In this document: in pieces, positions 1 through 64,000 of the stretch | Numbering within the stretch: the stretch's first letter is position 1 | How the letters are laid out: every line of letters starts with the position of its first letter | Assembly (NCBI GenBank): GCA_003554945.1 | Contig: PWHN01000083.1 | Coordinates: 1-64,000 of the forward strand | DNA length: 64,000 nucleotides | Reading direction: 5' to 3' | Source: a bacterium | GTDB lineage: Bacteria > T1Sed10-126 | Translations under genes and position numbers: made by a program | The notes under the pieces: generated by a model | Seen by the model: only the letters and a program-made list of their open reading frames with translations | Databases searched by the model: none | What the model was told of the DNA's origin: nothing

Positions 1-43
1 AAAAGTGTGCTCGGTTTCAACCTCGCCAAAAGTTCGTGACTCT

Positions 44-652
44 TCAAACATTGTTTTCCTCTATCAATGAAATAGTCCGCCGCACCCCTACCTCCATGTC
101 GTTAACCATACTGTCCACCTTCGTTTTCAGCAGGTAGTGTAAAAATAGCGCCACAATCCCAACGCTTAAACCGGCTGCGGTGGTCACCAGGGCAGTGTAT
201 ATTCCGCCGGCCAACAGATTGGGATCACCGACTCCGGCCTCGGCGATAATCTGAAATGTCTCGATCATCCCCGCTACCGTACCCAGCAGACCAAGCAGCG
301 GTGAGACCTGGGCAATGAAGTCTATCGTTGGTAAAAACTGTTTTAACCTTAACATTATTTCCTGCCCGGCGTTTTTCATCGCTTCTTCTACCTTATCTGG
401 GCCTGGCGTCTCAACGGAGAGCCCCACTTCTACCATCTCGGCCAGCACACCCGGATAGTTTCGGGCCTTCTCCCGGGCCTCTTCAAAAGCACCCTCGGCC
501 AGGGGGTCTTCGATTGTCTCCCAGAACTCGTCAAAAGGAGTGTGATTCTTGTAAAAAAATAAAAACCGCTCCACTGCAAATGCTACCACCAGTATGGAAC
601 AGAGTCCAATCGGGATCATCAAAATTCCGCCTTCTAAAAGTAGCGAAAACAT
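44..652 (-). CDS. MotA/TolQ/ExbB proton channel family protein
   Basis: 202 aa; N-terminal TM segment and ExbB-like FIAQVSPLLGLLGTVAGMIETFQIIAEAGVGDPNLLAGGIYTALVTTAAGLSVGIVAL region; RBS-like GGAGG upstream on minus strand. Confidence 0.9.
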   Translation of the reverse strand: MFSLLLEGGILMIPIGLCSILVVAFAVERFLFFYKNHTPFDEFWETIEDPLAEGAFEEAREKARNYPGVLAEMVEVGLSVETPGPDKVEEAMKNAGQEIMLRLKQFLPTIDFIAQVSPLLGLLGTVAGMIETFQIIAEAGVGDPNLLAGGIYTALVTTAAGLSVGIVALFLHYLLKTKVDSMVNDMEVGVRRTISLIEENNV

Positions 653-667
653 CGCTCCACCTCCAAG

Positions 668-748
668 GTTAGTTTACTAGTTGGCTAGTTTGCTAGTTGG
701 CTAGTTTGCTAGTTTGCTAGTTGGCTAGTTTGTTAGTTGGCTAGTTTA
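668..748. repeat. Degenerate 8-bp tandem repeat (CTAGTTKG)n
   Basis: tagtttactagttggctagtttgctagttggctagtttgctag... about 9-10 units, directly upstream of the ExbB-like gene. Confidence 0.85.
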
Positions 749-892
749 TCAGTATTTTTCACAATTATTCTGCCGCTTCAGCTTGATCTAATTCCTCTCC
801 CCTCGCTCTTGATTTAATTCCTCTCCCCTCCGAGGTAGAGAACACAGGTGAGAAGGGAAGTTGCTTTTGAACTTGATTTTGATCTCCCGAAC

Positions 893-920
893 GTCATTCC
901 GGCCCACGAGCCGGAATCCA
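893..920 (+). repeat. Interspersed palindrome GTCATTCCGGC-N-GCCGGAATCCA
   Basis: Same GTCATT..AATCCA frame recurs with varying stems at about 11 places in the window. Confidence 0.8.
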
Positions 921-1035
921 TCTTGAACTTGATCTTGATTTTCGCTCAATCCCCCACTCCCCCGCTCTCCCTTCCTCCCGCTCTTACGAACTTTCGCTTC
1001 TCGCACGCTCTCTACTTATAATCGTCCATTCACCC

Positions 1036-2178
1036 TTACTTGTTAAGACGATAACGATTAAAATAAAGCACAACCACAGCAACCAGGGCCACAGCGGCCA
1101 GACCCCAGAACATACCCAGCAAGCCGACGTAGTCGGCCAGCACTCCAGCCATCCCCGCCCCCAGGCTACCAATCGTGTAGTTAGTAAAAAAAGCCACCCC
1201 GTATAACCGGCCGTGCGAACTCACCCCTCCAAACTCCGCCAGGAAACTGTTCACCACCGGCTGGGTCGAGTAATAAACAATTGACCAGAAGATCAGACCG
1301 GCGGCAAAAAACCAGTGGGAGAGCAGGGGCAACAGCAGCAGACTGACCGAATAAAGCACTACCTGGCCGAGATAAAGGGGCCAGAAACGTTTACCGTCGC
1401 CTAAATATCCCCCCAAAAACTGACCGGCAATACCAAAAATTAGGACAAAAGTTGTCACGCCACCAACCGCCGCCAGGTCCATCCCCTCCCAGACCTCGCC
1501 GATACTGTGGGGGATATAAGTTACCACTCCCCGATAGATGAAACCCGTGATACTGTGAGCCAGCAGTAAAACCCACAATTGCTCCCACGGCGGCAATTTT
1601 CCTTTCTTGCGATTAATTCTGGCCTGGGCCGGTGATTCAGGTATAAATAAGAGCAGGAAAAGAGCCAGCGCCGCAAAACCAGCCCCCATCAAAAAGGCGG
1701 CACGCCAGCTATATAACGAGGCGACTGCTCCAGCCAGAGCCGGTGTTACGGCTATCATGAAGTTACCACCGCTGCCGTGCCAGGCAAGAGCCTTACTCTG
1801 TTTGCCCTGGAATGAACCGGCGATCACAGCCAGCGCCAGCGGATGATGCATCCCCCCGGCAAATCCGGCCAGCAGCCAGCCTAATACAAACATCAACGGA
1901 TGGACGGAAAAACCCATTAGAAGGGCCCCGCCAACAATCGCAAGTAGCATCGATAAAAGCAGCAGCTTGCGACTTACTACGTCAGCTAACCAGCCGGTCG
2001 GCAAAGAAGTTATTCCGAACAGGGCAAATCCGGCCGTCCCCACCCAGCCGGCAAAACTCAAGCTCCAGCCAAACTCCGCCCGCACAGCATTTAACACTAC
2101 CGGATAAATTATCACCACTGCGTGCACCGTTCCATGCACAAAACTCAGGGTGAGCAGTCTTAGTCTTTTGATAGACAT
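1036..2178 (-). CDS. MFS transporter
   Basis: 380 aa, about 12 hydrophobic segments, MFS-like WLADVVSRK motif. Confidence 0.85.
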   Translation of the reverse strand: MSIKRLRLLTLSFVHGTVHAVVIIYPVVLNAVRAEFGWSLSFAGWVGTAGFALFGITSLPTGWLADVVSRKLLLLSMLLAIVGGALLMGFSVHPLMFVLGWLLAGFAGGMHHPLALAVIAGSFQGKQSKALAWHGSGGNFMIAVTPALAGAVASLYSWRAAFLMGAGFAALALFLLLFIPESPAQARINRKKGKLPPWEQLWVLLLAHSITGFIYRGVVTYIPHSIGEVWEGMDLAAVGGVTTFVLIFGIAGQFLGGYLGDGKRFWPLYLGQVVLYSVSLLLLPLLSHWFFAAGLIFWSIVYYSTQPVVNSFLAEFGGVSSHGRLYGVAFFTNYTIGSLGAGMAGVLADYVGLLGMFWGLAAVALVAVVVLYFNRYRLNK

Positions 2179-2220
2179 CGTGTAACCGTTTATCTCTTAG
2201 TCCAGCAATTTTTGGTTACC

Positions 2221-2352
2221 GGGGGATAATCACTCTTTTCCCGCGGATTTATACGTTTCCATGGCCCTGGAGGGGCCGAGTATGGAAACGTATACCTCGG
2301 AGTCTCGCCGGATGCGAGAGGAGAATGAGCCGGAAAAGGGTGATTGTCCCCC
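2221..2352 (+). ncRNA. Putative structured element, three-way junction family, copy X
   Basis: Outer stem GGGGGATAATCACTCTTTTCC/GGAAAAGGGTGATTGTCCCCC (21 bp incl. 2 G.U); P1 TATACGTTTCCAT/ATGGAAACGTATA; P2 TCTCGC/GCGAGA; junction motifs GGATT, CCTCGGA, GAGAATGA shared with two other copies. Confidence 0.65.
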
Positions 2353-2406
2353 TCTATCGCGCTGGTGTCTAATGCGGCATCAACTACCAGAAAAAGAGTC
2401 ATTGGG

Positions 2407-3462
2407 CTACTCGTCCAGGTGGGGCTCGGGTTCAAATACGGGGTTGGCGTGTTCGCTCAACAGTAGCTGTTCGTCCAGCGGATTGCGCAACTCAACCACG
2501 CGCGGGTCCCGTTCCCGGTAATCGTCGTCTCGCTCCGGCGGCTCCGGTAGCTCCGCATCACCGAGACAGTAATCCCAGTGGTCACACTTAATTTCCGATC
2601 CATTTTTTTTCTGAAAGTGACACCACTTGAATTGCTCGTTGCGGGGGTAGTTTTCAACGTCTTCGGAGACGGTAAGCTCACGCACACGCTCGAGCATCAA
2701 GTGTACCGATTCGATTGTCCCAGGGTCAATTTCCTTGAAGACAAACGCGGTCGAACTCTGCGGCGGCTCAGCAAGAAAATGTATCCCAGCTACCTCGGGC
2801 ACCTGGCCGAACGCCTGGTAATATAGCCAGCCATAGACGTCGAGCTGGCGCCCGTAGTCGACGCTTAACGGCGACGAAGAGTTAAAAGGACTCTTACCCG
2901 TCTTGTAGTCAATTATAGCCGTGCGCTCAAACCAGAGCGGATGTTTCTCAAATATTGCGTCAACACCACCGCCGAATAGCCAATTACCGTCAGCGTCGGT
3001 CACCCGCACAGTCAGTTCGTTAGCGTCCGGACTCGACCTATCCCAGGCTTCCTCGTCGGATAGCTTTGTCCGCCGCTTGAGCTGATGAAACCGGCGTAGA
3101 AAAGCGTTCACGTAATTCTGAAACTGCAGCTTCAATTTGTCAGCGTTACGCTTCATTTCCTCTTCAAACTTCCCGGGCAACCCCTCCTGCCAGAGCTCGC
3201 GCGCTTTCTTATTTATCCGCTCGTTAAGGACATTTTTCGCCTTCTTTCCCCCGCCGGCAACCGGCGGCCCCGGGTCGCGGTTGAACTCTTCCACCACCGC
3301 ATGCACAAAAGTTCCTTTTTTCATCGCATAACTGGGCGGCGGCTTCAGCCCTTCAATATACTCGTAAGCCCACATCCGCGGACAACTGTAAAACTTGTTT
3401 ATCTGCGAAGCTGAAAATACCCTCAGCTCGTCTTCTTCCGTCTTAATTTCATCCATCATCAC
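2407..3462 (-). CDS. PD-(D/E)XK nuclease superfamily protein (RecB/Cas4-like)
   Basis: 351 aa; SASQINKFYSCPRMWAYEY, GTFVHAVVEEF, IIDYKTGK, C-terminal Cys cluster KWCHFQ..KCDHWDYC. Confidence 0.85.
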   Translation of the reverse strand: MMMDEIKTEEDELRVFSASQINKFYSCPRMWAYEYIEGLKPPPSYAMKKGTFVHAVVEEFNRDPGPPVAGGGKKAKNVLNERINKKARELWQEGLPGKFEEEMKRNADKLKLQFQNYVNAFLRRFHQLKRRTKLSDEEAWDRSSPDANELTVRVTDADGNWLFGGGVDAIFEKHPLWFERTAIIDYKTGKSPFNSSSPLSVDYGRQLDVYGWLYYQAFGQVPEVAGIHFLAEPPQSSTAFVFKEIDPGTIESVHLMLERVRELTVSEDVENYPRNEQFKWCHFQKKNGSEIKCDHWDYCLGDAELPEPPERDDDYRERDPRVVELRNPLDEQLLLSEHANPVFEPEPHLDE

Positions 3463-3480
3463 TATCGGCTCCTTTTATTT

Positions 3481-3693
3481 GGCTCTGTAGAAAACCTTAT
3501 AATTTACCTTTTAACTTCGACAGAAGGTTTTGGCCCCTTCGTATACGGATTTATAGAAATTAGTAGCCCCGGATGGGCTGATTACTAATTTCTATACCTC
3601 GAACCCAGCCGGTTCATCATAAAAAACCAGCTGGGGAGAATGAGTAGCGAAAGGGTCCAAAACTACACTCCGCTTGGGGATCTCTACAAAGCT
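3481..3693 (+). ncRNA. Putative structured element, three-way junction family, copy Y (core 3527-3663)
   Basis: P1 TATAGAAATTAGTA/TACTAATTTCTATA (14 bp perfect), P2 CCCAGC-GGTT/AACC-GCTGGG, junctions GGATT, CCTCGAA, GAGAATGA; outer ends RGCTYTGTAGA inverted; flanked by TTTTATTT direct repeats (3473-3480, 3694-3701). Confidence 0.65.
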
Positions 3694-3774
3694 TTTTATT
3701 TATAAATCTCACGTTTCTCAACCTTTGATCAGAATAATATTTTCTTCCCATCCCCCTACCTTGCACCTTAGCAC

Positions 3775-4145
3775 CTTTTTGCTCTCCGCTTTTGATCTTG
3801 ACCTCCCGCCGTCATTCCGGCCCCCGAGCCGGAATCCATCTTGAACTTGATCTTGATTTTCGCTCTTTCGCTTCTCACCCATCGTCCTTGACCATAATTT
3901 ACACGCTCTTTTGCTTCTCGCTTCTCTCACGCTCGCTTCTCGCCCTATGCCCCATCGTCCTTGACCTTGATTTACCCGAACTTGCGCCCGCTCACCCGCT
4001 CGCAAGTTCGCCCCTTCGCTCCTGGGCGTTTCCCTCCCTTGACTTTGACTAAAGCTCGTCATTCCGGCCTCCGAGCCGGAATCCAGTGACTTTGACCTTG
4101 ATTTTCGGTCTTTCACCTGCTCGCAAGCTCGCCTCTTCGAGAAAC
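3775..4145. repeat. Degenerate word tract (CTTGATTTTCGCTC / GCTCGCAAGCTCGCC type) containing two GTCATT..AATCCA palindromes
   Basis: Recurring words ACTTGATCTTGATTTTCGC, CTTCTCGCTTCTC, CGCTCCTGGGCGTT; palindromes at 3811-3838 and 4058-4085. Confidence 0.7.
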
Positions 4146-4227
4146 ACCCCTTGCCTTTTAATTATACTCTCTCTACAATTAAACGTGAACCGCTTCAACT
4201 CCAAAACTCGCTAAAGGAGCCAAAAAA

Positions 4228-5445
4228 ATGAAATTATCCGGTAAACTCCTTCTTCTCTTATCCCTTCTTATCCTGACCGGCTTCGCCTGTTTCAACACCA
4301 ATGCCCACTCCAACGACGTCAACCTACCCGACCGTCTAAACCGTTTCGGCCTCGACTTGACCCGCCAGCTTAACGAGGAAACTGAGGACAATCTCTTTCT
4401 CTCCGCCCCCAGCGTCAGTTTCGCTCTCTCCCTGGCCGCCCACGGCGCCGAAGACAAGACCCGGACCGAAATTGCCCAACTGCTTAACGTTGAAGATTTA
4501 CCCGAAACAGAATTTAACCAGCTCTCCCGCGAGCTGCTTGATTCTCTGCTCGCAGCCGACACCGGCGTCGAGCTGCACGTCGCCAACTCTCTCTGGCTCC
4601 AGGAAAATTTTCCTTTCCTTGAAAACTACGTCGAACGCTCACAAGAGTTCTATGACGCCAAGGTTGAAACCGCCGACTTCTTGGACCCCGAAACGGCCCG
4701 CCGCATAAACGACTGGGTCCGCCGCCAGACGCAGGACAAGATAGAAAAGATAGCCGACGAGGATGCTATCCGCGAGCTGATTGCCATGCTCTTCAACGCC
4801 ATCTACTTCGACGGTCAGTGGACAGAGGAATTCGATCCCGACCTGACTCAACCGGAACCTTTTTACCCCGCTGATGCTGACCCCGACACGGTGCCGACCA
4901 TGCAACGCGAGGATGACTTTGCCTACCTCGATAAGGAAGACTTCCAGGCCGTCTCCCTGCCTTACGGCGAGGGCCGTTTCAGTATGGACCTTTACCTGCC
5001 GGACGCCGACACACCGGCAGAGCAATTTGTCAAATCAATAACTTACGAGAAACTTCAAACCTGGCAGGAAGATATGCGCGAACAGGAAGTTGAAGTCAAA
5101 CTTCCCCACTTTGAGATAGAATACGAAAAAGAACTGCGGGAGATTTTGAGAGAAATGGGTATGCGCCAGGCTTTTGAACGCTACGACGCCAACTTTGGCC
5201 GCATGGTCGATTTAGAGGAGCTGACCGAAAACGTCTTCATCGACTTTGTCAAACATAAAAGCTACGTCGAGGTCGACGAACGGGGCACCGAAGCAGCCGC
5301 CGTCACCGGAATCGGCGTCGGCGTCACCGCCGTCCAACCCGAGCCGCCAACCATCCACTTCGACCGCCCCTTCTTCTTCCTCATCCGCGACCACCAAACC
5401 GGCCTCCACCTCTTCACCGGCCTCGTCACGGACCCCACCCAATAA
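4228..5445 (+). CDS. Serpin (serine protease inhibitor), putative lipoprotein
   Basis: 405 aa; signal peptide with LTGFAC; NSLWLQ, NAIYFDGQW, hinge VDERGTEAAAVTG, DRPFFFLIRD; AAAGGAG RBS. Confidence 0.93.
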   Translation: MKLSGKLLLLLSLLILTGFACFNTNAHSNDVNLPDRLNRFGLDLTRQLNEETEDNLFLSAPSVSFALSLAAHGAEDKTRTEIAQLLNVEDLPETEFNQLSRELLDSLLAADTGVELHVANSLWLQENFPFLENYVERSQEFYDAKVETADFLDPETARRINDWVRRQTQDKIEKIADEDAIRELIAMLFNAIYFDGQWTEEFDPDLTQPEPFYPADADPDTVPTMQREDDFAYLDKEDFQAVSLPYGEGRFSMDLYLPDADTPAEQFVKSITYEKLQTWQEDMREQEVEVKLPHFEIEYEKELREILREMGMRQAFERYDANFGRMVDLEELTENVFIDFVKHKSYVEVDERGTEAAAVTGIGVGVTAVQPEPPTIHFDRPFFFLIRDHQTGLHLFTGLVTDPTQ

Positions 5446-5504
5446 TCATCATCGTATTCTTCCCCAGGCGTACCTGCCTCTACCACTAACTCCTTGCTCT
5501 TCAT

Positions 5505-5935
5505 TTGATTCCATTCCCCCGCTCTCCCTTTCTCCCGCTCTTACGAACTTTCGCTCCTCGCAATCCCCCGCTCGCCTCTTCGCTCCTTAGCGTTCCCCGC
5601 TTTTGATCTTGATCTCCCCGAACTTTCGCCTGTTCGCATGCTCTCATGCTCGCCTCTTCATGCACTTTCGCCTCTTCGAGCACTCCCGCTCCTCGCCAAT
5701 CCGCGTTCACCTGCGTTAATCTGCGTGCCCACCGCTTTTGATCTTGACCTCCCGCACGTCATTCCGGCCGACGAGCCGGAATCCATCTTAACGATTTACG
5801 ATCTACAATGCTTTTCGACCTTCCTTCATGCCTTTGCGCCTTTGCGTTTTCCGCCCTTGACCTTGATTTACACAAACTTGCGCCTATTCGCCCCCTCTCA
5901 CGCTCGCACGCTCGCCTCTTTGCAATATCGCCCCA
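5505..5935. repeat. Degenerate word tract with GTCATT..AATCCA palindrome (5758-5785)
   Basis: TTTCGCCTGTTCGCATGCTCTCATGCTCGCCTCTTC, TTTTGATCTTGACCTCCC etc. Confidence 0.65.
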
Positions 5936-6036
5936 TCGCCACCTACGTCCACTGGTAGAGAGAAAAAATTAGAAAATCCTCCGACAATGCGTTAAACTTA
6001 CTATAGAGCTTTAGAATTTTAAGAAGGGGGTTTATC

Positions 6037-6249
6037 ATGATCACTTCTGAAGTAACAAAACGGCTCGAAGCAATCGAAAATGAGTTAAAAATGATCCGGA
6101 AAGCCTTTACGCCTCAGGGTTCAATAAAAGAACTGGCGGGAAGCTGGAGCGATTACGAGGGGACTAATGGAGAAGATCTGGAAACCCTGAAGAATGAAAT
6201 TTATGAAAATCGCCAAGAATCGTCACAACGATTCAACATAGAACAATGA
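6037..6249 (+). CDS. VapB-like antitoxin
   Basis: 70 aa; overlaps downstream PIN-domain ORF (ATGA); RBS aagaaggggg. Confidence 0.7.
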   Translation: MITSEVTKRLEAIENELKMIRKAFTPQGSIKELAGSWSDYEGTNGEDLETLKNEIYENRQESSQRFNIEQ

Positions 6250-6644
6250 TTGTAATTGATACTGATGTGGTCATTGATTTCCTTCGCGGAGATAAAGCGG
6301 TTGTAGACTATGTTGAAAAGATTGAAAAGGAGTTAGCCATTACTTCTATCACTTTATCTGAATTATATTACGGGGCTTCTAAGGCACAACAGATGGGCAA
6401 ACATAGAAAACAGATCGGTTCTTTAATAGAGTTTGTCAGAGTTCTTCATACCAGTCATGAAAGCTCCCGTATTTTTGGTGAAACAAAAGCCAAACTTGAA
6501 AACCAGGGAAAAATCGTGGATGATATGGATTTATTGATTGCCTCTATAGTAGAGGCTTATGAATATCAGTTTGTTACCGGTAATATATCACATTTTGAGC
6601 GGATTGATGGACTTGAGGCTTATTCTATAGGACAGGTGATTTAG
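6246..6644 (+). CDS. PIN-domain toxin, VapC-like
   Basis: MIVIDTDVVIDFLRGD... ITLSELYYGA ... DDMDLLIASIV: PIN acidic residues in order. Confidence 0.9.
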   Translation: MIVIDTDVVIDFLRGDKAVVDYVEKIEKELAITSITLSELYYGASKAQQMGKHRKQIGSLIEFVRVLHTSHESSRIFGETKAKLENQGKIVDDMDLLIASIVEAYEYQFVTGNISHFERIDGLEAYSIGQVI

Positions 6645-6866
6645 TCTCCCCTATCACGGTAATCAAGTGTAGTTATCATTTCTCCCTCTTAGCCAGCCAC
6701 TCTTTGAATTAACGATATCTCGTTGATGTATCTTTTCGCCTCTGCTCTCCTTCACAATCCCCGCCCTTGCCCTTGATTTTCCCGAACTTTCGCCTGTTCG
6801 CAGGTTCGCAAGCTCGCCTGTTCACGCTCCGCGCCCAGCGCCCTGCTCCCCGCGCCCCCCGTACAT

Positions 6867-6914
6867 AAAAAAAGTGGGGAGGGTCGGCCGTAAGAACTGA
6901 CCGACCCTCCTCAC
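6867..6914 (-). terminator. Rho-independent terminator
   Basis: Minus strand GTGAGGAGGGTCGG-loop-CCGACCCTCCCCAC followed by TTTTTTT. Confidence 0.85.
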
Positions 6915-7032
6915 TGTGGGTGGGACTTCTATGTGAATTGTAAGCCCCATTAAAGGTCGCCCGCTTACTTGTCCGTGGAGCGACCCCGGTTCCCGGGCCT
7001 TTCAGCCGTTAGGCCTACCGAGCCCAGGAACC
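6867..7032 (-). ncRNA. ssrS: Probable 6S RNA
   Basis: Minus strand GGTTCCTGGGCTCGGTAGGCC..AAAGGCCCGGGAACC..GGTCGCTCCACGGACAAGTAAGCGGGCGACCTTTAATGGGGCTTACAATTCACATAGAAGTCCCACC, resembling Firmicutes-type 6S from memory; ends in a strong intrinsic terminator. Confidence 0.55.
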
Positions 7033-7039
7033 TTAACTT

Positions 7040-7219
7040 GTAACTGTTACCTTATTCCCTCTCCCCCTAAAGGAAGAGGGTCACATGTGCCTTTTCCCTT
7101 ATCCCCTCTCCCCTGGAGGGAGAGGGTCAGGGTGAGGGGGAAAACGGTTTTGACAACCGCCTTCCACCCCCCTTTGTGTTTCCCCCCGTCAAGGGGGGGA
7201 ATATTAAGAAAACAGTTAC
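7040..7219. mobile_element. MITE-like palindromic element
   Basis: Ends GTAACTGTT/AACAGTTAC; flanks CTTAACTT and CTTAACTC; internal CCCCTCTCCCCTGGAGGGAGAGGG and CACCCCCCTTTGTRTTTCCCCCCGTCAAGGGGG shared with 55534-55636. Confidence 0.55.
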
Positions 7220-7230
7220 CTTAACTCAGC

Positions 7231-8301
7231 TTAGAAGCTGACCGAAAGCTCACCAACGATGCCATCAAATTTATCGGCATATTCCCCAGCATCATCGTCT
7301 ACATCCTGGTCAACGTATTCAAGCTTGGCCAGCGTGTTCGGCGACAGCTCGTGACCTACGCCAATCTGGAGGCGCTCGACGTCACCGTCATCATCGTCAT
7401 CGGGCTCGAGGTTAACCTCACTCCAGCGCAGAGCCAGGTGACTGGCCGGCGTCAGGTCGTAACGACCTTCAACGGTGAAATACTCTCTCTCAAATTCATC
7501 TCCATCATCAGTTTCAATCACACCGTAATTAGCATAGAGTTCAGCCGGCTGACCAACCTCGGCAAGGTCATAGGTCAGGTCCAACTGCCAGGCATCAACT
7601 TCATTGGCGGAGTCCCCGGGAGCTAGATCACCGTCAAGATAATATCCCTCGGATGCGTAATCACTCAATCCAAAGTTGGATTCCGCATCTGTGTCATGGT
7701 CAACGGTGTGGTAAGAAGCAGCGGCACTAAGTCCGGGCATAAGCTCGCCCCAAACTTTAGCGGTCAGCGCCATATCACGGTCGTCGTCAAAATCGGCGCC
7801 TTCGGTTCCGTTGGTAGCAGCCAGACTCCAGGCGGCGCCCATGTACTGACCGGAAAGCTCAAGACCGGTCTGGACAGCCGTCGGGTCAACAACCGCGTTA
7901 CCGATCAGGTTGTTGGCCTGAACGTCAGCGTTGTTAGAACCACGCTGGCGCTGGTTACCAAAGTTGAGTTCAAACTGACCAACCTTGAGGTCGGTCATCG
8001 GCACCAGTTCTGAATGGGTCAGATAAGCCTCGTAGATGTCTACGGTATCGCTGGCACCTTTTGCCTGAACTTCAGCAAAAGCATCAACTCCGGCGGCAAC
8101 GTCGCCGTATACCTGCAGGTTAAGCAGGGCGTCGTTGAAGCCCATCTCCTGGTCAACGTCATCCCAATCGGGATCTTCTTCGCCTTCTACATCCTGAAAG
8201 CGACCGGTGACCTGCCCTTCAAAATCTATCTGAGCCGCGGCGGGCAGAGCAAGGCCGACAGCCAGAAGTGCAACTATACTAAATGTAGCTAATTTCTTCA
8301 T
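7231..8301 (-). CDS. Porin-like outer-membrane protein
   Basis: Signal peptide MKKLATFSIVALLAVGLALPAAAQ; acidic beta-strand pattern, terminal ...GELSVSF; RBS GGAGGAA before MKK (ORF track start is upstream). Confidence 0.75.
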   Translation of the reverse strand: MKKLATFSIVALLAVGLALPAAAQIDFEGQVTGRFQDVEGEEDPDWDDVDQEMGFNDALLNLQVYGDVAAGVDAFAEVQAKGASDTVDIYEAYLTHSELVPMTDLKVGQFELNFGNQRQRGSNNADVQANNLIGNAVVDPTAVQTGLELSGQYMGAAWSLAATNGTEGADFDDDRDMALTAKVWGELMPGLSAAASYHTVDHDTDAESNFGLSDYASEGYYLDGDLAPGDSANEVDAWQLDLTYDLAEVGQPAELYANYGVIETDDGDEFEREYFTVEGRYDLTPASHLALRWSEVNLEPDDDDDGDVERLQIGVGHELSPNTLAKLEYVDQDVDDDAGEYADKFDGIVGELSVSF

Positions 8302-8360
8302 AGTAACATTCCTCCTTTTTAGGTAGAACTTCAAACAGAAAAGATTTGCTTGAAGCCGCG

Positions 8361-8480
8361 GTTTCACTGTCGTCCCTACCCCACAGTGACTTCCGTATCA
8401 CTGGGCGGGCGCCCGGGTGTTTATTGGAGGAATGTGCTCACCACCTTTCCACCTGGTTTTGGGCCTGCGACAGCGAAACC
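8361..8480 (-). promoter_or_regulatory. Structured 5' leader of the porin gene (putative cis-regulatory RNA)
   Basis: Minus strand closing stem GGTTTCGCTGTCG/CGACAGTGAAACC (one G.U), internal CAGTGA-TACGGAAG-TCACTG hairpin and others. Confidence 0.45.
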
Positions 8481-8971
8481 ATATCGCTCAATTAATCAAT
8501 TAATTAAATCGTTCAAATCACACAAATCGTCGGATTAATTCTTACTTCAGTCCATCCCCCGGTTACTACTCACTGATAACCGTTAACAATCTTCCCTCTC
8601 ACCAATCTGCGTGCCATTTAAGATTTTGCAGCTGAACTCACAAAATGCAACTCGCAAAAACAACTTTAGTACAACAAAAAGGCCATACCGCCGTTCTGCA
8701 CTCATAACCCGGTCATTCTATATTAACAACAATATTATATAACGTCAACCACAAAGGTCAATTCGCTATCACTTCCCTGTCTCCTGGTTCGTCTCTGAGC
8801 CCGGATAATAAGCCCAAAACTGCGATATGGCCTAACTAAATCATTATTTTTGACTCTGCATAAATATATATTACATTTTCACCCAAATGTCAAATATTTT
8901 TTTGATTCCTTCCCCTCGTACTTTGAATTATTCACTTACTCCCAACATTTTCTCCTCGTACTTTGAATTAT

Positions 8972-9850
8972 TTACTTACTCTTCTCGCGCCACCAGTTAT
9001 GTGCTTTTGAAACTGTTGATGGGCTCCGATTGAACCAGCGTGCTATATCAGATGTTCCATATCCTTCTTCATACATCTTGGCCATTGCTTCTCGCCGCAA
9101 ATTACTTATTGGCCTCTTTTTACTCTGTCCACGTATTTCTTCCGTAGTATATTCTGTTCCATCCACTACCTCCTGAGCAATCGTCAGCATAGTTTTCCGC
9201 CCCCTTTTCTCTTGAAACGCTTGTGCCTCACGTCCCTCCTGACGGCGCTGATAAAATTCATTCCATTCTTTTTCCAAACCAATATATGTCTCATCTCCCG
9301 GCATATCTGAACCACAGGCACGTAAACAGCTTTTAAAGGCTCCTACTCTATTTGGGCTGGAAAATCCAGGCGGATAACACCACGTATCTAAATTAATCCA
9401 ATCACACTCAATTCCTAAAAACCAATACCAAGAACTCCACTTGTAGTCCTGAGCAAAATCCGCTATACCTGCCTCAACCGGATTCATATGCACATAGCCA
9501 ACCACATTGTTAAGGTATCTTTTATCAAGAATCACCTTAACCACAGGCCGCCCCTGGGTTAAATGACCTCTAATATTACGACGTTTATTAAAACCGCGAG
9601 CATACTCGGAATGGGCAATTTTTAAAACTCGTCCAAGGGAAGTCCCCCCCATTTTTAACAGTAGATGTAGGTGATTGATCATCAAACAAAAGGAACCTAT
9701 TTTCCCACCAAGCCTATCCATTGTTCTATCAAGGAGCCTTAAATACGTAACCCTATCCTCAGGAGAGAAAAACAACGGCTCCTCCCGCTGACCACGTGTA
9801 CAGACATGATACCAATAGCCTTCCACATACGCTCTAACCGGATATCCCAT
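8972..9850 (-). CDS. REP-associated tyrosine transposase-like (Y1/IS200-like) protein with C-terminal HTH
   Basis: YWYHVCTRGQREEPLFF, FCLMINHLHLLLK (HxH), YVHMNPVEAGI; C-terminal MYEEGYGTSDIARWFNRSPSTVSK helix-turn-helix. Confidence 0.88.
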   Translation of the reverse strand: MGYPVRAYVEGYWYHVCTRGQREEPLFFSPEDRVTYLRLLDRTMDRLGGKIGSFCLMINHLHLLLKMGGTSLGRVLKIAHSEYARGFNKRRNIRGHLTQGRPVVKVILDKRYLNNVVGYVHMNPVEAGIADFAQDYKWSSWYWFLGIECDWINLDTWCYPPGFSSPNRVGAFKSCLRACGSDMPGDETYIGLEKEWNEFYQRRQEGREAQAFQEKRGRKTMLTIAQEVVDGTEYTTEEIRGQSKKRPISNLRREAMAKMYEEGYGTSDIARWFNRSPSTVSKAHNWWREKSK

Positions 9851-9924
9851 AATGATTTCATTTTATCTGATTTTATTAAACTTTCAAAGTATAAGAACAG
9901 CCTCGGAAAAATTATGTTCACTGA

Positions 9925-10119
9925 TTGTAACGTCTCACGATAATCCCGTGTAATTTATCGAATTACGAACGGGAAAACAATCCTCTCAAAATCAAAAACA
10001 TATTGGACAGGATAAAATTCTGATGTGCTGGATTTAAAACCACTTCAACGTCAATTAAGGGGTTTGGATTCACGGGCTTAATTCGAAAGGTTCACCGGAA
10101 TAAATTCGAGACGTTACAA
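9925..10119. repeat. Palindromic structure upstream of RAYT gene
   Basis: 12-bp perfect inverted ends TTGTAACGTCTC/GAGACGTTACAA; internal CCCGT-GTAATTTATCGAATTAC-ACGGG. Confidence 0.6.
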
Positions 10120-10267
10120 CTGATCAAGAGAAGCTGATGCAAAATCTTCATCTTTTTTTCAGGGAATAAGTAAATAATTCAAAGTACGAGGTAAAAGAAG
10201 GAGGTTGATTTTGGGGTGGGGGTTTGGTAAACTTTTGCCGCTTTCGTTGGATTGCTGTAGTTAAAAA

Positions 10268-10340
10268 GGACAGGTAGCTCAGTCGGTAGAGCACCGCCCT
10301 GAAAAGGCGGGTGTCCGCGGTTCGAATCCGCGCCTGTCCA
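10268..10340 (+). tRNA. tRNA-Phe (GAA)
   Basis: GGACAGG..CCTGTCCA acceptor, anticodon arm CCGCC-CTGAAAA-GGCGG, TTCGAATCC T-arm; CCA not encoded. Confidence 0.95.
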
Positions 10341-10420
10341 TTTTTCTGAGCTCCCTTTCCGTTGTGCACAAATCTTTCCGTACACTTTTATTTAGAATAT
10401 TTCGCTTACCTCATCGAAAT

Positions 10421-10620
10421 CTAGCCCGAATTATTCACGACAGCACCACTGTCGTGAATAATTCGCCTGCAGGGGCGCATCGAGCACTCAAAGCGTTGAG
10501 TGCTCCAAGGCGCGGTTAACCGAGCGGAGCTGTCAATTAAAATTGACGGCTCGGTTGAGTATTACCTCGTAGAGGCGGGTTATGCACGAAAAAGTATTTT
10601 TCGTGCATAATCCGGGCTAG
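10421..10620. repeat. Multi-hairpin element closed by CTAGCCCG/CGGGCTAG
   Basis: Hairpins GAATTATTCACGACAG/CTGTCGTGAATAATTC, GAGCACTCAA/TTGAGTGCTC, AACCGAGC..GCTCGGTT, TTATGCACGAAAAA/TTTTTCGTGCATAA. Confidence 0.8.
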
Positions 10621-10816
10621 GGTGAGGGGAATAAAACGTCACAACCGTTGTTCGGCCTCTACGAGGCCTCTTCACCCCCACCTTAATCCTCGGACTTGTC
10701 CCCCCCGTGGAACTTTGGTCTTCGACTTTCCCGCTGCGCGGGAAATCGAATTTTGCTATCCTGCAAAATTCCGCCCCTCAAGGGGGAGGAGATGTTTAAC
10801 CCTTCTCGGAGAGAGT
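10621..10816. repeat. Repeat copy homologous to 33551-33708 with a ~80-bp insertion
   Basis: GGTGAGGGGAATAAAACGTCACAACCGTTGTTCGGCCTCTACGAGGCCTCTTCACCCCCACCTTAATCCTC...CAAGGGGGAGGAGATGTTTAACCC. Confidence 0.8.
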
Positions 10817-11626
10817 TTAACTAATATCCTGGGCATCAATGTAATCGAGCAGCATTGAGTTAACAGATTCACCGGTTTTGACTCCCACCGAAGCCCAAAC
10901 ATCGGCTTTGTCTTCCCATTCTCGGACATCAATAATATCCCGAACTCTCTTTCTCCACTCGCGATCGCCGGGCGCTGGAAGATCCCATTTTTTGTGTTCA
11001 TGTGCGGCCGGATTAAGAACAAATTCTTTTGCCACGGTCCAGTCCCGCGGAACTTCTAATAACTTTCGGTTGGCAACAGACGGCGAGTTACCCGGCCAGA
11101 GCTCATCAACCAGCACAGCTTCCATCTCTTCCAGATAAAAGTGAAGTATCTGTCCTGCTTCCCCCACTTTTACCTGCCAGCCGTTGTTTTCGGCAACGGT
11201 TACAAGCTGTTTTTGCAAATCAATATCACCAGTAACTGCAATCGCTTTTATATCAGTATTTATATCAGAAACCATATCCAGCTTAAAAGTTTCAACTGCT
11301 GTCAAACTATTGTTGTCATCGTAAACTCGCACGGCTCCCGGGACCGCCTCCTGGACCTGGTAAGCGGTATAAGACGAAAGTCCGGAGTGTTCAAAACCAC
11401 TTCGCAGTCGGACGTAATTACCTTCACTAAATACCGGTTCATCGTCCGCCACCTTTTCAAGCTGATAAGGACGCAAATAAGTCCGACGGCCGTCGACCCT
11501 GATAACAGGATCATCACAATAATTTACGCCACATACCTTGTAAATGTCCCCCTCCCGGATATCATAATATCTATCCTTCAACGTGGTGCGAATAACCCGA
11601 ACCTTGTCGCCAGGATTAAAATCCAT
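10817..11626 (-). CDS. Hypothetical protein
   Basis: 269 aa, MDFNPGDKVRVIRTTLKDRYYDIREGDIYKV; RBS-like AGGTAAA upstream. Confidence 0.7.
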   Translation of the reverse strand: MDFNPGDKVRVIRTTLKDRYYDIREGDIYKVCGVNYCDDPVIRVDGRRTYLRPYQLEKVADDEPVFSEGNYVRLRSGFEHSGLSSYTAYQVQEAVPGAVRVYDDNNSLTAVETFKLDMVSDINTDIKAIAVTGDIDLQKQLVTVAENNGWQVKVGEAGQILHFYLEEMEAVLVDELWPGNSPSVANRKLLEVPRDWTVAKEFVLNPAAHEHKKWDLPAPGDREWRKRVRDIIDVREWEDKADVWASVGVKTGESVNSMLLDYIDAQDIS

Positions 11627-11894
11627 TTTTTTACCTCCAAAAGTTTAAGGGGATAATTAGTGCCCACTGCTCAAACAGATTCAAATTAAGGCCGGATTAA
11701 AAGAACTATAGCTAAAGATTGAAACCACCATCAGCAGGGAAGGACAAAAAAAGAAGTGGCATATCACTTCCTTCGGGGGACAAAAGTATAAAGTAGCAAC
11801 TTTTATTATACACCCCCCATATATAAACGAAATAGTTCAGATAATCCCCCGGAGAAATTTAGTTGGTTAGTTGGCTGGTTGGCTGGTTGGTTGG

Positions 11895-12389
11895 TTAGGG
11901 GGAGTAACCGAAGTCGGCGAGGATATCGGGGACGTCGTCGGGGGCGACGTGGGAGTAGACTTTCTCTTCAATTATCACCACGGGGGCCTTGGAGCAGGCA
12001 CCGACGCAGCGAGCGTCAGTAACGGAAAACTTGCCGTCCTCAGTCGGTTCTTCCGGCTCAACACCCAACTCCTCCAGGAAACGGTCGAAAACGGCTCCGG
12101 CACCACGAACGTGGCAGGCGGTTCCCGTGCAGATAATAATCTCGTATTCGCCGGCAGGCTGAAAGTTGAAAAACTGGTAAAAGGAAGCGACCCCGGTGAC
12201 GCGAGCATAAGGAACGGAGAGAAGACGTGCAACCTCGTCGAGATGTTGACGGGAAAGATATCCATATTCCTCCTGGACTATCTGTAGAGCAGGAATGAGA
12301 TAGCTATCCGAGCGGTCGCGCCCCCTAAAATCCTGCAGCTTCTCGACAATTTTTTCCTTCAACGTATATTCTTCGCTACAACAGCTCAT
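11895..12389 (-). CDS. hydC: NuoE-like subunit of electron-bifurcating [FeFe] hydrogenase
   Basis: 164 aa; CTGTACHVRGA, CVGACSKAPVV [2Fe-2S] thioredoxin-like ferredoxin; operonic with hydA/hydB. Confidence 0.9.
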   Translation of the reverse strand: MSCCSEEYTLKEKIVEKLQDFRGRDRSDSYLIPALQIVQEEYGYLSRQHLDEVARLLSVPYARVTGVASFYQFFNFQPAGEYEIIICTGTACHVRGAGAVFDRFLEELGVEPEEPTEDGKFSVTDARCVGACSKAPVVIIEEKVYSHVAPDDVPDILADFGYSP

Positions 12390-14149
12390 TTTATCCCCTG
12401 CCGTTCACTGGGTTTATAAGAAGTATGCAGAAGTTTGTGGGCCCGCTCACTGTTGGGCTCGCCGAGATAATAACTATAAAGTTCCTTGATGTCGGGATTT
12501 TCATGCGATTTGCGCAACTGTTTGCTGGAGTCAATTGTATAGAGCGCCTGAGCCCGTTTTTTCACGAGTTCGGGATCAAGAGCAAAAGTATCTTCGGGCG
12601 GATAAGGCTGACCGCCACCACCAACACAGCCGCCGGGACAGGCCATAATCTCCAGCATGTGGTATTCTTTTTCCCCGGAAAGCAGACGCTCAAATAGTTC
12701 TTTAGCGTTCTGCAGACCGTTAGCAACACCAATATTTACGTTGTGGCCATCCAGTTCAATTGTCGCCTCACGCAAACCCTGGACACCACGGACTTCCATA
12801 AAATCAACGTTTGTCAGCGTCTCCCCGGTAAAACGTTCGTAAGCAGTGCGCAGGGCCGCTTCGGTAACACCACCGGTGGTTCCAAAAATATCGCCGCCAC
12901 CACTTGCTGTACCCAGCGGCCGGTCAAACTGACTGTCGGGCAGGTTACGGAAATCAACGCCCATGCACTTGCACATCCAGATTAGTTCGCGTGTAGTCAA
13001 AACGGCATCAGTATAGGGAGCGCCCCAGGGAGTTTCGTGTTCCGGACGGGCGGCTTCGTATTTTTTGGCAGTGCAGGGCATGGCGGCAACTGAATATATG
13101 TTTTCGGGGGCAATACCCGCCTGCTCGGCGTAATAAGACTTAGTCAACGACGAGAGCATAGACATCGGAGACTTACAGGTCGAGGCGTTAGGGATCAATT
13201 CAGGATAAAAAGTTTCAAGAAAACTAACCCAGCCCGGCGAACAGGAGGTAATCAGGGGCAATTTTTCTCCCGCCTCAAAACGGTTTAAGAACTCGTCGGC
13301 CTCCTCAATTATTGTTAGGTCGGCGCCAAGATCGGTGTCAAATACAGCGTCGAAACCCATCATTTTAAGGGCGGTAACCATTTTCCCGGCAACCGGTGTT
13401 CCGGGATCGTAGCCAAAACCCTCACCAAGTGCAGCTCGAATTGAAGGGGCGGTCTGAACAACGACGTGCAAATCGGGATCAGCGATCGCTTCAAATACTT
13501 CATCAGTAACATTGTTCTCAACTATTGAGGCGGTTGGACAGACGTTCACACACTGCCCGCAGTGGATACAGACGGACTCCATAATGTCAGCATTGTGGGC
13601 GGGCGCGGCCACGCTTTCGAAACCGCGGTTCTGCTGCCAGAGATTGGTCACCCCCTGGACCTCGTCACAGACGCGAACGCAGCGTCCACAGAGAATACAC
13701 TTATCGGGTTCACGATGTATTGAAGGCGATGAGTTATCCTCCGGATATTGTTTGCGCTCCCCTTCAAACAATCGCTCTCGAACTCCAAGACTGTAGGCGC
13801 TGTCCTGCAGCTCGCAGTTACCGTCACGAACGCAAGTCTGGCAGTCCTTGGGATGGTTGTCGAGAATAAGCTCTACTATATCACGGCGGTGGCGGCGCAG
13901 TTCGGGCGACGATGTCTTAACTACCATATCCTCCTCGGCGGGATAGGAACAGGAGGCAACGAGCTGTTCGCGCTTCTCAAGTTCAACAATACAGATACGG
14001 CAGGCACCAAGTATGCTTAATTCGGGATGATAACAGAGACGCGGTATGTGAACACCAACCTGATCGGCGGCGTCCATTATTGTGGCACCGGGTTCTACTT
14101 CAGTCCGAATTCCGTCAATTACAAGACTAATTTTGTCTTCTGAATTCAT
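12386..14149 (-). CDS. hydA: [FeFe] hydrogenase catalytic subunit
   Basis: 587 aa; TSCSPGW, MPCTAKKYE, EIMACPGGCVGGGGQP H-cluster motifs; N-terminal 2Fe-2S and 2x[4Fe-4S] ferredoxin motifs. Confidence 0.95.
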   Translation of the reverse strand: MNSEDKISLVIDGIRTEVEPGATIMDAADQVGVHIPRLCYHPELSILGACRICIVELEKREQLVASCSYPAEEDMVVKTSSPELRRHRRDIVELILDNHPKDCQTCVRDGNCELQDSAYSLGVRERLFEGERKQYPEDNSSPSIHREPDKCILCGRCVRVCDEVQGVTNLWQQNRGFESVAAPAHNADIMESVCIHCGQCVNVCPTASIVENNVTDEVFEAIADPDLHVVVQTAPSIRAALGEGFGYDPGTPVAGKMVTALKMMGFDAVFDTDLGADLTIIEEADEFLNRFEAGEKLPLITSCSPGWVSFLETFYPELIPNASTCKSPMSMLSSLTKSYYAEQAGIAPENIYSVAAMPCTAKKYEAARPEHETPWGAPYTDAVLTTRELIWMCKCMGVDFRNLPDSQFDRPLGTASGGGDIFGTTGGVTEAALRTAYERFTGETLTNVDFMEVRGVQGLREATIELDGHNVNIGVANGLQNAKELFERLLSGEKEYHMLEIMACPGGCVGGGGQPYPPEDTFALDPELVKKRAQALYTIDSSKQLRKSHENPDIKELYSYYLGEPNSERAHKLLHTSYKPSERQGIK

Positions 14150-16005
14150 TTGCGTAACACCGCCTCGAAGTTACAGACCTCGTAGCATTGACCGCATTTT
14201 ATACACTCGTTCTGATCTATTTCATGTGGTTCCTGTGACTCACCGCTGATACAGTCGACGGGACAGACACGAGCGCAGGCTCCACAGCCAACACAGGGGT
14301 CTGCTTCAATCAGATAAGTCACCAGGTAGCGACAGGCGCCAGCGGGACACTCCTGCTCCTCAATGTGTCGGCGATACTCTTCTTCAAAGTAATCAAGTGT
14401 GCTGACAACGGGATTGGGAGCGGCCTGGCCGAGACCGCAGAGCGAAGCTTTCTGTTCCAGTTCACTCAGGCGGCGCAACAGATCAATATCTTCTTCCTTA
14501 CCGGCACCGCGGGTAATTCGTTCCAGTATCTCCAGCAGGCGGGTATTCCCCTCCCGACAGGGCGTGCATTTACCGCAGGATTCCTCACGGGAAAATTCAA
14601 TGAAGTATTTGGCCAGATCAACCATACAGGTCTCCTCGTCCATGACAATCATTCCGCCACTGCCCATGATACTGCCCTTCTCCGCCAGTGATTCAAAATC
14701 GACCTTTACGTCCAGCTCATCAGCGGGAATACAACCGCCCGCCGGGCCGCCTGTTTGTACAGCCTTTAGTTTTTTACCCCCGGGTACACCTCCACCGATT
14801 TCATTAACCACTTCTTCCAGGCTAATGCCCATCGGCACTTCAACCAGACCAGTGTTTACCACATCGCCGGCCAGAGCAAAAACCTTTGTTCCGGGACTGT
14901 TTTCTGTGCCAATATCTGAATACCAATCGGCGCCTCGATTGATAATATCGGGCACATTGGCAAGCGTTTCGACGTTATTTATTACGGTCGGTCTATCCCA
15001 GAGGCCAGACTGAGAAGGATAAGGTGGCCGCGGGCGGGGCATACCCCGCTTCCCTTCAATCGAATGTAGCAGAGCCGTCTCCTCGCCACAGACAAAAGCT
15101 CCGGCACCGCGTCGAATGTCAATATCAAGATCAAGACCACTGTCCAGTATGTTTTTACCGAGAAAACCCTGTTCACGCAGATTTTCTACCGCTTTTTCAA
15201 GCCTTTTTATAGCCAGTGGATATTCAATTCGAATGTAAACAAAACCCTGGCTGGCACCAACTGCATAAGCACCGATAATCATTCCTTCCAGAACACGATA
15301 AGGATCACCCTCAATTAGACTGCGATCCATAAAAGCGCCGGGGTCGCCCTCGTCGCAGTTGGCAACTATAAATTTTTCCTCCGCCTGCTGGCTCAGTGTA
15401 AATTTCCATTTCTGGCCGGTCGGGTAGCCAGCGCCGCCGCGGCCCCGCAAATTAGAAGCCAGTATCTGGTCACAGACCTGCTCGGGCGTCATCTCCGCAA
15501 GAACTTTCTGCAAAGCTTTGAGCCCTCCAGCACGACGATAATCACCTAAACTATCCGGCCTGATATAGCCACAATTATCCAGAACAAGTCTTTTTTGACT
15601 CGAATAAAAAGAAATTTCATTTTCTCGAAGAACTCGCTGTCCACTAACATCCTCATAACAAAGGTCTTCTATGACTTCTCCCTGCGCCAGAGTTTTGTCA
15701 ATAATCGTCTCGACGTCCTCAACAGTAACATTTGTATAAAGAATACCGACCGGATCAATTCGAACAAGTGGACCCTGTTCACAAAAACCGGGACAACCGG
15801 TAAGATCTAAACTTAATCCTTCATTTTCTACCTTCTCATCCTCCAGGACAACCTCAGCCGGCAAATCAACCGCCGACAGTCTCTCTTCGAATTCCTCGTA
15901 AATATCCAGGGCGCCAGCGGAGACACAGGGGGTGCCGGCACATACAATTACGCGTGCTTTTTCCGTACCCGGATTGCTGGTCAACGTTTTGGCCTGTTCA
16001 GTCAA
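14146..16005 (-). CDS. hydB: NuoF-like NADH-binding subunit of bifurcating hydrogenase
   Basis: 619 aa; LRGRGGAGYPTGQKW, GAGAYVCGEETALL-like, ESCGKCTPCREG, C-terminal 2x[4Fe-4S]. Confidence 0.95.
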   Translation of the reverse strand: MTEQAKTLTSNPGTEKARVIVCAGTPCVSAGALDIYEEFEERLSAVDLPAEVVLEDEKVENEGLSLDLTGCPGFCEQGPLVRIDPVGILYTNVTVEDVETIIDKTLAQGEVIEDLCYEDVSGQRVLRENEISFYSSQKRLVLDNCGYIRPDSLGDYRRAGGLKALQKVLAEMTPEQVCDQILASNLRGRGGAGYPTGQKWKFTLSQQAEEKFIVANCDEGDPGAFMDRSLIEGDPYRVLEGMIIGAYAVGASQGFVYIRIEYPLAIKRLEKAVENLREQGFLGKNILDSGLDLDIDIRRGAGAFVCGEETALLHSIEGKRGMPRPRPPYPSQSGLWDRPTVINNVETLANVPDIINRGADWYSDIGTENSPGTKVFALAGDVVNTGLVEVPMGISLEEVVNEIGGGVPGGKKLKAVQTGGPAGGCIPADELDVKVDFESLAEKGSIMGSGGMIVMDEETCMVDLAKYFIEFSREESCGKCTPCREGNTRLLEILERITRGAGKEEDIDLLRRLSELEQKASLCGLGQAAPNPVVSTLDYFEEEYRRHIEEQECPAGACRYLVTYLIEADPCVGCGACARVCPVDCISGESQEPHEIDQNECIKCGQCYEVCNFEAVLRK

Positions 16006-16085
16006 AGGAATCGGTCCCCTTTAGTCGTTACATAAATTGAGTTTGTATTTGTTTAACGTGGTCCTGACAAAATATCTCGCGTTTC

Positions 16086-16195
16086 GTCATTCTGGGCGAG
16101 CAACCATAGGGAGCGCGACCCGGAATCCATGTTGAATTTAAACGGGTATAGCTCAAACCCGTAAAAATGGATTGCGGGTCGTAGCCCGCAATGAC
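16086..16195. repeat. Paired inverted GTCATT..AATCCA repeats forming a cloverleaf
   Basis: CGTTTCGTCATT.../...AATGACGAACG; AATCCAT/ATGGATT; ACGGGT/ACCCGT; GCGGG/CCCGC. Confidence 0.65.
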
Positions 16196-16342
16196 GAACG
16201 TTGGATCAAACCCTGAAATGTCATTCGTATTCTGAGCCATCATCTTCCAACAATGACGCCAGAAGTGCTAAACAGATACGTGATTTCTTACAAATTGACG
16301 AAAAGTATAACACTCCAGATCAAAAAACAAAAGTAGAAGGAA

Positions 16343-17806
16343 CTAAAAATAGAGGTCTCTTTCCCCGGCTGCTATTCTATCATGATATTCCTTGAGACGC
16401 GGGTAGGAATCAGGCAACTCGCGACGTACTTCTTCCAGTTCTTGTTTGAGCAGTTTCTCACCGCGACGACGAGTTTCCTCCGAGGCAAAATCATCCAACC
16501 ACTCGCGGAAAGTCAGAATTGCGTTCAACTTACAGTAGTTGGCCTCTTTGCCCTCGCGCAACAGCTCCATGATACACTCGCCGGTGCGCCCACAGCGGTA
16601 GCCGGCAGTACAGAAAGAGGTGATATAACCACGCTCGGCCATGTCACTTACAAACTCGTCCAGGCTGCGTGTGTCACCAAGCAGAAACTGCTGGCGCTCC
16701 TTAGCCTGTTCTACGGTATATTCGCTATAAGTGCCAATTCCAATCCGGGTTGAAGCATCGGTCTGCGTGCAGCCAAGCTCCACCACATCATCGCGCAGTT
16801 CCGCCGGTTCGCGGGCCGTAATGATCAAGCCCGTGTAGGGGACAGCCAGACGGAGCACAGTAACTATTCGCTTCAGTTCTGCGTCGCTGACGGCATATTC
16901 GGACTGTTCGGACAGCGGAGCTCCGTAGGCCGGCTCCAGCCGGGGAAACGAAATCGTGTGAGGACCAACTCCAAACCGGGCCTCAAGCTCACGCGCGTGC
17001 AGAAGCAGGCTCATGACTTCAAACCGCCAGTCGTAAAGACCAAACAGCGCTCCAATCCCGACGTCGTCAATCCCCGCCTCAAAAGCACGATGCATAGAAT
17101 AAAGCCGCCAGTTATAATTCGACTTCAACGTTTCGTCGGGATGTGCTTTTTCGTAAGTTGGACGGTGATAGGTCTCCTGAAAGACCTGGTAGGTTCCAAT
17201 CCCAACTTCCTTAAGTTGCCGCAGCTCTTCAATCTGTAACGGTGGAGCGTTAACATTTACCCGACGAATAACACCCGGAGAAGTATTAACATCATAAATC
17301 GTTTCAATCGTATCAACCATGTAGTCAATACCGGTGCGCGGCGCTTCGCCATAAACCACAATCAGTCGTTTGTGGCCAATTTCACCGGCCAGCTCCCGGG
17401 TCTCTTCACGCACCTCTCGCGGCGATAAAATCTGGCGGTCAAGCTCTTCGTTATCACGACGGAAGCCACAGTAGCGGCAATTGTTAACGCAGAGATTATT
17501 CAAATAAAGAGGAGCGAAAGTAACGATCCGATTGTCGTAAACCTTCTTTTTTACCTGCGCTGCCGTCTGCTCCATGCGCCGGACCAGTTCGGGGTCACGC
17601 AGATTAATCAAAACTGCCGTCTCCTCGGGCGTCAGCGTCTCAACAGCCAGCGCTTTATCCAGTATATCCTCGACCTGTTCGGGGGGCGCTTGTTCTCCAG
17701 TTTCGAGCGCTCGGATGATACGCCCAGAATCAATAAAATTCTCGCCGTTCTCCATGTAAGTCTCGTAACCGCGGGAGCGGATTCGATTTTTTATCCAGGT
17801 CGACAT
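16343..17806 (-). CDS. hydG: HydG-type radical SAM maturase (variant C-terminal Cys motif)
   Basis: LNNLCVNNCRYCGF radical SAM motif; HydG-like overall; start at MSTWIKNR downstream of the ORF track start. Confidence 0.85.
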   Translation of the reverse strand: MSTWIKNRIRSRGYETYMENGENFIDSGRIIRALETGEQAPPEQVEDILDKALAVETLTPEETAVLINLRDPELVRRMEQTAAQVKKKVYDNRIVTFAPLYLNNLCVNNCRYCGFRRDNEELDRQILSPREVREETRELAGEIGHKRLIVVYGEAPRTGIDYMVDTIETIYDVNTSPGVIRRVNVNAPPLQIEELRQLKEVGIGTYQVFQETYHRPTYEKAHPDETLKSNYNWRLYSMHRAFEAGIDDVGIGALFGLYDWRFEVMSLLLHARELEARFGVGPHTISFPRLEPAYGAPLSEQSEYAVSDAELKRIVTVLRLAVPYTGLIITAREPAELRDDVVELGCTQTDASTRIGIGTYSEYTVEQAKERQQFLLGDTRSLDEFVSDMAERGYITSFCTAGYRCGRTGECIMELLREGKEANYCKLNAILTFREWLDDFASEETRRRGEKLLKQELEEVRRELPDSYPRLKEYHDRIAAGERDLYF

Positions 17807-17807
17807 A

Positions 17808-19040
17808 TTAATAATTAACTCCTTTTTCAAAAGGTTCAAGCGCTCGCCCCAGCAGGTCGTGCAGACGGGCGATACAGAGGCCGTAGTTGGTAATAGGCGT
17901 GCCACTCTCCCGGGCACGCTGCAGCCGATAAAGCATCCGACGGCGGTTAATCATGCAACCACCACAGTGGATAATTATATCGTATTTTTTCAGTTCACGG
18001 GGAAAATCACGGCCGGAATAAACGTCATAATTCAGTTTAGCACCAACAAATTCATTCAACCAGGCGGGGATTTTCTCGCGACCGATGTCCCCTTCAATCG
18101 GATGATGGCTACAGGCTTCCGCAATTAAGACATTAGCCCCGGGCTGCAGTTTCTCGAGCTGCTGCGCGCCGGCAATCAATTCTCTCAAATTACCTTTTCG
18201 GCGGGCAAACAAAATAGAGAATGTGGTAAAAGGGATATCAACAGGTGTCTGGTTGCCAACCAGCTCTACCGATTGCGAGTCACAGACCACCAGTTCAGGG
18301 CTCACTCCAATCCGTTCAAGAATTTCTTTGTAGCCGTTGTCTTTAACGGTTAAAACTGCCGCCTCGTTGTCCAGAGCATTACGAATCGTTTGTACCTGGG
18401 GCAGAATTAGCCGTCCTTTTGGCGCCTCCAGGTCAATTGGAACAACCAGCAGAATTAGTCCGCCCGGGAAGATCAAATCACCAATTAGAGTGGGTGGATC
18501 TAAAAAATCCTCGGGGCAGATTTCAATCAACTGTCGTTTAAATTGATCAACGTAATCTGTCTCTCCGCGTTCGGCAAGGCTGGAGACGTAAATGACCTCC
18601 TGCTCACTTTTTTTCTCAAGTTTCTGTTGAAAATCAGGCTCAGGGGACTCGTGATCAATTTTATTAACTACCAGTAGATAGGGGACCTCATGCTGCTCGA
18701 ACTCCTCAAGCAGCTCTTCCTCAAAGTCTCCCCAGGAATTAGGTTCAAGAACTAACACAGCCACATCAACCCCGGCCAGGGTATGACGCGCTTTGGCAAT
18801 CCGTTCGCCGGCCAGAGTCGAGTCGTCGTCAAGACCACCGGTGTCAAAAAACACCAATGGGCCAAGAGGCTGCAGCTCCATCTGCTTCTCAACGACGTCA
18901 GTCGTCGTGCCCGGCTGTTTTGAGGTGATGGAAACATCCTGACCGGCAACCATGTTGAGAAAGGTCGATTTGCCAACATTAGTACGACCGAAAATACCAA
19001 CGTGCAGACGGCTGGAGCGCGGGGTTTTGTTTAAACTCAT
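17808..19040 (-). CDS. hydF: [FeFe] hydrogenase maturation GTPase HydF
   Basis: GIFGRTNVGKSTFLN, DTGGLDD, NKID; C-terminal CSHH and HCGGC. Confidence 0.93.
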   Translation of the reverse strand: MSLNKTPRSSRLHVGIFGRTNVGKSTFLNMVAGQDVSITSKQPGTTTDVVEKQMELQPLGPLVFFDTGGLDDDSTLAGERIAKARHTLAGVDVAVLVLEPNSWGDFEEELLEEFEQHEVPYLLVVNKIDHESPEPDFQQKLEKKSEQEVIYVSSLAERGETDYVDQFKRQLIEICPEDFLDPPTLIGDLIFPGGLILLVVPIDLEAPKGRLILPQVQTIRNALDNEAAVLTVKDNGYKEILERIGVSPELVVCDSQSVELVGNQTPVDIPFTTFSILFARRKGNLRELIAGAQQLEKLQPGANVLIAEACSHHPIEGDIGREKIPAWLNEFVGAKLNYDVYSGRDFPRELKKYDIIIHCGGCMINRRRMLYRLQRARESGTPITNYGLCIARLHDLLGRALEPFEKGVNY

Positions 19041-19624
19041 CGAGCTCCCCCCCAAAGCTCAGAAGGGGCTGGCTCACTCTTTAGCCGTAACTGGAGCCCG
19101 GAACCGTCAAGCTCCAGGTGCTCAATTTTTGTTTGATCACCAGTTCGCTCCGCCAGCAGATCGGACAAGTCGATAAATTTAAGCAGCCAACCGAACGGCA
19201 GCAGTCCCACCTGAAAACTGTCAGTATGAAGATTAAGCTCACCCGGCTGCCAACGTAATCGGCCGGAGTAACTGAGTCGGTAATAAAGTCCCAACCGGTC
19301 ACGGAACACTGCCTGCAGATCAATGTTGTCATCGGCAGAAGCAAGGTGGAGGTCCTTAAATTTAACCGCTCCCAGGTCATACGCCGGCAAAAACTGGTCA
19401 GCAAAATAAGAGACCTGGCGGGGGGACAGGGTAAGTTCCAGCTCCCCACCCTCGTGCTGAAGCGCCTTCCGCAGAGTTTCGTAATAAGCGTCCAGTTCAT
19501 CGCCTTCGAGTTCTGTCGCTGGCAACTGCGGCCGGCGAAAGTTAACTGCCAGCAGCAATATAAGCAGCAATAGAGCCAGCCCGGTAAGAAGTAAAGAAAT
19601 CGCAGCCCGAAATAACAATTTCAT
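19037..19624 (-). CDS. Hypothetical membrane-anchored protein
   Basis: 195 aa with N-terminal TM; overlaps hydF start. Confidence 0.65.
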   Translation of the reverse strand: MKLLFRAAISLLLTGLALLLLILLLAVNFRRPQLPATELEGDELDAYYETLRKALQHEGGELELTLSPRQVSYFADQFLPAYDLGAVKFKDLHLASADDNIDLQAVFRDRLGLYYRLSYSGRLRWQPGELNLHTDSFQVGLLPFGWLLKFIDLSDLLAERTGDQTKIEHLELDGSGLQLRLKSEPAPSELWGGAR

Positions 19625-19843
19625 TTTTTCACCTAAAAATATAGATTTAGTCTCCTACAAAAACTTTCCCCTCTTGAAGGAGGGAAAACAAATGGAGGTG
19701 AATCAATGATTCAAAACCATTCCCCTCCCCTTAGTCCCCTCCCTCCAGGGGAGGGGAGATGCTCTGGGCGAGAATCCAAAATCCTTTTTTTCTCCCTCCG
19801 GGGGAGAAGACACTTTTTGCAGTGGACTCATAGATTGGTAAAA

Positions 19844-20971
19844 CTAACGAACGCTCTGGTAATCGCGGCGCGGGGTGTTGCGGGGCGAAAAGACAATTTG
19901 CCACAACTGGTTGCGGCGGGCCCGGAATGAAGCGGCAGAAATCGCGAGATAATATTTCCACATACGATAAAATTTTTGAGTGTAGTTTTCTTTCAATTGG
20001 GGCCAGGCCGCTTCAAAGTTATCCCGCCAGGCGTTAAGCGTCTTCGCGTAGTCGGGCCCAAAGTTGTGCCAGTCCTCGAGCACAAAAAGTCCCTCGGCCG
20101 CCTCCGAAATCTGCGGCGGCGAGGGCAGCATACCGTTGGGAAAAATATACTTGTGTATCCAGGGGTCTGTAGCTTCTGTCGAGACGTTGGTACCAATAGT
20201 GTGCAACAGAAAAAGACCATTAGCGGTCAGACAACGCTCCGCCACTTCCATGAACTCACGGTAGTTTTTAACACCGACGTGTTCAAACATGCCAACCGAT
20301 ACAATACGATCAAATTTTTCTTCCAGATCCCGGTAGTCCTGGAACCGAACTTCAACCGGCAAATCAGCGCAGAGTCGATTACCATACTTGACCTGTTCCT
20401 CTGAGACAGTTATTCCCACGGCTTCAACGCCGTAATTTTTGGAAGCATACTCGACCAGCCCTCCCCAGCCACAGCCGATATCCAGCAGCCTCTGGCCCGG
20501 CTCCAGCTTCAGCTTGCGACAGATTAAATCAAGCTTGTCACGCTGGGCTTTCTCCAGATTATCGGCCTGTTTCCAGTAGCCACAGCTATAAATCATACGC
20601 TCGTCAAGCATCTCTTCGTAGAGGTCGTTGCCGATATCGTAATGTTTTTTGCCAACTTCTGTCGCCCGTTGCTGACTCTGAAGATTGAAAAGCTTAGCCT
20701 TGATAAAGTACCCCCAGCCTCGCCAGGAAAAATTTGCTTCATCAGCCAGACCGGCGCGAATTGAACGATAGATAACTTCTTCCAGCTCCTCACAATCCCA
20801 CTGCCCCTCCATGTAGCTTTCACCAAGTGCCAGCCGCCCCCCGCTAATTAGACGATCAAAAACTGCTTCGTCGTTAACCTGGACGTCATGCGGACGGTCA
20901 CCGTTTATCCGAACATCGATTTTATTGAGCATTTTCTCAACAACTTCGCGTGAACTGTTCATATTCCACAC
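19844..20971 (-). CDS. cfa: Cyclopropane-fatty-acyl-phospholipid synthase family
   Basis: HYDIGNDLYEEMLDERMIYSCGYW; LLDIGCGWGGL SAM-binding. Confidence 0.93.
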   Translation of the reverse strand: MWNMNSSREVVEKMLNKIDVRINGDRPHDVQVNDEAVFDRLISGGRLALGESYMEGQWDCEELEEVIYRSIRAGLADEANFSWRGWGYFIKAKLFNLQSQQRATEVGKKHYDIGNDLYEEMLDERMIYSCGYWKQADNLEKAQRDKLDLICRKLKLEPGQRLLDIGCGWGGLVEYASKNYGVEAVGITVSEEQVKYGNRLCADLPVEVRFQDYRDLEEKFDRIVSVGMFEHVGVKNYREFMEVAERCLTANGLFLLHTIGTNVSTEATDPWIHKYIFPNGMLPSPPQISEAAEGLFVLEDWHNFGPDYAKTLNAWRDNFEAAWPQLKENYTQKFYRMWKYYLAISAASFRARRNQLWQIVFSPRNTPRRDYQSVR

Positions 20972-21027
20972 CCCCGGTAATATTTCTTCTATTTACCGGT
21001 TAAAAGATACCAATTCCTGGTATTTTA

Positions 21028-22230
21028 TCAAGACGGTTTTGAATGCATTGACGTGTGCGCCGGCGTGGGAAGCCCGCTGAGAGCATAGATTAGCACCAAA
21101 AAACCGAGAATATTGCAGGCTATGAGAAATCCGTAAAAATAGGTCGGGCCAAAATAGCCGTAAATAAGTCCGGCGCTGAGGTTGCCCAGGGCAGAGCCCA
21201 GTCCCCAGACCGAAGCAACCAGAAGTGCCTGTCCGGTCGAGCGAATAACAGGATCAGAGAGCTGGTCAATCGTATAAACGGCTCCAACCGAGAGACTGAC
21301 AAACATAAAAGCATGCAGTGGCTGGACAAAATAGAGCAGATGAGGCTGCGGCGCAAGGATATATATCAACCAGCGCAGAGCGGCTACCGTGGTCGAAAAG
21401 AGCAGCAAAAACCGGAAAGATATTCGTTGTTTAAAATGCACTGTCAGGTAGTATAAAGGCACCTCAAAGACGGCGGCAAGAAACCAGATATAGCCAAGTC
21501 CGCGACTACCCCCACCAATATCCGTCCAAAACCAGCCAAAAGCAACAGAGTTACCTCCAAAAGGTATACCCCAGAGTACCAGGAAGCAAAGCAGCCAGCG
21601 ATAAGTAGGTGAACCAAGAGCACGACGGAGTCCTCGAAACATTTCTTGTAATGAGACAGGGTTCATCTGCACTCCCCGGAGCAGAAAAGCCTGCAGAGCA
21701 AGCAAAAACATTGCAGCGGAAAATATCGGAAATACTACTTCCAACCCAGCCACGTGAGTGGCATTAGCGGCAATTAAATTACCAGTGATAAAACCAACCG
21801 AACCCCAGAGTCGCTTGTTACCAAACTCTCCCTCACGGTCGGTAAGCGTCTCTGTATGTACCACCGCTGCGTTGACCAGCGGCTCAATTGCTGACTGAAG
21901 AGTATAAACGAGAGGCACCAGAAGAAAATACCAGGCGGCTGAAATCCGCTGCCACATGACCAGCGAAACTACCGTCGCACCCAGGGAAGCGAGCTGAATG
22001 AGCAACACCGGACGACCCAGCAGATCTGCCAACGTCCCCCAGAGTGGCTGCATGAGCATGACGCTCAACGGGGCCAGCAGCGCCGCCACTCCGGCCGCCG
22101 GTTCGGACATACCGCGGCTTTCTCGCAGGAAAACAAACAGATAAGGCAGCAACACCCCAATACCCAGGAAAAAGAAAAAATAGAGGCCGTAGAAAGCCAA
22201 ATTATAGCGGCGGGCAGTTTTAGGATTCAT
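21028..22230 (-). CDS. MFS transporter
   Basis: 400 aa, 12 TM-like; LWGTLADLLGRP motif. Confidence 0.88.
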   Translation of the reverse strand: MNPKTARRYNLAFYGLYFFFFLGIGVLLPYLFVFLRESRGMSEPAAGVAALLAPLSVMLMQPLWGTLADLLGRPVLLIQLASLGATVVSLVMWQRISAAWYFLLVPLVYTLQSAIEPLVNAAVVHTETLTDREGEFGNKRLWGSVGFITGNLIAANATHVAGLEVVFPIFSAAMFLLALQAFLLRGVQMNPVSLQEMFRGLRRALGSPTYRWLLCFLVLWGIPFGGNSVAFGWFWTDIGGGSRGLGYIWFLAAVFEVPLYYLTVHFKQRISFRFLLLFSTTVAALRWLIYILAPQPHLLYFVQPLHAFMFVSLSVGAVYTIDQLSDPVIRSTGQALLVASVWGLGSALGNLSAGLIYGYFGPTYFYGFLIACNILGFLVLIYALSGLPTPAHTSMHSKPS

Positions 22231-22251
22231 CGTGGAAACTCTCCGTCAGGC

Positions 22252-25200
22252 TCAGTCGCAGCTAAGCGAATAGTCAAGATCGTCGGCGTAAGAAAGGGGC
22301 TCAACTCCGTCACCATTCTGCCGGTAGCGGCAGAGCCGCTTCACCTGCAAACAGAAGACCTCAAGACGGGATTCAACTTCCTGCGAGAAGACGTTGCCGT
22401 CGGTCTCAATCGCCAGGAAGGGCATGAGCGACAACTCATCGTAGACTTCCTGCGCCGGGTGATCCTCCGGAACGGTCTCCAGCTTCTGTTCGGCCAGGGA
22501 TTCAGAAAGTACTGATTCCGAAAGCCTGTGGGGCATACAGCCGAAAGGACCGAGCGCCACGACACCGTCGACGCGATCAACTATTTCCTCAATTGCGGCA
22601 CCAATGGAGAGCACAGCCTCACCGGTCAGTTGGTCAGAAAATTTATCCCCGGTCGCCTCCACTATCTCCGAGACATCTACCGGATGGTTTTCAGTCAGCC
22701 CGGTGCCGGCTAAAATTGATTTTATATCGTTCTCAAAATACTTTTTAACAGCCAGGGTCAGCTTGTTCTTCATTCTGGTAATCCAGGACGGAGAAATAGG
22801 ATCAATTCCTTCCTGAAGCAGGTAATCAATGTAGTAGAGCCACTCGTGTGCAGGCGAGACACGAGTAACGATACCGCGGTCGGCCAGCCGCCTGACCAGG
22901 TAACGGCGAGAAAACTCGTCACTGCGCACATAAATTTCTCCCACCAGTCCGACCCGCGGCGCTTCAGTGGGGGATTGTTTCAGCTCTATCCGGGACAATC
23001 GCTCTGCTATCTGTTTCAATTTGCGGCGGACAGCAAACCAGGAGCCAGAGGCTAAAGTTTCAAAAATTTCTTCCCGCATTTCTTCAAATTCTTCCATCGC
23101 CCCTTTTTTATCCACCGCCAGCGCCCGCAGGCTGCTGTATATATCGCTCAATACGTCGCCGGTAACCACGGCCTGCCATGCGCGCACGGTAAATTTCGTG
23201 CCCAGTCCGGCATAGTTGTCCTCGTCGGAAAGACTGAGCAGAGCGACGTCCTTAATCTCATTGTCTTTAATAAAGTTACGCATGAAAACATTATATTGTC
23301 CGAACCGGCAGGGGCCGCCGGAGCTGGGCATAAAATAGACCAGTATCTTCCCCGGCTCGTGATCCGCTTCGATATGATTCACCAGGCTGCCCAGCGTCAA
23401 TTGCAGTGGCAGACACTCCTTGCCGGTGCAGTTGGCCTTCCCCGATTTTAGCTCCGCTTTGCCGGGCGGATCGCAAACCCGGGCCGAGAAACCACAGTAG
23501 CGCAGCGCCGCAGCAAAAGCACGAGTTATCGTTCGCCCCATCGAAGGAATTAAAAGCTCTACTCTATCGTCGTCCAACGGATATGACTTCCCGGAAGAAT
23601 CGATTACTTCAAGCTCACCGTTCTGCTGCTCAATTCGTGCCGGTTGAAAGCTACTTCTTCCCTGTTTCACTGCTTCCTCGTCCAGTTTACGATAGCTCGC
23701 TATAACGTCGAGAAAGGCCTCCACCCTGGTGTCAATGCCGGCGTCGGCCGTATGACTGTCAAGCTCCAGAGTCAGCGTCGGCTTGCGACCACTTATCCGG
23801 CGGAAATAACTTATCAGAAAAGAGTCCGGACCACAGCTAAAATTAGTTATGAAGGTCCCAAATAGCTGTGGATGTTCGCTAACCAGACGTGCACCACGCA
23901 TAATCTGCTGGCCCAGCGCCCAGTACATCTGCTCATCTGTCTCCTTCTCTTCCAGCGGCAGCATGTCGAAGGGCATAACCAGCTCACCACGTGAGGCGAA
24001 CTTATGTGGTATTCCCATGTTGGCGACCGAAGTAAGAGCATTGTAAGCACGACCAAATATCACTATCGCCCGCTCGTCCGACCGCTGCTCCAGCTTTTTT
24101 AACGTCTCCCGACCTATTTCCCGACAGGTGCGGCGAAACTCTTCCTGGCTCTGCACAGCCGCACGAAAGGCTTCTTTTATTTCAGCTTTTCCATGCCCGA
24201 GCTCCTGCCCGACCTGCATAAATTCCTCCTCGGCCGCTTCAAATCCTTCCTGCAGGTCAAGGACCGGATTGAAGACGTGGTCACCTTCCAGCTCCGACCA
24301 GATTGATTTCAAATAATACGGCTCCCCCTGCGATAATGGACAGAGGGAAGCTCTATCCTGATCATCTGCGACCGGCATTCCCTTAACCTGGGGCAGGAAA
24401 ATATAATCTGTTTCGTGATTTTTTAACAGGTCGTCAATAAAACCGTGACTTATCTCCACCGGGTAGCAAAAAGCGGCGGCCGGTCTCTGTTTTCCCTCCT
24501 CCGTCGGCTCCTCGGGCAGAACAACCTCATGCCCCAGCTCGGCAAAAAAACGGGAAAACATCGGCAGAAGCGTATTAACTGAGAGCGAACGATTAATCCC
24601 TATCTTATAACCCCCGGCTGCTTCCCGGGGTTGAGAAAAATAGTCGTCAAACACAAGCTCCTCACGCCGGCGGACAAGGTCCAGCTCACGGACGTCAAAA
24701 TCCTCGTCCTCGCCGTGGTTATAGTATTTGTTACAGATTCCTCCAAAAGGATATTTTTTGCCGCTGATCTCCAACAGATTAATCTCACACTTGCGGTCGC
24801 AGTCCTCGGCCCCACCGCAGCAGACGAAAGGCTCGTGATATTGAACCTGACGTTCGGCCAACTCGGCCAGGTCAAACTCTTCTTCTTCAGTAAGCCCCAG
24901 AGAAATGTTTTCTTTCACCACTAGGGCAACACCATAAGCTCCCATCAGGCCGGGTTCGGGCGGCACAATAATATCTTTCCCGGTAAGCGCCGCCATCGCC
25001 ATTGGAACCGCCCGGTTGTAACAGACACCGCCCTGCATAAATACTTTTTTGCCGACCGGGCGGCTCTCTTTGACCCTGTTGGTGTAGTTACGGCAGACAG
25101 AATAAACAAGACCGGCACAGATATCTTCGACACTGATTCCCTCCTGGATTGCCGTCTTTATATCACTGCTGATAAAAGCTGAACACTGGTCGCTGAAGTT

Positions 25201-26577
25201 GGGCGGACGCCTGCCTTCGAGAGCATAATCGGCAATTTCTTCCATCTCGACGTTTAAGGTTTCAAACGCCGACTCTTCCAGGAAGGAACCTGTCCCCGCG
25301 GCACAGGCCTCATTCATCGCATAGTCGGTGGGCACACCGTTAACCAGGTAGGTATATTTGGCGTCCTGACCGCCAATTTCAAAAATAGTGTCTACTTCCT
25401 CGTCAAAATAAACCGATGCCTGGGCATGAGCTATAATTTCATTGATTACTGAATCAGTTAAGGCATGCAAACCGACAATGTTACGACCCGAACCTGTAAC
25501 CCCCAACCCAATAATCTTAATTTCCACCTCTCCCAGTTGATCATCGATACGGGAATAACACTCACGCGCGGCTGTCACTGGGTCCCCCTCGGTGCGGAGA
25601 TATATAGAAGCCAGCAGATTGTTGTCCGACTCCCGTATCAGAACTGCTTTTGTCGTCGTCGAGCCGACATCAATCCCCAGCAGACAGCGGTCTCCCGGTT
25701 TTGGCTGAGAACGTTCAATCTCGTGAAACTCCACTTTGTCCCGGTATTCGGCCAGCGGTTTCATAAAATCAAATGAGCTCCGGTTTTCCACAAACAATTC
25801 TGATTTCTCCAATTCTCCGCCATTTTCAAGCGCCCAGACAGCAGCCCCCAGTGCTTCAAAATATACTGCCTCATCAGGAACCTGAAGTTCATCCACCCGG
25901 CTGCCCAGCTCTTCAAGCATAACTTTATTGCGAGCCGTCCCGCCGACCAGCATCACCCGGCTGGCGCTGCATTTGCTCAACTGTTCGCTTATCCGCTTGA
26001 CCATCATCTCGCTCAAACCGGCCACTATCCGCCCCTTGTCCTCCCCCTTGTTGAGGGCATGCGTACAGTCACTCTTACAGAATACGGAGCAGCGGCCGGA
26101 AACCTCGTAGGGATCATCCAGTTGCGCTATTTCTTCAGTTTCCTCCGGTTCAACCCCCATACGTTTTAACTGCTGGAAATAAAACTCGCCTGTCCCCGAA
26201 GCACACTTATTGCCCGTATAAACATCAATTATATTGCCCTCGTCGTTTAACTCATAAACCATGAAGGTCTCGCCACCGGCGGAGACTATAGCTTCTAAGT
26301 CATTGCTGCCGTTGTTTGTCTGAGAGTAGGCGATTTCAGTGGCCTTCGGCTCGGCCAGGGTGGGTAAATCAACAAGTTCTTTAAATTTCCTGCCGGTTAC
26401 GGCAAATTTGTCGGCCTGGTTAAATTTTTCACTGCCAAGCACCTCTCGCAGCGTCTCGCGAACATCCCCCTCGTGCGCCTTGACTAACTTTTCCTTAACG
26501 CTCAACTTACCCTCGGTCTTCTCGAGCTTCACTGCTTTTATATTTGAAGCGCCCATACAAACTCCAACAGTTTCCAT
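22252..26577 (-). CDS. BadF/BcrA/HgdC-type acyl-CoA dehydratase activase-related giant protein
   Basis: 1441 aa; two ASKHA domains (GIDVGSTTTKAVL; GGQDAKY, CAAGTGSFLE) plus long C-terminal dehydratase-like region. Confidence 0.9.
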   Translation of the reverse strand: METVGVCMGASNIKAVKLEKTEGKLSVKEKLVKAHEGDVRETLREVLGSEKFNQADKFAVTGRKFKELVDLPTLAEPKATEIAYSQTNNGSNDLEAIVSAGGETFMVYELNDEGNIIDVYTGNKCASGTGEFYFQQLKRMGVEPEETEEIAQLDDPYEVSGRCSVFCKSDCTHALNKGEDKGRIVAGLSEMMVKRISEQLSKCSASRVMLVGGTARNKVMLEELGSRVDELQVPDEAVYFEALGAAVWALENGGELEKSELFVENRSSFDFMKPLAEYRDKVEFHEIERSQPKPGDRCLLGIDVGSTTTKAVLIRESDNNLLASIYLRTEGDPVTAARECYSRIDDQLGEVEIKIIGLGVTGSGRNIVGLHALTDSVINEIIAHAQASVYFDEEVDTIFEIGGQDAKYTYLVNGVPTDYAMNEACAAGTGSFLEESAFETLNVEMEEIADYALEGRRPPNFSDQCSAFISSDIKTAIQEGISVEDICAGLVYSVCRNYTNRVKESRPVGKKVFMQGGVCYNRAVPMAMAALTGKDIIVPPEPGLMGAYGVALVVKENISLGLTEEEEFDLAELAERQVQYHEPFVCCGGAEDCDRKCEINLLEISGKKYPFGGICNKYYNHGEDEDFDVRELDLVRRREELVFDDYFSQPREAAGGYKIGINRSLSVNTLLPMFSRFFAELGHEVVLPEEPTEEGKQRPAAAFCYPVEISHGFIDDLLKNHETDYIFLPQVKGMPVADDQDRASLCPLSQGEPYYLKSIWSELEGDHVFNPVLDLQEGFEAAEEEFMQVGQELGHGKAEIKEAFRAAVQSQEEFRRTCREIGRETLKKLEQRSDERAIVIFGRAYNALTSVANMGIPHKFASRGELVMPFDMLPLEEKETDEQMYWALGQQIMRGARLVSEHPQLFGTFITNFSCGPDSFLISYFRRISGRKPTLTLELDSHTADAGIDTRVEAFLDVIASYRKLDEEAVKQGRSSFQPARIEQQNGELEVIDSSGKSYPLDDDRVELLIPSMGRTITRAFAAALRYCGFSARVCDPPGKAELKSGKANCTGKECLPLQLTLGSLVNHIEADHEPGKILVYFMPSSGGPCRFGQYNVFMRNFIKDNEIKDVALLSLSDEDNYAGLGTKFTVRAWQAVVTGDVLSDIYSSLRALAVDKKGAMEEFEEMREEIFETLASGSWFAVRRKLKQIAERLSRIELKQSPTEAPRVGLVGEIYVRSDEFSRRYLVRRLADRGIVTRVSPAHEWLYYIDYLLQEGIDPISPSWITRMKNKLTLAVKKYFENDIKSILAGTGLTENHPVDVSEIVEATGDKFSDQLTGEAVLSIGAAIEEIVDRVDGVVALGPFGCMPHRLSESVLSESLAEQKLETVPEDHPAQEVYDELSLMPFLAIETDGNVFSQEVESRLEVFCLQVKRLCRYRQNGDGVEPLSYADDLDYSLSCD

Positions 26578-26739
26578 TCTATCCCTACCTTTTCGTTTAT
26601 CGACTGTCAGAACCTACTGAAGTCCCCATCTTTTCTTCCGAACACTCAAGGCGTTGAGTCCCCGGTGAAAATACAAACCTCACCCTCTCCCTCCAGGGAA
26701 AAGGGGAGCGCCGGTAGGTTTTGATCTACTGTAGATTAC

Positions 26740-27831
26740 TCAGTTTTGCTCTGCTTGTTCCAGTAGTCGCACCACTTCACTGTAATCAAAATAATCGGCA
26801 AGGTGTCTTGCCATCCAACCCTCCCGGGTTCTAATTGTCGGATCAGCACCCTGGCGCAACAACTCCTCGACTGCCGCTACCTCGCCCTCATAAGCGGCAA
26901 TATGCAGCGGCGTTCGTGCTTCAAATATATAGCCGTCCAGACCGGTCCCACCGATCACATCAACATCTGCTCCAGCCTCAGCAAGCTCTCTAATAGAACT
27001 GCGCTCACCCCGCCAGGCAGCTATATGTGTCGGCGTCCAGTCATCTATCGTCCGCGCCGACGGATCTGCTCCCAGCTCAAGCAATATCCTCACCGTCCCT
27101 GGATCTTCCCGATAAACCGCCAGATGAAGCAAGGTCCCGCCTTTTAGTATTCCCGCTTCCTCTACATCGAGTATTTCTTCATCAACGGCCGCTCCTGCGT
27201 CAACCAGGCGAGACGCCACTTCTTCACGCCGTTCCTCCAGTGCAATAAACAGCGGCGTTCGCCCCGCCCGGTCCGCAGCATCTACCTTTGCTTCATGCCT
27301 TAAGAAAAGCTCAACCAAATCCATCGAGCCGGCCGCTGACGCCAGGTGTAGGGGGGTCTGCTCGTTTGCATCGACAGCGTTCACATCAGCCCCGTTTTCA
27401 AGCAAAAGATTCGCTGCGACTTCTGCTTGATTTTTCACCGCCAGGTGGAGGGGAGTAAATCCAGCCTCGTCTTTTTTGTCCGGCTCAAGCCCACATAAAA
27501 ACCCTTTACGCAACAGTGATAAATTTTCATTGGCTGCACCGTAATGCAAAAGCGAACCGCCGTTTTCCTCGTGATTGATTATGCCGGACCGCAGATAGAG
27601 ATGAATAAAATTTTCGTTTTTTTCCTCAAGAACAGCTTCAAAAGCAGCGAAAGCACCCGTCTCCGGCGGCGCGGGCACATTATGTTCTTCAAAAACTTTT
27701 CGGGCAGAAACTCTTACAGATTCGGGAGGTGTACAGAGATGAGAAACAGAACCGGGCTCAGCTTCAGGCCTCCTCGCAAAGCAGCCGGGCAACAATAAAA
27801 ACCCAATAAACAGCAGTATCAGAGCTTTCAA
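26740..27831 (-). CDS. Ankyrin-repeat lipoprotein
   Basis: Lipobox LLPGCFA; repeated GxTPLHLAxxxGxxxxVxxLLxxGAD units. Confidence 0.92.
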   Translation of the reverse strand: MKALILLFIGFLLLPGCFARRPEAEPGSVSHLCTPPESVRVSARKVFEEHNVPAPPETGAFAAFEAVLEEKNENFIHLYLRSGIINHEENGGSLLHYGAANENLSLLRKGFLCGLEPDKKDEAGFTPLHLAVKNQAEVAANLLLENGADVNAVDANEQTPLHLASAAGSMDLVELFLRHEAKVDAADRAGRTPLFIALEERREEVASRLVDAGAAVDEEILDVEEAGILKGGTLLHLAVYREDPGTVRILLELGADPSARTIDDWTPTHIAAWRGERSSIRELAEAGADVDVIGGTGLDGYIFEARTPLHIAAYEGEVAAVEELLRQGADPTIRTREGWMARHLADYFDYSEVVRLLEQAEQN

Positions 27832-27997
27832 ATCATAATCGCCATCCTTATCATTTGGCTTATCTGCTTATTTTATAATACCACGAATCAATGAATTTGA
27901 CCAACACATATACACCATTAACAAAACCTACCACCGTCCTTTCGGGCGTCCCCCGGACTTGAGCCGGGTATCAACCGGGCAATCAGAACTATCGATC

Positions 27998-28161
27998 GTC
28001 ATTGCCCAACTTGATTAGGCAATCCAGTGACTTTGATCTCAGATTGTCATTACCCGGCTTGACCGGGTAATCCAGTGGAAGTTCGGTAATCGGTAATCAG
28101 CAATCGGTAACATCGTAAGATCAAATTCAACGCCGCTGGATTCCCGCTTGCGCGGGAATGA
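27998..28161. repeat. Three GTCATT..AATCCA palindromes (two direct, one inverted)
   Basis: gtcattgcccaacttgattaggcaatcca, gtcattacccggcttgaccgggtaatcca, tggattcccgcttgcgcgggaatgac. Confidence 0.8.
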
Positions 28162-28208
28162 CAACCAGAAGCAGTCACATTTTCTACTGTGACTAAGCAT
28201 TTACACCA

Positions 28209-30827
28209 TCAATCAACCGTGGAAAAAATAAACCCGTCGGTGCCGTGATCCACCTTCACAACGGTTCCGTCTCTCACCTCGCCTTCAAGCACTTTCAGTG
28301 CCAGCGGATCAATGATCTCGTTCTGAATTACACGCTGCAAAGGACGGGCACCGTAAACCGGATCGTAACCCGCCTCAGCCAGGGCGCTGCGGGCGCGATC
28401 TGTCAATTGCAGATCCAGGTCCTTCTCTTCCAGCCGGGGTAGCAGCCGGCGCAACTGTATATCGACAATCTCGCGCAGATTTTCCTCGCTGAGACTGTGG
28501 AAAATAATAGTGTCGTCAATTCGGTTAAGAAACTCAGGCCTAAACTGCTGGCGTAAGTTTTCCATCACCTTCTGCTTCATCTCTTCATACTCCGGACTAT
28601 TCTCGTCCATATCCGGATTTTTCTCAAAAGCCTCCTGGATGTGGTGGCTGCCGACATTGGAAGTCATTATCAACACGGTGTTGGTAAAATTAACTGTCCG
28701 TCCCTGGCCGTCTGTCATTCGACCGTCGTCCAGTATCTGCAGCATCGCGTTAAATATATCGCGGTGGGCCTTCTCTATTTCATCAAAAAGTATCACTGAG
28801 TAAGGATTACGCCGCACCTGCTCAGTTAAATAACCGCCCTCCTCGTATCCAACGTATCCGGGCGGGGCACCAATAAAACGGGCCACTGAGTGTTTTTCCA
28901 TGAACTCTGACATATCCACACGAATCATGTTATCCTCATCGTCAAATAAAAATTCTGCCAGGCTTCGGGCCAGTTCGGTTTTACCGACACCGGTCGGTCC
29001 CATGAATATGAAAGAACCTATCGGCTGATTCGGGTCCTGCAGTCCCGAACGCGCCCGCCGCACAGCATCCGAAACGGCCTTAACCGCCTCTTCCTGGCCT
29101 ACAACCCTCTGACGCAAATTATCCTCCATCTTTAACAATTTCTCACGCTCGGTCTCCAACAGGCGATGTACAGGTATTCCAGTCCAGCGGGAGACAATCT
29201 CCCCAATATCGTCTTCAGTAACCTCCTCTTTCAACATTCTCCTCCCCTCCTGCAGCTCATTTAACCTTTTTTCAGCCTCCTCCAACTCTTTTCTGAGTTC
29301 CGGCAAACGACCGTATTCCAGCTCGCTGGCCTCCTCAAGATTTCCAGCCCGCTGCGCCTGCTGCTGGCGCAGTTTAGTCTTTTCAATTTTTTCATCAAGC
29401 TCACGAATACGATCTAAAATTTCTTTTTCGTGCTCCCACTTGCTGCGCAGCTCATCACGCTGCTCCTCCAGGTCGGCCAGCTCTTTTCTGACCTTTTCCA
29501 ATCGCTCTTCTGACTCTTTGTCCGACTCCTTGGAGAGCGCTTCCTTTTCCATCTGCAGCTGTGTAATTTCACGCTCAATCGCGTCAATTTCGTTAGGCTT
29601 GCTGTCCATCTCAATCCGCAGACCCGAGGCCGCCTCGTCAATCAGGTCGATCGCCTTATCGGGTAGGAAGCGGTCGCTGATATACCGGTCCGAAAGTTTC
29701 GCAGCGGCAACCAGCGCCGCGTCCTGTATTCGCACACCGTGATGAACCTCGTAGCGCTCGGCCAGGCCACGAAGTATAGAAACCGTATCCTCAACACCAG
29801 GTTCCTCAATCTTGACCTGCTGAAAACGGCGCTCCAGGGCAGCGTCCTTCTCGATATGTTTCTTGTATTCGTCAAGAGTGGTCGCCCCAATCGCCCGCAA
29901 CTCTCCGCGCGCCAGCGGCGGTTTAAGCATGTTGGAAGCATCAACCGCCCCCTCGGCCGCTCCGGCCCCCACCACGGTGTGTAGCTCATCAATAAAGAGC
30001 AATATCTCCCCTTCGGACTCCGTCACCTCTTTCATAAAAGCTTTCAGCCGATCTTCAAACTCTCCCCGGTATTTGGCACCGGCGACCATGGCGCTGATAT
30101 CCATCTGAATTAAACGCTTGTTGTCCAATCCTTTTGGAACATCGCCGGCCACAATCCTGCGGGCCAGCCCTTCAACTATCGCCGTCTTACCAACCCCGGG
30201 TTCACCGATTAAAACCGGATTGTTCTTGGTCCGCCGGCTTAGTATCTGCATCAGTCGACGAATTTCCTCGTCACGACCAATTACCGGATCAAGCTCCTCC
30301 CGCCGGGCCTGCTCCGTCAAATCACGTCCATATTTCTCGAGACTTTCGTATTTTTCCTCCGGATTCTGATCAGTCACCCGCTGACTGCCCCGGATCTCTT
30401 TCAATGTTCTCAATACCGCCTCGTGGGTTACGCCCGCTTTGCGCAGCAGTGGCGACATATCCGAGTCATCAGACTGTAAAATGGCAAGCAGCAGGTGCTC
30501 CGTGCTTATGTATTCATCGCCCAGCTCTTGAGCTTCCTCTCGCGCTCCGTCAAAAATAAGCTTTAGCTGACGAGAGAGGTAAACTTCACTACTAACTTGC
30601 CCGGATACCTGCGGACGGCTGTCCAATTTTTTCTGAACTTCACGACGCACCTGTCCCTCCGGCACTCCCATGCGCTGGAATAACGACGGAATCACACCGT
30701 CTTCCTGCTCAAGTAACGCCAGTAGCAGATGAGATTCCGTTATCTCAGAGTGCTTGTATTCGGTCGCTTTCTCCTGCGCTTCACGCATTGCTTCCTGAGC
30801 TTTCGTAGTGAACCTGTCAAATTGCAT
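28209..30827 (-). CDS. clpB: ATP-dependent chaperone ClpB
   Basis: 872 aa; [15 protein letters not shown] and [11 protein letters not shown] Walker A motifs, Clp_N repeats, coiled-coil middle domain. Confidence 0.97.
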
Positions 30828-31109
30828 TGTTGAACCTCCGTTTTGAGAATAAAATTAAACACCCTTATCACAACCGCTAATAGCAGACAATTATTCCAGA
30901 TAATAATTTTCCGGCCCTCTCTCCTCACTCCCTGCACCACGCTCCCCTCGGCCGACAATTTCCCCCGACCACACGACCTTCTTAATTTTCACGCCGACTT
31001 GTATATAATTATGGTCGGAGACAATAATTTTTTCAATCACTGGACTAAGAATATACTTTGAAACTTAATTTTTGTATAAAAATCAATACTTAGAACGGGT
31101 GGTGTAGTT

Positions 31110-31331
31110 ATGAAGAACTTTACTATTGGTCAGGGCGATGACGAATTTTCATTTCAGGGCAAAAAACTGGATGAAAAAATTCTGGGCACAGGACCGGAGG
31201 ATACTAAAAAAATTGCCTATTTTGAAACTCTCGACGGCCGGTTCCTCAAACATGTAATCCACGGGATTAACAAGCCTGAGAACGAGCAGGAACACGAAAT
31301 CCAGGAGGTTAGCAGCTTCGAGGTCCCTTGA
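31110..31331 (+). CDS. Small hypothetical protein
   Basis: 73 aa ORF in an otherwise ORF-poor gap. Confidence 0.5.
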   Translation: MKNFTIGQGDDEFSFQGKKLDEKILGTGPEDTKKIAYFETLDGRFLKHVIHGINKPENEQEHEIQEVSSFEVP

Positions 31332-31572
31332 CCTTGGAGGAGGAATAATCTTATGCTCCAATCTGTTTGATTGTGCGGATTGACAAGCTTTTTATTTGAC
31401 AATCGCGTGCAAGTTTAATATTTTATACTCCACGCCAGCAAAAAATATTGAGTTTTTTGCTTGATCAGGATGATACTTTTACTGGTTCATCCTGATTGCA
31501 GGCACCTGTTATCCGCCTGACGGCCGGACGGAAGTTAAATAATTCTGCTTATTATTTTGAGGAGGAATCTTA

Positions 31573-31911
31573 ATGATTGATTTAAGCGAAATGTCCGACG
31601 AAGAATTATACGACCACATCATAGACGAAATTGAAACTGCTCTGGAAATTGATACTGGCAGCCTGGAAATAGACGTTGAGGACGGTTTTGTCTCGATCTG
31701 GGGCTCGGTTTCAAGCATCGAAATAAGTGAAGAGCTGGAACGGTTGCTTTTTGACGGCCTGGGCATAGAAGACGTTGACTTTGACGTCGTAATAGACGAA
31801 GGAATTCAACGTCCCCCCGAAGAAATAGATGAGAACGTCCACTCGCGGGAAGATTTAGATCTCGGCGGCGGTGAATTCGACGACTTTTCAAACCCACGTC
31901 ACCAGATTTGA
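31573..31911 (+). CDS. BON-domain-like small acidic protein
   Basis: 112 aa, GSLEIDVEDGFVSIWGSVSSIEISEELERLLFDGLGIEDVDFDVVID; GAGGAGG RBS. Confidence 0.6.
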   Translation: MIDLSEMSDEELYDHIIDEIETALEIDTGSLEIDVEDGFVSIWGSVSSIEISEELERLLFDGLGIEDVDFDVVIDEGIQRPPEEIDENVHSREDLDLGGGEFDDFSNPRHQI

Positions 31912-32044
31912 TCTGCCTCCATCGCTCTCCACTCATAATTACATTTTTAACAGTTATCTTTGACATTTTCACCTGACTCACTTCATCTCATGATCTTCAT
32001 ACATTTTTCGTCTTCACTCGCACGTCTTCTCGGACCACGATCCG

Positions 32045-32333
32045 CAAAACACCAGCTTAAAGCTCAAAGCCAAAAGCTGAAAGCTAACCCGGCCTATGCA
32101 TGAACCTTATGCATAGGCCGCCCAAAGGGCCGCCCATTCGTAAAATGGGCGGGGTTAACCCAGCCGTTTACAGAACAACTGGTAAGCTACCGTCTGTGAA
32201 GAAAATAACTGCAATAGTAATATTTTGTTTAATACCCAACAAGAAGCCTATAAACGGCTGTCCTTCGGACGGATAATTCACGATAGTTGTGCTGTCGTGA
32301 ATTATCAGGGCTAATTCAAATTCATTAAGTGCT
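32045..32333 (+). repeat. Long inverted repeat copy A (multi-hairpin)
   Basis: 289 bp near-identical to reverse complement of 40003-40275; hairpins GGCCTATGCATgaaccttATGCATAGGCC, GATAATTCACGA/TCGTGAATTATC, CAGCCGTTTA/TAAACGGCTG. Confidence 0.9.
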
Positions 32334-32339
32334 GATAAT

Positions 32340-32530
32340 ATTGTTCATGTTCTTGATCTTGATTTTGCTCTTAACTTCCCTAACGTCATTGCGGGCTTGA
32401 CCCGCAATCCATTTTGAACTTGAACTTGATTTTCGCCCTATCGCAAGCTCGCCCCATCGCTCCTCGCAACTACACTTTCCAACTTTCCCACTTTCACACT
32501 TTCCCACTTTCACACTTTCCCACTTTATTC
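32340..32530. repeat. Degenerate word tract with GTCATT..AATCCA palindrome and CACTTTCC/CACTTTCA 9-mers
   Basis: cactttcccactttcacactttcccactttcacactttcccactttat. Confidence 0.7.
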
Positions 32531-32686
32531 TATCCAAAACTCACCGTTTCAGCAATTCTCACGCCTCCTCAAAAAAACATTAAATTTTTTCACAAATTAA
32601 CTAAAGTCCCTATTTTTGGGGGTCGATAATAAGTAATAGGTCAGGGATGAATGCTTCAAAATTTCGTTTCAAGGAGGAGACGAGTC

Positions 32687-33541
32687 ATGATTACCCCACC
32701 AGGACTATCTCACGTCAACTCGACTGTTCCCTTTAGTAGTAAGAACAACAGCTTACCCAACGCTCAAGGCAGGTCCAACCCACCCGGTAGAGCCAAAAGT
32801 AATACGCTGCCAAATAATTCTTCTCGATCTTTGCTCGGCAGTCGCGATATACAACAGTTAAGTATTGCTCAACGGGCCGAGATGCTGCTCAACGTCGACC
32901 ACAGTTTCCACGGCGTTATAACTACTGAGGACGGCGATCGGCTTGAGTTCAGCAGCCAGCTCTCTTTCGAACTTTCCCACCGGGAGGAGTTCGAACTTCT
33001 CGCCCGCGAGAGCCAGAAATCGATTGAGCGCGCCTACGGACTGCGGGAACCGGAAAATAACGAAGAAACAGAGAAAAACGGCCTCAGTGGTGCGCAAAGA
33101 CTGGACGCTATGGTGCCTGAATTTGCCAACTCGGAAAACACCTCACAGCGGATATTCGATTTTGCCCGCTCCATGCTGCCTTTTTTCCTTGCCTCTGCCG
33201 ACCGAAACGGTAACAATGAGTTGACGGAGGAAAACCTTGAGGAATTTATGGAGATGATGCGGGACGCAATTGACGAAGGCTTCCGCCAGGCTCGCGATAT
33301 GATCCAGGGTCTTGCCCTGATGAACGAAGACCTGGGAGGGTTGATTGATCTCACATACGATAAAGTCCAGGAAAAGCTGGATAACTTTGAGGCCGAAACA
33401 CGGGAAGAGATTCAAAATAACGGTCAGCAACCCGAGGCGGAACAACAGCTCGGCGGCCGGCCCGTTGGAGCTCAAATCACTTCCAGCTACCAGATGAACT
33501 TCAGCTACGAGGCAGGAACAAACATCGAATACGCCGCCTGA
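32687..33541 (+). CDS. Hypothetical protein, possible DUF5610-like
   Basis: AAGGAGGAG RBS before MITPPGLS; C-terminal GFRQARDMIQGLALMNEDLGGLIDLTYDKVQEKLDNF. Confidence 0.65.
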   Translation: MITPPGLSHVNSTVPFSSKNNSLPNAQGRSNPPGRAKSNTLPNNSSRSLLGSRDIQQLSIAQRAEMLLNVDHSFHGVITTEDGDRLEFSSQLSFELSHREEFELLARESQKSIERAYGLREPENNEETEKNGLSGAQRLDAMVPEFANSENTSQRIFDFARSMLPFFLASADRNGNNELTEENLEEFMEMMRDAIDEGFRQARDMIQGLALMNEDLGGLIDLTYDKVQEKLDNFEAETREEIQNNGQQPEAEQQLGGRPVGAQITSSYQMNFSYEAGTNIEYAA

Positions 33542-33550
33542 TTACAGCCT

Positions 33551-33708
33551 CTCCGAAAAGTCCCCTCTCCCCTGGAGGGAGAGGGCTAGGGTGAGGGGGA
33601 TAAAACGTCACAACCGTTGTTCGGCCTCTACGAGGCCTCTTCACCCCCACCTTAATCCTCCCCCCCTCAAGGGGGAGGAGATGTTTAACCCTTTTCGAAG
33701 AGGGTCTA
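33551..33708. mobile_element. MITE-like palindromic element
   Basis: Flanked by 10-bp direct repeats ATTACAGCCT (33541-33550, 33709-33718); near-terminal inverted CCTCTCCGAAAAG/CTTTTCGAAGAGG. Confidence 0.6.
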
Positions 33709-33760
33709 ATTACAGCCTGCGCTCATCTGCATTTAAACAGCACAATACCGCTGCGGCAAA

Positions 33761-34657
33761 TTATATTAATCTCTCCGCCTCACAGTGGTTGTGTTCGTAT
33801 TGCAGGGTAACGTGATTAATCCCAAACTCTTCTTCCAGGAGCGCTTCTATTTTTTTCGTGATCTCTTCGCTCTCACTGATTAACATATCTTCAACCCTGA
33901 CGTGAGCTTCAAAGAAAGCATCCCGCAGAGTCAGCGACCAGAGATGGGTGTGATGAACCTCCCGAATCTCGGGAAGCGAGTTCAGGCGCTCCTTTATTTC
34001 TTCCAGTTCTAACTCAGATGGGGCTCCCTGCATAACAACATTAGTCGCCTCACGCAGTATATCCAGGGCTTCCCAGGCAACGTAAAGAGCGATTGCAGCG
34101 GTCAAGACCGGATCGAGCCAGTGCAGCTGATAGAAATATATCAGCAGACCGACAGTAATAACTACAAACGAGGAAAAGGCGTCGGCCAGCAGATGCATAT
34201 AGACGGCCCGGATGTTCAAACTTTTCAACCGTGACGAATGAAGCAGCAGAACTGCAAAGCTATTAGCTGCCAGCCCTACCAGGGCCACTGCAAACATGAC
34301 TCCGCCTCGAATCGGCCTCGGGGCAAGGAGACGATTGTAGGCCTCATACAGGAGATAAGCTACTATTAACAGCAGAACCGTCGAATTTATTACAGCCGCA
34401 ATTATCTCCGCTCTACGGTATCCAAAAGTACGCTTAGGATCTCTGGCCCGCTCCCCTATTTTCATACTCAGGTAGCTGATACCGACCGCCGTAGCATCTG
34501 AAAAGTTATGCAGAGCATCAGAGATCAGGGCCAGGCTGCCGGAAATAATTCCGCCAACAACTTCAATCAGGGTGATCAGCAGATTCAAACCCAGCACTAT
34601 TCCCAGTCGGATACTGATCGAATCGGTAAGCTGGTTGTGCTCCATTTTCTCACTCAC
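33761..34657 (-). CDS. Cation diffusion facilitator family transporter
   Basis: 298 aa; SDALHNFSDATAVGISYLS, HLLADAFSSFVVITVG. Confidence 0.93.
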   Translation of the reverse strand: MSEKMEHNQLTDSISIRLGIVLGLNLLITLIEVVGGIISGSLALISDALHNFSDATAVGISYLSMKIGERARDPKRTFGYRRAEIIAAVINSTVLLLIVAYLLYEAYNRLLAPRPIRGGVMFAVALVGLAANSFAVLLLHSSRLKSLNIRAVYMHLLADAFSSFVVITVGLLIYFYQLHWLDPVLTAAIALYVAWEALDILREATNVVMQGAPSELELEEIKERLNSLPEIREVHHTHLWSLTLRDAFFEAHVRVEDMLISESEEITKKIEALLEEEFGINHVTLQYEHNHCEAERLI

Positions 34658-34715
34658 GAATAATCAACCCTGACTGCAATCATTTTCCCCGGTTTCATAA
34701 TCGTAATTTCACAAC

Positions 34716-35318
34716 TTAGACGAACTTAATATTTTTACTTTCGACCAGGCGTGCCTGAAAGAGCCAGTTCGCCTGATGCAAAGCGGCGTAATAGTCAAAA
34801 TCTGTCAGCGCACTGATTAAATCGACCGGATGTATAACCTCAAAACTACGCAGTGCAGCGCTGGCCGCGGTATAGTGAATACAGATATTTGCAACAGTGC
34901 CTGCAATTATTAACCCGTTTACCTCTTGCTGTTTTAATTTTTCCTCCAACTCTGTTTCAAAAAATGCATCGTAATGAGCTTTATCGATGATTCTGTCGTT
35001 CGCCTCCGGCTTCAACTCCTCAGCTATTTCCCAGCCAAAACTTCCTTCTACCACGTGTTCGCCCCAGACATCAAACTCCGGGTCATCCTCCCGGTGGGTG
35101 TCACGGGTGAACCAGACCGGCATACCGGCTGTCCGGGCCCTTTCTATCGTCTTTTTAATTTTGGTTATACTTTTCTCAGCTTTCGGATTGTAAAGAGCGC
35201 CGTCCGGGTGAACAAAATCATTCTGCATGTCCACTATCAACAGCAGATATTCGGCAGCAGATATTTCAATTTGCTCTTCAATTTCATATCCAGGCACTTC
35301 AACTTCCACAAAAATCAC
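34716..35318 (-). CDS. Isochorismatase/nicotinamidase-fold cysteine hydrolase
   Basis: LLIVDMQNDFVHPDGAL, KAHYDAFFETEL, GTVANICIHYTAASA. Confidence 0.9.
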   Translation of the reverse strand: MIFVEVEVPGYEIEEQIEISAAEYLLLIVDMQNDFVHPDGALYNPKAEKSITKIKKTIERARTAGMPVWFTRDTHREDDPEFDVWGEHVVEGSFGWEIAEELKPEANDRIIDKAHYDAFFETELEEKLKQQEVNGLIIAGTVANICIHYTAASAALRSFEVIHPVDLISALTDFDYYAALHQANWLFQARLVESKNIKFV

Positions 35319-35523
35319 TCCCTCAACAGAAATTTCCCTGCCAACAATATTATATCCCCAAGCTTTTCAAAACAAAAACATCTTCTTTAACTATACTTGT
35401 CCTCCCCGTTATTCTCCAGAGAGCACTCGGAACCTGCCATACTAAAAACGTCGCCAATGAAATTTTAAGGAAAGGATATTCCAGCGGGAAAGTACAAGAT
35501 CTTGGGAGCAAACCACGAGCAAG

Positions 35524-35595
35524 TGGGGCCTGCAGGATTCGAACCTGCGACTTCTACCGTGTGAAGGTAGCGCTCTGCCCCTGAGCTAAGGCCCC
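35524..35595 (-). tRNA. tRNA-Val (CAC)
   Basis: Minus: GGGGCCTTAGCTCAGGGGCAGAGCGCTACCTTCACACGGTAGAAGTCGCAGGTTCGAATCCTGCAGGCCCCA; anticodon CAC. Confidence 0.95.
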
Positions 35596-35746
35596 CGGTT
35601 CTGCGAAGTTGCGAGCAGGCGAAGATGCGAGCGGGCGAAGTTGCGTAAATCAAAGAAACCTATCCCTTCTTATCCCACCCGCTCGTGCATTTAATCTTAC
35701 CGCAGAAACAGAATCGTTAAAAGCGGTTAAAAACCTCGCCCAAATT

Positions 35747-36736
35747 TTATCGGAGTTCTCGGGTGGCTTCGGCGAGGACTTCCATCTTGCCCAGGGCCTC
35801 GTTGACAGTCCTGGTTTTGAGACCACAGTCGGGGCTGATCCAGATTTGCTCGCGCGGCACAACGTCAAGCACCTTCTCAATCAGTTCACGAACAACTTCA
35901 CGAGACTCAACTCTGTGGTTATGAACATCAACAGCACCAAAGGAAAGATCCTTGGTAAAAGGATCATCTCTAAAAAGATCAAGCAGATAAAGATCGCTGT
36001 TTGTGAACTCAAGGTCAAAATTGTCGACCGGAATCTCAAGCATATCTGGGTAGATTTTTTCAAATTCACCATAACAGATGTGGGAGATGAAATAGGCGTC
36101 CTGCCCTTCAACAACCTGGCCAACCACTTCCTTCACCAGTTCCATCTCGTCGTGGCGAACCGAGCAGGCCGGTTCGTCAATCTGAATGATTTTACAACCG
36201 GCCTCAATCAAAGCCTCAACCTCGCTTCGAATAGCAGCAGCAAAGGCGCGCGCGGTCTCGGCACGTGAGGGGTAGTGTTCGTTGAATGTCCAGTCCATCA
36301 TGGTATAGGGACCGGTAAGCATACCTTTAACCGGGCGATCGGCATAATCCTGGGCAAAACGCCACCAATCGACGGTTATGGGCTCTTCCCAGACTATTTC
36401 ATCAACAACGATCGGTTTGCGATAATAACGGTTGCCATAGGAACGGACAAGCCCGCCAATTTCAAAACCCTGTAAATTTTCAGCAAAATAGGTGGCCATG
36501 TCACCGCGATATTGTTCACCGTCGACATAAATGTCATAGTCCAGCTCGTACTGTTTGTCGAGCCAGAAACGTGTCGCTTCACGGGCTTGTTCGTCTAAGT
36601 CATCGTCGGAAAGATCACCCTCGCGGTTCTGCTTGCGAGCCTCCTTGAGCTCCGGCGGTTTTGGGAAACTACCGACGGTAGTTAAAGGGAGATCGGGGAG
36701 ATCCAGACCAAGATTTTCTAGTTTTTCTTGACTCAT
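35747..36736 (-). CDS. MetE C-terminal (catalytic)-like methionine synthase protein
   Basis: 329 aa; LPLTTVGSFPKPPELK, IIQIDEPA, SHICYGEF (HxC), LEFTNSD, WISPDCGLKTR zinc ligands. Confidence 0.9.
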   Translation of the reverse strand: MSQEKLENLGLDLPDLPLTTVGSFPKPPELKEARKQNREGDLSDDDLDEQAREATRFWLDKQYELDYDIYVDGEQYRGDMATYFAENLQGFEIGGLVRSYGNRYYRKPIVVDEIVWEEPITVDWWRFAQDYADRPVKGMLTGPYTMMDWTFNEHYPSRAETARAFAAAIRSEVEALIEAGCKIIQIDEPACSVRHDEMELVKEVVGQVVEGQDAYFISHICYGEFEKIYPDMLEIPVDNFDLEFTNSDLYLLDLFRDDPFTKDLSFGAVDVHNHRVESREVVRELIEKVLDVVPREQIWISPDCGLKTRTVNEALGKMEVLAEATRELR

Positions 36737-37725
36737 TAGTTTAAAACCTCCTGAAGTTTATCTCTTGTTTCAGCCAGTCTTTCAAGTTTCAAACGGGCGC
36801 GATCCCGGGGCAGATAGTCAAGACTACAGGTAAAGCTAACCGAATGGGGACCATCCGTCAAATTATCAGAAACCGCTTCAATTTTTTCTGCCAGCTCATC
36901 AGCAGTGGCGAGCTTGGTGTTGCGACCGTCAAGCAAGCCGAAACCAATACGTTTGTCGCTACCCCGGTCGGCAATGCAGTCAAATAGCTCCGGTCCGTAA
37001 GAAAAATCAAAAAGTAACATATCGACGGCTGTTTCCTGTAATTCGTCGTAAAGAGGGGCTGCGTCGCCAAAATAGGTGGCAAGGCGGACCTCGGTATTAG
37101 CGGCCGCTTCAACAATCTTATCGTTAAGGGGGAGCACCCAACTGGAATTAGCGGGGTTTTGCAAAAGCATCGGTTCCTCAATCTGCAGGTATTCTACCCC
37201 GGAGTCGGCAAGAACCTCAGCCTCGCGGGCCAACAGATCAGCATAATCTTCAGCAAGTTCGCGTTCACTCGCATAGTCGCTATCATCAATCTCGGAAAAA
37301 TAAGCAAGCGTGTATGGACCGGTTAAAATTACTTTTACCGGCTTGCTGGCTACCTGAGCGGCAAACTTATACTGATCAACAAGCATTGAGCCATCCCATT
37401 CAACCCGGTCGCGGACAATCCCTTCGCGGACCAGGTAATTGGTATCAAAGTAACGGACAAGACCGCCAACCTCAACACCCGAAATCTTTCCGCAAAGGTG
37501 GGAAATATGATCATACCAGCGGATCATACCGTCAGTTACAACGTCCAGGCCAGCATCCTCCTGTTCCTTAATGAGCTCCTCAACATAGGAGTCTTCTATC
37601 TCTTTAAGTTTCTCGGCGTCAATAGCACCATGATCGAAGTCGTGATGGGCTTGACGCAAACGCTGGGCGTGATCAGATTCACCAACGCGTGGATACATGC
37701 TATGGTTTTCAGCAATAATTTTCAC
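36736..37725 (-). CDS. MetE-like paralogue lacking zinc ligands
   Basis: 329 aa; VKVILTGPYTLAYFS, YLQIEEPMLL; HxC position reads TYF; overlaps the downstream gene by 1 nt. Confidence 0.88.
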   Translation of the reverse strand: MKIIAENHSMYPRVGESDHAQRLRQAHHDFDHGAIDAEKLKEIEDSYVEELIKEQEDAGLDVVTDGMIRWYDHISHLCGKISGVEVGGLVRYFDTNYLVREGIVRDRVEWDGSMLVDQYKFAAQVASKPVKVILTGPYTLAYFSEIDDSDYASERELAEDYADLLAREAEVLADSGVEYLQIEEPMLLQNPANSSWVLPLNDKIVEAAANTEVRLATYFGDAAPLYDELQETAVDMLLFDFSYGPELFDCIADRGSDKRIGFGLLDGRNTKLATADELAEKIEAVSDNLTDGPHSVSFTCSLDYLPRDRARLKLERLAETRDKLQEVLN

Positions 37726-37744
37726 TTCTAAATACCTCCTTGGA

Positions 37745-37835
37745 ATAATTCGTGAGTTAAAAAGTGTGAAAGTTAGAAAGTTGCAAAGTTAAAAAGTGTA
37801 AAAGTTTGAAAGTTAAACAGTAGAACAGTTTAAGA
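37745..37835. repeat. AAAGTT/AAAGTGTG word tract
   Basis: aaaaagtgtgaaagttagaaagttgcaaagttaaaaagtgtaaaagtttgaaagtt. Confidence 0.7.
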
Positions 37836-38106
37836 TCAACTTCTTTTGGCAGTCTGATTACTGGGTGATTTCAGGAAGAGAGATAATATCTTTTTCGGCG
37901 GTGATTGTCCAGTGTTATTGGGGGCGGGGCGGTGGGGCGATAGGGCGAGCGGGAGAAAGTTCGCGGGGAGCGGGGTGTAAACATCGAACAGGCGAGCTTG
38001 CGAACTTGCGAGCAGGCGAAGAGCGAAGGTGCGAGAAGCGAAGAGCGTTTGGATAAATTTGGAATGATAGTGAAGACGCTGAACAGGCATAAGATGATTA
38101 TATTTT

Positions 38107-38637
38107 TTATTCGGCGGTGAATTTTTGGACGGTGAATTTTTTGTAGTCGACATCGGGTTCACCGGGGGGAAGTCCTGCTTTACGGTGCAGGGCGGCAAGC
38201 TGTTTTTCGACAGTATCAAGTCCCTCAAGATTAGGAAGAAGTAGACCGCGGGCACTTCCTTTTTGTGCAATAACCCCATATTTTTGAGGATCAAGTTCGG
38301 AAGTATCCTTAACTGGCTCGGGACAACTCAACAACGAGATCTCATACTGAAGATCACTTAGTTCCTCACTTCTGACCGGAGGAAACCGCGGATCACGGAA
38401 AGCGGCGCTAATTGCGTTAGTAATTATTTCTTCGGCGATATTCTCCTGTGTCGGACGGAAAGTTCCCATGCAGCCACGCAGGTCGCCTTCCTTTTTTAAC
38501 GTGACGAAAACTCCCTGGCGATCATTCAAGAGCCGGTCCGGCAAATTCGCGGGCGGATCTATAATATCCCCCCGTTCACAAAATGATTCAACAGCTCTTT
38601 GGGCCAACTCAATTACTTCTTCCATATTTATTAACAT
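38107..38637 (-). CDS. AMMECR1-domain protein
   Basis: GVFVTLKKEGDLRGCMGTFRPTQENIAEEIITNAISAAFRDPRFPPV. Confidence 0.93.
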   Translation of the reverse strand: MLINMEEVIELAQRAVESFCERGDIIDPPANLPDRLLNDRQGVFVTLKKEGDLRGCMGTFRPTQENIAEEIITNAISAAFRDPRFPPVRSEELSDLQYEISLLSCPEPVKDTSELDPQKYGVIAQKGSARGLLLPNLEGLDTVEKQLAALHRKAGLPPGEPDVDYKKFTVQKFTAE

Positions 38638-38660
38638 CCCGGATTAAAGGTTGGTATTAT

Positions 38661-39677
38661 TCAAGCAACTCCGACGCGATCACGACCACCGTTTTTGGCC
38701 TGATATAGAGCACGATCGGCGGCTTCTATCAGGTCTTCGGGGTCCTTCTGACCGTCAGGGACCATGGTATGGGTGCCAACACTCACTGTCAGATAGTCGT
38801 CAACTGGAGAGTTCTCGTGCTCCATACGGGCGCCACGAATAGATTCACGAATATTTTCAGCAACCTGGCGCGCTCCACTGGCGGGGGTGGTGGGAAGAAT
38901 CGCGGCAAACTCCTCGCCACCGTAACGGGCCACCGTATCAGCGGCGCGGCGCGCGTTCGCCGAAATAATTTCCGCCACCTCTTTTAAGCACTCGTCACCA
39001 CGGGTGTGACCGTAGTTGTCATTATAAAGTTTGAAGTGATCGATATCGATAATAAGCAGCGAGAGAGGGGCATGCTTGCGGCGACAGCGATTCCACTCCT
39101 CCTCCAGGGCCTGGTCAAAACCACGTCGATTCATAACACCGGTAAGACTGTCAAAAATTGCCTGTTCTTCTAATCGCTGATTAGCCTTCTGCAAACGGTG
39201 CCGGGTGAGACGCAGCTCCTCCTCCAGTTGTTTGCGGTCATGAACGTCACGAACTATAGCAAGATAGTATTGGCCGGTCGACAACGGCAAATTTGTAAGA
39301 CTAATTTCAGCGGGAAAAGGAATTTCATCAGCACGCTTATTTGTCCACTCAAAATGCCGGGAGTCTCCTGACTCTACCTCTTCCAGCAAGTTTTTAAGCT
39401 TGGTTTCTGAATTTTGACCGTCGGCCTGCACAACCTGGGAAAATTCAACAAATGAACGGCCGGTAAGCTGCTCCCGCGAACAACCAAAAACAGCCTCGGT
39501 TTCCTCGTTACAATCAATTATTTCGGTCTCTTTATTGAGGATAAAAATTGGATTTGGAGCGACAAGAAAGAGGTTACGATATTTATCTATACGACGGCTG
39601 TTCAGCCAATAAAAAAGAGCAAGAATTACAGAAGTAACTGCTAAGACTACAACAGCTATCCCTTCAGTTAAGCCCAT
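38661..39677 (-). CDS. PAS-GGDEF diguanylate cyclase with N-terminal TM
   Basis: PAS region (FLVAPNPIFILNKETEIIDCNEETEAVFG), RYGGEEFAAILP; likely start MGLTEGIAVV. Confidence 0.92.
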   Translation of the reverse strand: MGLTEGIAVVVLAVTSVILALFYWLNSRRIDKYRNLFLVAPNPIFILNKETEIIDCNEETEAVFGCSREQLTGRSFVEFSQVVQADGQNSETKLKNLLEEVESGDSRHFEWTNKRADEIPFPAEISLTNLPLSTGQYYLAIVRDVHDRKQLEEELRLTRHRLQKANQRLEEQAIFDSLTGVMNRRGFDQALEEEWNRCRRKHAPLSLLIIDIDHFKLYNDNYGHTRGDECLKEVAEIISANARRAADTVARYGGEEFAAILPTTPASGARQVAENIRESIRGARMEHENSPVDDYLTVSVGTHTMVPDGQKDPEDLIEAADRALYQAKNGGRDRVGVA

Positions 39678-40002
39678 CTTATTCAACCTTCCATTTTTTG
39701 TTTCAATTTTCCCTGTAGATACATTATAAATTATCCTTGTGATCTTGAAAGGCTTTTTTTGAGGAGCGAGGCGCTGGGCGCTCAGCGCTTGGCGCGGGGC
39801 GTAAACTTCGAACCTGCGAACAGGCGAAGAGGCGCAAGACCGAAAATCAAGGTCAAAGTCACTGGATTCCGGCTCGGAGGCCGGAATGACGAGCTTTTGG
39901 TCAAAGTCAAGGGAGGGAAACGTCCAGGAGCGCAAGGGGCGAGCTTGCGAACATGCGAACAGGCGAAAGTTCGGGAAAATCAAGGCCCAGAGCAAGATTA
40001 TG

Positions 40003-40275
40003 AGCACTTAATGAATTTGAATTAGCCCTGATAATTCACGACATCACAACTATCGTGAATTATCCGTCCGAAGGACAGCCGTTTATAGGCTTCTTGTTGG
40101 ATATTAAACAAAATATTACTATTGCAGTTATTTTCACAGACGGTAACTTACCAGTTGTTCTGTAAACGGCTGGGTTAACCCCGCCCATTTGATGAATGGG
40201 CGGCCTATGCATAAGGTTCATGCATAGGCCGGGTTAGCTTTCGGCTTTTGGCTTTGAGCTTTAAGCTGGTGTTTT
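40003..40275 (-). repeat. Long inverted repeat copy B
   Basis: Reverse complement of 32045-32333 apart from small indels in hairpin regions. Confidence 0.9.
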
Positions 40276-40534
40276 CCGGCCGAGGCCGGAATGACGGTCG
40301 GCAGGTTAAGGGTGGGGAACGCCCAGGAGTGAAGAGCGAAGGTGCAAGAAGCGAAGAGCGTTGGAAAGTTCTGTTAGCTTTAAGTGAAAGTTTTGGAAAT
40401 TAGTCTTCGATAAAATATAATTTATGCGGCGATAATCATCAGATAAAAAGAGCGAACTTGCAAAGAAAATTTTTGTAAGGGTAAAATCGACTTATACAAA
40501 TTAGTTAACAATCAGCGGAGGCAGTGATTCTGTT

Positions 40535-42229
40535 TTGAATGTAGAAATACTTGAATACGACGCGATAATAATTGGCGGCGGCGCCGCCGGGCTAAGGGCC
40601 GGGCTGGAGCTAACAGAAATCGGGACACCACGAATAGCAATTATTTCCAAGCTGCCACCGGTAAGAAGTCACACAGCTGCAGCTCGCGGGGGCATCGGGG
40701 CTGTCCTGGACAGGAACGGAAAAGACTCCCCGGAGCAACACGCCCGGGATACAATAAAAGCAGGAGACGGATTGGCCGACCGGCCAGCGGTCAAATGCTT
40801 CTGCCAGGCGGTGGGCGAAGAAATCAGAAAACTGGCTGAACTCGGTCTACCCTTCAATGAAACTGAGGAGGGAAAAATTGCCGGCCGTAAATTTGCCGGC
40901 CACTACGATGCAGACGGCCTACCTGCACTACGAGCTCGTTACGCTGGCGATCGAACCGGCCAGATGCTTTTGCACATTCTGCATGACCACTGCCGGAGCC
41001 GGGCGATTGATTTCTTCGATGAACACCTTGCCCTCCGGCTCTGCCAGAGGCGGGGTAGATTCTGTGGAGTATTTGCTCGAGATATGGCAAGCGGCCGGCC
41101 TAAGTTGTTTCGAAGCCGGGCCACACTACTGGCCAGCGGAGGGGCCGGGATGCTTTTTGAATTTAGCACCAACTCATTGAATTGTACCGGCGACGGCCAG
41201 GCAATGGCGGTGAGGTCAGGCATTCCCCTGCAGGACCCGGAGTTTTTCCAGTATCATCCAACGGTTTTACCACGATTGGGCGTGCTGGTAACCGGGGCGG
41301 CGCGCAGCCTGGGGGGCCAACTCGTGAACTGTCGTGGCGACCGTTTTATGGAAAAATACGCCCCAAAACAACTGGAGCTGGCCCCACGAGATAAGTTGAG
41401 CCGGGCAATTAGCCAAGAAATAGATGCTGAACGAGGCGTCGAGGGGGGCGATTGCGTTCACCTTGACCTGCGGCACGTGGAAGCAAAAAAATTATATCAA
41501 GAACTGCCAGAGGTAGTTAGTTGCTGCCGCAACTACCTGGACTTGGAGCCGGAAGAAGAGCTAATTCCGGTTCGCCCGGCCGCCCATTACTGGATGGGGG
41601 GAATACCGACAGACAACCAGGGTCGAGTATTAGATGCTAAGCAGTTGCCTGTGCCAGGCCTTTTTGCTGCAGGCGAATGCGCCTCTGTTTCAATTCACGG
41701 GGCTAACCGCCTGGGAACAAATTCACTGGCCGAGACTCAGGTTATGGGGGCGAAAGCGGGACAACGTATTGCTATGGAGATTGAAAAAGATGTTCCGCTC
41801 CCGCCGCCGCAAGAACTACAGAAAAATATATTTCCCTTTGCCGCTATTCCGGAAGCGGGTCAACTGATGGAAAAACTACAGAAAATCACCAGCAACTGCC
41901 TCGGGATTTTTCGCAATAAAGAAAAGCTGGCTCACGGACAAAAAAAGCTGAACCAGTTAAACCGGGAGCTTGCAAATAGCAACTATGTGGAAGTATCACG
42001 CCGGCCCTACTCTTACACTCTGAAGACGACGTTTGAACTCAAAAACCTGCTCTTGCTGGCACGGCTAACTGTGGCGGCGGCGCTGGCACGAACTGAAAGC
42101 CGGGGTGCGCATTATCGGGTCGATTTTCCAGAAAAGGATGAAAATTTGAGATGTCACTCACTGGTCCAGCTCAATGAAGAGGGCCTCCAGGTCAAATATA
42201 GGGCGGTGATCGAAGAAAATGAAAACTAA
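40535..42229 (+). CDS. Succinate dehydrogenase/fumarate reductase flavoprotein subunit
   Basis: 564 aa; AIIIGGGAAGLRAGLE, SHTAAARGGIGAVL, HYWMGGIPTDNQG, GANRLGTNSLAE. Confidence 0.93.
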   Translation: MNVEILEYDAIIIGGGAAGLRAGLELTEIGTPRIAIISKLPPVRSHTAAARGGIGAVLDRNGKDSPEQHARDTIKAGDGLADRPAVKCFCQAVGEEIRKLAELGLPFNETEEGKIAGRKFAGHYDADGLPALRARYAGDRTGQMLLHILHDHCRSRAIDFFDEHLALRLCQRRGRFCGVFARDMASGRPKLFRSRATLLASGGAGMLFEFSTNSLNCTGDGQAMAVRSGIPLQDPEFFQYHPTVLPRLGVLVTGAARSLGGQLVNCRGDRFMEKYAPKQLELAPRDKLSRAISQEIDAERGVEGGDCVHLDLRHVEAKKLYQELPEVVSCCRNYLDLEPEEELIPVRPAAHYWMGGIPTDNQGRVLDAKQLPVPGLFAAGECASVSIHGANRLGTNSLAETQVMGAKAGQRIAMEIEKDVPLPPPQELQKNIFPFAAIPEAGQLMEKLQKITSNCLGIFRNKEKLAHGQKKLNQLNRELANSNYVEVSRRPYSYTLKTTFELKNLLLLARLTVAAALARTESRGAHYRVDFPEKDENLRCHSLVQLNEEGLQVKYRAVIEENEN

Positions 42230-42917
42230 ACTTAAAATCTTGCGACAGGCCTCAGTAGAAAGTGAGCCCGAGTGGAAAACGTATAAGCTACAGGTAGAGC
42301 CCGAGGAGCGACTGTTAGATGCCCTATTAAAAATAAGGCGTAATGTTGAGCCGGAGCTGGCTTTCCGCTCCAACTGTAAGAGCGGCCAGTGTGGTGCGGA
42401 TGCAATGAACATAAACGGCCAACCGAGACTGGCCTGCCGCACTCTTTTTAAAGACCTGGCCAACCCGAAACAGGTAACCATAAGACCGCTCGACGGCTAT
42501 CGGGTATTGAAAGACCTGGTCGTCGACCTGAAGGAAGTGGAACAACTGGGAGGCGAAATTATAGAAAAATCAGTGGATAAGTTGACCTCGCCGAAAAGAA
42601 CAAACTCAGAAATCAGGGAAGCGGCAAGCTGTAACCTCTGTGGAGCCTGTGTTCCCGCCTGTCCAGTAACATGGAACAACAACCTGTTCCCCGGTCCGGC
42701 GGCACTACTTAAAAGCTACCGCCTGCTGGGGATTTTAAGCCACGAGGATAAAAATCGACAATTGGAAAACATCAATCGAAATTGGGGGCTCTGGGGCTGC
42801 GAAACCGATTATAACTGCCTGGAAGTATGCCCGCGCGAAATAAACGTAACCGAACTGATCAGCCGGTTGAAGCGAGAAATCAGCTCTGGCGAAGAGAGAT
42901 GTTCTAAAGTCGAATAA
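42219..42917 (+). CDS. Succinate dehydrogenase/fumarate reductase iron-sulfur subunit
   Basis: 232 aa; SNCKSGQCGADAM, CNLCGACVPACPV, CLEVCPREIN. Confidence 0.92.
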   Translation: MKTKLKILRQASVESEPEWKTYKLQVEPEERLLDALLKIRRNVEPELAFRSNCKSGQCGADAMNINGQPRLACRTLFKDLANPKQVTIRPLDGYRVLKDLVVDLKEVEQLGGEIIEKSVDKLTSPKRTNSEIREAASCNLCGACVPACPVTWNNNLFPGPAALLKSYRLLGILSHEDKNRQLENINRNWGLWGCETDYNCLEVCPREINVTELISRLKREISSGEERCSKVE

Positions 42918-43428
42918 TATTTTGAGTAATCCCTTCCAGATCAAGAAGCGAATAAAAAAGTTCGATATTTTTTGCCATCTCGCGGGAAGTTGTCTCCCCG
43001 AGTTGACGGATCAGCGGCAGCTGACGGCGCTGAGCTTCACGCAGGAGTGGGCGGTATTCTTCCTTACCCGTCTCAACCTGTAGAATAGCATGTTTCTCAA
43101 GACAGATAGAAAACCAGAGCAGCACTTCCCCCGGCGTCGGCTGACTGTCATAAAAACGGTTATGAATTGATTTCATAAGATTGACCCAGTGTTCCCGCCG
43201 ACTTAATTCAAGCGTTAATTGCTTATCGGACAATTCCTCAAGCAACTCGTGGTTATAGTTAAACAACCCCAAAAGATCAGGATTCCCTCCTGGAAGATGA
43301 AAGTTAAGTGACCGATAATTTTCAAATTGTCGGTGCCCCTCGAGCTGAAAATAGTCGGAGAGCACCTGCTTTTCATCAACGCTCAATGGTTGTTCGCGAA
43401 GCGTATCTGTGTCAAACTCCGAAATCAA
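42904..43428 (-). CDS. Hypothetical protein
   Basis: 174 aa; convergent 14-nt overlap with the FeS subunit gene. Confidence 0.7.
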   Translation of the reverse strand: MISEFDTDTLREQPLSVDEKQVLSDYFQLEGHRQFENYRSLNFHLPGGNPDLLGLFNYNHELLEELSDKQLTLELSRREHWVNLMKSIHNRFYDSQPTPGEVLLWFSICLEKHAILQVETGKEEYRPLLREAQRRQLPLIRQLGETTSREMAKNIELFYSLLDLEGITQNIIRL

Positions 43429-43445
43429 TCTAAAACAACTCCATT

Positions 43446-44984
43446 TTATACGGCACGGGGCCGGTGGTGAAGCTCAATTTTTTCCAGGTCAGGAGAGGTT
43501 ATGTCCCCTAATGCCTCCAGCCAGCTTTCCGGAAAATTAAACGAGGGTTGAGCTGCGTCGTTAAGAATGTCAGAAGGCAGCGGGCTAAGCCAGTCCCGAG
43601 GCGGCAGACGACGACGGTTGAAAGACTCTGGGGGAGGTTCAGCTTCTTCCCGGTATTGCTCCGTCCACTGCAGATAGCCTTCGGTCATACTTTCAAGCAG
43701 CGGATTTTCGCTGTCTAACTCCTCAAAACGTTCCCTGACTTTATCCCAGACCATCGAGTGTTCAGGTGCCCAGGCCCAACAGCACATAAGAATAGCTTCC
43801 CAGACCTCTGGATTTTCATCCAGGAACTCAGAAGACGGGGGTTCCGAATCCCACCAGCTTCCCAGCAGAGCAGCAAGATCCCGCACGGCTTCGGCTTGTT
43901 CATCATTTATCCAGTGATAATTCCAGAGAGCATACAGCTCAGCAGGCAGATGAGGCCAGGTGGCCAGAGGGGGTTTGCTTTCTTCCCAGTGCCAGAGACG
44001 CGAAAGCTGATTTTCGCCGCGGGGGAAAGGATACTCGGGACCGGCCGAAACAGCAAGTAAAAGAGCATGATAACGTGCCGCGTCAACGGAACCGAGTTTG
44101 GGTTCACGCTGCGAGGGGGCAGCACCGGGAATGCGGGAAATCAAAGTCTCCTGAGATGATTCTGTCGAAGTGGGGGTGAGCAGTCCCAACCGACCCAGTC
44201 CCTGGTAGAGAAGCGCTGCCTCCAGGCCGTCGGCGTTCCACTGGCGAGCAAGCAGATTGCCATAAGCTTCCCGGTGCTGGTCCATTTCTACGGGACCATA
44301 GCAACTAAGCGAAAAGGCTATGACCAACAGTCGCTCACCAATCAGCCGACTAATATTTGCTGATTTTTCTCGCCAGGCAGTCTCGCCTACCAACTCTGCA
44401 CCGGCGGCACGAGGTTCCTGTATAAAGGGAACAAGTGACTCAAAAAATACCGCGTATTTATCCTGCTGATGAATAGCTTCCGTGCTCGCTTCCCGCAGCC
44501 ATTTAACCGCGTCTTTAATTTTCTGGGATGACTTGTCAGGAGCGGTTCTATCGTCATAATCAAGCCGGCGAGACTCGTCCGGTTCCGGCCAGGGATATCG
44601 ATTAATGTCCTGGTAAAGATCCGTCCACTGGTTTATGTCAGGAGCAAAGGTATTAATCCCTTCAAACGGCAGTGTTAGGTCCTCATTACGGATCTTTTTT
44701 TCTGGCAAATTCGGCTCATTATCCTCAAATTCATCACTTTTTTCGCTGGCGTCTGGGCGCACCTTATCCAAATCATCCACCGGCAGTGATTGTTCGGGCC
44801 GCTTGTAGGGCTCGTCAGCGCTGGTGACAGCTTCTTTCAAACCGCCCTCCAGTTTAAAATCGGTAGGGTCTAAATCGCCAGCAGACTTACCTTTCCCCCC
44901 CTGGGTTGCCACAACAACCACAACAATCAATGCCACTACGGCCAAAATCAATACAACAAAAGCAGCTGGATTCATTTTAAACAC
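43446..44984 (-). CDS. Hypothetical membrane-anchored protein
   Basis: 512 aa, N-terminal TM AAFVVLILAVVALIVVVVVAT then acidic soluble domain. Confidence 0.75.
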   Translation of the reverse strand: MFKMNPAAFVVLILAVVALIVVVVVATQGGKGKSAGDLDPTDFKLEGGLKEAVTSADEPYKRPEQSLPVDDLDKVRPDASEKSDEFEDNEPNLPEKKIRNEDLTLPFEGINTFAPDINQWTDLYQDINRYPWPEPDESRRLDYDDRTAPDKSSQKIKDAVKWLREASTEAIHQQDKYAVFFESLVPFIQEPRAAGAELVGETAWREKSANISRLIGERLLVIAFSLSCYGPVEMDQHREAYGNLLARQWNADGLEAALLYQGLGRLGLLTPTSTESSQETLISRIPGAAPSQREPKLGSVDAARYHALLLAVSAGPEYPFPRGENQLSRLWHWEESKPPLATWPHLPAELYALWNYHWINDEQAEAVRDLAALLGSWWDSEPPSSEFLDENPEVWEAILMCCWAWAPEHSMVWDKVRERFEELDSENPLLESMTEGYLQWTEQYREEAEPPPESFNRRRLPPRDWLSPLPSDILNDAAQPSFNFPESWLEALGDITSPDLEKIELHHRPRAV

Positions 44985-45064
44985 TCCCCGGCTATTATAA
45001 CATCCACTCAGTATCTATACACAGGCTTTCCCGTAGGTGGTAAAACGTGGGTATCTCTGGCAGA

Positions 45065-46474
45065 TTAGTGTTCAGAAGTAAAAAGTTGCTGTTGAGCCGG
45101 TCGCGGTGAATTAAGCATACACTCGGAACAACGGCCCTGCTGACAGTAGCGTTTATATAAGAAGACAGCGCCCTGTTGATGAGCAACCGACGGCCAGGTA
45201 ACCTCCATACCACACTGGCTCTCAATCGTTCTTGTACGTCGATTTGGAAGAACGGGCGGATAATCCAGAAATATTTGTTCCCAGCACCGCCGGCGCTCCG
45301 ACCAACCATTAAAAAGTGCTCGCTGATAAAAAAATGGTATCACGACATTGACGATGAGTTGATCAAGCCATTTTTTACCAAACGGAGAGGGAACAGATTC
45401 ACGACGGTCATCAGAGAAAGTATAGTGGTGACGCCAGTAGTTACGGCCGGGAAATTTAAACCGGGGTAACAAACGTTGCGCCAGAAAAGCTCGCAAACTT
45501 TTAGCCTGTAGTGCAGACTCCTCCAGCGCCAGCAGGTACTGCCGCCAGGGAGCTTCAAGCCTGCGGGTTGCCCGGCCAAAAGAAATCCAGCGGCGGTAAG
45601 GATAACTCTGGGGGCGAACCCCACCGAGCCGCCAGAAGGAAGGTGTCTTAATTAGCGGCTCTTCAGTGGCAAGATTTTCTCGCCAGCAACGGCGACGGTT
45701 ATAGATTGAACGATTGATTTTAGAACTCGACAACTGTGGAAACCAGCCTGCTTTGCCAAGCAGCCAGGCTTCAAGTTCCATCGGACGATCTAATTCAGAA
45801 AGCCGGTTATAAAACAGTTTCGGGGACAGACGGCGGGCAAGGCAACGAAACTGCCGATGGTTAAACGTGTAACCAAGAGCACCGACCAGGGGCTGCCAGA
45901 GACGACGTTCCCCCGGCAGCTTTTTCAAAGTAACAACACGTCTATACAGCCAGCACTGCCCCGCCCGGCGCAGGCAAGCTAACAACCGGCGGCGGAACAA
46001 ATGCTTATAACAGGGATGTTTGACCTGCTGCAGGCGTTGCAGAAATCGGCTCGGCGAAGTAGAAAAAGACAAATCTTCCAGCTCATCCGTGAGGGAGATA
46101 GTTGGAATTAACCGCCCGTCGGCCCGACGGGCCGGACAGTCGGCCGCAGAGTGCAAGCAAACCTGAAGGATAACGTTGTTAAAGGCGGGATCATGTTGGT
46201 GATTGTGCTGATACCAGTCGGCCGGGTGTTGATGAATTTCAACTGTTCCGCTTCTCCTTATCCCATCAACAACCAGAGTTACTCCTCTTATATCCGGACC
46301 GGAAGAAGCCGCCGGGCGACCGGCTTTAGTCACCGAAATACGTTCCCCAGTATCACCGGTAAAATTTTCCTTGGCCGCCACCGTCCACTGCCAGAGTCGG
46401 GTGATCTCTTTCTCGGTAAGAGTAAGGTTTGGCTGTCGATCCAACGTGGCGAGAACTTGCGACGGAGAAGACAT
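45065..46474 (-). CDS. DUF2851-like protein
   Basis: 469 aa; GTVEIHQHPADWYQHNHQHDPAFNNVILQV. Confidence 0.75.
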   Translation of the reverse strand: MSSPSQVLATLDRQPNLTLTEKEITRLWQWTVAAKENFTGDTGERISVTKAGRPAASSGPDIRGVTLVVDGIRRSGTVEIHQHPADWYQHNHQHDPAFNNVILQVCLHSAADCPARRADGRLIPTISLTDELEDLSFSTSPSRFLQRLQQVKHPCYKHLFRRRLLACLRRAGQCWLYRRVVTLKKLPGERRLWQPLVGALGYTFNHRQFRCLARRLSPKLFYNRLSELDRPMELEAWLLGKAGWFPQLSSSKINRSIYNRRRCWRENLATEEPLIKTPSFWRLGGVRPQSYPYRRWISFGRATRRLEAPWRQYLLALEESALQAKSLRAFLAQRLLPRFKFPGRNYWRHHYTFSDDRRESVPSPFGKKWLDQLIVNVVIPFFYQRALFNGWSERRRCWEQIFLDYPPVLPNRRTRTIESQCGMEVTWPSVAHQQGAVFLYKRYCQQGRCSECMLNSPRPAQQQLFTSEH

Positions 46475-46567
46475 AGCCTACCACCCCTGTGTATAGACTT
46501 GCCTCCTCCAACCCTGGGTTGTGATTCTGATTATCTATTACAAATATAAGGGATCAGCCGGGAAATA

Positions 46568-47212
46568 TCAAAATATATCTCTGTCAGGAAACTTATTGTT
46601 GTTCCCGGGTAGAACAGGGGCATGTAAGTCAAAGTCACCGGCGTGAAGAGCCGCTATTAATTCATCCACGGAAACAACTGCTTCTGGCAGCTTGATAAAA
46701 TAGTCGCCAACCGGATCAGAGCTGTGAGCATCGCTGGCTGTAATTGGTTGAAGGTCATGTCGGCGGGCATATTCCAGTGAGAGCTCAACCCTGTCTGACT
46801 GGGGCTGGTTGAAGCTGGCCACTTCGATAGCGGCAAAAGGATAGTTACGAACAAGTTCATCAAAATTCGGGTTAAACCGAAAAGGATGGGCAACGAAAGC
46901 ATAGCCGTCCCGCTCGGCAACCGCAGAGCTCAGACTTTCCAGGCTGCCACATAAAAACAGGGAAGTGTCGGGCCGCGGAAGAAAGACAACAACATGATGA
47001 GGACCGACTGTTATTTCAGCGCCGGTAAAAACCAGCAGTTCTGGAAAAGCGCGACGTAACCAACTCACCTCATCCGGTGGCCAGAAACGATTATGCTCGG
47101 TGAGGACCAGACCGTCAAGATCTCGTTCTCGAGCCAGCTTAAGCAGGTCATCAGGTGAGATGACAGAACAGGCAGAAAAACGGGAGGTGTGGGTATGGCA
47201 GTCTAATTTCAA
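46568..47212 (-). CDS. PHP-domain metal-dependent phosphoesterase
   Basis: LDCHTHTSRFS, LVLTEHN, ITASDAHSSD. Confidence 0.92.
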   Translation of the reverse strand: MKLDCHTHTSRFSACSVISPDDLLKLARERDLDGLVLTEHNRFWPPDEVSWLRRAFPELLVFTGAEITVGPHHVVVFLPRPDTSLFLCGSLESLSSAVAERDGYAFVAHPFRFNPNFDELVRNYPFAAIEVASFNQPQSDRVELSLEYARRHDLQPITASDAHSSDPVGDYFIKLPEAVVSVDELIAALHAGDFDLHAPVLPGNNNKFPDRDIF

Positions 47213-47227
47213 GAAAAAGCCACTTAC

Positions 47228-48358
47228 TTACCCGCGCTCCTCCATGGGAACCAGCTTCTGATTTTGCGGGCCGACATACTTAGCACGCGGACGAATCAGG
47301 GTGTTCTCATCGTATTGTTCCATAACGTGCCCCAGCCAACCGACGACACGGCTGGCGGCAAATATGGTCGTGTAAAGGTCGATTGGTATCCCCAGCAGGT
47401 AGTAAACAGAAGCGGAATAGAAGTCCACGTTACAGCGGATCCCTTTCTCTTCTTCCATAAAATCCTCGATCGCCGTGCTATATTCGTACCACTTCAGCTC
47501 GTCCTTCTCTTCGCCTAGCTTTTTACACATTTCTCTCAAGTAAGGAGAACGGGGATCAATCGTGTTATAAACGGCGTGGCCGAAACCCATTATTACTTCA
47601 CCGGCGGCAAGTTTTTCTTTGACATAATCAACCGGATCAATGCCACGTTCGTCTATTTCAAGAAGCATTTTCATAACTTCTGAGTTGGCCCCACCATGAA
47701 TGAGACCTTTTAAAGCCCCAATGGCAGAAGTTATTGTGGAATGGACATCGCTGAGAGTTGAGGCAGTAACTCGGGCGGCAAAAGTGGAGGCATTAAAACC
47801 ATGATCGGCATGAAGCACTAGACAGGTATCAAAAATTTCTTCCGCCTCTTCAGAAGGACGCTCACCATTTAACATGTATAGAAAATTACCGGCGTGACTC
47901 AGCTCGGGGTCTGGTTCGACAGCGTCCAGTCCGCGCCGGTAGCGGTCGAAAGCAGCTATCAGGGTGACCATCTTAGCGGCAATACGCTCGGCTTTTCGGT
48001 AGTTGGCCTCGACGTCAAGAGGCGACACCTCACTGTCGGGGTCATAGGCGGCAAGAGACGAAATCAGGGTTCTGAGAGCAGCCATGGGGTGCATGTCAGC
48101 GTCGGCTAATTTTTTAGCTATTTCTTTTACTTCATCGTTAACCGGCCGATTTTTAGCCAGGACTCCACAGGTCTCGTCAAACTGCTTTTGAGTTGGAAAG
48201 CCGTCCTCCCAGAAGAGATGAAAAATCTCCTCGAAGCGGACCTTATAAGCGAGCTCATTTATATCATATCCCTTATAAACAAGCTCTCCTTTGTCACCGT
48301 CCAGAAAACTCATCTCCGATTCCGTTAAAACTACATTCTTCAGACCATCCGACGTCAT
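47228..48358 (-). CDS. gltA: Citrate synthase
   Basis: GLIHGGANSEVMKML, GFGHAVYNTIDPRSP, DFYSASVYYLLGIP. Confidence 0.95.
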   Translation of the reverse strand: MTSDGLKNVVLTESEMSFLDGDKGELVYKGYDINELAYKVRFEEIFHLFWEDGFPTQKQFDETCGVLAKNRPVNDEVKEIAKKLADADMHPMAALRTLISSLAAYDPDSEVSPLDVEANYRKAERIAAKMVTLIAAFDRYRRGLDAVEPDPELSHAGNFLYMLNGERPSEEAEEIFDTCLVLHADHGFNASTFAARVTASTLSDVHSTITSAIGALKGLIHGGANSEVMKMLLEIDERGIDPVDYVKEKLAAGEVIMGFGHAVYNTIDPRSPYLREMCKKLGEEKDELKWYEYSTAIEDFMEEEKGIRCNVDFYSASVYYLLGIPIDLYTTIFAASRVVGWLGHVMEQYDENTLIRPRAKYVGPQNQKLVPMEERG

Positions 48359-48541
48359 ACTTTTAGCCTCCCTGAGCTAACAGAATAAAAACAACTCAGA
48401 CAATAATAATCAATTGTCCAATTAATTGGCGTCAAAAGTGGACTTATGTTAAAAAGAAACTCTCTTAACGCTACGTTCTTCAATTTTAAGACAGACTTTT
48501 AATAATTTCAACCAAAAATAGATGTTGAAAGTAAAAATCTG

Positions 48542-49798
48542 TTAAACCTGGATATTTTCAACCACACGGCGACCAAACTGACTTGACTTAACTTTTTCAG
48601 CGTCAGATAGCTGCCGGGCCAGGTCATAAGTAACGTACTTTTCCTTGAAAGTCTCCTGCAGGGCCTCTTTAATAGCAGTAGAAGCCTCAACCCAGCCCAT
48701 GTGGTCGAGCATTTCGCAGGCGGAAAGAATGAGAGCCGTCGGATTGACTTTATCCTTACCGGCGTGTTTGGGGGCGCTGCCGTGAGTTGGTTCAAACAGG
48801 GCAAGCCCGTCACCAAAGTTAGCACCCGGGCAGATTCCCAGGCCGCCAATCATGCCGCCGGCGGCGTCGCTAATGTAATCACCGTTAAGATTGGGGAGGG
48901 CAAGAACGTCGTAACTGGCGGTTCTTGTCAGAATTTGCTGAAGCATATTGTCAGCAATTCTATCCTTAACCACGAGCGTGCCTTCAGGTGCTTGCCCGTC
49001 GTAATTATCCCAGAGTTGATCCTCGGTAATGACTTCATCGCCATATTCCTGTTCAGCAACCTCATACCCCCAGTTGCAAAAGGCTCCTTCGGTAAATTTC
49101 ATAATGTTACCTTTGTGAACCAGGGTAACCGACTCGCGATCATGTTCAAGAGCGTAGTCGATTGCCCGGCGAACCAGCCGCTTGGTGGCAAACTCACTGA
49201 TCGGTTTCAATCCCAACCCGACCGGACCTTCGTGAATACCGGCGGCACCAAGTTCAGTTTCAACAAACTTCCTCACCTTCTCGGCATCCGACGTCTCGGC
49301 CTCCCACTCGATACCGGCGTAAACATCCTCGGTATTTTCCCTGAAGATGACAAAATCGACTGCTTCAGGCGAGCAGATAGGCGATGGTAACCCATCCAGA
49401 TAATAGACAGGTCGGACACAGGCGTAGAGATCAAGCTGCTGACGAAGCGCAACGTTAAGACTGCGAAAACCGGCGCCAACCGGGGTAGTCAAAGGTCCCT
49501 TAATAGCGATACGAAACTTACGGATTGCCTCCAGTGTTTCGGCGGGAAAAACGGTTCCATAAACCTCTTCCGCCGACTCACCGGCATAAATTCGTGTCCA
49601 GACTATTTCACGCTGACCACCGTACACTTTTTCAACAGCACCATTCAGAACGTCGCGCATTACAGGTGAAATGTCCTTACCCGTTCCATCACCTTCAATA
49701 TAAGGAATAATCGGATTGTCTGGGACAACCAGCTTACCGTCACGGTAATCTATCTTTTCTCCCTGTTCCGGTATTTCTACATGATCATAATCGCTCAT
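48542..49798 (-). CDS. icd: Isocitrate dehydrogenase
   Basis: 418 aa; IPYIEGDGTGKDI, FRENTEDVYAGIEWE, NLNGDYISDAAGGMIGGLG, FEPTHGSAPKHAGKDKVNPTA. Confidence 0.96.
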   Translation of the reverse strand: MSDYDHVEIPEQGEKIDYRDGKLVVPDNPIIPYIEGDGTGKDISPVMRDVLNGAVEKVYGGQREIVWTRIYAGESAEEVYGTVFPAETLEAIRKFRIAIKGPLTTPVGAGFRSLNVALRQQLDLYACVRPVYYLDGLPSPICSPEAVDFVIFRENTEDVYAGIEWEAETSDAEKVRKFVETELGAAGIHEGPVGLGLKPISEFATKRLVRRAIDYALEHDRESVTLVHKGNIMKFTEGAFCNWGYEVAEQEYGDEVITEDQLWDNYDGQAPEGTLVVKDRIADNMLQQILTRTASYDVLALPNLNGDYISDAAGGMIGGLGICPGANFGDGLALFEPTHGSAPKHAGKDKVNPTALILSACEMLDHMGWVEASTAIKEALQETFKEKYVTYDLARQLSDAEKVKSSQFGRRVVENIQV

Positions 49799-49862
49799 AA
49801 CTAATACTCCTCCTGTGGTATGAAATCAACTTTTTAAGAATTTAAATTTTGCGGTTTCCTCG

Positions 49863-49999
49863 TTCTGAGGACCGATATATTTCTGACATCATTCTCAGTT
49901 GCCCTCCGGGCAACTTCCGAGGTATAAAGACCTCAAAACAACCCCATCCTGGGGTTTGAGGTCATTATAAATCCGTCAGAAACACATCGGTCCTCAGAA
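49863..49999 (-). ncRNA. Putative structured element, three-way junction family, copy Z
   Basis: Minus strand: 25-bp outer stem TTCTGAGGACCGATGTGTTTCTGAC/GTCAGAAATATATCGGTCCTCAGAA, P1 TATAATGACCTCAAA/TTTGAGGTCTTTATA, P2 AGTTGCC/GGCAACT, junctions GGATT, CCTCGGA, GAGAATGA. Confidence 0.7.
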
Positions 50000-50098
50000 T
50001 TACCGTTTTCTACAAAAGAGGGCCCAATCACTACTTGACCAAAAATAAACGCATAACGCAAGATATGGATTATCTTGCTTACAAAAAGTTAAACTTTA

Positions 50099-50659
50099 TT
50101 AAGAATTCAATTCACGATCAATCTGATCACAAACCCAGTGCAGACAGGCTATGTGGGCCTCCTGCACGTGGGCGGTGCGGGTCGCGGGAACATTAATTAA
50201 CTCGACGTCCAACTCCCGCATTTTTCCTCCTTCGGAGTCGGTCAGGCCAAAAACCCGACCATCTATTTCGAGGGCAGCTGTCAGTCCTCGTATTACATTA
50301 GGTGAGCTGCCGGAAGTGCTTATACCCAGAAAGACATCCCCGGGTTCACCAAGCGCTTTTATCTGACGAGAAAAAACCTCTTCAAAAGACCAGTCATTAC
50401 TTACTGCAGTTAAGGTGCTGGGACTGGCGGCAAGACTTATGGCCGGCCTCTGAATTGGTTCAACATTAAACTTCGCCACCAATTCAGTGGTAAAATGGAG
50501 ACTATCAGTGGCGCTACCTCCGTTACCAAAACTAATTACTTTGCCGCTCATTTCCCAGGTCTCAAGTATTGCATCACGAAGTTCAAAAAGATTGGCCGGA
50601 ACATCATCCGCCAGTCGTGTTAACGTTTTGCTTGCCTCGAGAAAATAATCGGCGTGCAT
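50099..50659 (-). CDS. SIS-domain phosphoheptose isomerase-like protein
   Basis: VISFGNGGSATDSLHFTTELVAKF, GISTSGSSPNVIRGL. Confidence 0.9.
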   Translation of the reverse strand: MHADYFLEASKTLTRLADDVPANLFELRDAILETWEMSGKVISFGNGGSATDSLHFTTELVAKFNVEPIQRPAISLAASPSTLTAVSNDWSFEEVFSRQIKALGEPGDVFLGISTSGSSPNVIRGLTAALEIDGRVFGLTDSEGGKMRELDVELINVPATRTAHVQEAHIACLHWVCDQIDRELNS

Positions 50660-50660
50660 T

Positions 50661-52682
50661 CTAATCCTCCAGTTCTTCCCGGGTTCGCCTCAAATCATAA
50701 CGAGCCCGCAGATTCTCAGGGTCAAGATCAAGCGCCTCTTCAAAACGCATTTGAGCTTCTTCAAAAAGTCCCCTGTTATAGAATACATAACCGAGGGCTG
50801 TTTCCACTCGCGAATCTTCACCAAGTAAATCGCGAGCCAGTTCCAGAGTTGAAGTCGCCCGGTTCCAGTCCTCTTCCAATATAAAGACCAGTCCCAGGTT
50901 GTAGTATGCCTCCGGCAATTCATACTCATTTATTGCTGTCCGATAATATTCAATTGCATGAGTCTTTTCTTGTTCTAACAGATATACATTGCCCAGCTGT
51001 TTATTGAAGCGAGCCCGTTGTTCAGCATCTTCCGCCCGGGCAAGCAGCGACTCATAACGATATCGTGCTAAATTAACCGCCCCCCGATTGAAATCAATAT
51101 ATGCTATCATCTGATTGGACAAAATATGGTCTTCGTCCAGCTCAAGTGCCCTCTCAAACTGCTCGCGGGCCGCGGCTCGGTCACCATACCAAAAATAAAG
51201 TTTCCCAAGTGCAACTATATAGTCGAGATTCTCGGGTTGAACACTTACTGCACGCCGCTGGGCGCTAATTGCCATTTCCAGATTATTGTCTCTGAAATAG
51301 GCGATCGCCAGATTATAGGCGGCTTCGTGATTAGCGGGATCAAGAACAAGAAGATTGCGAAAAGCAGATTGAGAAGCTGCCAGACGATCATATTTTAAAC
51401 CCAGCTCTCCCAGCCGCCGGTAAGTTAGCTGCTGATAACGCTCGTCAATCTCCTCGTCAGCCAGCGCGGCGTTGTAATTCTCCGCCGCTTCAGCGGGACG
51501 CTCCTGCTTTTCATGCAAACGCCCTAGTGCGAAAGAGATTGAATATCCTTCCTCCGCCACAGCAAGCGCTCTTTCATAAAATTGAATCGAGTTTTCATAA
51601 TCCCCAACAGCCTGATAAAGGTAGCCCAGTTGCAGATGTATATCAGACTCCTGCAGCGGTCCCTCTATGATCTCAACATCCGCCGCCGGTTCAAGCGAGG
51701 CAAGCGCAGCCGTCGTATCCCCTTCCTCCAACTGCGCCAGCGAAAGATTATAGCGGGCTGTAGGAGTATCACGCAGGGCCAGTGCTTGTTCGAACTCCTC
51801 TCGAGCCTCGACAAAGCGATTCAAATCCACCAGAGCTCCGCCACGCAAAAGAGCAAGCTGGTAATTCATCTCCGTCTCTTGAGTATGCTCCCGAGCCGCT
51901 GCAAAGTCATCTATTGCCGCCTCTAAATCCTGCAGGCGGAGCTGTGTTAACCCACGGTTAAAATAGAGCAGTTCCGCATAACCGCCGGCCTCCAGACCAC
52001 TGCTGAAATCATCCCGCGCCTGCTGCAGGTTCTCTTCCCGCGCATTTAAGTTGCCACGAGCGAGAAAGAAAACAGCGCGCGGGTCAAGAGCAATTGCAGC
52101 GTCGAGGTCATCAAAAGCCCCGGTGACACTGTCCAGCTCCGCACGAACCATAGCGCGACGATAATAAGTTTCAGGAAAAGTGTCGATGACGTCCAGAGAA
52201 TAGCCATACAGCTCCTCCGCTTTCTCAAATTCCTCACGGGCGGAATGAATGTCGCCCAGATAGCGGTAAGAGAGAGCTGCCGGTTCGTCCAGTCCGGAAG
52301 TTCCCAGCACCCGGCGATAGAGTCCAAAAGCTCGATCCAGCTCATCCGCTTCATGAGCGGTGCGAGCCTGATCAAATAGCTCCCTCTGACGAGTTCGAGA
52401 AATTTCAATGCGTTCTTTTAACTGTGACGGCAGTTCAACGTCGACCACCGGCTCTGGATCGGGATGACAGGCCCCGTCATACCAGTAAAAACCGGCTGCC
52501 TCGCAGGCTTCCGCAGTAACAAAATCTTCCGGCTCCGGCTCCGGCTCTTCCACCGGCACACCTACAATTTGATCCCATATTTCCTGAACCACCGGTTCAA
52601 ATATTACATACCCTAAATATATCCCTGCCGCCAGAGCGGCGATCGACAAAAGCAATATAACAAAATGGAGACGCGAATTCAT
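50661..52682 (-). CDS. TPR-repeat protein
   Basis: 673 aa, N-terminal TM, many TPR units. Confidence 0.92.
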   Translation of the reverse strand: MNSRLHFVILLLSIAALAAGIYLGYVIFEPVVQEIWDQIVGVPVEEPEPEPEDFVTAEACEAAGFYWYDGACHPDPEPVVDVELPSQLKERIEISRTRQRELFDQARTAHEADELDRAFGLYRRVLGTSGLDEPAALSYRYLGDIHSAREEFEKAEELYGYSLDVIDTFPETYYRRAMVRAELDSVTGAFDDLDAAIALDPRAVFFLARGNLNAREENLQQARDDFSSGLEAGGYAELLYFNRGLTQLRLQDLEAAIDDFAAAREHTQETEMNYQLALLRGGALVDLNRFVEAREEFEQALALRDTPTARYNLSLAQLEEGDTTAALASLEPAADVEIIEGPLQESDIHLQLGYLYQAVGDYENSIQFYERALAVAEEGYSISFALGRLHEKQERPAEAAENYNAALADEEIDERYQQLTYRRLGELGLKYDRLAASQSAFRNLLVLDPANHEAAYNLAIAYFRDNNLEMAISAQRRAVSVQPENLDYIVALGKLYFWYGDRAAAREQFERALELDEDHILSNQMIAYIDFNRGAVNLARYRYESLLARAEDAEQRARFNKQLGNVYLLEQEKTHAIEYYRTAINEYELPEAYYNLGLVFILEEDWNRATSTLELARDLLGEDSRVETALGYVFYNRGLFEEAQMRFEEALDLDPENLRARYDLRRTREELED

Positions 52683-52685
52683 CCG

Positions 52686-53048
52686 CTACGGCCTCACTTT
52701 ACCGTTAAAATTGTCTAAAATACCGTTGACAAACGATGCTGAGTCCTCGGAACCGTATTTTTTAGCCAATTCCACCGCCTCGTCGATCACTATCGGTTTC
52801 GGAGTTTCTGTCCATAACAGCTCATAAGTTGCCAGGCGCAGCAGGACTCGTTCAACCGGATAGATCCTATCAAGACGCCAGTCGTCAAGATGCGATTCTA
52901 TATTTTTATCAATTTCTTCAAGATGTTTCTCGGTCCCAGCAACCAGCGCACCGGTAAATTCAGAACTATTCTCGGGCTGGTAATCACCACTAACCTCACG
53001 AGCATAAAGGACCTTAAAGGCCGCTTCCCGGGCCTTAGAACGTGACAT
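52686..53048 (-). CDS. nusB: Transcription antitermination factor NusB
   Basis: SRSKAREAAFKVLYAREV, PIVIDEAVELAKKYGSEDSASFVNGILD. Confidence 0.95.
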   Translation of the reverse strand: MSRSKAREAAFKVLYAREVSGDYQPENSSEFTGALVAGTEKHLEEIDKNIESHLDDWRLDRIYPVERVLLRLATYELLWTETPKPIVIDEAVELAKKYGSEDSASFVNGILDNFNGKVRP

Positions 53049-53519
53049 TTAGTTCTCTAACTCACGATATACACTGGCCTGTCGGACCAGGGCCTGAGCG
53101 GCGTCAGCACCTTTGTTGCCAACTTTTACACCAGCACGATTGACAGCCTGTTCAACCGTATCCGCAGTAATAACGCCAAAAACTACCGGCAACTCGGAAT
53201 CATAACTGAGTTTACCAACCCCGCGGGTAACTTCCGAAGCGACATAATCAAAATGTGGTGTTTCTCCCCGAATTACGGCGCCAAGACAGATAACGCCGTC
53301 AAATTTATCGCTTTCAACAACCCGCCGAGCAAGACCGGGGATTTCAAAACTACCGGGCGCTTTGTAAATTTCAACGTCCTTTTTATTAACGCCGCACTTC
53401 TCAAGCATGTCGAGGGCGCCGCGCTTTAGCTGACCGGTAATCATATCGTTAAATTCAGCCATAACTACCCCCACCTTTAACCCGCTGCCGTCGAGGTCGC
53501 CTTTGATTTCCTTAATCAC
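53049..53519 (-). CDS. ribH: 6,7-dimethyl-8-ribityllumazine synthase
   Basis: KAPGSFEIPGLARRV, GAVIRGETPHFDYVA, GNKGADAAQALV. Confidence 0.97.
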   Translation of the reverse strand: MIKEIKGDLDGSGLKVGVVMAEFNDMITGQLKRGALDMLEKCGVNKKDVEIYKAPGSFEIPGLARRVVESDKFDGVICLGAVIRGETPHFDYVASEVTRGVGKLSYDSELPVVFGVITADTVEQAVNRAGVKVGNKGADAAQALVRQASVYRELEN

Positions 53520-53525
53520 AAGAGA

Positions 53526-54743
53526 TCATCCTTCCTCAAATTGATTTAATAGATGCCCTAACTTTTCCTTCTTAGTCTGTAAATAATCCTCGTTGATTTC
53601 GTTACATTCTATCTCCAGAGGCTGACGATCCGTCACCTTTAAACCGTAACCTTCAAGGCCCACTATTTTCCGGGGATTATTGGTCAAAAGCCTGATTGTG
53701 GACAGACCCAGGTCTTTAAGAATTTGTGCACCAATTCCATAATCACGAAGATCGGGATTGAATCCCAGTTTTTTATTGGCCTCAACCGTATCAAGTCCTC
53801 GGTCTTGAAGGTTATAAGCTTCAATTTTATTACAGAGACCAATTCCCCGACCTTCCTGCAATAGATAGAGTAAAACGCCCCGGCCCTGCTCCTGAATCAT
53901 CTCCATAGCCCGGTGAAGCTGTGGCCGACAGTCACAGCGGCGACTGCGAAAAACATCCCCGGTCAAGCACTGGGAGTGAACACGAACCAGCACGTTCGAC
54001 TCGCCTTCAACTTCGCCTTTAACCAGAGCCAGGTGTTCACGATCCTCCAAGCGATCGCGGTAAGCTACGGCTTTAAACTCCCCAAACTCGGTTGGCAGGG
54101 TGGTCTCGGCCCTGCGTTCGACGTGTTTTTCCGTGCGATGCCGGTAACGAATGAGCGCTTCTATGGAGATCATCTTGAGGTCGTGCCGGGCGGCAAAATC
54201 TTTCAGTTCTTGCCGACGGGCCATGGTTCCGTCCTCGCTCATGATTTCACATATAACTCCTGCCGGTCGCAGACCGGCCAGAACAGCAAGATCAACGGCG
54301 GCCTCGGTATGACCGGCTCTTTTTAACACACCGCCACGCTCAGCCTTGAGCGGGAAGACATGCCCGGGCCGTTGAAAATCATCGGGACGGCTCTCCGGAT
54401 CGACCGCTTTTTGAATGGTCAGTGCCCTGTCGTGAGCACTGATACCGGTCGTAGTCCCTTCCCGGGCGTCAATTGAAACGGTGAAACCGGTATCCAGGTG
54501 GTCCGTGTTGTTGGGAACCATGGAAGGAAGCTGTAGACGCTGTAGCTCATCAGGCGCCATAGGCAGACAGACCAGACCCCGGCCCTCTTTTGTCATAAAA
54601 TTTATCGCGTCGGCACTGACCTGCTCAGCGGCCATTACCAGATCTCCCTCGTTTTCACGCTCCTCGTCATCAACAACTACAACCATCTCCCCGGATTTAA
54701 TCGCTTCAATGGCTGCTTCTACCTTCTCACTGTTATTCATCAC
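53526..54743 (-). CDS. ribBA: 3,4-DHBP synthase / GTP cyclohydrolase II
   Basis: [50 protein letters not shown]. Confidence 0.97.
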
Positions 54744-54748
54744 TTATA

Positions 54749-55396
54749 TCACCGTTGAAAAGCCCTGCTTAACTCAGAAAGGCTTAAATTGTCCTTCTTT
54801 TTTTCGTTTTGCCAAAAATTATAGAGATAACGCGCTATGGTATCAACTTCAAGATTCATTTGCTGGCCTGGCCGGCGCTCGGCCAAAGTAGTTTTTTGAT
54901 AAGTGTGCGGAACCACTTGAACTGTTAAAGTCTCCTCACTCACGTCAGCTATAGTGAGGCTGATACCATCAAGGGCTACCGACCCTCGCGGAGCAAGAAA
55001 TGGTCTTAAGTCGCCGGGATAGTCAGTAACCAGCCGGTAGCCGGCGTCACTTTTTTCCAGGACAATTATCTTCACAACCCCGTCAACATGGCCACTTACA
55101 TAGTGACCGTCGAGACGATCTCCAACTGCCAGTGAAGGCTCTATGTTTACAATGCACCCCGCTCGAGCCTGCTGTAGAGTTGTTTTGGCTGATGTAGTCT
55201 CAGCCAGTTCAACAGCTACGCTTTCAGCACCTGTCTCAACAACTGTAAGACAGACACCGTCAACGGCAAGACTGTCGCCAACTTCAAGAGCCAATTTTGA
55301 AAAAGACTTCGATTGCAGACGCAGCTTAATCGTCCCGGCAGTGCCTCTCTCGCGAGCCGTTATTTCAGCGGTTGCTCTTACAAGACCGGTAAACAT
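54749..55396 (-). CDS. ribE: Riboflavin synthase alpha subunit
   Basis: MFTGLVRATAEI, SLAVDGVCLTV, GHYVSGHVDGV, VALDGISLTI. Confidence 0.95.
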   Translation of the reverse strand: MFTGLVRATAEITARERGTAGTIKLRLQSKSFSKLALEVGDSLAVDGVCLTVVETGAESVAVELAETTSAKTTLQQARAGCIVNIEPSLAVGDRLDGHYVSGHVDGVVKIIVLEKSDAGYRLVTDYPGDLRPFLAPRGSVALDGISLTIADVSEETLTVQVVPHTYQKTTLAERRPGQQMNLEVDTIARYLYNFWQNEKKKDNLSLSELSRAFQR

Positions 55397-55533
55397 TAGC
55401 TAAAACCTCAGTTCTTTTTTCACTCGAGTCAGCCCCTGATTAAACGCTTCCTCTTCAGAAGAAAAGGCATTAAACAGAAGACCCCTCCAGCCCAAACAAC
55501 CTCAAACCCGGGTTTGATCGTATAAAAGGATAT

Positions 55534-55636
55534 GTAACTACTCATCTATCCCCTCTCCCCTGGAGGGAGAGGGCCCGTTTTTCACCCCCCTTTGTATTTC
55601 CCCCCGTCAAGGGGGAAAGATAAAGTGAGTAGTTAC
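55534..55636. mobile_element. MITE-like element between ribE and ribD
   Basis: 11-bp perfect inverted ends GTAACTACTCA/TGAGTAGTTAC immediately flanked by 8-bp direct repeats AAGGATAT (55526-55533, 55637-55644). Confidence 0.7.
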
Positions 55637-55671
55637 AAGGATATAATACAAAGCGTTCTCTTGCGAGGTTT

Positions 55672-56847
55672 TTACCCCTTGAAACCAACACCGGTCAACC
55701 GCTGCCGCAGCCGCGGATGGGGAGTTAAGTTAAAACCAACCCGGCGTAGAGACTGTTCAGAAAGACGACGTATATAAATGTCTTCACCAAACCGGTGCTG
55801 TTCCAGCAATCTAAATCTGGGGGCGTTAAATACTTTCTCGGTCTTGTGGCTCAGACGGGCACTTCGTATACCACTACCCAAAACATGACCACAGTTGAAG
55901 AGGTGAAGTTCATTTAAAAGTTGTGCCGAAATTAAATCACCCACCAGTCCTCCGCCGCCTTCAACAAGTATGCGGCCAAAACCGGCCCGGTAAAGGCGGG
56001 GGAGAACTTCGGTCCAGCGGTAGCGCCCGTCGTGCAGCTCAGACCTTACCAGGGTTACACCGCTCTCTTCTAATTTTTCCCCGAGCGCCGGCTCTATCTG
56101 CGACGGGACAACAATTGTTGTTTCAGCAGCCCGCTCAGATAACAGGGTAAGTGACGGGGATAAGGTTTGAGGACGGGTAGTGACGATAATGGCTCCCGGT
56201 TGAGATTCGCGACCCGTGACGCGATCAGTCAAGCTGGGATTATCGCGGCGCACAGTTTCAGCGCCAACCATGACAGCATCTACCCGGGAACGAAGCAAAT
56301 GTGTGTAGTGCCGGCTCTCCGGACCGCTGAGCCACTGGCTGTGGTGGCTCTCCGTGGCGATATAGCCGTCAACAGAGAGAGCCAGCTTGGCTTCCAGCCA
56401 GGGAAGCCCGGCGACTTGATTGTAAAAATAAGCACGGTTTAACCACCTGTATTGAGAGCGACAAACCGGGGTTGTAACGGTCAAACCAGCTTTCAGCAGC
56501 TTTTTCATTCCACGTCCCTGCACACGCGGATGTGGATCTATATGTGCAAACGTTACCTCCTCGATGTCAGTCTTAAGAATGCGCTCCGTACAGGGTGCCG
56601 TTTTCCCCTGGTGGACACATGGTTCCAGGGTACAATAGAGCTCTACTCCCTGCAAAGAACCGGTATACTTATTTAACAAAGCTGCCTCCGCGTGGAGCCC
56701 GCCAAACTGGCGATGAGCGGCAAGCTCGAGCAATTCACCGTCCTTGACCAGCCCGGCGGCTACCAGCGGATTTGTTTTTACCATCCCTTCCCCTGCCAGA
56801 GCACGGGCAAACAGAAGTTCCATAATTTCCTGCCGGCGTATTTCCAC
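55672..56847 (-). CDS. ribD: Riboflavin biosynthesis deaminase/reductase
   Basis: HAEAALLNKY, CTLEPCVHQGKTAPC; reductase VEGGGGLVGDLI. Confidence 0.95.
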   Translation of the reverse strand: MEIRRQEIMELLFARALAGEGMVKTNPLVAAGLVKDGELLELAAHRQFGGLHAEAALLNKYTGSLQGVELYCTLEPCVHQGKTAPCTERILKTDIEEVTFAHIDPHPRVQGRGMKKLLKAGLTVTTPVCRSQYRWLNRAYFYNQVAGLPWLEAKLALSVDGYIATESHHSQWLSGPESRHYTHLLRSRVDAVMVGAETVRRDNPSLTDRVTGRESQPGAIIVTTRPQTLSPSLTLLSERAAETTIVVPSQIEPALGEKLEESGVTLVRSELHDGRYRWTEVLPRLYRAGFGRILVEGGGGLVGDLISAQLLNELHLFNCGHVLGSGIRSARLSHKTEKVFNAPRFRLLEQHRFGEDIYIRRLSEQSLRRVGFNLTPHPRLRQRLTGVGFKG

Positions 56848-56849
56848 TT

Positions 56850-57770
56850 TTATTCCTCTCCGCCGGCAAAGTTTTCGGCCAGCAAAGCATCACAATAAAT
56901 ATCAGGTGAAAACGGAGCCAGATCATCGAGCGTCTCACCGGTTCCAACAAACTTTACCGGTACCTGGAATTTATCGGCAGCACTGAGCACGACACCGCCG
57001 CGGGCCGTGCTATCAAGTTTGGATAGAATAATTCCACTTACCGGCAGCTGCTCGGCATATTTTTCTACCTGTTTCACTCCATTTTGCCCCGTTGATGCGT
57101 CAAGAACAAGCAAAGTCTCCGCCGGTTCCCCACTTTTCTGGCCGGCTGCCACCCTGTACATCTTGTTCAACTGTTCCATAAGATCACCGCGGGTATGAAG
57201 ACGACCGGCAGTGTCCACGAAAAGATAGTCTACCCCCCGCCCGCAAGCAGCCTCTATAGCATCGTAAACTACGGCTGAAGGGTCGCCCCCTTTCTGGTGA
57301 GCAATAACGTCAATTTCAAGACGCTCTCCCCACTCCTGCAGCTGTTCAATGGCGGCGGCACGAAAGGTGTCCGCCGCTGCAAAGAGTATTTCCCCGTCAA
57401 GTTTGTGGGCCAGCTTGGCCATGCTTGTAGTCTTACCACTACCGTTGACTCCAACAAAAAAGTAAACGCTAGGCGGAACAGAACTTTTCTGAAGGTCGGG
57501 GTTCCCGGCCGCAGCAAAAATATTCTTGATTTGCTCCCTCAAATATCCCGGCCCGTCAGCATCTGCTTCTTTACTGCGCAGTGGCTCAAGCAATTTTTCA
57601 ACTGTTTCCAGACTGACGTCACTTTTTAACAGGGCCGCTTCAAGATCATCTATGGCACCGGCGTCCATTCCACGACCCGGCCATAACTTTTTCACACCGG
57701 CGCGAAATTTGCCCAGCGCTCCCTTGAGTTTAGTTTTATCATCGCTTTTTGCACTGCCAAAAATTGGCAT
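56850..57770 (-). CDS. ftsY: Signal recognition particle receptor FtsY
   Basis: FVGVNGSGKTTSMAKLA, DTFRAAAIEQL, VDTAGR, LSKLDSTARGG; likely start MPIFGSAKSDD. Confidence 0.96.
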   Translation of the reverse strand: MPIFGSAKSDDKTKLKGALGKFRAGVKKLWPGRGMDAGAIDDLEAALLKSDVSLETVEKLLEPLRSKEADADGPGYLREQIKNIFAAAGNPDLQKSSVPPSVYFFVGVNGSGKTTSMAKLAHKLDGEILFAAADTFRAAAIEQLQEWGERLEIDVIAHQKGGDPSAVVYDAIEAACGRGVDYLFVDTAGRLHTRGDLMEQLNKMYRVAAGQKSGEPAETLLVLDASTGQNGVKQVEKYAEQLPVSGIILSKLDSTARGGVVLSAADKFQVPVKFVGTGETLDDLAPFSPDIYCDALLAENFAGGEE

Positions 57771-58018
57771 CCTATCACCTTCCGATATTATAAAAATTAG
57801 CCTTTGTTTACAGGGCTCTGTTGAAACCCCTGATTGAGACGGCCACTCATAGGTGTTGGGACTCATTCTTGATTGGCCAGCCTGGCCTGCCAAACGAACC
57901 CGGCTGATTTTTGGAACGACAAAAATTATAATAAAAATCGGGACCAGTTGCCAGCTTTCGACAAGTATGAAAGAATATTGGTCCATTAAACAAATTTTAA
58001 TCTGACAGGTGATATCAA

Positions 58019-59380
58019 ATGAAAACCCCGGGCGACAAATTTCTAATCCGTCTGCTCTCAAGCACAGAAGACGTAGAGAAATTTTACGAATTGTTGAGCG
58101 AGTGGTTTGAGGAAAATATAGAAAAGGAGCCACTAATTTTTTATCAGCCCTATCCCCTTGCTGATCTATATACTGGTGAAGCCAGTGTTGCCGAAGCGAA
58201 AGTGCTGCGTGGAGAGATAAAAAATAGTCCTGCTCGCCAGGAGATAGAGCAATTTTCTCAAAAACACAATGGCCTGGTCAACAAGAGTCATGAATTAACT
58301 CACTTAGAGTCGGATAGCTGGTTTGGGGCGCTTGAATACCCGGGAGCTGAACTTGTTTTTTTAAAAGAACGCTACAATCCTCTGAAGCTAACACTGCAAC
58401 TTGCGCAGGACTTATTTCGTAAAAACCAGATGGCACAAATTGGTGAACTAATTCAGAAATCGCAAAAATTAGAGGCCGATATGGGAGAGGTAACCCAGTT
58501 TCTGTTACAGCAACTGTCCGAGCTGCTAAAAACTGAAGAAACAGGCTTCTATGTGCCGCGCGGCCGAAACTTTAAATTGCGGAATGCGCATGGTTTTTCA
58601 TACCGCGACTATCCAAAACGACAGACTATTCCCGGAAATTTGATCGAGGAAGGAAGAATGAATGAGGAAAAATTTATCAAGACAGAGGAGCCTGAAGAAG
58701 GCGAAGTTATATATTTTCCACTGGTTTCAGGGATAGAAAACCTGGGTCTGCTGGCCGCTTTTGAGCCAGGCTTAAGCGAGAACATGATCAACGCTAAACA
58801 CGACTATCTGACCACACTTGCCGAGCTTGGAGGACTTCTCGTTCAGGAAGCTTCCTTTGCCGAGCAGGGGGAACTGAAGGCACTGGAAGATAAACTAACC
58901 GGCTTAAGACAAGAAAATTACTTCAGAGAGCGAATCCGCGAGGAGGTAGAGCGTGGGCGGCGCTATGACGTCCCCTGTTCCTTACTGCTGCTAGATGTGG
59001 ATAATTTTTCTGACTTGAACGAAGAACTTGGAGAACAGGTGGGAAATGCAATCCTGCGGGAAATAGGTGACCTGTTCCAGACCAGTTTCCGGACTGTTGA
59101 TATAACAGCCCGATTAAAAGAAGATGTATTTGCCCTGCTGCTAACTAACACTCCGCTTTCTGGAGCACTATGCGTGGCAGACAGACTACAAAGATTGGCG
59201 AGCAAACCTATCCTGGAACTGGGAACAAAAGAAATTGAGATTAATTTCAGCGGCGGACTGGCCGCTTATCCGGAGGATGGGGACGAGGCCGGCGAACTGC
59301 TCAAACAAGCCCGCCTGGCCCTCTATCAAGCCAAAAAAACTGGAAAAAATAAAATTTGTTCGACAAGCGATTTATCCTGA
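58019..59380 (+). CDS. GGDEF-fold protein with degenerate signature
   Basis: CSLLLLDVDNFSDLNEELGEQVGNAILREIGDLF... RLKEDVFALLL replaces GGDEF. Confidence 0.85.
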   Translation: MKTPGDKFLIRLLSSTEDVEKFYELLSEWFEENIEKEPLIFYQPYPLADLYTGEASVAEAKVLRGEIKNSPARQEIEQFSQKHNGLVNKSHELTHLESDSWFGALEYPGAELVFLKERYNPLKLTLQLAQDLFRKNQMAQIGELIQKSQKLEADMGEVTQFLLQQLSELLKTEETGFYVPRGRNFKLRNAHGFSYRDYPKRQTIPGNLIEEGRMNEEKFIKTEEPEEGEVIYFPLVSGIENLGLLAAFEPGLSENMINAKHDYLTTLAELGGLLVQEASFAEQGELKALEDKLTGLRQENYFRERIREEVERGRRYDVPCSLLLLDVDNFSDLNEELGEQVGNAILREIGDLFQTSFRTVDITARLKEDVFALLLTNTPLSGALCVADRLQRLASKPILELGTKEIEINFSGGLAAYPEDGDEAGELLKQARLALYQAKKTGKNKICSTSDLS

Positions 59381-59393
59381 GACCCGCCTAAGC

Positions 59394-60188
59394 TCAGGAA
59401 ACAATATCCTCCCCACCGTCACAACAGATAACATTTCCGGTAACAAAACGACTTTCCGGTCGAACAAGCAGGCCAATCAGGTCTCCAACGTCTGCCGGGT
59501 CGGTCAAACGTCCCGAGGGGTTTCTCTTCTTAGCCTCGGCAATCATATTTTCATTGCCCGGGATCTTCCGTAGAGCCGGTGTGTCAGTCACACCGGCCTG
59601 AATGGCGTTGGCAGTTATTTTTTTGTCCGCAAGTTCATAAGCAAGCTGCCGGACATTAGCTCCCAGCGCCGCTTTGGCAGCCGACACGGGCCCGTAGTAG
59701 GGCCAGACCGTGCTACCACCGGCAGATGTCATTGCAAAAATTCGGCCACCCTCGCCCATTAAATCATTCTCTACCAGCTCCTGCGTCCAGTAAACCAGGC
59801 TGCTGGCCATAACATCGAGGGTCATATCCATTTGTCGCGGCTCTACCAGGTCATCACCATTCCCGTTTACAAATTTTTTCAAAGTACCAAAAGCGAGTGA
59901 ATGCATTAAGACTCTCACCGTCGCGTCTCCATCAAGACGATCCTGAAGCTCTTCTCTAACTTTATTACGGGTCCGTTCCTTTGCCGCATTGCTGTTAAAA
60001 AACTCCACCTCGGCCCCCCGCTCTTCAAGTTCCTCTATCAGTTCGTTGACACGGTCCATATCCGACTTACGATCAAAGTGAACTCCGGCAATATTCATAC
60101 CCATCTCCGCCAGCACTCTCGCAGCGGCGGCACCAAAACCACTGGAACTTCCCAGGATAAGTGCCCATTCTCCATCTAATTCGTTCAT
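59394..60188 (-). CDS. Enoyl-ACP reductase-like SDR
   Basis: LILGSSSGFGAAAARVLAEMG, LMHSLAFG, YGPVSAAKAALGANVRQLAYEL. Confidence 0.88.
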   Translation of the reverse strand: MNELDGEWALILGSSSGFGAAAARVLAEMGMNIAGVHFDRKSDMDRVNELIEELEERGAEVEFFNSNAAKERTRNKVREELQDRLDGDATVRVLMHSLAFGTLKKFVNGNGDDLVEPRQMDMTLDVMASSLVYWTQELVENDLMGEGGRIFAMTSAGGSTVWPYYGPVSAAKAALGANVRQLAYELADKKITANAIQAGVTDTPALRKIPGNENMIAEAKKRNPSGRLTDPADVGDLIGLLVRPESRFVTGNVICCDGGEDIVS

Positions 60189-60387
60189 TTCTAATCCTCC
60201 TGTTTTCTAAAGTTGCTTGCTGTTAAGACAAAAAAATATTTTCAAATTTAAACAATTTTTTCAACTCTTCTGCTATAGAAATTTTTACTATAACAGAATT
60301 TTCCTCTACTATCCAGCAAAAAGTTTTCAGAACACCAAACTTTTATAAATATCAGGATATAAACAGCCGGGAATAAAAAAATAGGGG

Positions 60388-60858
60388 TTAAATCGGCGGG
60401 GACTCCCTTAATGCAGTCAGCTCAGGTGAAGGAATCACGTCAAAACTGAAATCCTTCTGGGCAAGCAGCTCTCGCTGGTCGTCGTCTGGGGGCTGCGAAA
60501 GGAGCATACAATCTACGTCATTCTGGTCCAGGATATCAAGAACCAGGGAAAAACGCCCCCGCTGATGTTTTATCGCCGGATTGAGAATAAACTTTTCCGA
60601 TACAAGCTCCCCCGAATCATCGAAAATCATCAGCCCTAAGTAGCGGCCGTTGGCTGGGTTAGTGGCCAGTTGTTTCAGGTTAGTTTTAACGGAAAAACCC
60701 AGAATAGTAGTATTTTTGGTCTTCTTAACCATAACGCGAGGTGAGGAGAGTTCCGGATATTCAGCCAGCTCTTCCGTCAATTCTTCCTTCAAGTTGGCTT
60801 CCGCCTCCGGGTCAAGACCACCGTCCACCATGGCTTGAATGAAAAGCTTATCGACCAT
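60388..60858 (-). CDS. Hypothetical protein
   Basis: 156 aa ORF upstream of enoyl reductase-like gene and adjacent to fliD. Confidence 0.65.
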   Translation of the reverse strand: MVDKLFIQAMVDGGLDPEAEANLKEELTEELAEYPELSSPRVMVKKTKNTTILGFSVKTNLKQLATNPANGRYLGLMIFDDSGELVSEKFILNPAIKHQRGRFSLVLDILDQNDVDCMLLSQPPDDDQRELLAQKDFSFDVIPSPELTALRESPPI

Positions 60859-60869
60859 TTTGACTCAGC

Positions 60870-62870
60870 TTACATCCCGTGCTGAGCAAGACTATCCTGC
60901 TGCGCATTGAGGTCGGCCATCATCGACTCCATGTGGATAAATTGACGTTCAAGCGTTTGCTGACGGCTCTCCACGTGCTGGATCTGACGTTCAATTCTAT
61001 CCTGCAAATTATCGATACGTTGGTTAAAACCGTCGTCATGTTCTGCTAAAATTCCGTCTCGGCTATCGGTCATTCCTTCCAGATAGTTGTCTAACCGGGT
61101 CATGACGCCGTCTTGCTCATCCCCCGCTGCTTCATCCGCAGTAAACAAATCCTGTACAGCGTCGGGATTGTCCTGAAACGCATCACGAAACTCAGCGGCG
61201 TTAAATTCCAGTTTTCCCCGGTCTTCATCGGAGGCGGTCATCGGATCAACCTGGGTTATACCCACGTCAGCCATCGCTTCTATGCCGCCTTCACTACCCG
61301 TTGCGTCGGCATAACGACCGGTTATCATGGTGGCCATCTGGGTGCGCAGATTGCGCGGGGTAGACTCCCCTACAAAAACCCCGGTGTCTCGCTCTTCTTC
61401 ATCCGCTCCCGGTTCTTCAGGCACATCCACCTCACTGCGCTGGTTAATAAACTCAACGACACTGTTGTATTGGTTTACAAACTCTCCAACCATTTCAACA
61501 ACTTCGTCTTCATCCTGGAAGACCTCTACCTCTACCGGGTTATCCGGGGCGTGAGCCTCAGAAGTATGTAGCTCCTGCAGATCCAACTCAAGACCATTGA
61601 ACTCAATCGTGTTACCGCTGGCCGTAACAGTGTCACCATTTATGGTCGCTTCAGCGTCACTGCCCTCCTCAAACTCTCCCGCTGATTGAGGGTAGCTTTC
61701 TTCCCCTTCTTCACGTAAATGCAGCACGTTGGCAAGATTACCACTGACGTCATCAACTTCAATTTCACCGGCTCCGGGTTCATCAGCCTCAAGCGTTACC
61801 CGGTCAGTCGCTTCGTTGTAGGCGACGTTGACTCCTTCAACTTCTGTATTCATTCTACTTATTACGTCGGAAAGAGAATCCTGATCGTCCCACTCGACAG
61901 TTGTGTTGTTTATTTGTATTTCTCCCGATTCGTCTATAGGAACGCCGGTTGCCGTTTCGGCAAGCGGTGCCCTTGAATCGAGGGATAGCAAGCTTGCGCC
62001 GTAATCAGACTGGGTGTCACTATACTCATGAATTGTTGAATCTGAATTAAAGCCAATACGCTGAAAAAATCCATCGTTAGAATTGTCGGCTATTTCAAAT
62101 GTGCGCCCCCCCTCGTGGGTACTACTGGACTCAGCGGCGTGGAGGGTAAAGCGGTCATTATCGGAGTGATATTGCAACTGCATTGACCAGTTGTCCGGAT
62201 CTTCCATCTCGGCTCGATCCTCGCCGGCGCCATCATATTCCAGCACTGCATCGTGCTCGTGACCGATTTCCGGATTGTTTACTATTTCCATCAGCTCGTC
62301 AAAAGTTTCAATACTGTCCAGATCGATGCTGACACCAACAGTACCCTCGTCGGTGTCCTGGCGCACCATTATGTCCTCTTCACCTTCCCCGGTTGTTTCA
62401 ACCTCATAGCGCAGCTCATCAAGGTAATCAGTTGCCGTATTTAACGAACCATCACCGCCAACCAGGAAGTCACTACGCGTGGTTGTCCCATCGTCAGCGG
62501 AATACATTTTCTTATCTTGAAGAAAGCTCCCGCTCTGGACCGAGGCTGTCTCCGCCAGCTCTTCCACAAACACTTCGTGCGTACCGGGGGTGGCTTGATC
62601 TTCGTCGACAATTGTTGCATCGAGGACATTTTCATCAGAAACGGAGGTATCAAGCGGGTCAAAATTATCGGGGTCGGCAAGGTCGGAAACACGAGATTGA
62701 AGGCTACCAGCTCTACCTGCCAAATCACTGTATGCGCTCTGTAGCTCTTCAGTCTCTTCAATACGTTCCTCGTAACGCTCAATCGGTTTGGCCTCAAGTT
62801 CCATCAACTGGCCGATTATCTCGTCCCAGTCCATGCCCGAGGCCATTCCAGTCATTTGCACGTTACCCAT
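60870..62870 (-). CDS. fliD: Flagellar hook-associated protein 2 (filament cap)
   Basis: GMASGMDWDEIIGQLMELEAKPIERYEERI N-terminus; C-terminal coiled coil RIDNLQDRIERQIQHVESRQQTLERQF. Confidence 0.93.
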   Translation of the reverse strand: MGNVQMTGMASGMDWDEIIGQLMELEAKPIERYEERIEETEELQSAYSDLAGRAGSLQSRVSDLADPDNFDPLDTSVSDENVLDATIVDEDQATPGTHEVFVEELAETASVQSGSFLQDKKMYSADDGTTTRSDFLVGGDGSLNTATDYLDELRYEVETTGEGEEDIMVRQDTDEGTVGVSIDLDSIETFDELMEIVNNPEIGHEHDAVLEYDGAGEDRAEMEDPDNWSMQLQYHSDNDRFTLHAAESSSTHEGGRTFEIADNSNDGFFQRIGFNSDSTIHEYSDTQSDYGASLLSLDSRAPLAETATGVPIDESGEIQINNTTVEWDDQDSLSDVISRMNTEVEGVNVAYNEATDRVTLEADEPGAGEIEVDDVSGNLANVLHLREEGEESYPQSAGEFEEGSDAEATINGDTVTASGNTIEFNGLELDLQELHTSEAHAPDNPVEVEVFQDEDEVVEMVGEFVNQYNSVVEFINQRSEVDVPEEPGADEEERDTGVFVGESTPRNLRTQMATMITGRYADATGSEGGIEAMADVGITQVDPMTASDEDRGKLEFNAAEFRDAFQDNPDAVQDLFTADEAAGDEQDGVMTRLDNYLEGMTDSRDGILAEHDDGFNQRIDNLQDRIERQIQHVESRQQTLERQFIHMESMMADLNAQQDSLAQHGM

Positions 62871-63045
62871 ACATAAAACCTCCCTGTGAGATTATCACAT
62901 TGCACCAGGTTAAATTTTCCTTCCTCCAGTGAAGGACCTGGAGTTTCATTGTAGTTAATCGACAGCTTTTAAAAAAACTTAAGTCCTTTTTTATAACACC
63001 TATACATAACATAAGGGGTCAGGGAGTAAATTTCAAGTAATAATC

Positions 63046-64000
63046 TCAGGTGCGGAGGATTAACTCTTCTCGACCCGGGCCAACAGAGACATAGCTAACC
63101 CGGACGTCAAGCTGATTTTCAATAAAATTAACGTAATCGCGCGCCTCCACCGGTAACTGGCTGAAGTTGCGGCAGTCACGTATTTCTTCCGACCAGCCGT
63201 CAAAACTTTCCGTAATGGGAGTAACCTCCGCCAATTTTTCGCTGCTGGCAGGAAACTCAGTCAGACGCTCACCAGCGAAGCGATACCCGGTAACCACTTC
63301 AAGCTCGTCAAGCCCGGAGAGCACATCTAACTTGATAAGGGCAAGGTCAGTAAATCCATTGACGGCACAGGCGTAATTCATTTGCATAAGATCAAGCCAT
63401 CCACAGCGGCGAGGACGACCGGTTGTGGCTCCAAACTCTCCTCCCTTTTCGCGTAGATATTCGTCCTGGGCCTCCTCAAGTTCGGATGGAAACGGACCGG
63501 CACCGACACGGGTTGTATAAGCTTTGGTTACGCCGACAACCCTGTTTACACGGTGGCCGGGAAATCCACTACCGGTTACGACGCCGCCAATTGTGGGATT
63601 AGATGAGGTTACGTAGGGATATGTCCCGAAATCTATATCAAGCATGGTGCCCTGGGCCCCTTCAAACAGAATCTTTTTATTCTGCTGGCGGACACGGCGT
63701 AAAAACTCTGGGCAATTTACAACCTGATCCTCTAATTTTTCATAATACCGGCAATATTCACCGGCAAGCTGCTGGACTGAGCTGCCCTGCCAGCGTCCGT
63801 AGTTAGCTTCATATTTGCCAATACTGGCGCGGCAGAAGTCAAGAACTTTCTCCCGTTCAGCAAGGTCACAAATACGCAGACCACGACGCTGAATTTTATC
63901 GACGTAGGCCGGACCTATACCTTTCTGGGTTGTGCCTATCTTTGAGGAGCCTCTACTTTTTTCTTTTTGAGCGTCGGTCTCACAATGAAAAGGAAAAAGG
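63046..64000 (-). CDS. purA: Adenylosuccinate synthetase (N-terminal part beyond window)
   Basis: Frame continues past ORF-track start: GTTQKGIGPAYVDKIQRRGLRICDL...ILFEGAQGTMLDIDFGTYPYVTSSNPTIGG. Confidence 0.95.
   Translation of the reverse strand, partial: LFPFHCETDAQKEKSRGSSKIGTTQKGIGPAYVDKIQRRGLRICDLAEREKVLDFCRASIGKYEANYGRWQGSSVQQLAGEYCRYYEKLEDQVVNCPEFLRRVRQQNKKILFEGAQGTMLDIDFGTYPYVTSSNPTIGGVVTGSGFPGHRVNRVVGVTKAYTTRVGAGPFPSELEEAQDEYLREKGGEFGATTGRPRRCGWLDLMQMNYACAVNGFTDLALIKLDVLSGLDELEVVTGYRFAGERLTEFPASSEKLAEVTPITESFDGWSEEIRDCRNFSQLPVEARDYVNFIENQLDVRVSYVSVGPGREELILRT

Follow-up and report, generated by a model that had tools for sequence, protein, structure and literature searches.

A dispersed three-way-junction repeat with its constrained fold on one strand

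We describe a dispersed family of intergenic structured repeats, real, widely distributed and previously undescribed, in which a single strand of about 120–135 nt per copy folds into a three-way junction whose core is fixed while its arms are interchangeable. Pair statistics show that it is the motif strand whose fold is under constraint, irrespective of the reading direction of the genes on either side. The best reading, to which we give a probability of roughly one half, is a folded single strand of the REP/attC kind that is partly dispersed as the cargo of MITEs. The repeat is abundant, is widespread in Nitrospirota and is missing from both Rfam and the literature searched. Its wobble statistics reveal strand polarity independently of host transcription, and so the family can serve as a clean test of what makes a folded strand persist in genomes.

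The copies in the window and their common fold

The window, which is the whole 64,000-nt stretch of DNA analysed here, holds three copies, X, Y and Z (Table 1). All three were found in the window sequence where a sequence-only reading had placed them. Their folding z-scores against shuffles are −7.9, −6.8 and −11.5, respectively. In the window, the tag CCTCGR..GAGAATGA has three occurrences, where dinucleotide shuffles predict 0.02, and the longer tag TATACCTCGR..GAGAATGA occurs 23 times in the window's genome against none for a reversed control. Y and Z each lie within a larger element; a TIR or target duplication flanking X was looked for and none was found. This stretch of a bacterial genome also encodes a serpin (PF00079, E 1.7e-108), at 4228–5445 (+).

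Table 1. Positions of the three copies, their parts and the elements that enclose them
Feature	Position	Strand	Details
Copy X, three-way-junction repeat	2220..2353	+	model match, fold
X outer arms	about 2221-2244 / 2329-2352	+	
X core	GGATT 2245-2249; CCTC 2295-2298; GGA bulge 2299-2301; GAGAATGA 2321-2328		P2 follows the GGA bulge
X P1	2250-2294	+	
Copy Y, three-way-junction repeat	3522..3668	+	model match, fold
Y core	GGATT 3547-3551; CCTC 3597-3600; GAGAATGA 3636-3643		P2 long
Y P1	3552-3596	+	
MITE enclosing Y	3481..3693	+	213 bp; 16-bp TIRs GGCTCTGTAGAAAACC / GGATCTCTACAAAGCT
Y MITE, left target-site duplication	3473..3480	.	8 bp, TTTTATTT
Y MITE, right target-site duplication	3694..3701	.	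8 bp, TTTTATTT
Copy Z, three-way-junction repeat	49863..49999	-	model match, fold
Z core	GGATT 49974-49970; TATACCTC from 49926; GAGAATGA 49896-49889	-	
MITE-like element enclosing Z	49843..50098	-	256 bp; degenerate CTAAAGTTTTGC-type ends
Z element, end 1	50099..50107	.	direct repeat AATTCTTAA, probable target duplication
Z element, end 2	49834..49842	.	direct repeat AATTCTTAA

The copies have one layout in common: outer stem, GGATT, P1, CCTC, GGA, P2, GAG, AATGA, outer stem. P1 starts with TATA or similar and has a 4-nt 3′ bulge below a GC-rich tip. At the junction, where the sequence-only reading had proposed that three pairs of motifs can pair or stack, ATT/AAT and CTC/GAG are indeed paired, with one unpaired C ahead of CTC, whereas GG and GA are opposed and the GGA (rarely GAA) is a bulge in P2. 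CTC/GAG is changed on both sides, to CTT/AAG, in two copies (C13:9697 and C47:26135). Folding with DNA parameters pairs ATT with AAT in X, Y and Z, and gives the CTC/GAG pairing and the 3-nt bulge in Y and Z; with RNA parameters, the ATT/AAT pairs are absent from the predicted minimum. Among copies found by covariance model, CCTCGGA is kept in 42 of 46 and GAGAATGA in 40 of 46. The Nitrospirota outer stem, as read from the alignment, has an extra tandem G.A opposition below the core.

Across 19 copies from the window's genome, 92.8% of cells at paired positions are paired, as against 37–44% when the partner is slid by 1–3 columns, and double-sided changes occur at 30 of the 44 pairs. Covariation measured in this way is significant, and it is also strong in the Nitrospirota copies, far above the slid controls. 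These data show that the constraint on the stems (outer, P1 and P2) is mainly one of pairing, while the core letters stay constant. The earlier proposal of selection on structure plus a constant core is thus supported by pair counts, covariation and many homologues. The accompanying statement that the stems differ completely among copies holds for X, Y and Z only: stems do differ from one subfamily to another, but within a subfamily primary sequence is shared.

Distribution, carriers and turnover

A covariance model built from the 19 own-genome copies (R1) finds at least 60 copies in the window's genome, X, Y and Z among them; this and the other copy counts are lower bounds, as the first 150 candidates per genome were scored and many copies lie at contig ends. 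R1 found no copies in the one other genome of the same family (G001) nor in 19 further genomes, a comparison in which the source phylum is represented by two genomes. When some 85,000 species genomes were scanned for ATACCTCGGA..GAGAATGA, at least 111 stretches matched. Among the matches listed, the full architecture occurs in Nitrospirota, in one Nitrospinota-labelled MAG and in one Latescibacterota MAG, and the other stretches are without it; scan matches in other phyla fall outside the structure matches of a second model, R2, and were set aside as chance. R2, built from 47 scan copies in Nitrospirota MAGs with the window's genome left out, recovers X, Y and Z (E 4.7e-12, 1.5e-11 and 7.8e-8), and R1 reciprocally recovers the Nitrospirota copies. 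All ten genomes reached from scan matches, the Latescibacterota MAG included, contain the repeat (at least 22, 40, 108, 14, 38, 38, 41, 21, 4 and 10 copies). The homologue search thus yielded many further copies, in the window's genome and in others. The sequence-only reading, which did not recognise the repeat as a known Rfam family, is also supported here: no family reached threshold in searches at gathering and relaxed settings, which returned tRNAs and sub-threshold matches (CsrB and miRNA models) alone. A literature search, with subscription papers outside its scope, returned no paper describing the repeat.

Copies are intergenic and lie in either orientation with neighbouring genes about 30 bp away. 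Those in the window's genome fall into types (V, W, Y and Z among them) within which primary sequence is shared. The V type (about 235 bp) and the Y type (about 200–213 bp) have related 16-bp TIRs. Identity of their flanking 8-bp duplications exceeds that of cross-copy controls (0.75 vs 0.34 for V; 0.88 vs 0.53 for Y), with a signal that peaks exactly at 8 bp, so V and Y are demonstrably MITEs with TIRs and target duplications, and many copies in this genome lie inside such elements. In the Z and W types the ends are CTAAAGTTTTGC; of their 11 copies, 5 are accompanied by direct repeats 6 bp or longer (6–9 bp), as against 2.7% of controls. The contention that the repeat is unlike REP or MITE copies is therefore not supported, and as regards MITEs it is wrong, given that copies of one type share primary sequence, that V and Y are MITEs, that Z and W copies often show end duplications and that the lifestyle is REP-like. 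Among the TIR matches in this genome, which is fragmented into 121 contigs, no facing TIR pair 1–2 kb apart was seen that would point to a related autonomous transposon. Elements of 66–118 bp with V-type TIRs carry no complete core. Two short elements, one coreless (L372) and one with a partial core (L382), have exact 8-bp duplications. Such short elements suggest that the core, and with it the fold, is MITE cargo; the alternative is that the core was later lost by internal deletion. At four further loci in this genome (L375, L377, L381 and L384), lone V-type TIR ends adjoin unrelated repeats, for example GGGGGAGGATTAAGGTGGGGG-type and CCCGCCCATT hairpins.

Presence and absence can be read in two spacers. 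The Z-bearing spacer is 178 bp shorter in G001, which is without an R1 match. In the trpE-trpG spacer, the repeat is present in G118 and absent in G117, with flanks 90–92% identical; TATGC flanks the G118 insert, which fits either a 5-bp duplication or loss between short repeats. Orthologous trpE-trpG copies in six species differ in P1 and P2 sequence yet still pair; turnover of all three stems, the outer one included, is seen even among orthologues. The ends of orthologues change in pairs as well (AAAGC/GCTTT, AAGGC/GCCTT, AAGGA/TCCTT).

Stems also gain and exchange parts. P2 carries an insertion of 70 nt in some V copies and about 100 nt more in some W copies. Long forms with 70–100 nt extra in P2 were noted in the window's genome at L087 (C102:63789), L085 (C24) and L080 (C47:26135), and the 70-nt insert has inverted ends in itself, CCGAGCACTCAAT. 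In one Z-type copy the P2 is of V type, and one Y copy is nested inside the P1 of another type. In Nitrospirota, P1 tips often house another palindrome; a second palindrome of the form CCCCCC..TCCCCCCTT..AAGGGGGGA..GGGGGG occupies the tip of many copies, L106, L107, L125 and L144 among them.

In genome G098, the outer stem extends 5–8 bp past its conserved part with letters that are copy-specific and still paired: pairing falls from 98 to 65% over the first six positions against 41–72% in cross-copy controls, and is at chance beyond. These copy-specific ends, taken 6–8 bp outside the conserved outer stem, show no G.T excess (9:8) of the kind found in the inner stem. The private complementarity prompted the idea of insertion into pre-existing palindromes, which we did not adopt because the six empty trpE-trpG spacers contain no palindrome and because the ends of orthologues change in pairs. 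Some copies in G102 and a few in G098 sit in longer flanking inverted repeats. No excess of direct repeats was found around the 46 G098 copies, the best pair of which is 88% identical. Mobility in G098 is thus something we infer, as the copies are old and have no target duplication.

Strand polarity and rival explanations

A process acting on double-stranded DNA would be expected to leave G.T and A.C cells in equal numbers. On the motif strand, G.T exceeds A.C in set A2 (86:19), in set A3 (107:26) and in the window's genome (33:9); some of the G.T cells may be inherited rather than independent events. The excess holds at 18 of 20 informative pairs in A2 and 22 of 24 in G098; for the copies of the window's genome taken by themselves, a per-pair sign test does not reach significance (9:5, p=0.42). 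It is present whether copies lie antisense (61:6) or sense (42:9) to their neighbours, and among copies with codirectional neighbours 21 are sense and 37 antisense (p=0.048). Because antisense copies show an equal G.T excess and there is no sense bias, the fold is kept on one strand independently of host transcription, which argues against an mRNA regulator and leaves single-stranded DNA or a self-transcribed RNA. The median gap to the nearest ORF, 30 bp, would favour the former. In the closed genome G096, GC skew is too flat to place the origin, and for that reason replichore bias there is not interpretable.

We propose that the motif strand would be recognised while single-stranded, most likely as ssDNA in replication or transfer, by a putative nuclease/recombinase or a nucleoid protein, and that this recognition would have preserved the core while the repeat multiplied. 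In the window's genome, the repeat may have been amplified further by riding in MITEs that transposases mobilised in trans. No Y1 transposase gene lies close to an element among the matches listed. A bolder form of the proposal, in which the repeat is a self-standing mobile module whose strand-specific junction, present in at least three phyla, is processed by a putative enzyme, accepts tip palindromes and is captured by unrelated MITEs, seems to us speculative and rather doubtful.

Tolerance of G.T is no less compatible with RNA than with ssDNA, and a possible if somewhat unlikely alternative is that the repeats are the dispersed genes of a self-transcribed structured RNA (SINE-like or sRNA-like) whose fold is what selection acts on. 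This reading would account for the covariation, which is strong, and the wobble tolerance, both typical of RNA, for the tandem G.A of the Nitrospirota outer stem and the internal G-rich motifs, and for the conserved core; however, 30 bp to the nearest ORF leaves little room for a promoter, a 3′ U-run terminator is not seen, and the ATT/AAT pairs appear with DNA parameters rather than in the RNA-parameter minimum. Drift of MITE palindromes, with templated quasipalindrome correction and a core common by descent, would explain the MITE ends and duplications, the 5–8 bp of copy-specific terminal complementarity and the wholesale replacement of stems between orthologues. We nevertheless consider it unlikely, since such correction would keep neither the unpaired core letters nor an excess of G.T over A.C on one strand, and since one core is found both in MITE families that differ in their ends and in places where there are no TIRs.

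Still less probable, and contradicted by the present data, is a cis-regulatory or mRNA-stabilising role for the neighbouring genes, as a leader, terminator or processing site. Many copies do lie close upstream or downstream of genes, and several species retain orthologous copies between trpE and trpG, but these lie antisense to the operon, and in six other species that spacer is empty; overall orientation, if anything, is antisense, and the G.T excess is equally strong in antisense copies. An intrinsic terminator was rejected on the lack of a U-run and the occurrence of copies in both orientations. The GGA motifs raise the idea of a CsrA/RsmA decoy, with GGA hairpin loops binding CsrA as in CsrB. 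GGA is found in 29 of 36 P2 loops and 30 of 34 P1 tips in the window's genome, and Z has a CsrB match of 22.4 bits, below the gathering threshold of 71. Yet X and Y have no CsrB match even at E 1, the loops lie outside the conserved core, and in Nitrospirota a GGA at the centre of P2 is present in just 32 of 62 stems. With the GGA loops not conserved in Nitrospirota, a CsrB-like decoy was rejected and is very improbable.

Relation to known systems

Like the families in Rfam, the repeat has covarying stems around a constant core; none of those families matches it at threshold. It resembles MITEs in that its V and Y carriers have TIRs, 8-bp target duplications and no coding capacity, and differs from them in that one internal fold is common to MITE families whose ends differ and to copies for which no TIR was found, and in that short TIR elements exist without the full fold.

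Y1 proteins of TnpA-REP subclass 2.1 (TIRYT) have DnaA_C or HTH tails and are associated with TIR repeat families (PMC6006769, PMC3733652). Similarly, the window encodes, at 8972–9850 (−), a 292-aa relative of Y1 transposases with an HTH/DnaA_C-like tail; its match to NCBIfam REP_Tyr_transpos (E 3.2e-14, 53 bits) is below the 80-bit cut-off. In contrast to TIRYT systems, however, X, Y and Z do not show the published TIR consensus GGGG[AT][CG]A[CG] (PMC3733652, PMC6006769) in that form, and over 5 kb separate this Y1 gene from the closest copy. Upstream of it, at about 9920–10120 (−), is a 12-bp perfect inverted repeat, TTGTAACGTCTC / GAGACGTTACAA, with arms about 170 bp apart; CGAATTTAT follows the left arm, and neither R1 nor R2 matches there.

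The nearest system in lifestyle is that of REPs and RAYTs. REPs, REPINs and BIMEs are likewise high-copy, intergenic, palindromic and strand-polar and fold as one strand, and the genomes that host our repeat mostly have Y1 proteins. A REP, however, is a hairpin of 20–40 bp, whereas the present repeat is a three-way junction of about 130 nt. Inspection of the aligned copies showed that neither a GTAG nor a CGTC tag is conserved at the palindrome's foot; comparison of coordinates in 11 genomes found no REPtron (a Y1 gene flanked by repeats) among the matches listed; and G101, a MAG of unstated completeness with 38 copies, has no PF01797 match. Identity with REP/RAYT was therefore rejected, there being no tag and no adjacency, and one host having no Y1 protein detected.

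The ends of IS608, attC sites and REPs are all recognised as single-stranded DNA, and attC sites and IS608-type ends conserve the fold of a single DNA strand but leave its stem sequence free. Neither integron-integrase motifs nor an IS gene was found, and the three-way junction sets it apart from these sites. The likeness, read from pair statistics, is that the repeat also conserves a one-strand structure with free stem sequence. If an enzyme is found, the three-way junction would join the few structures known to be recognised as single-stranded DNA in mobile elements.
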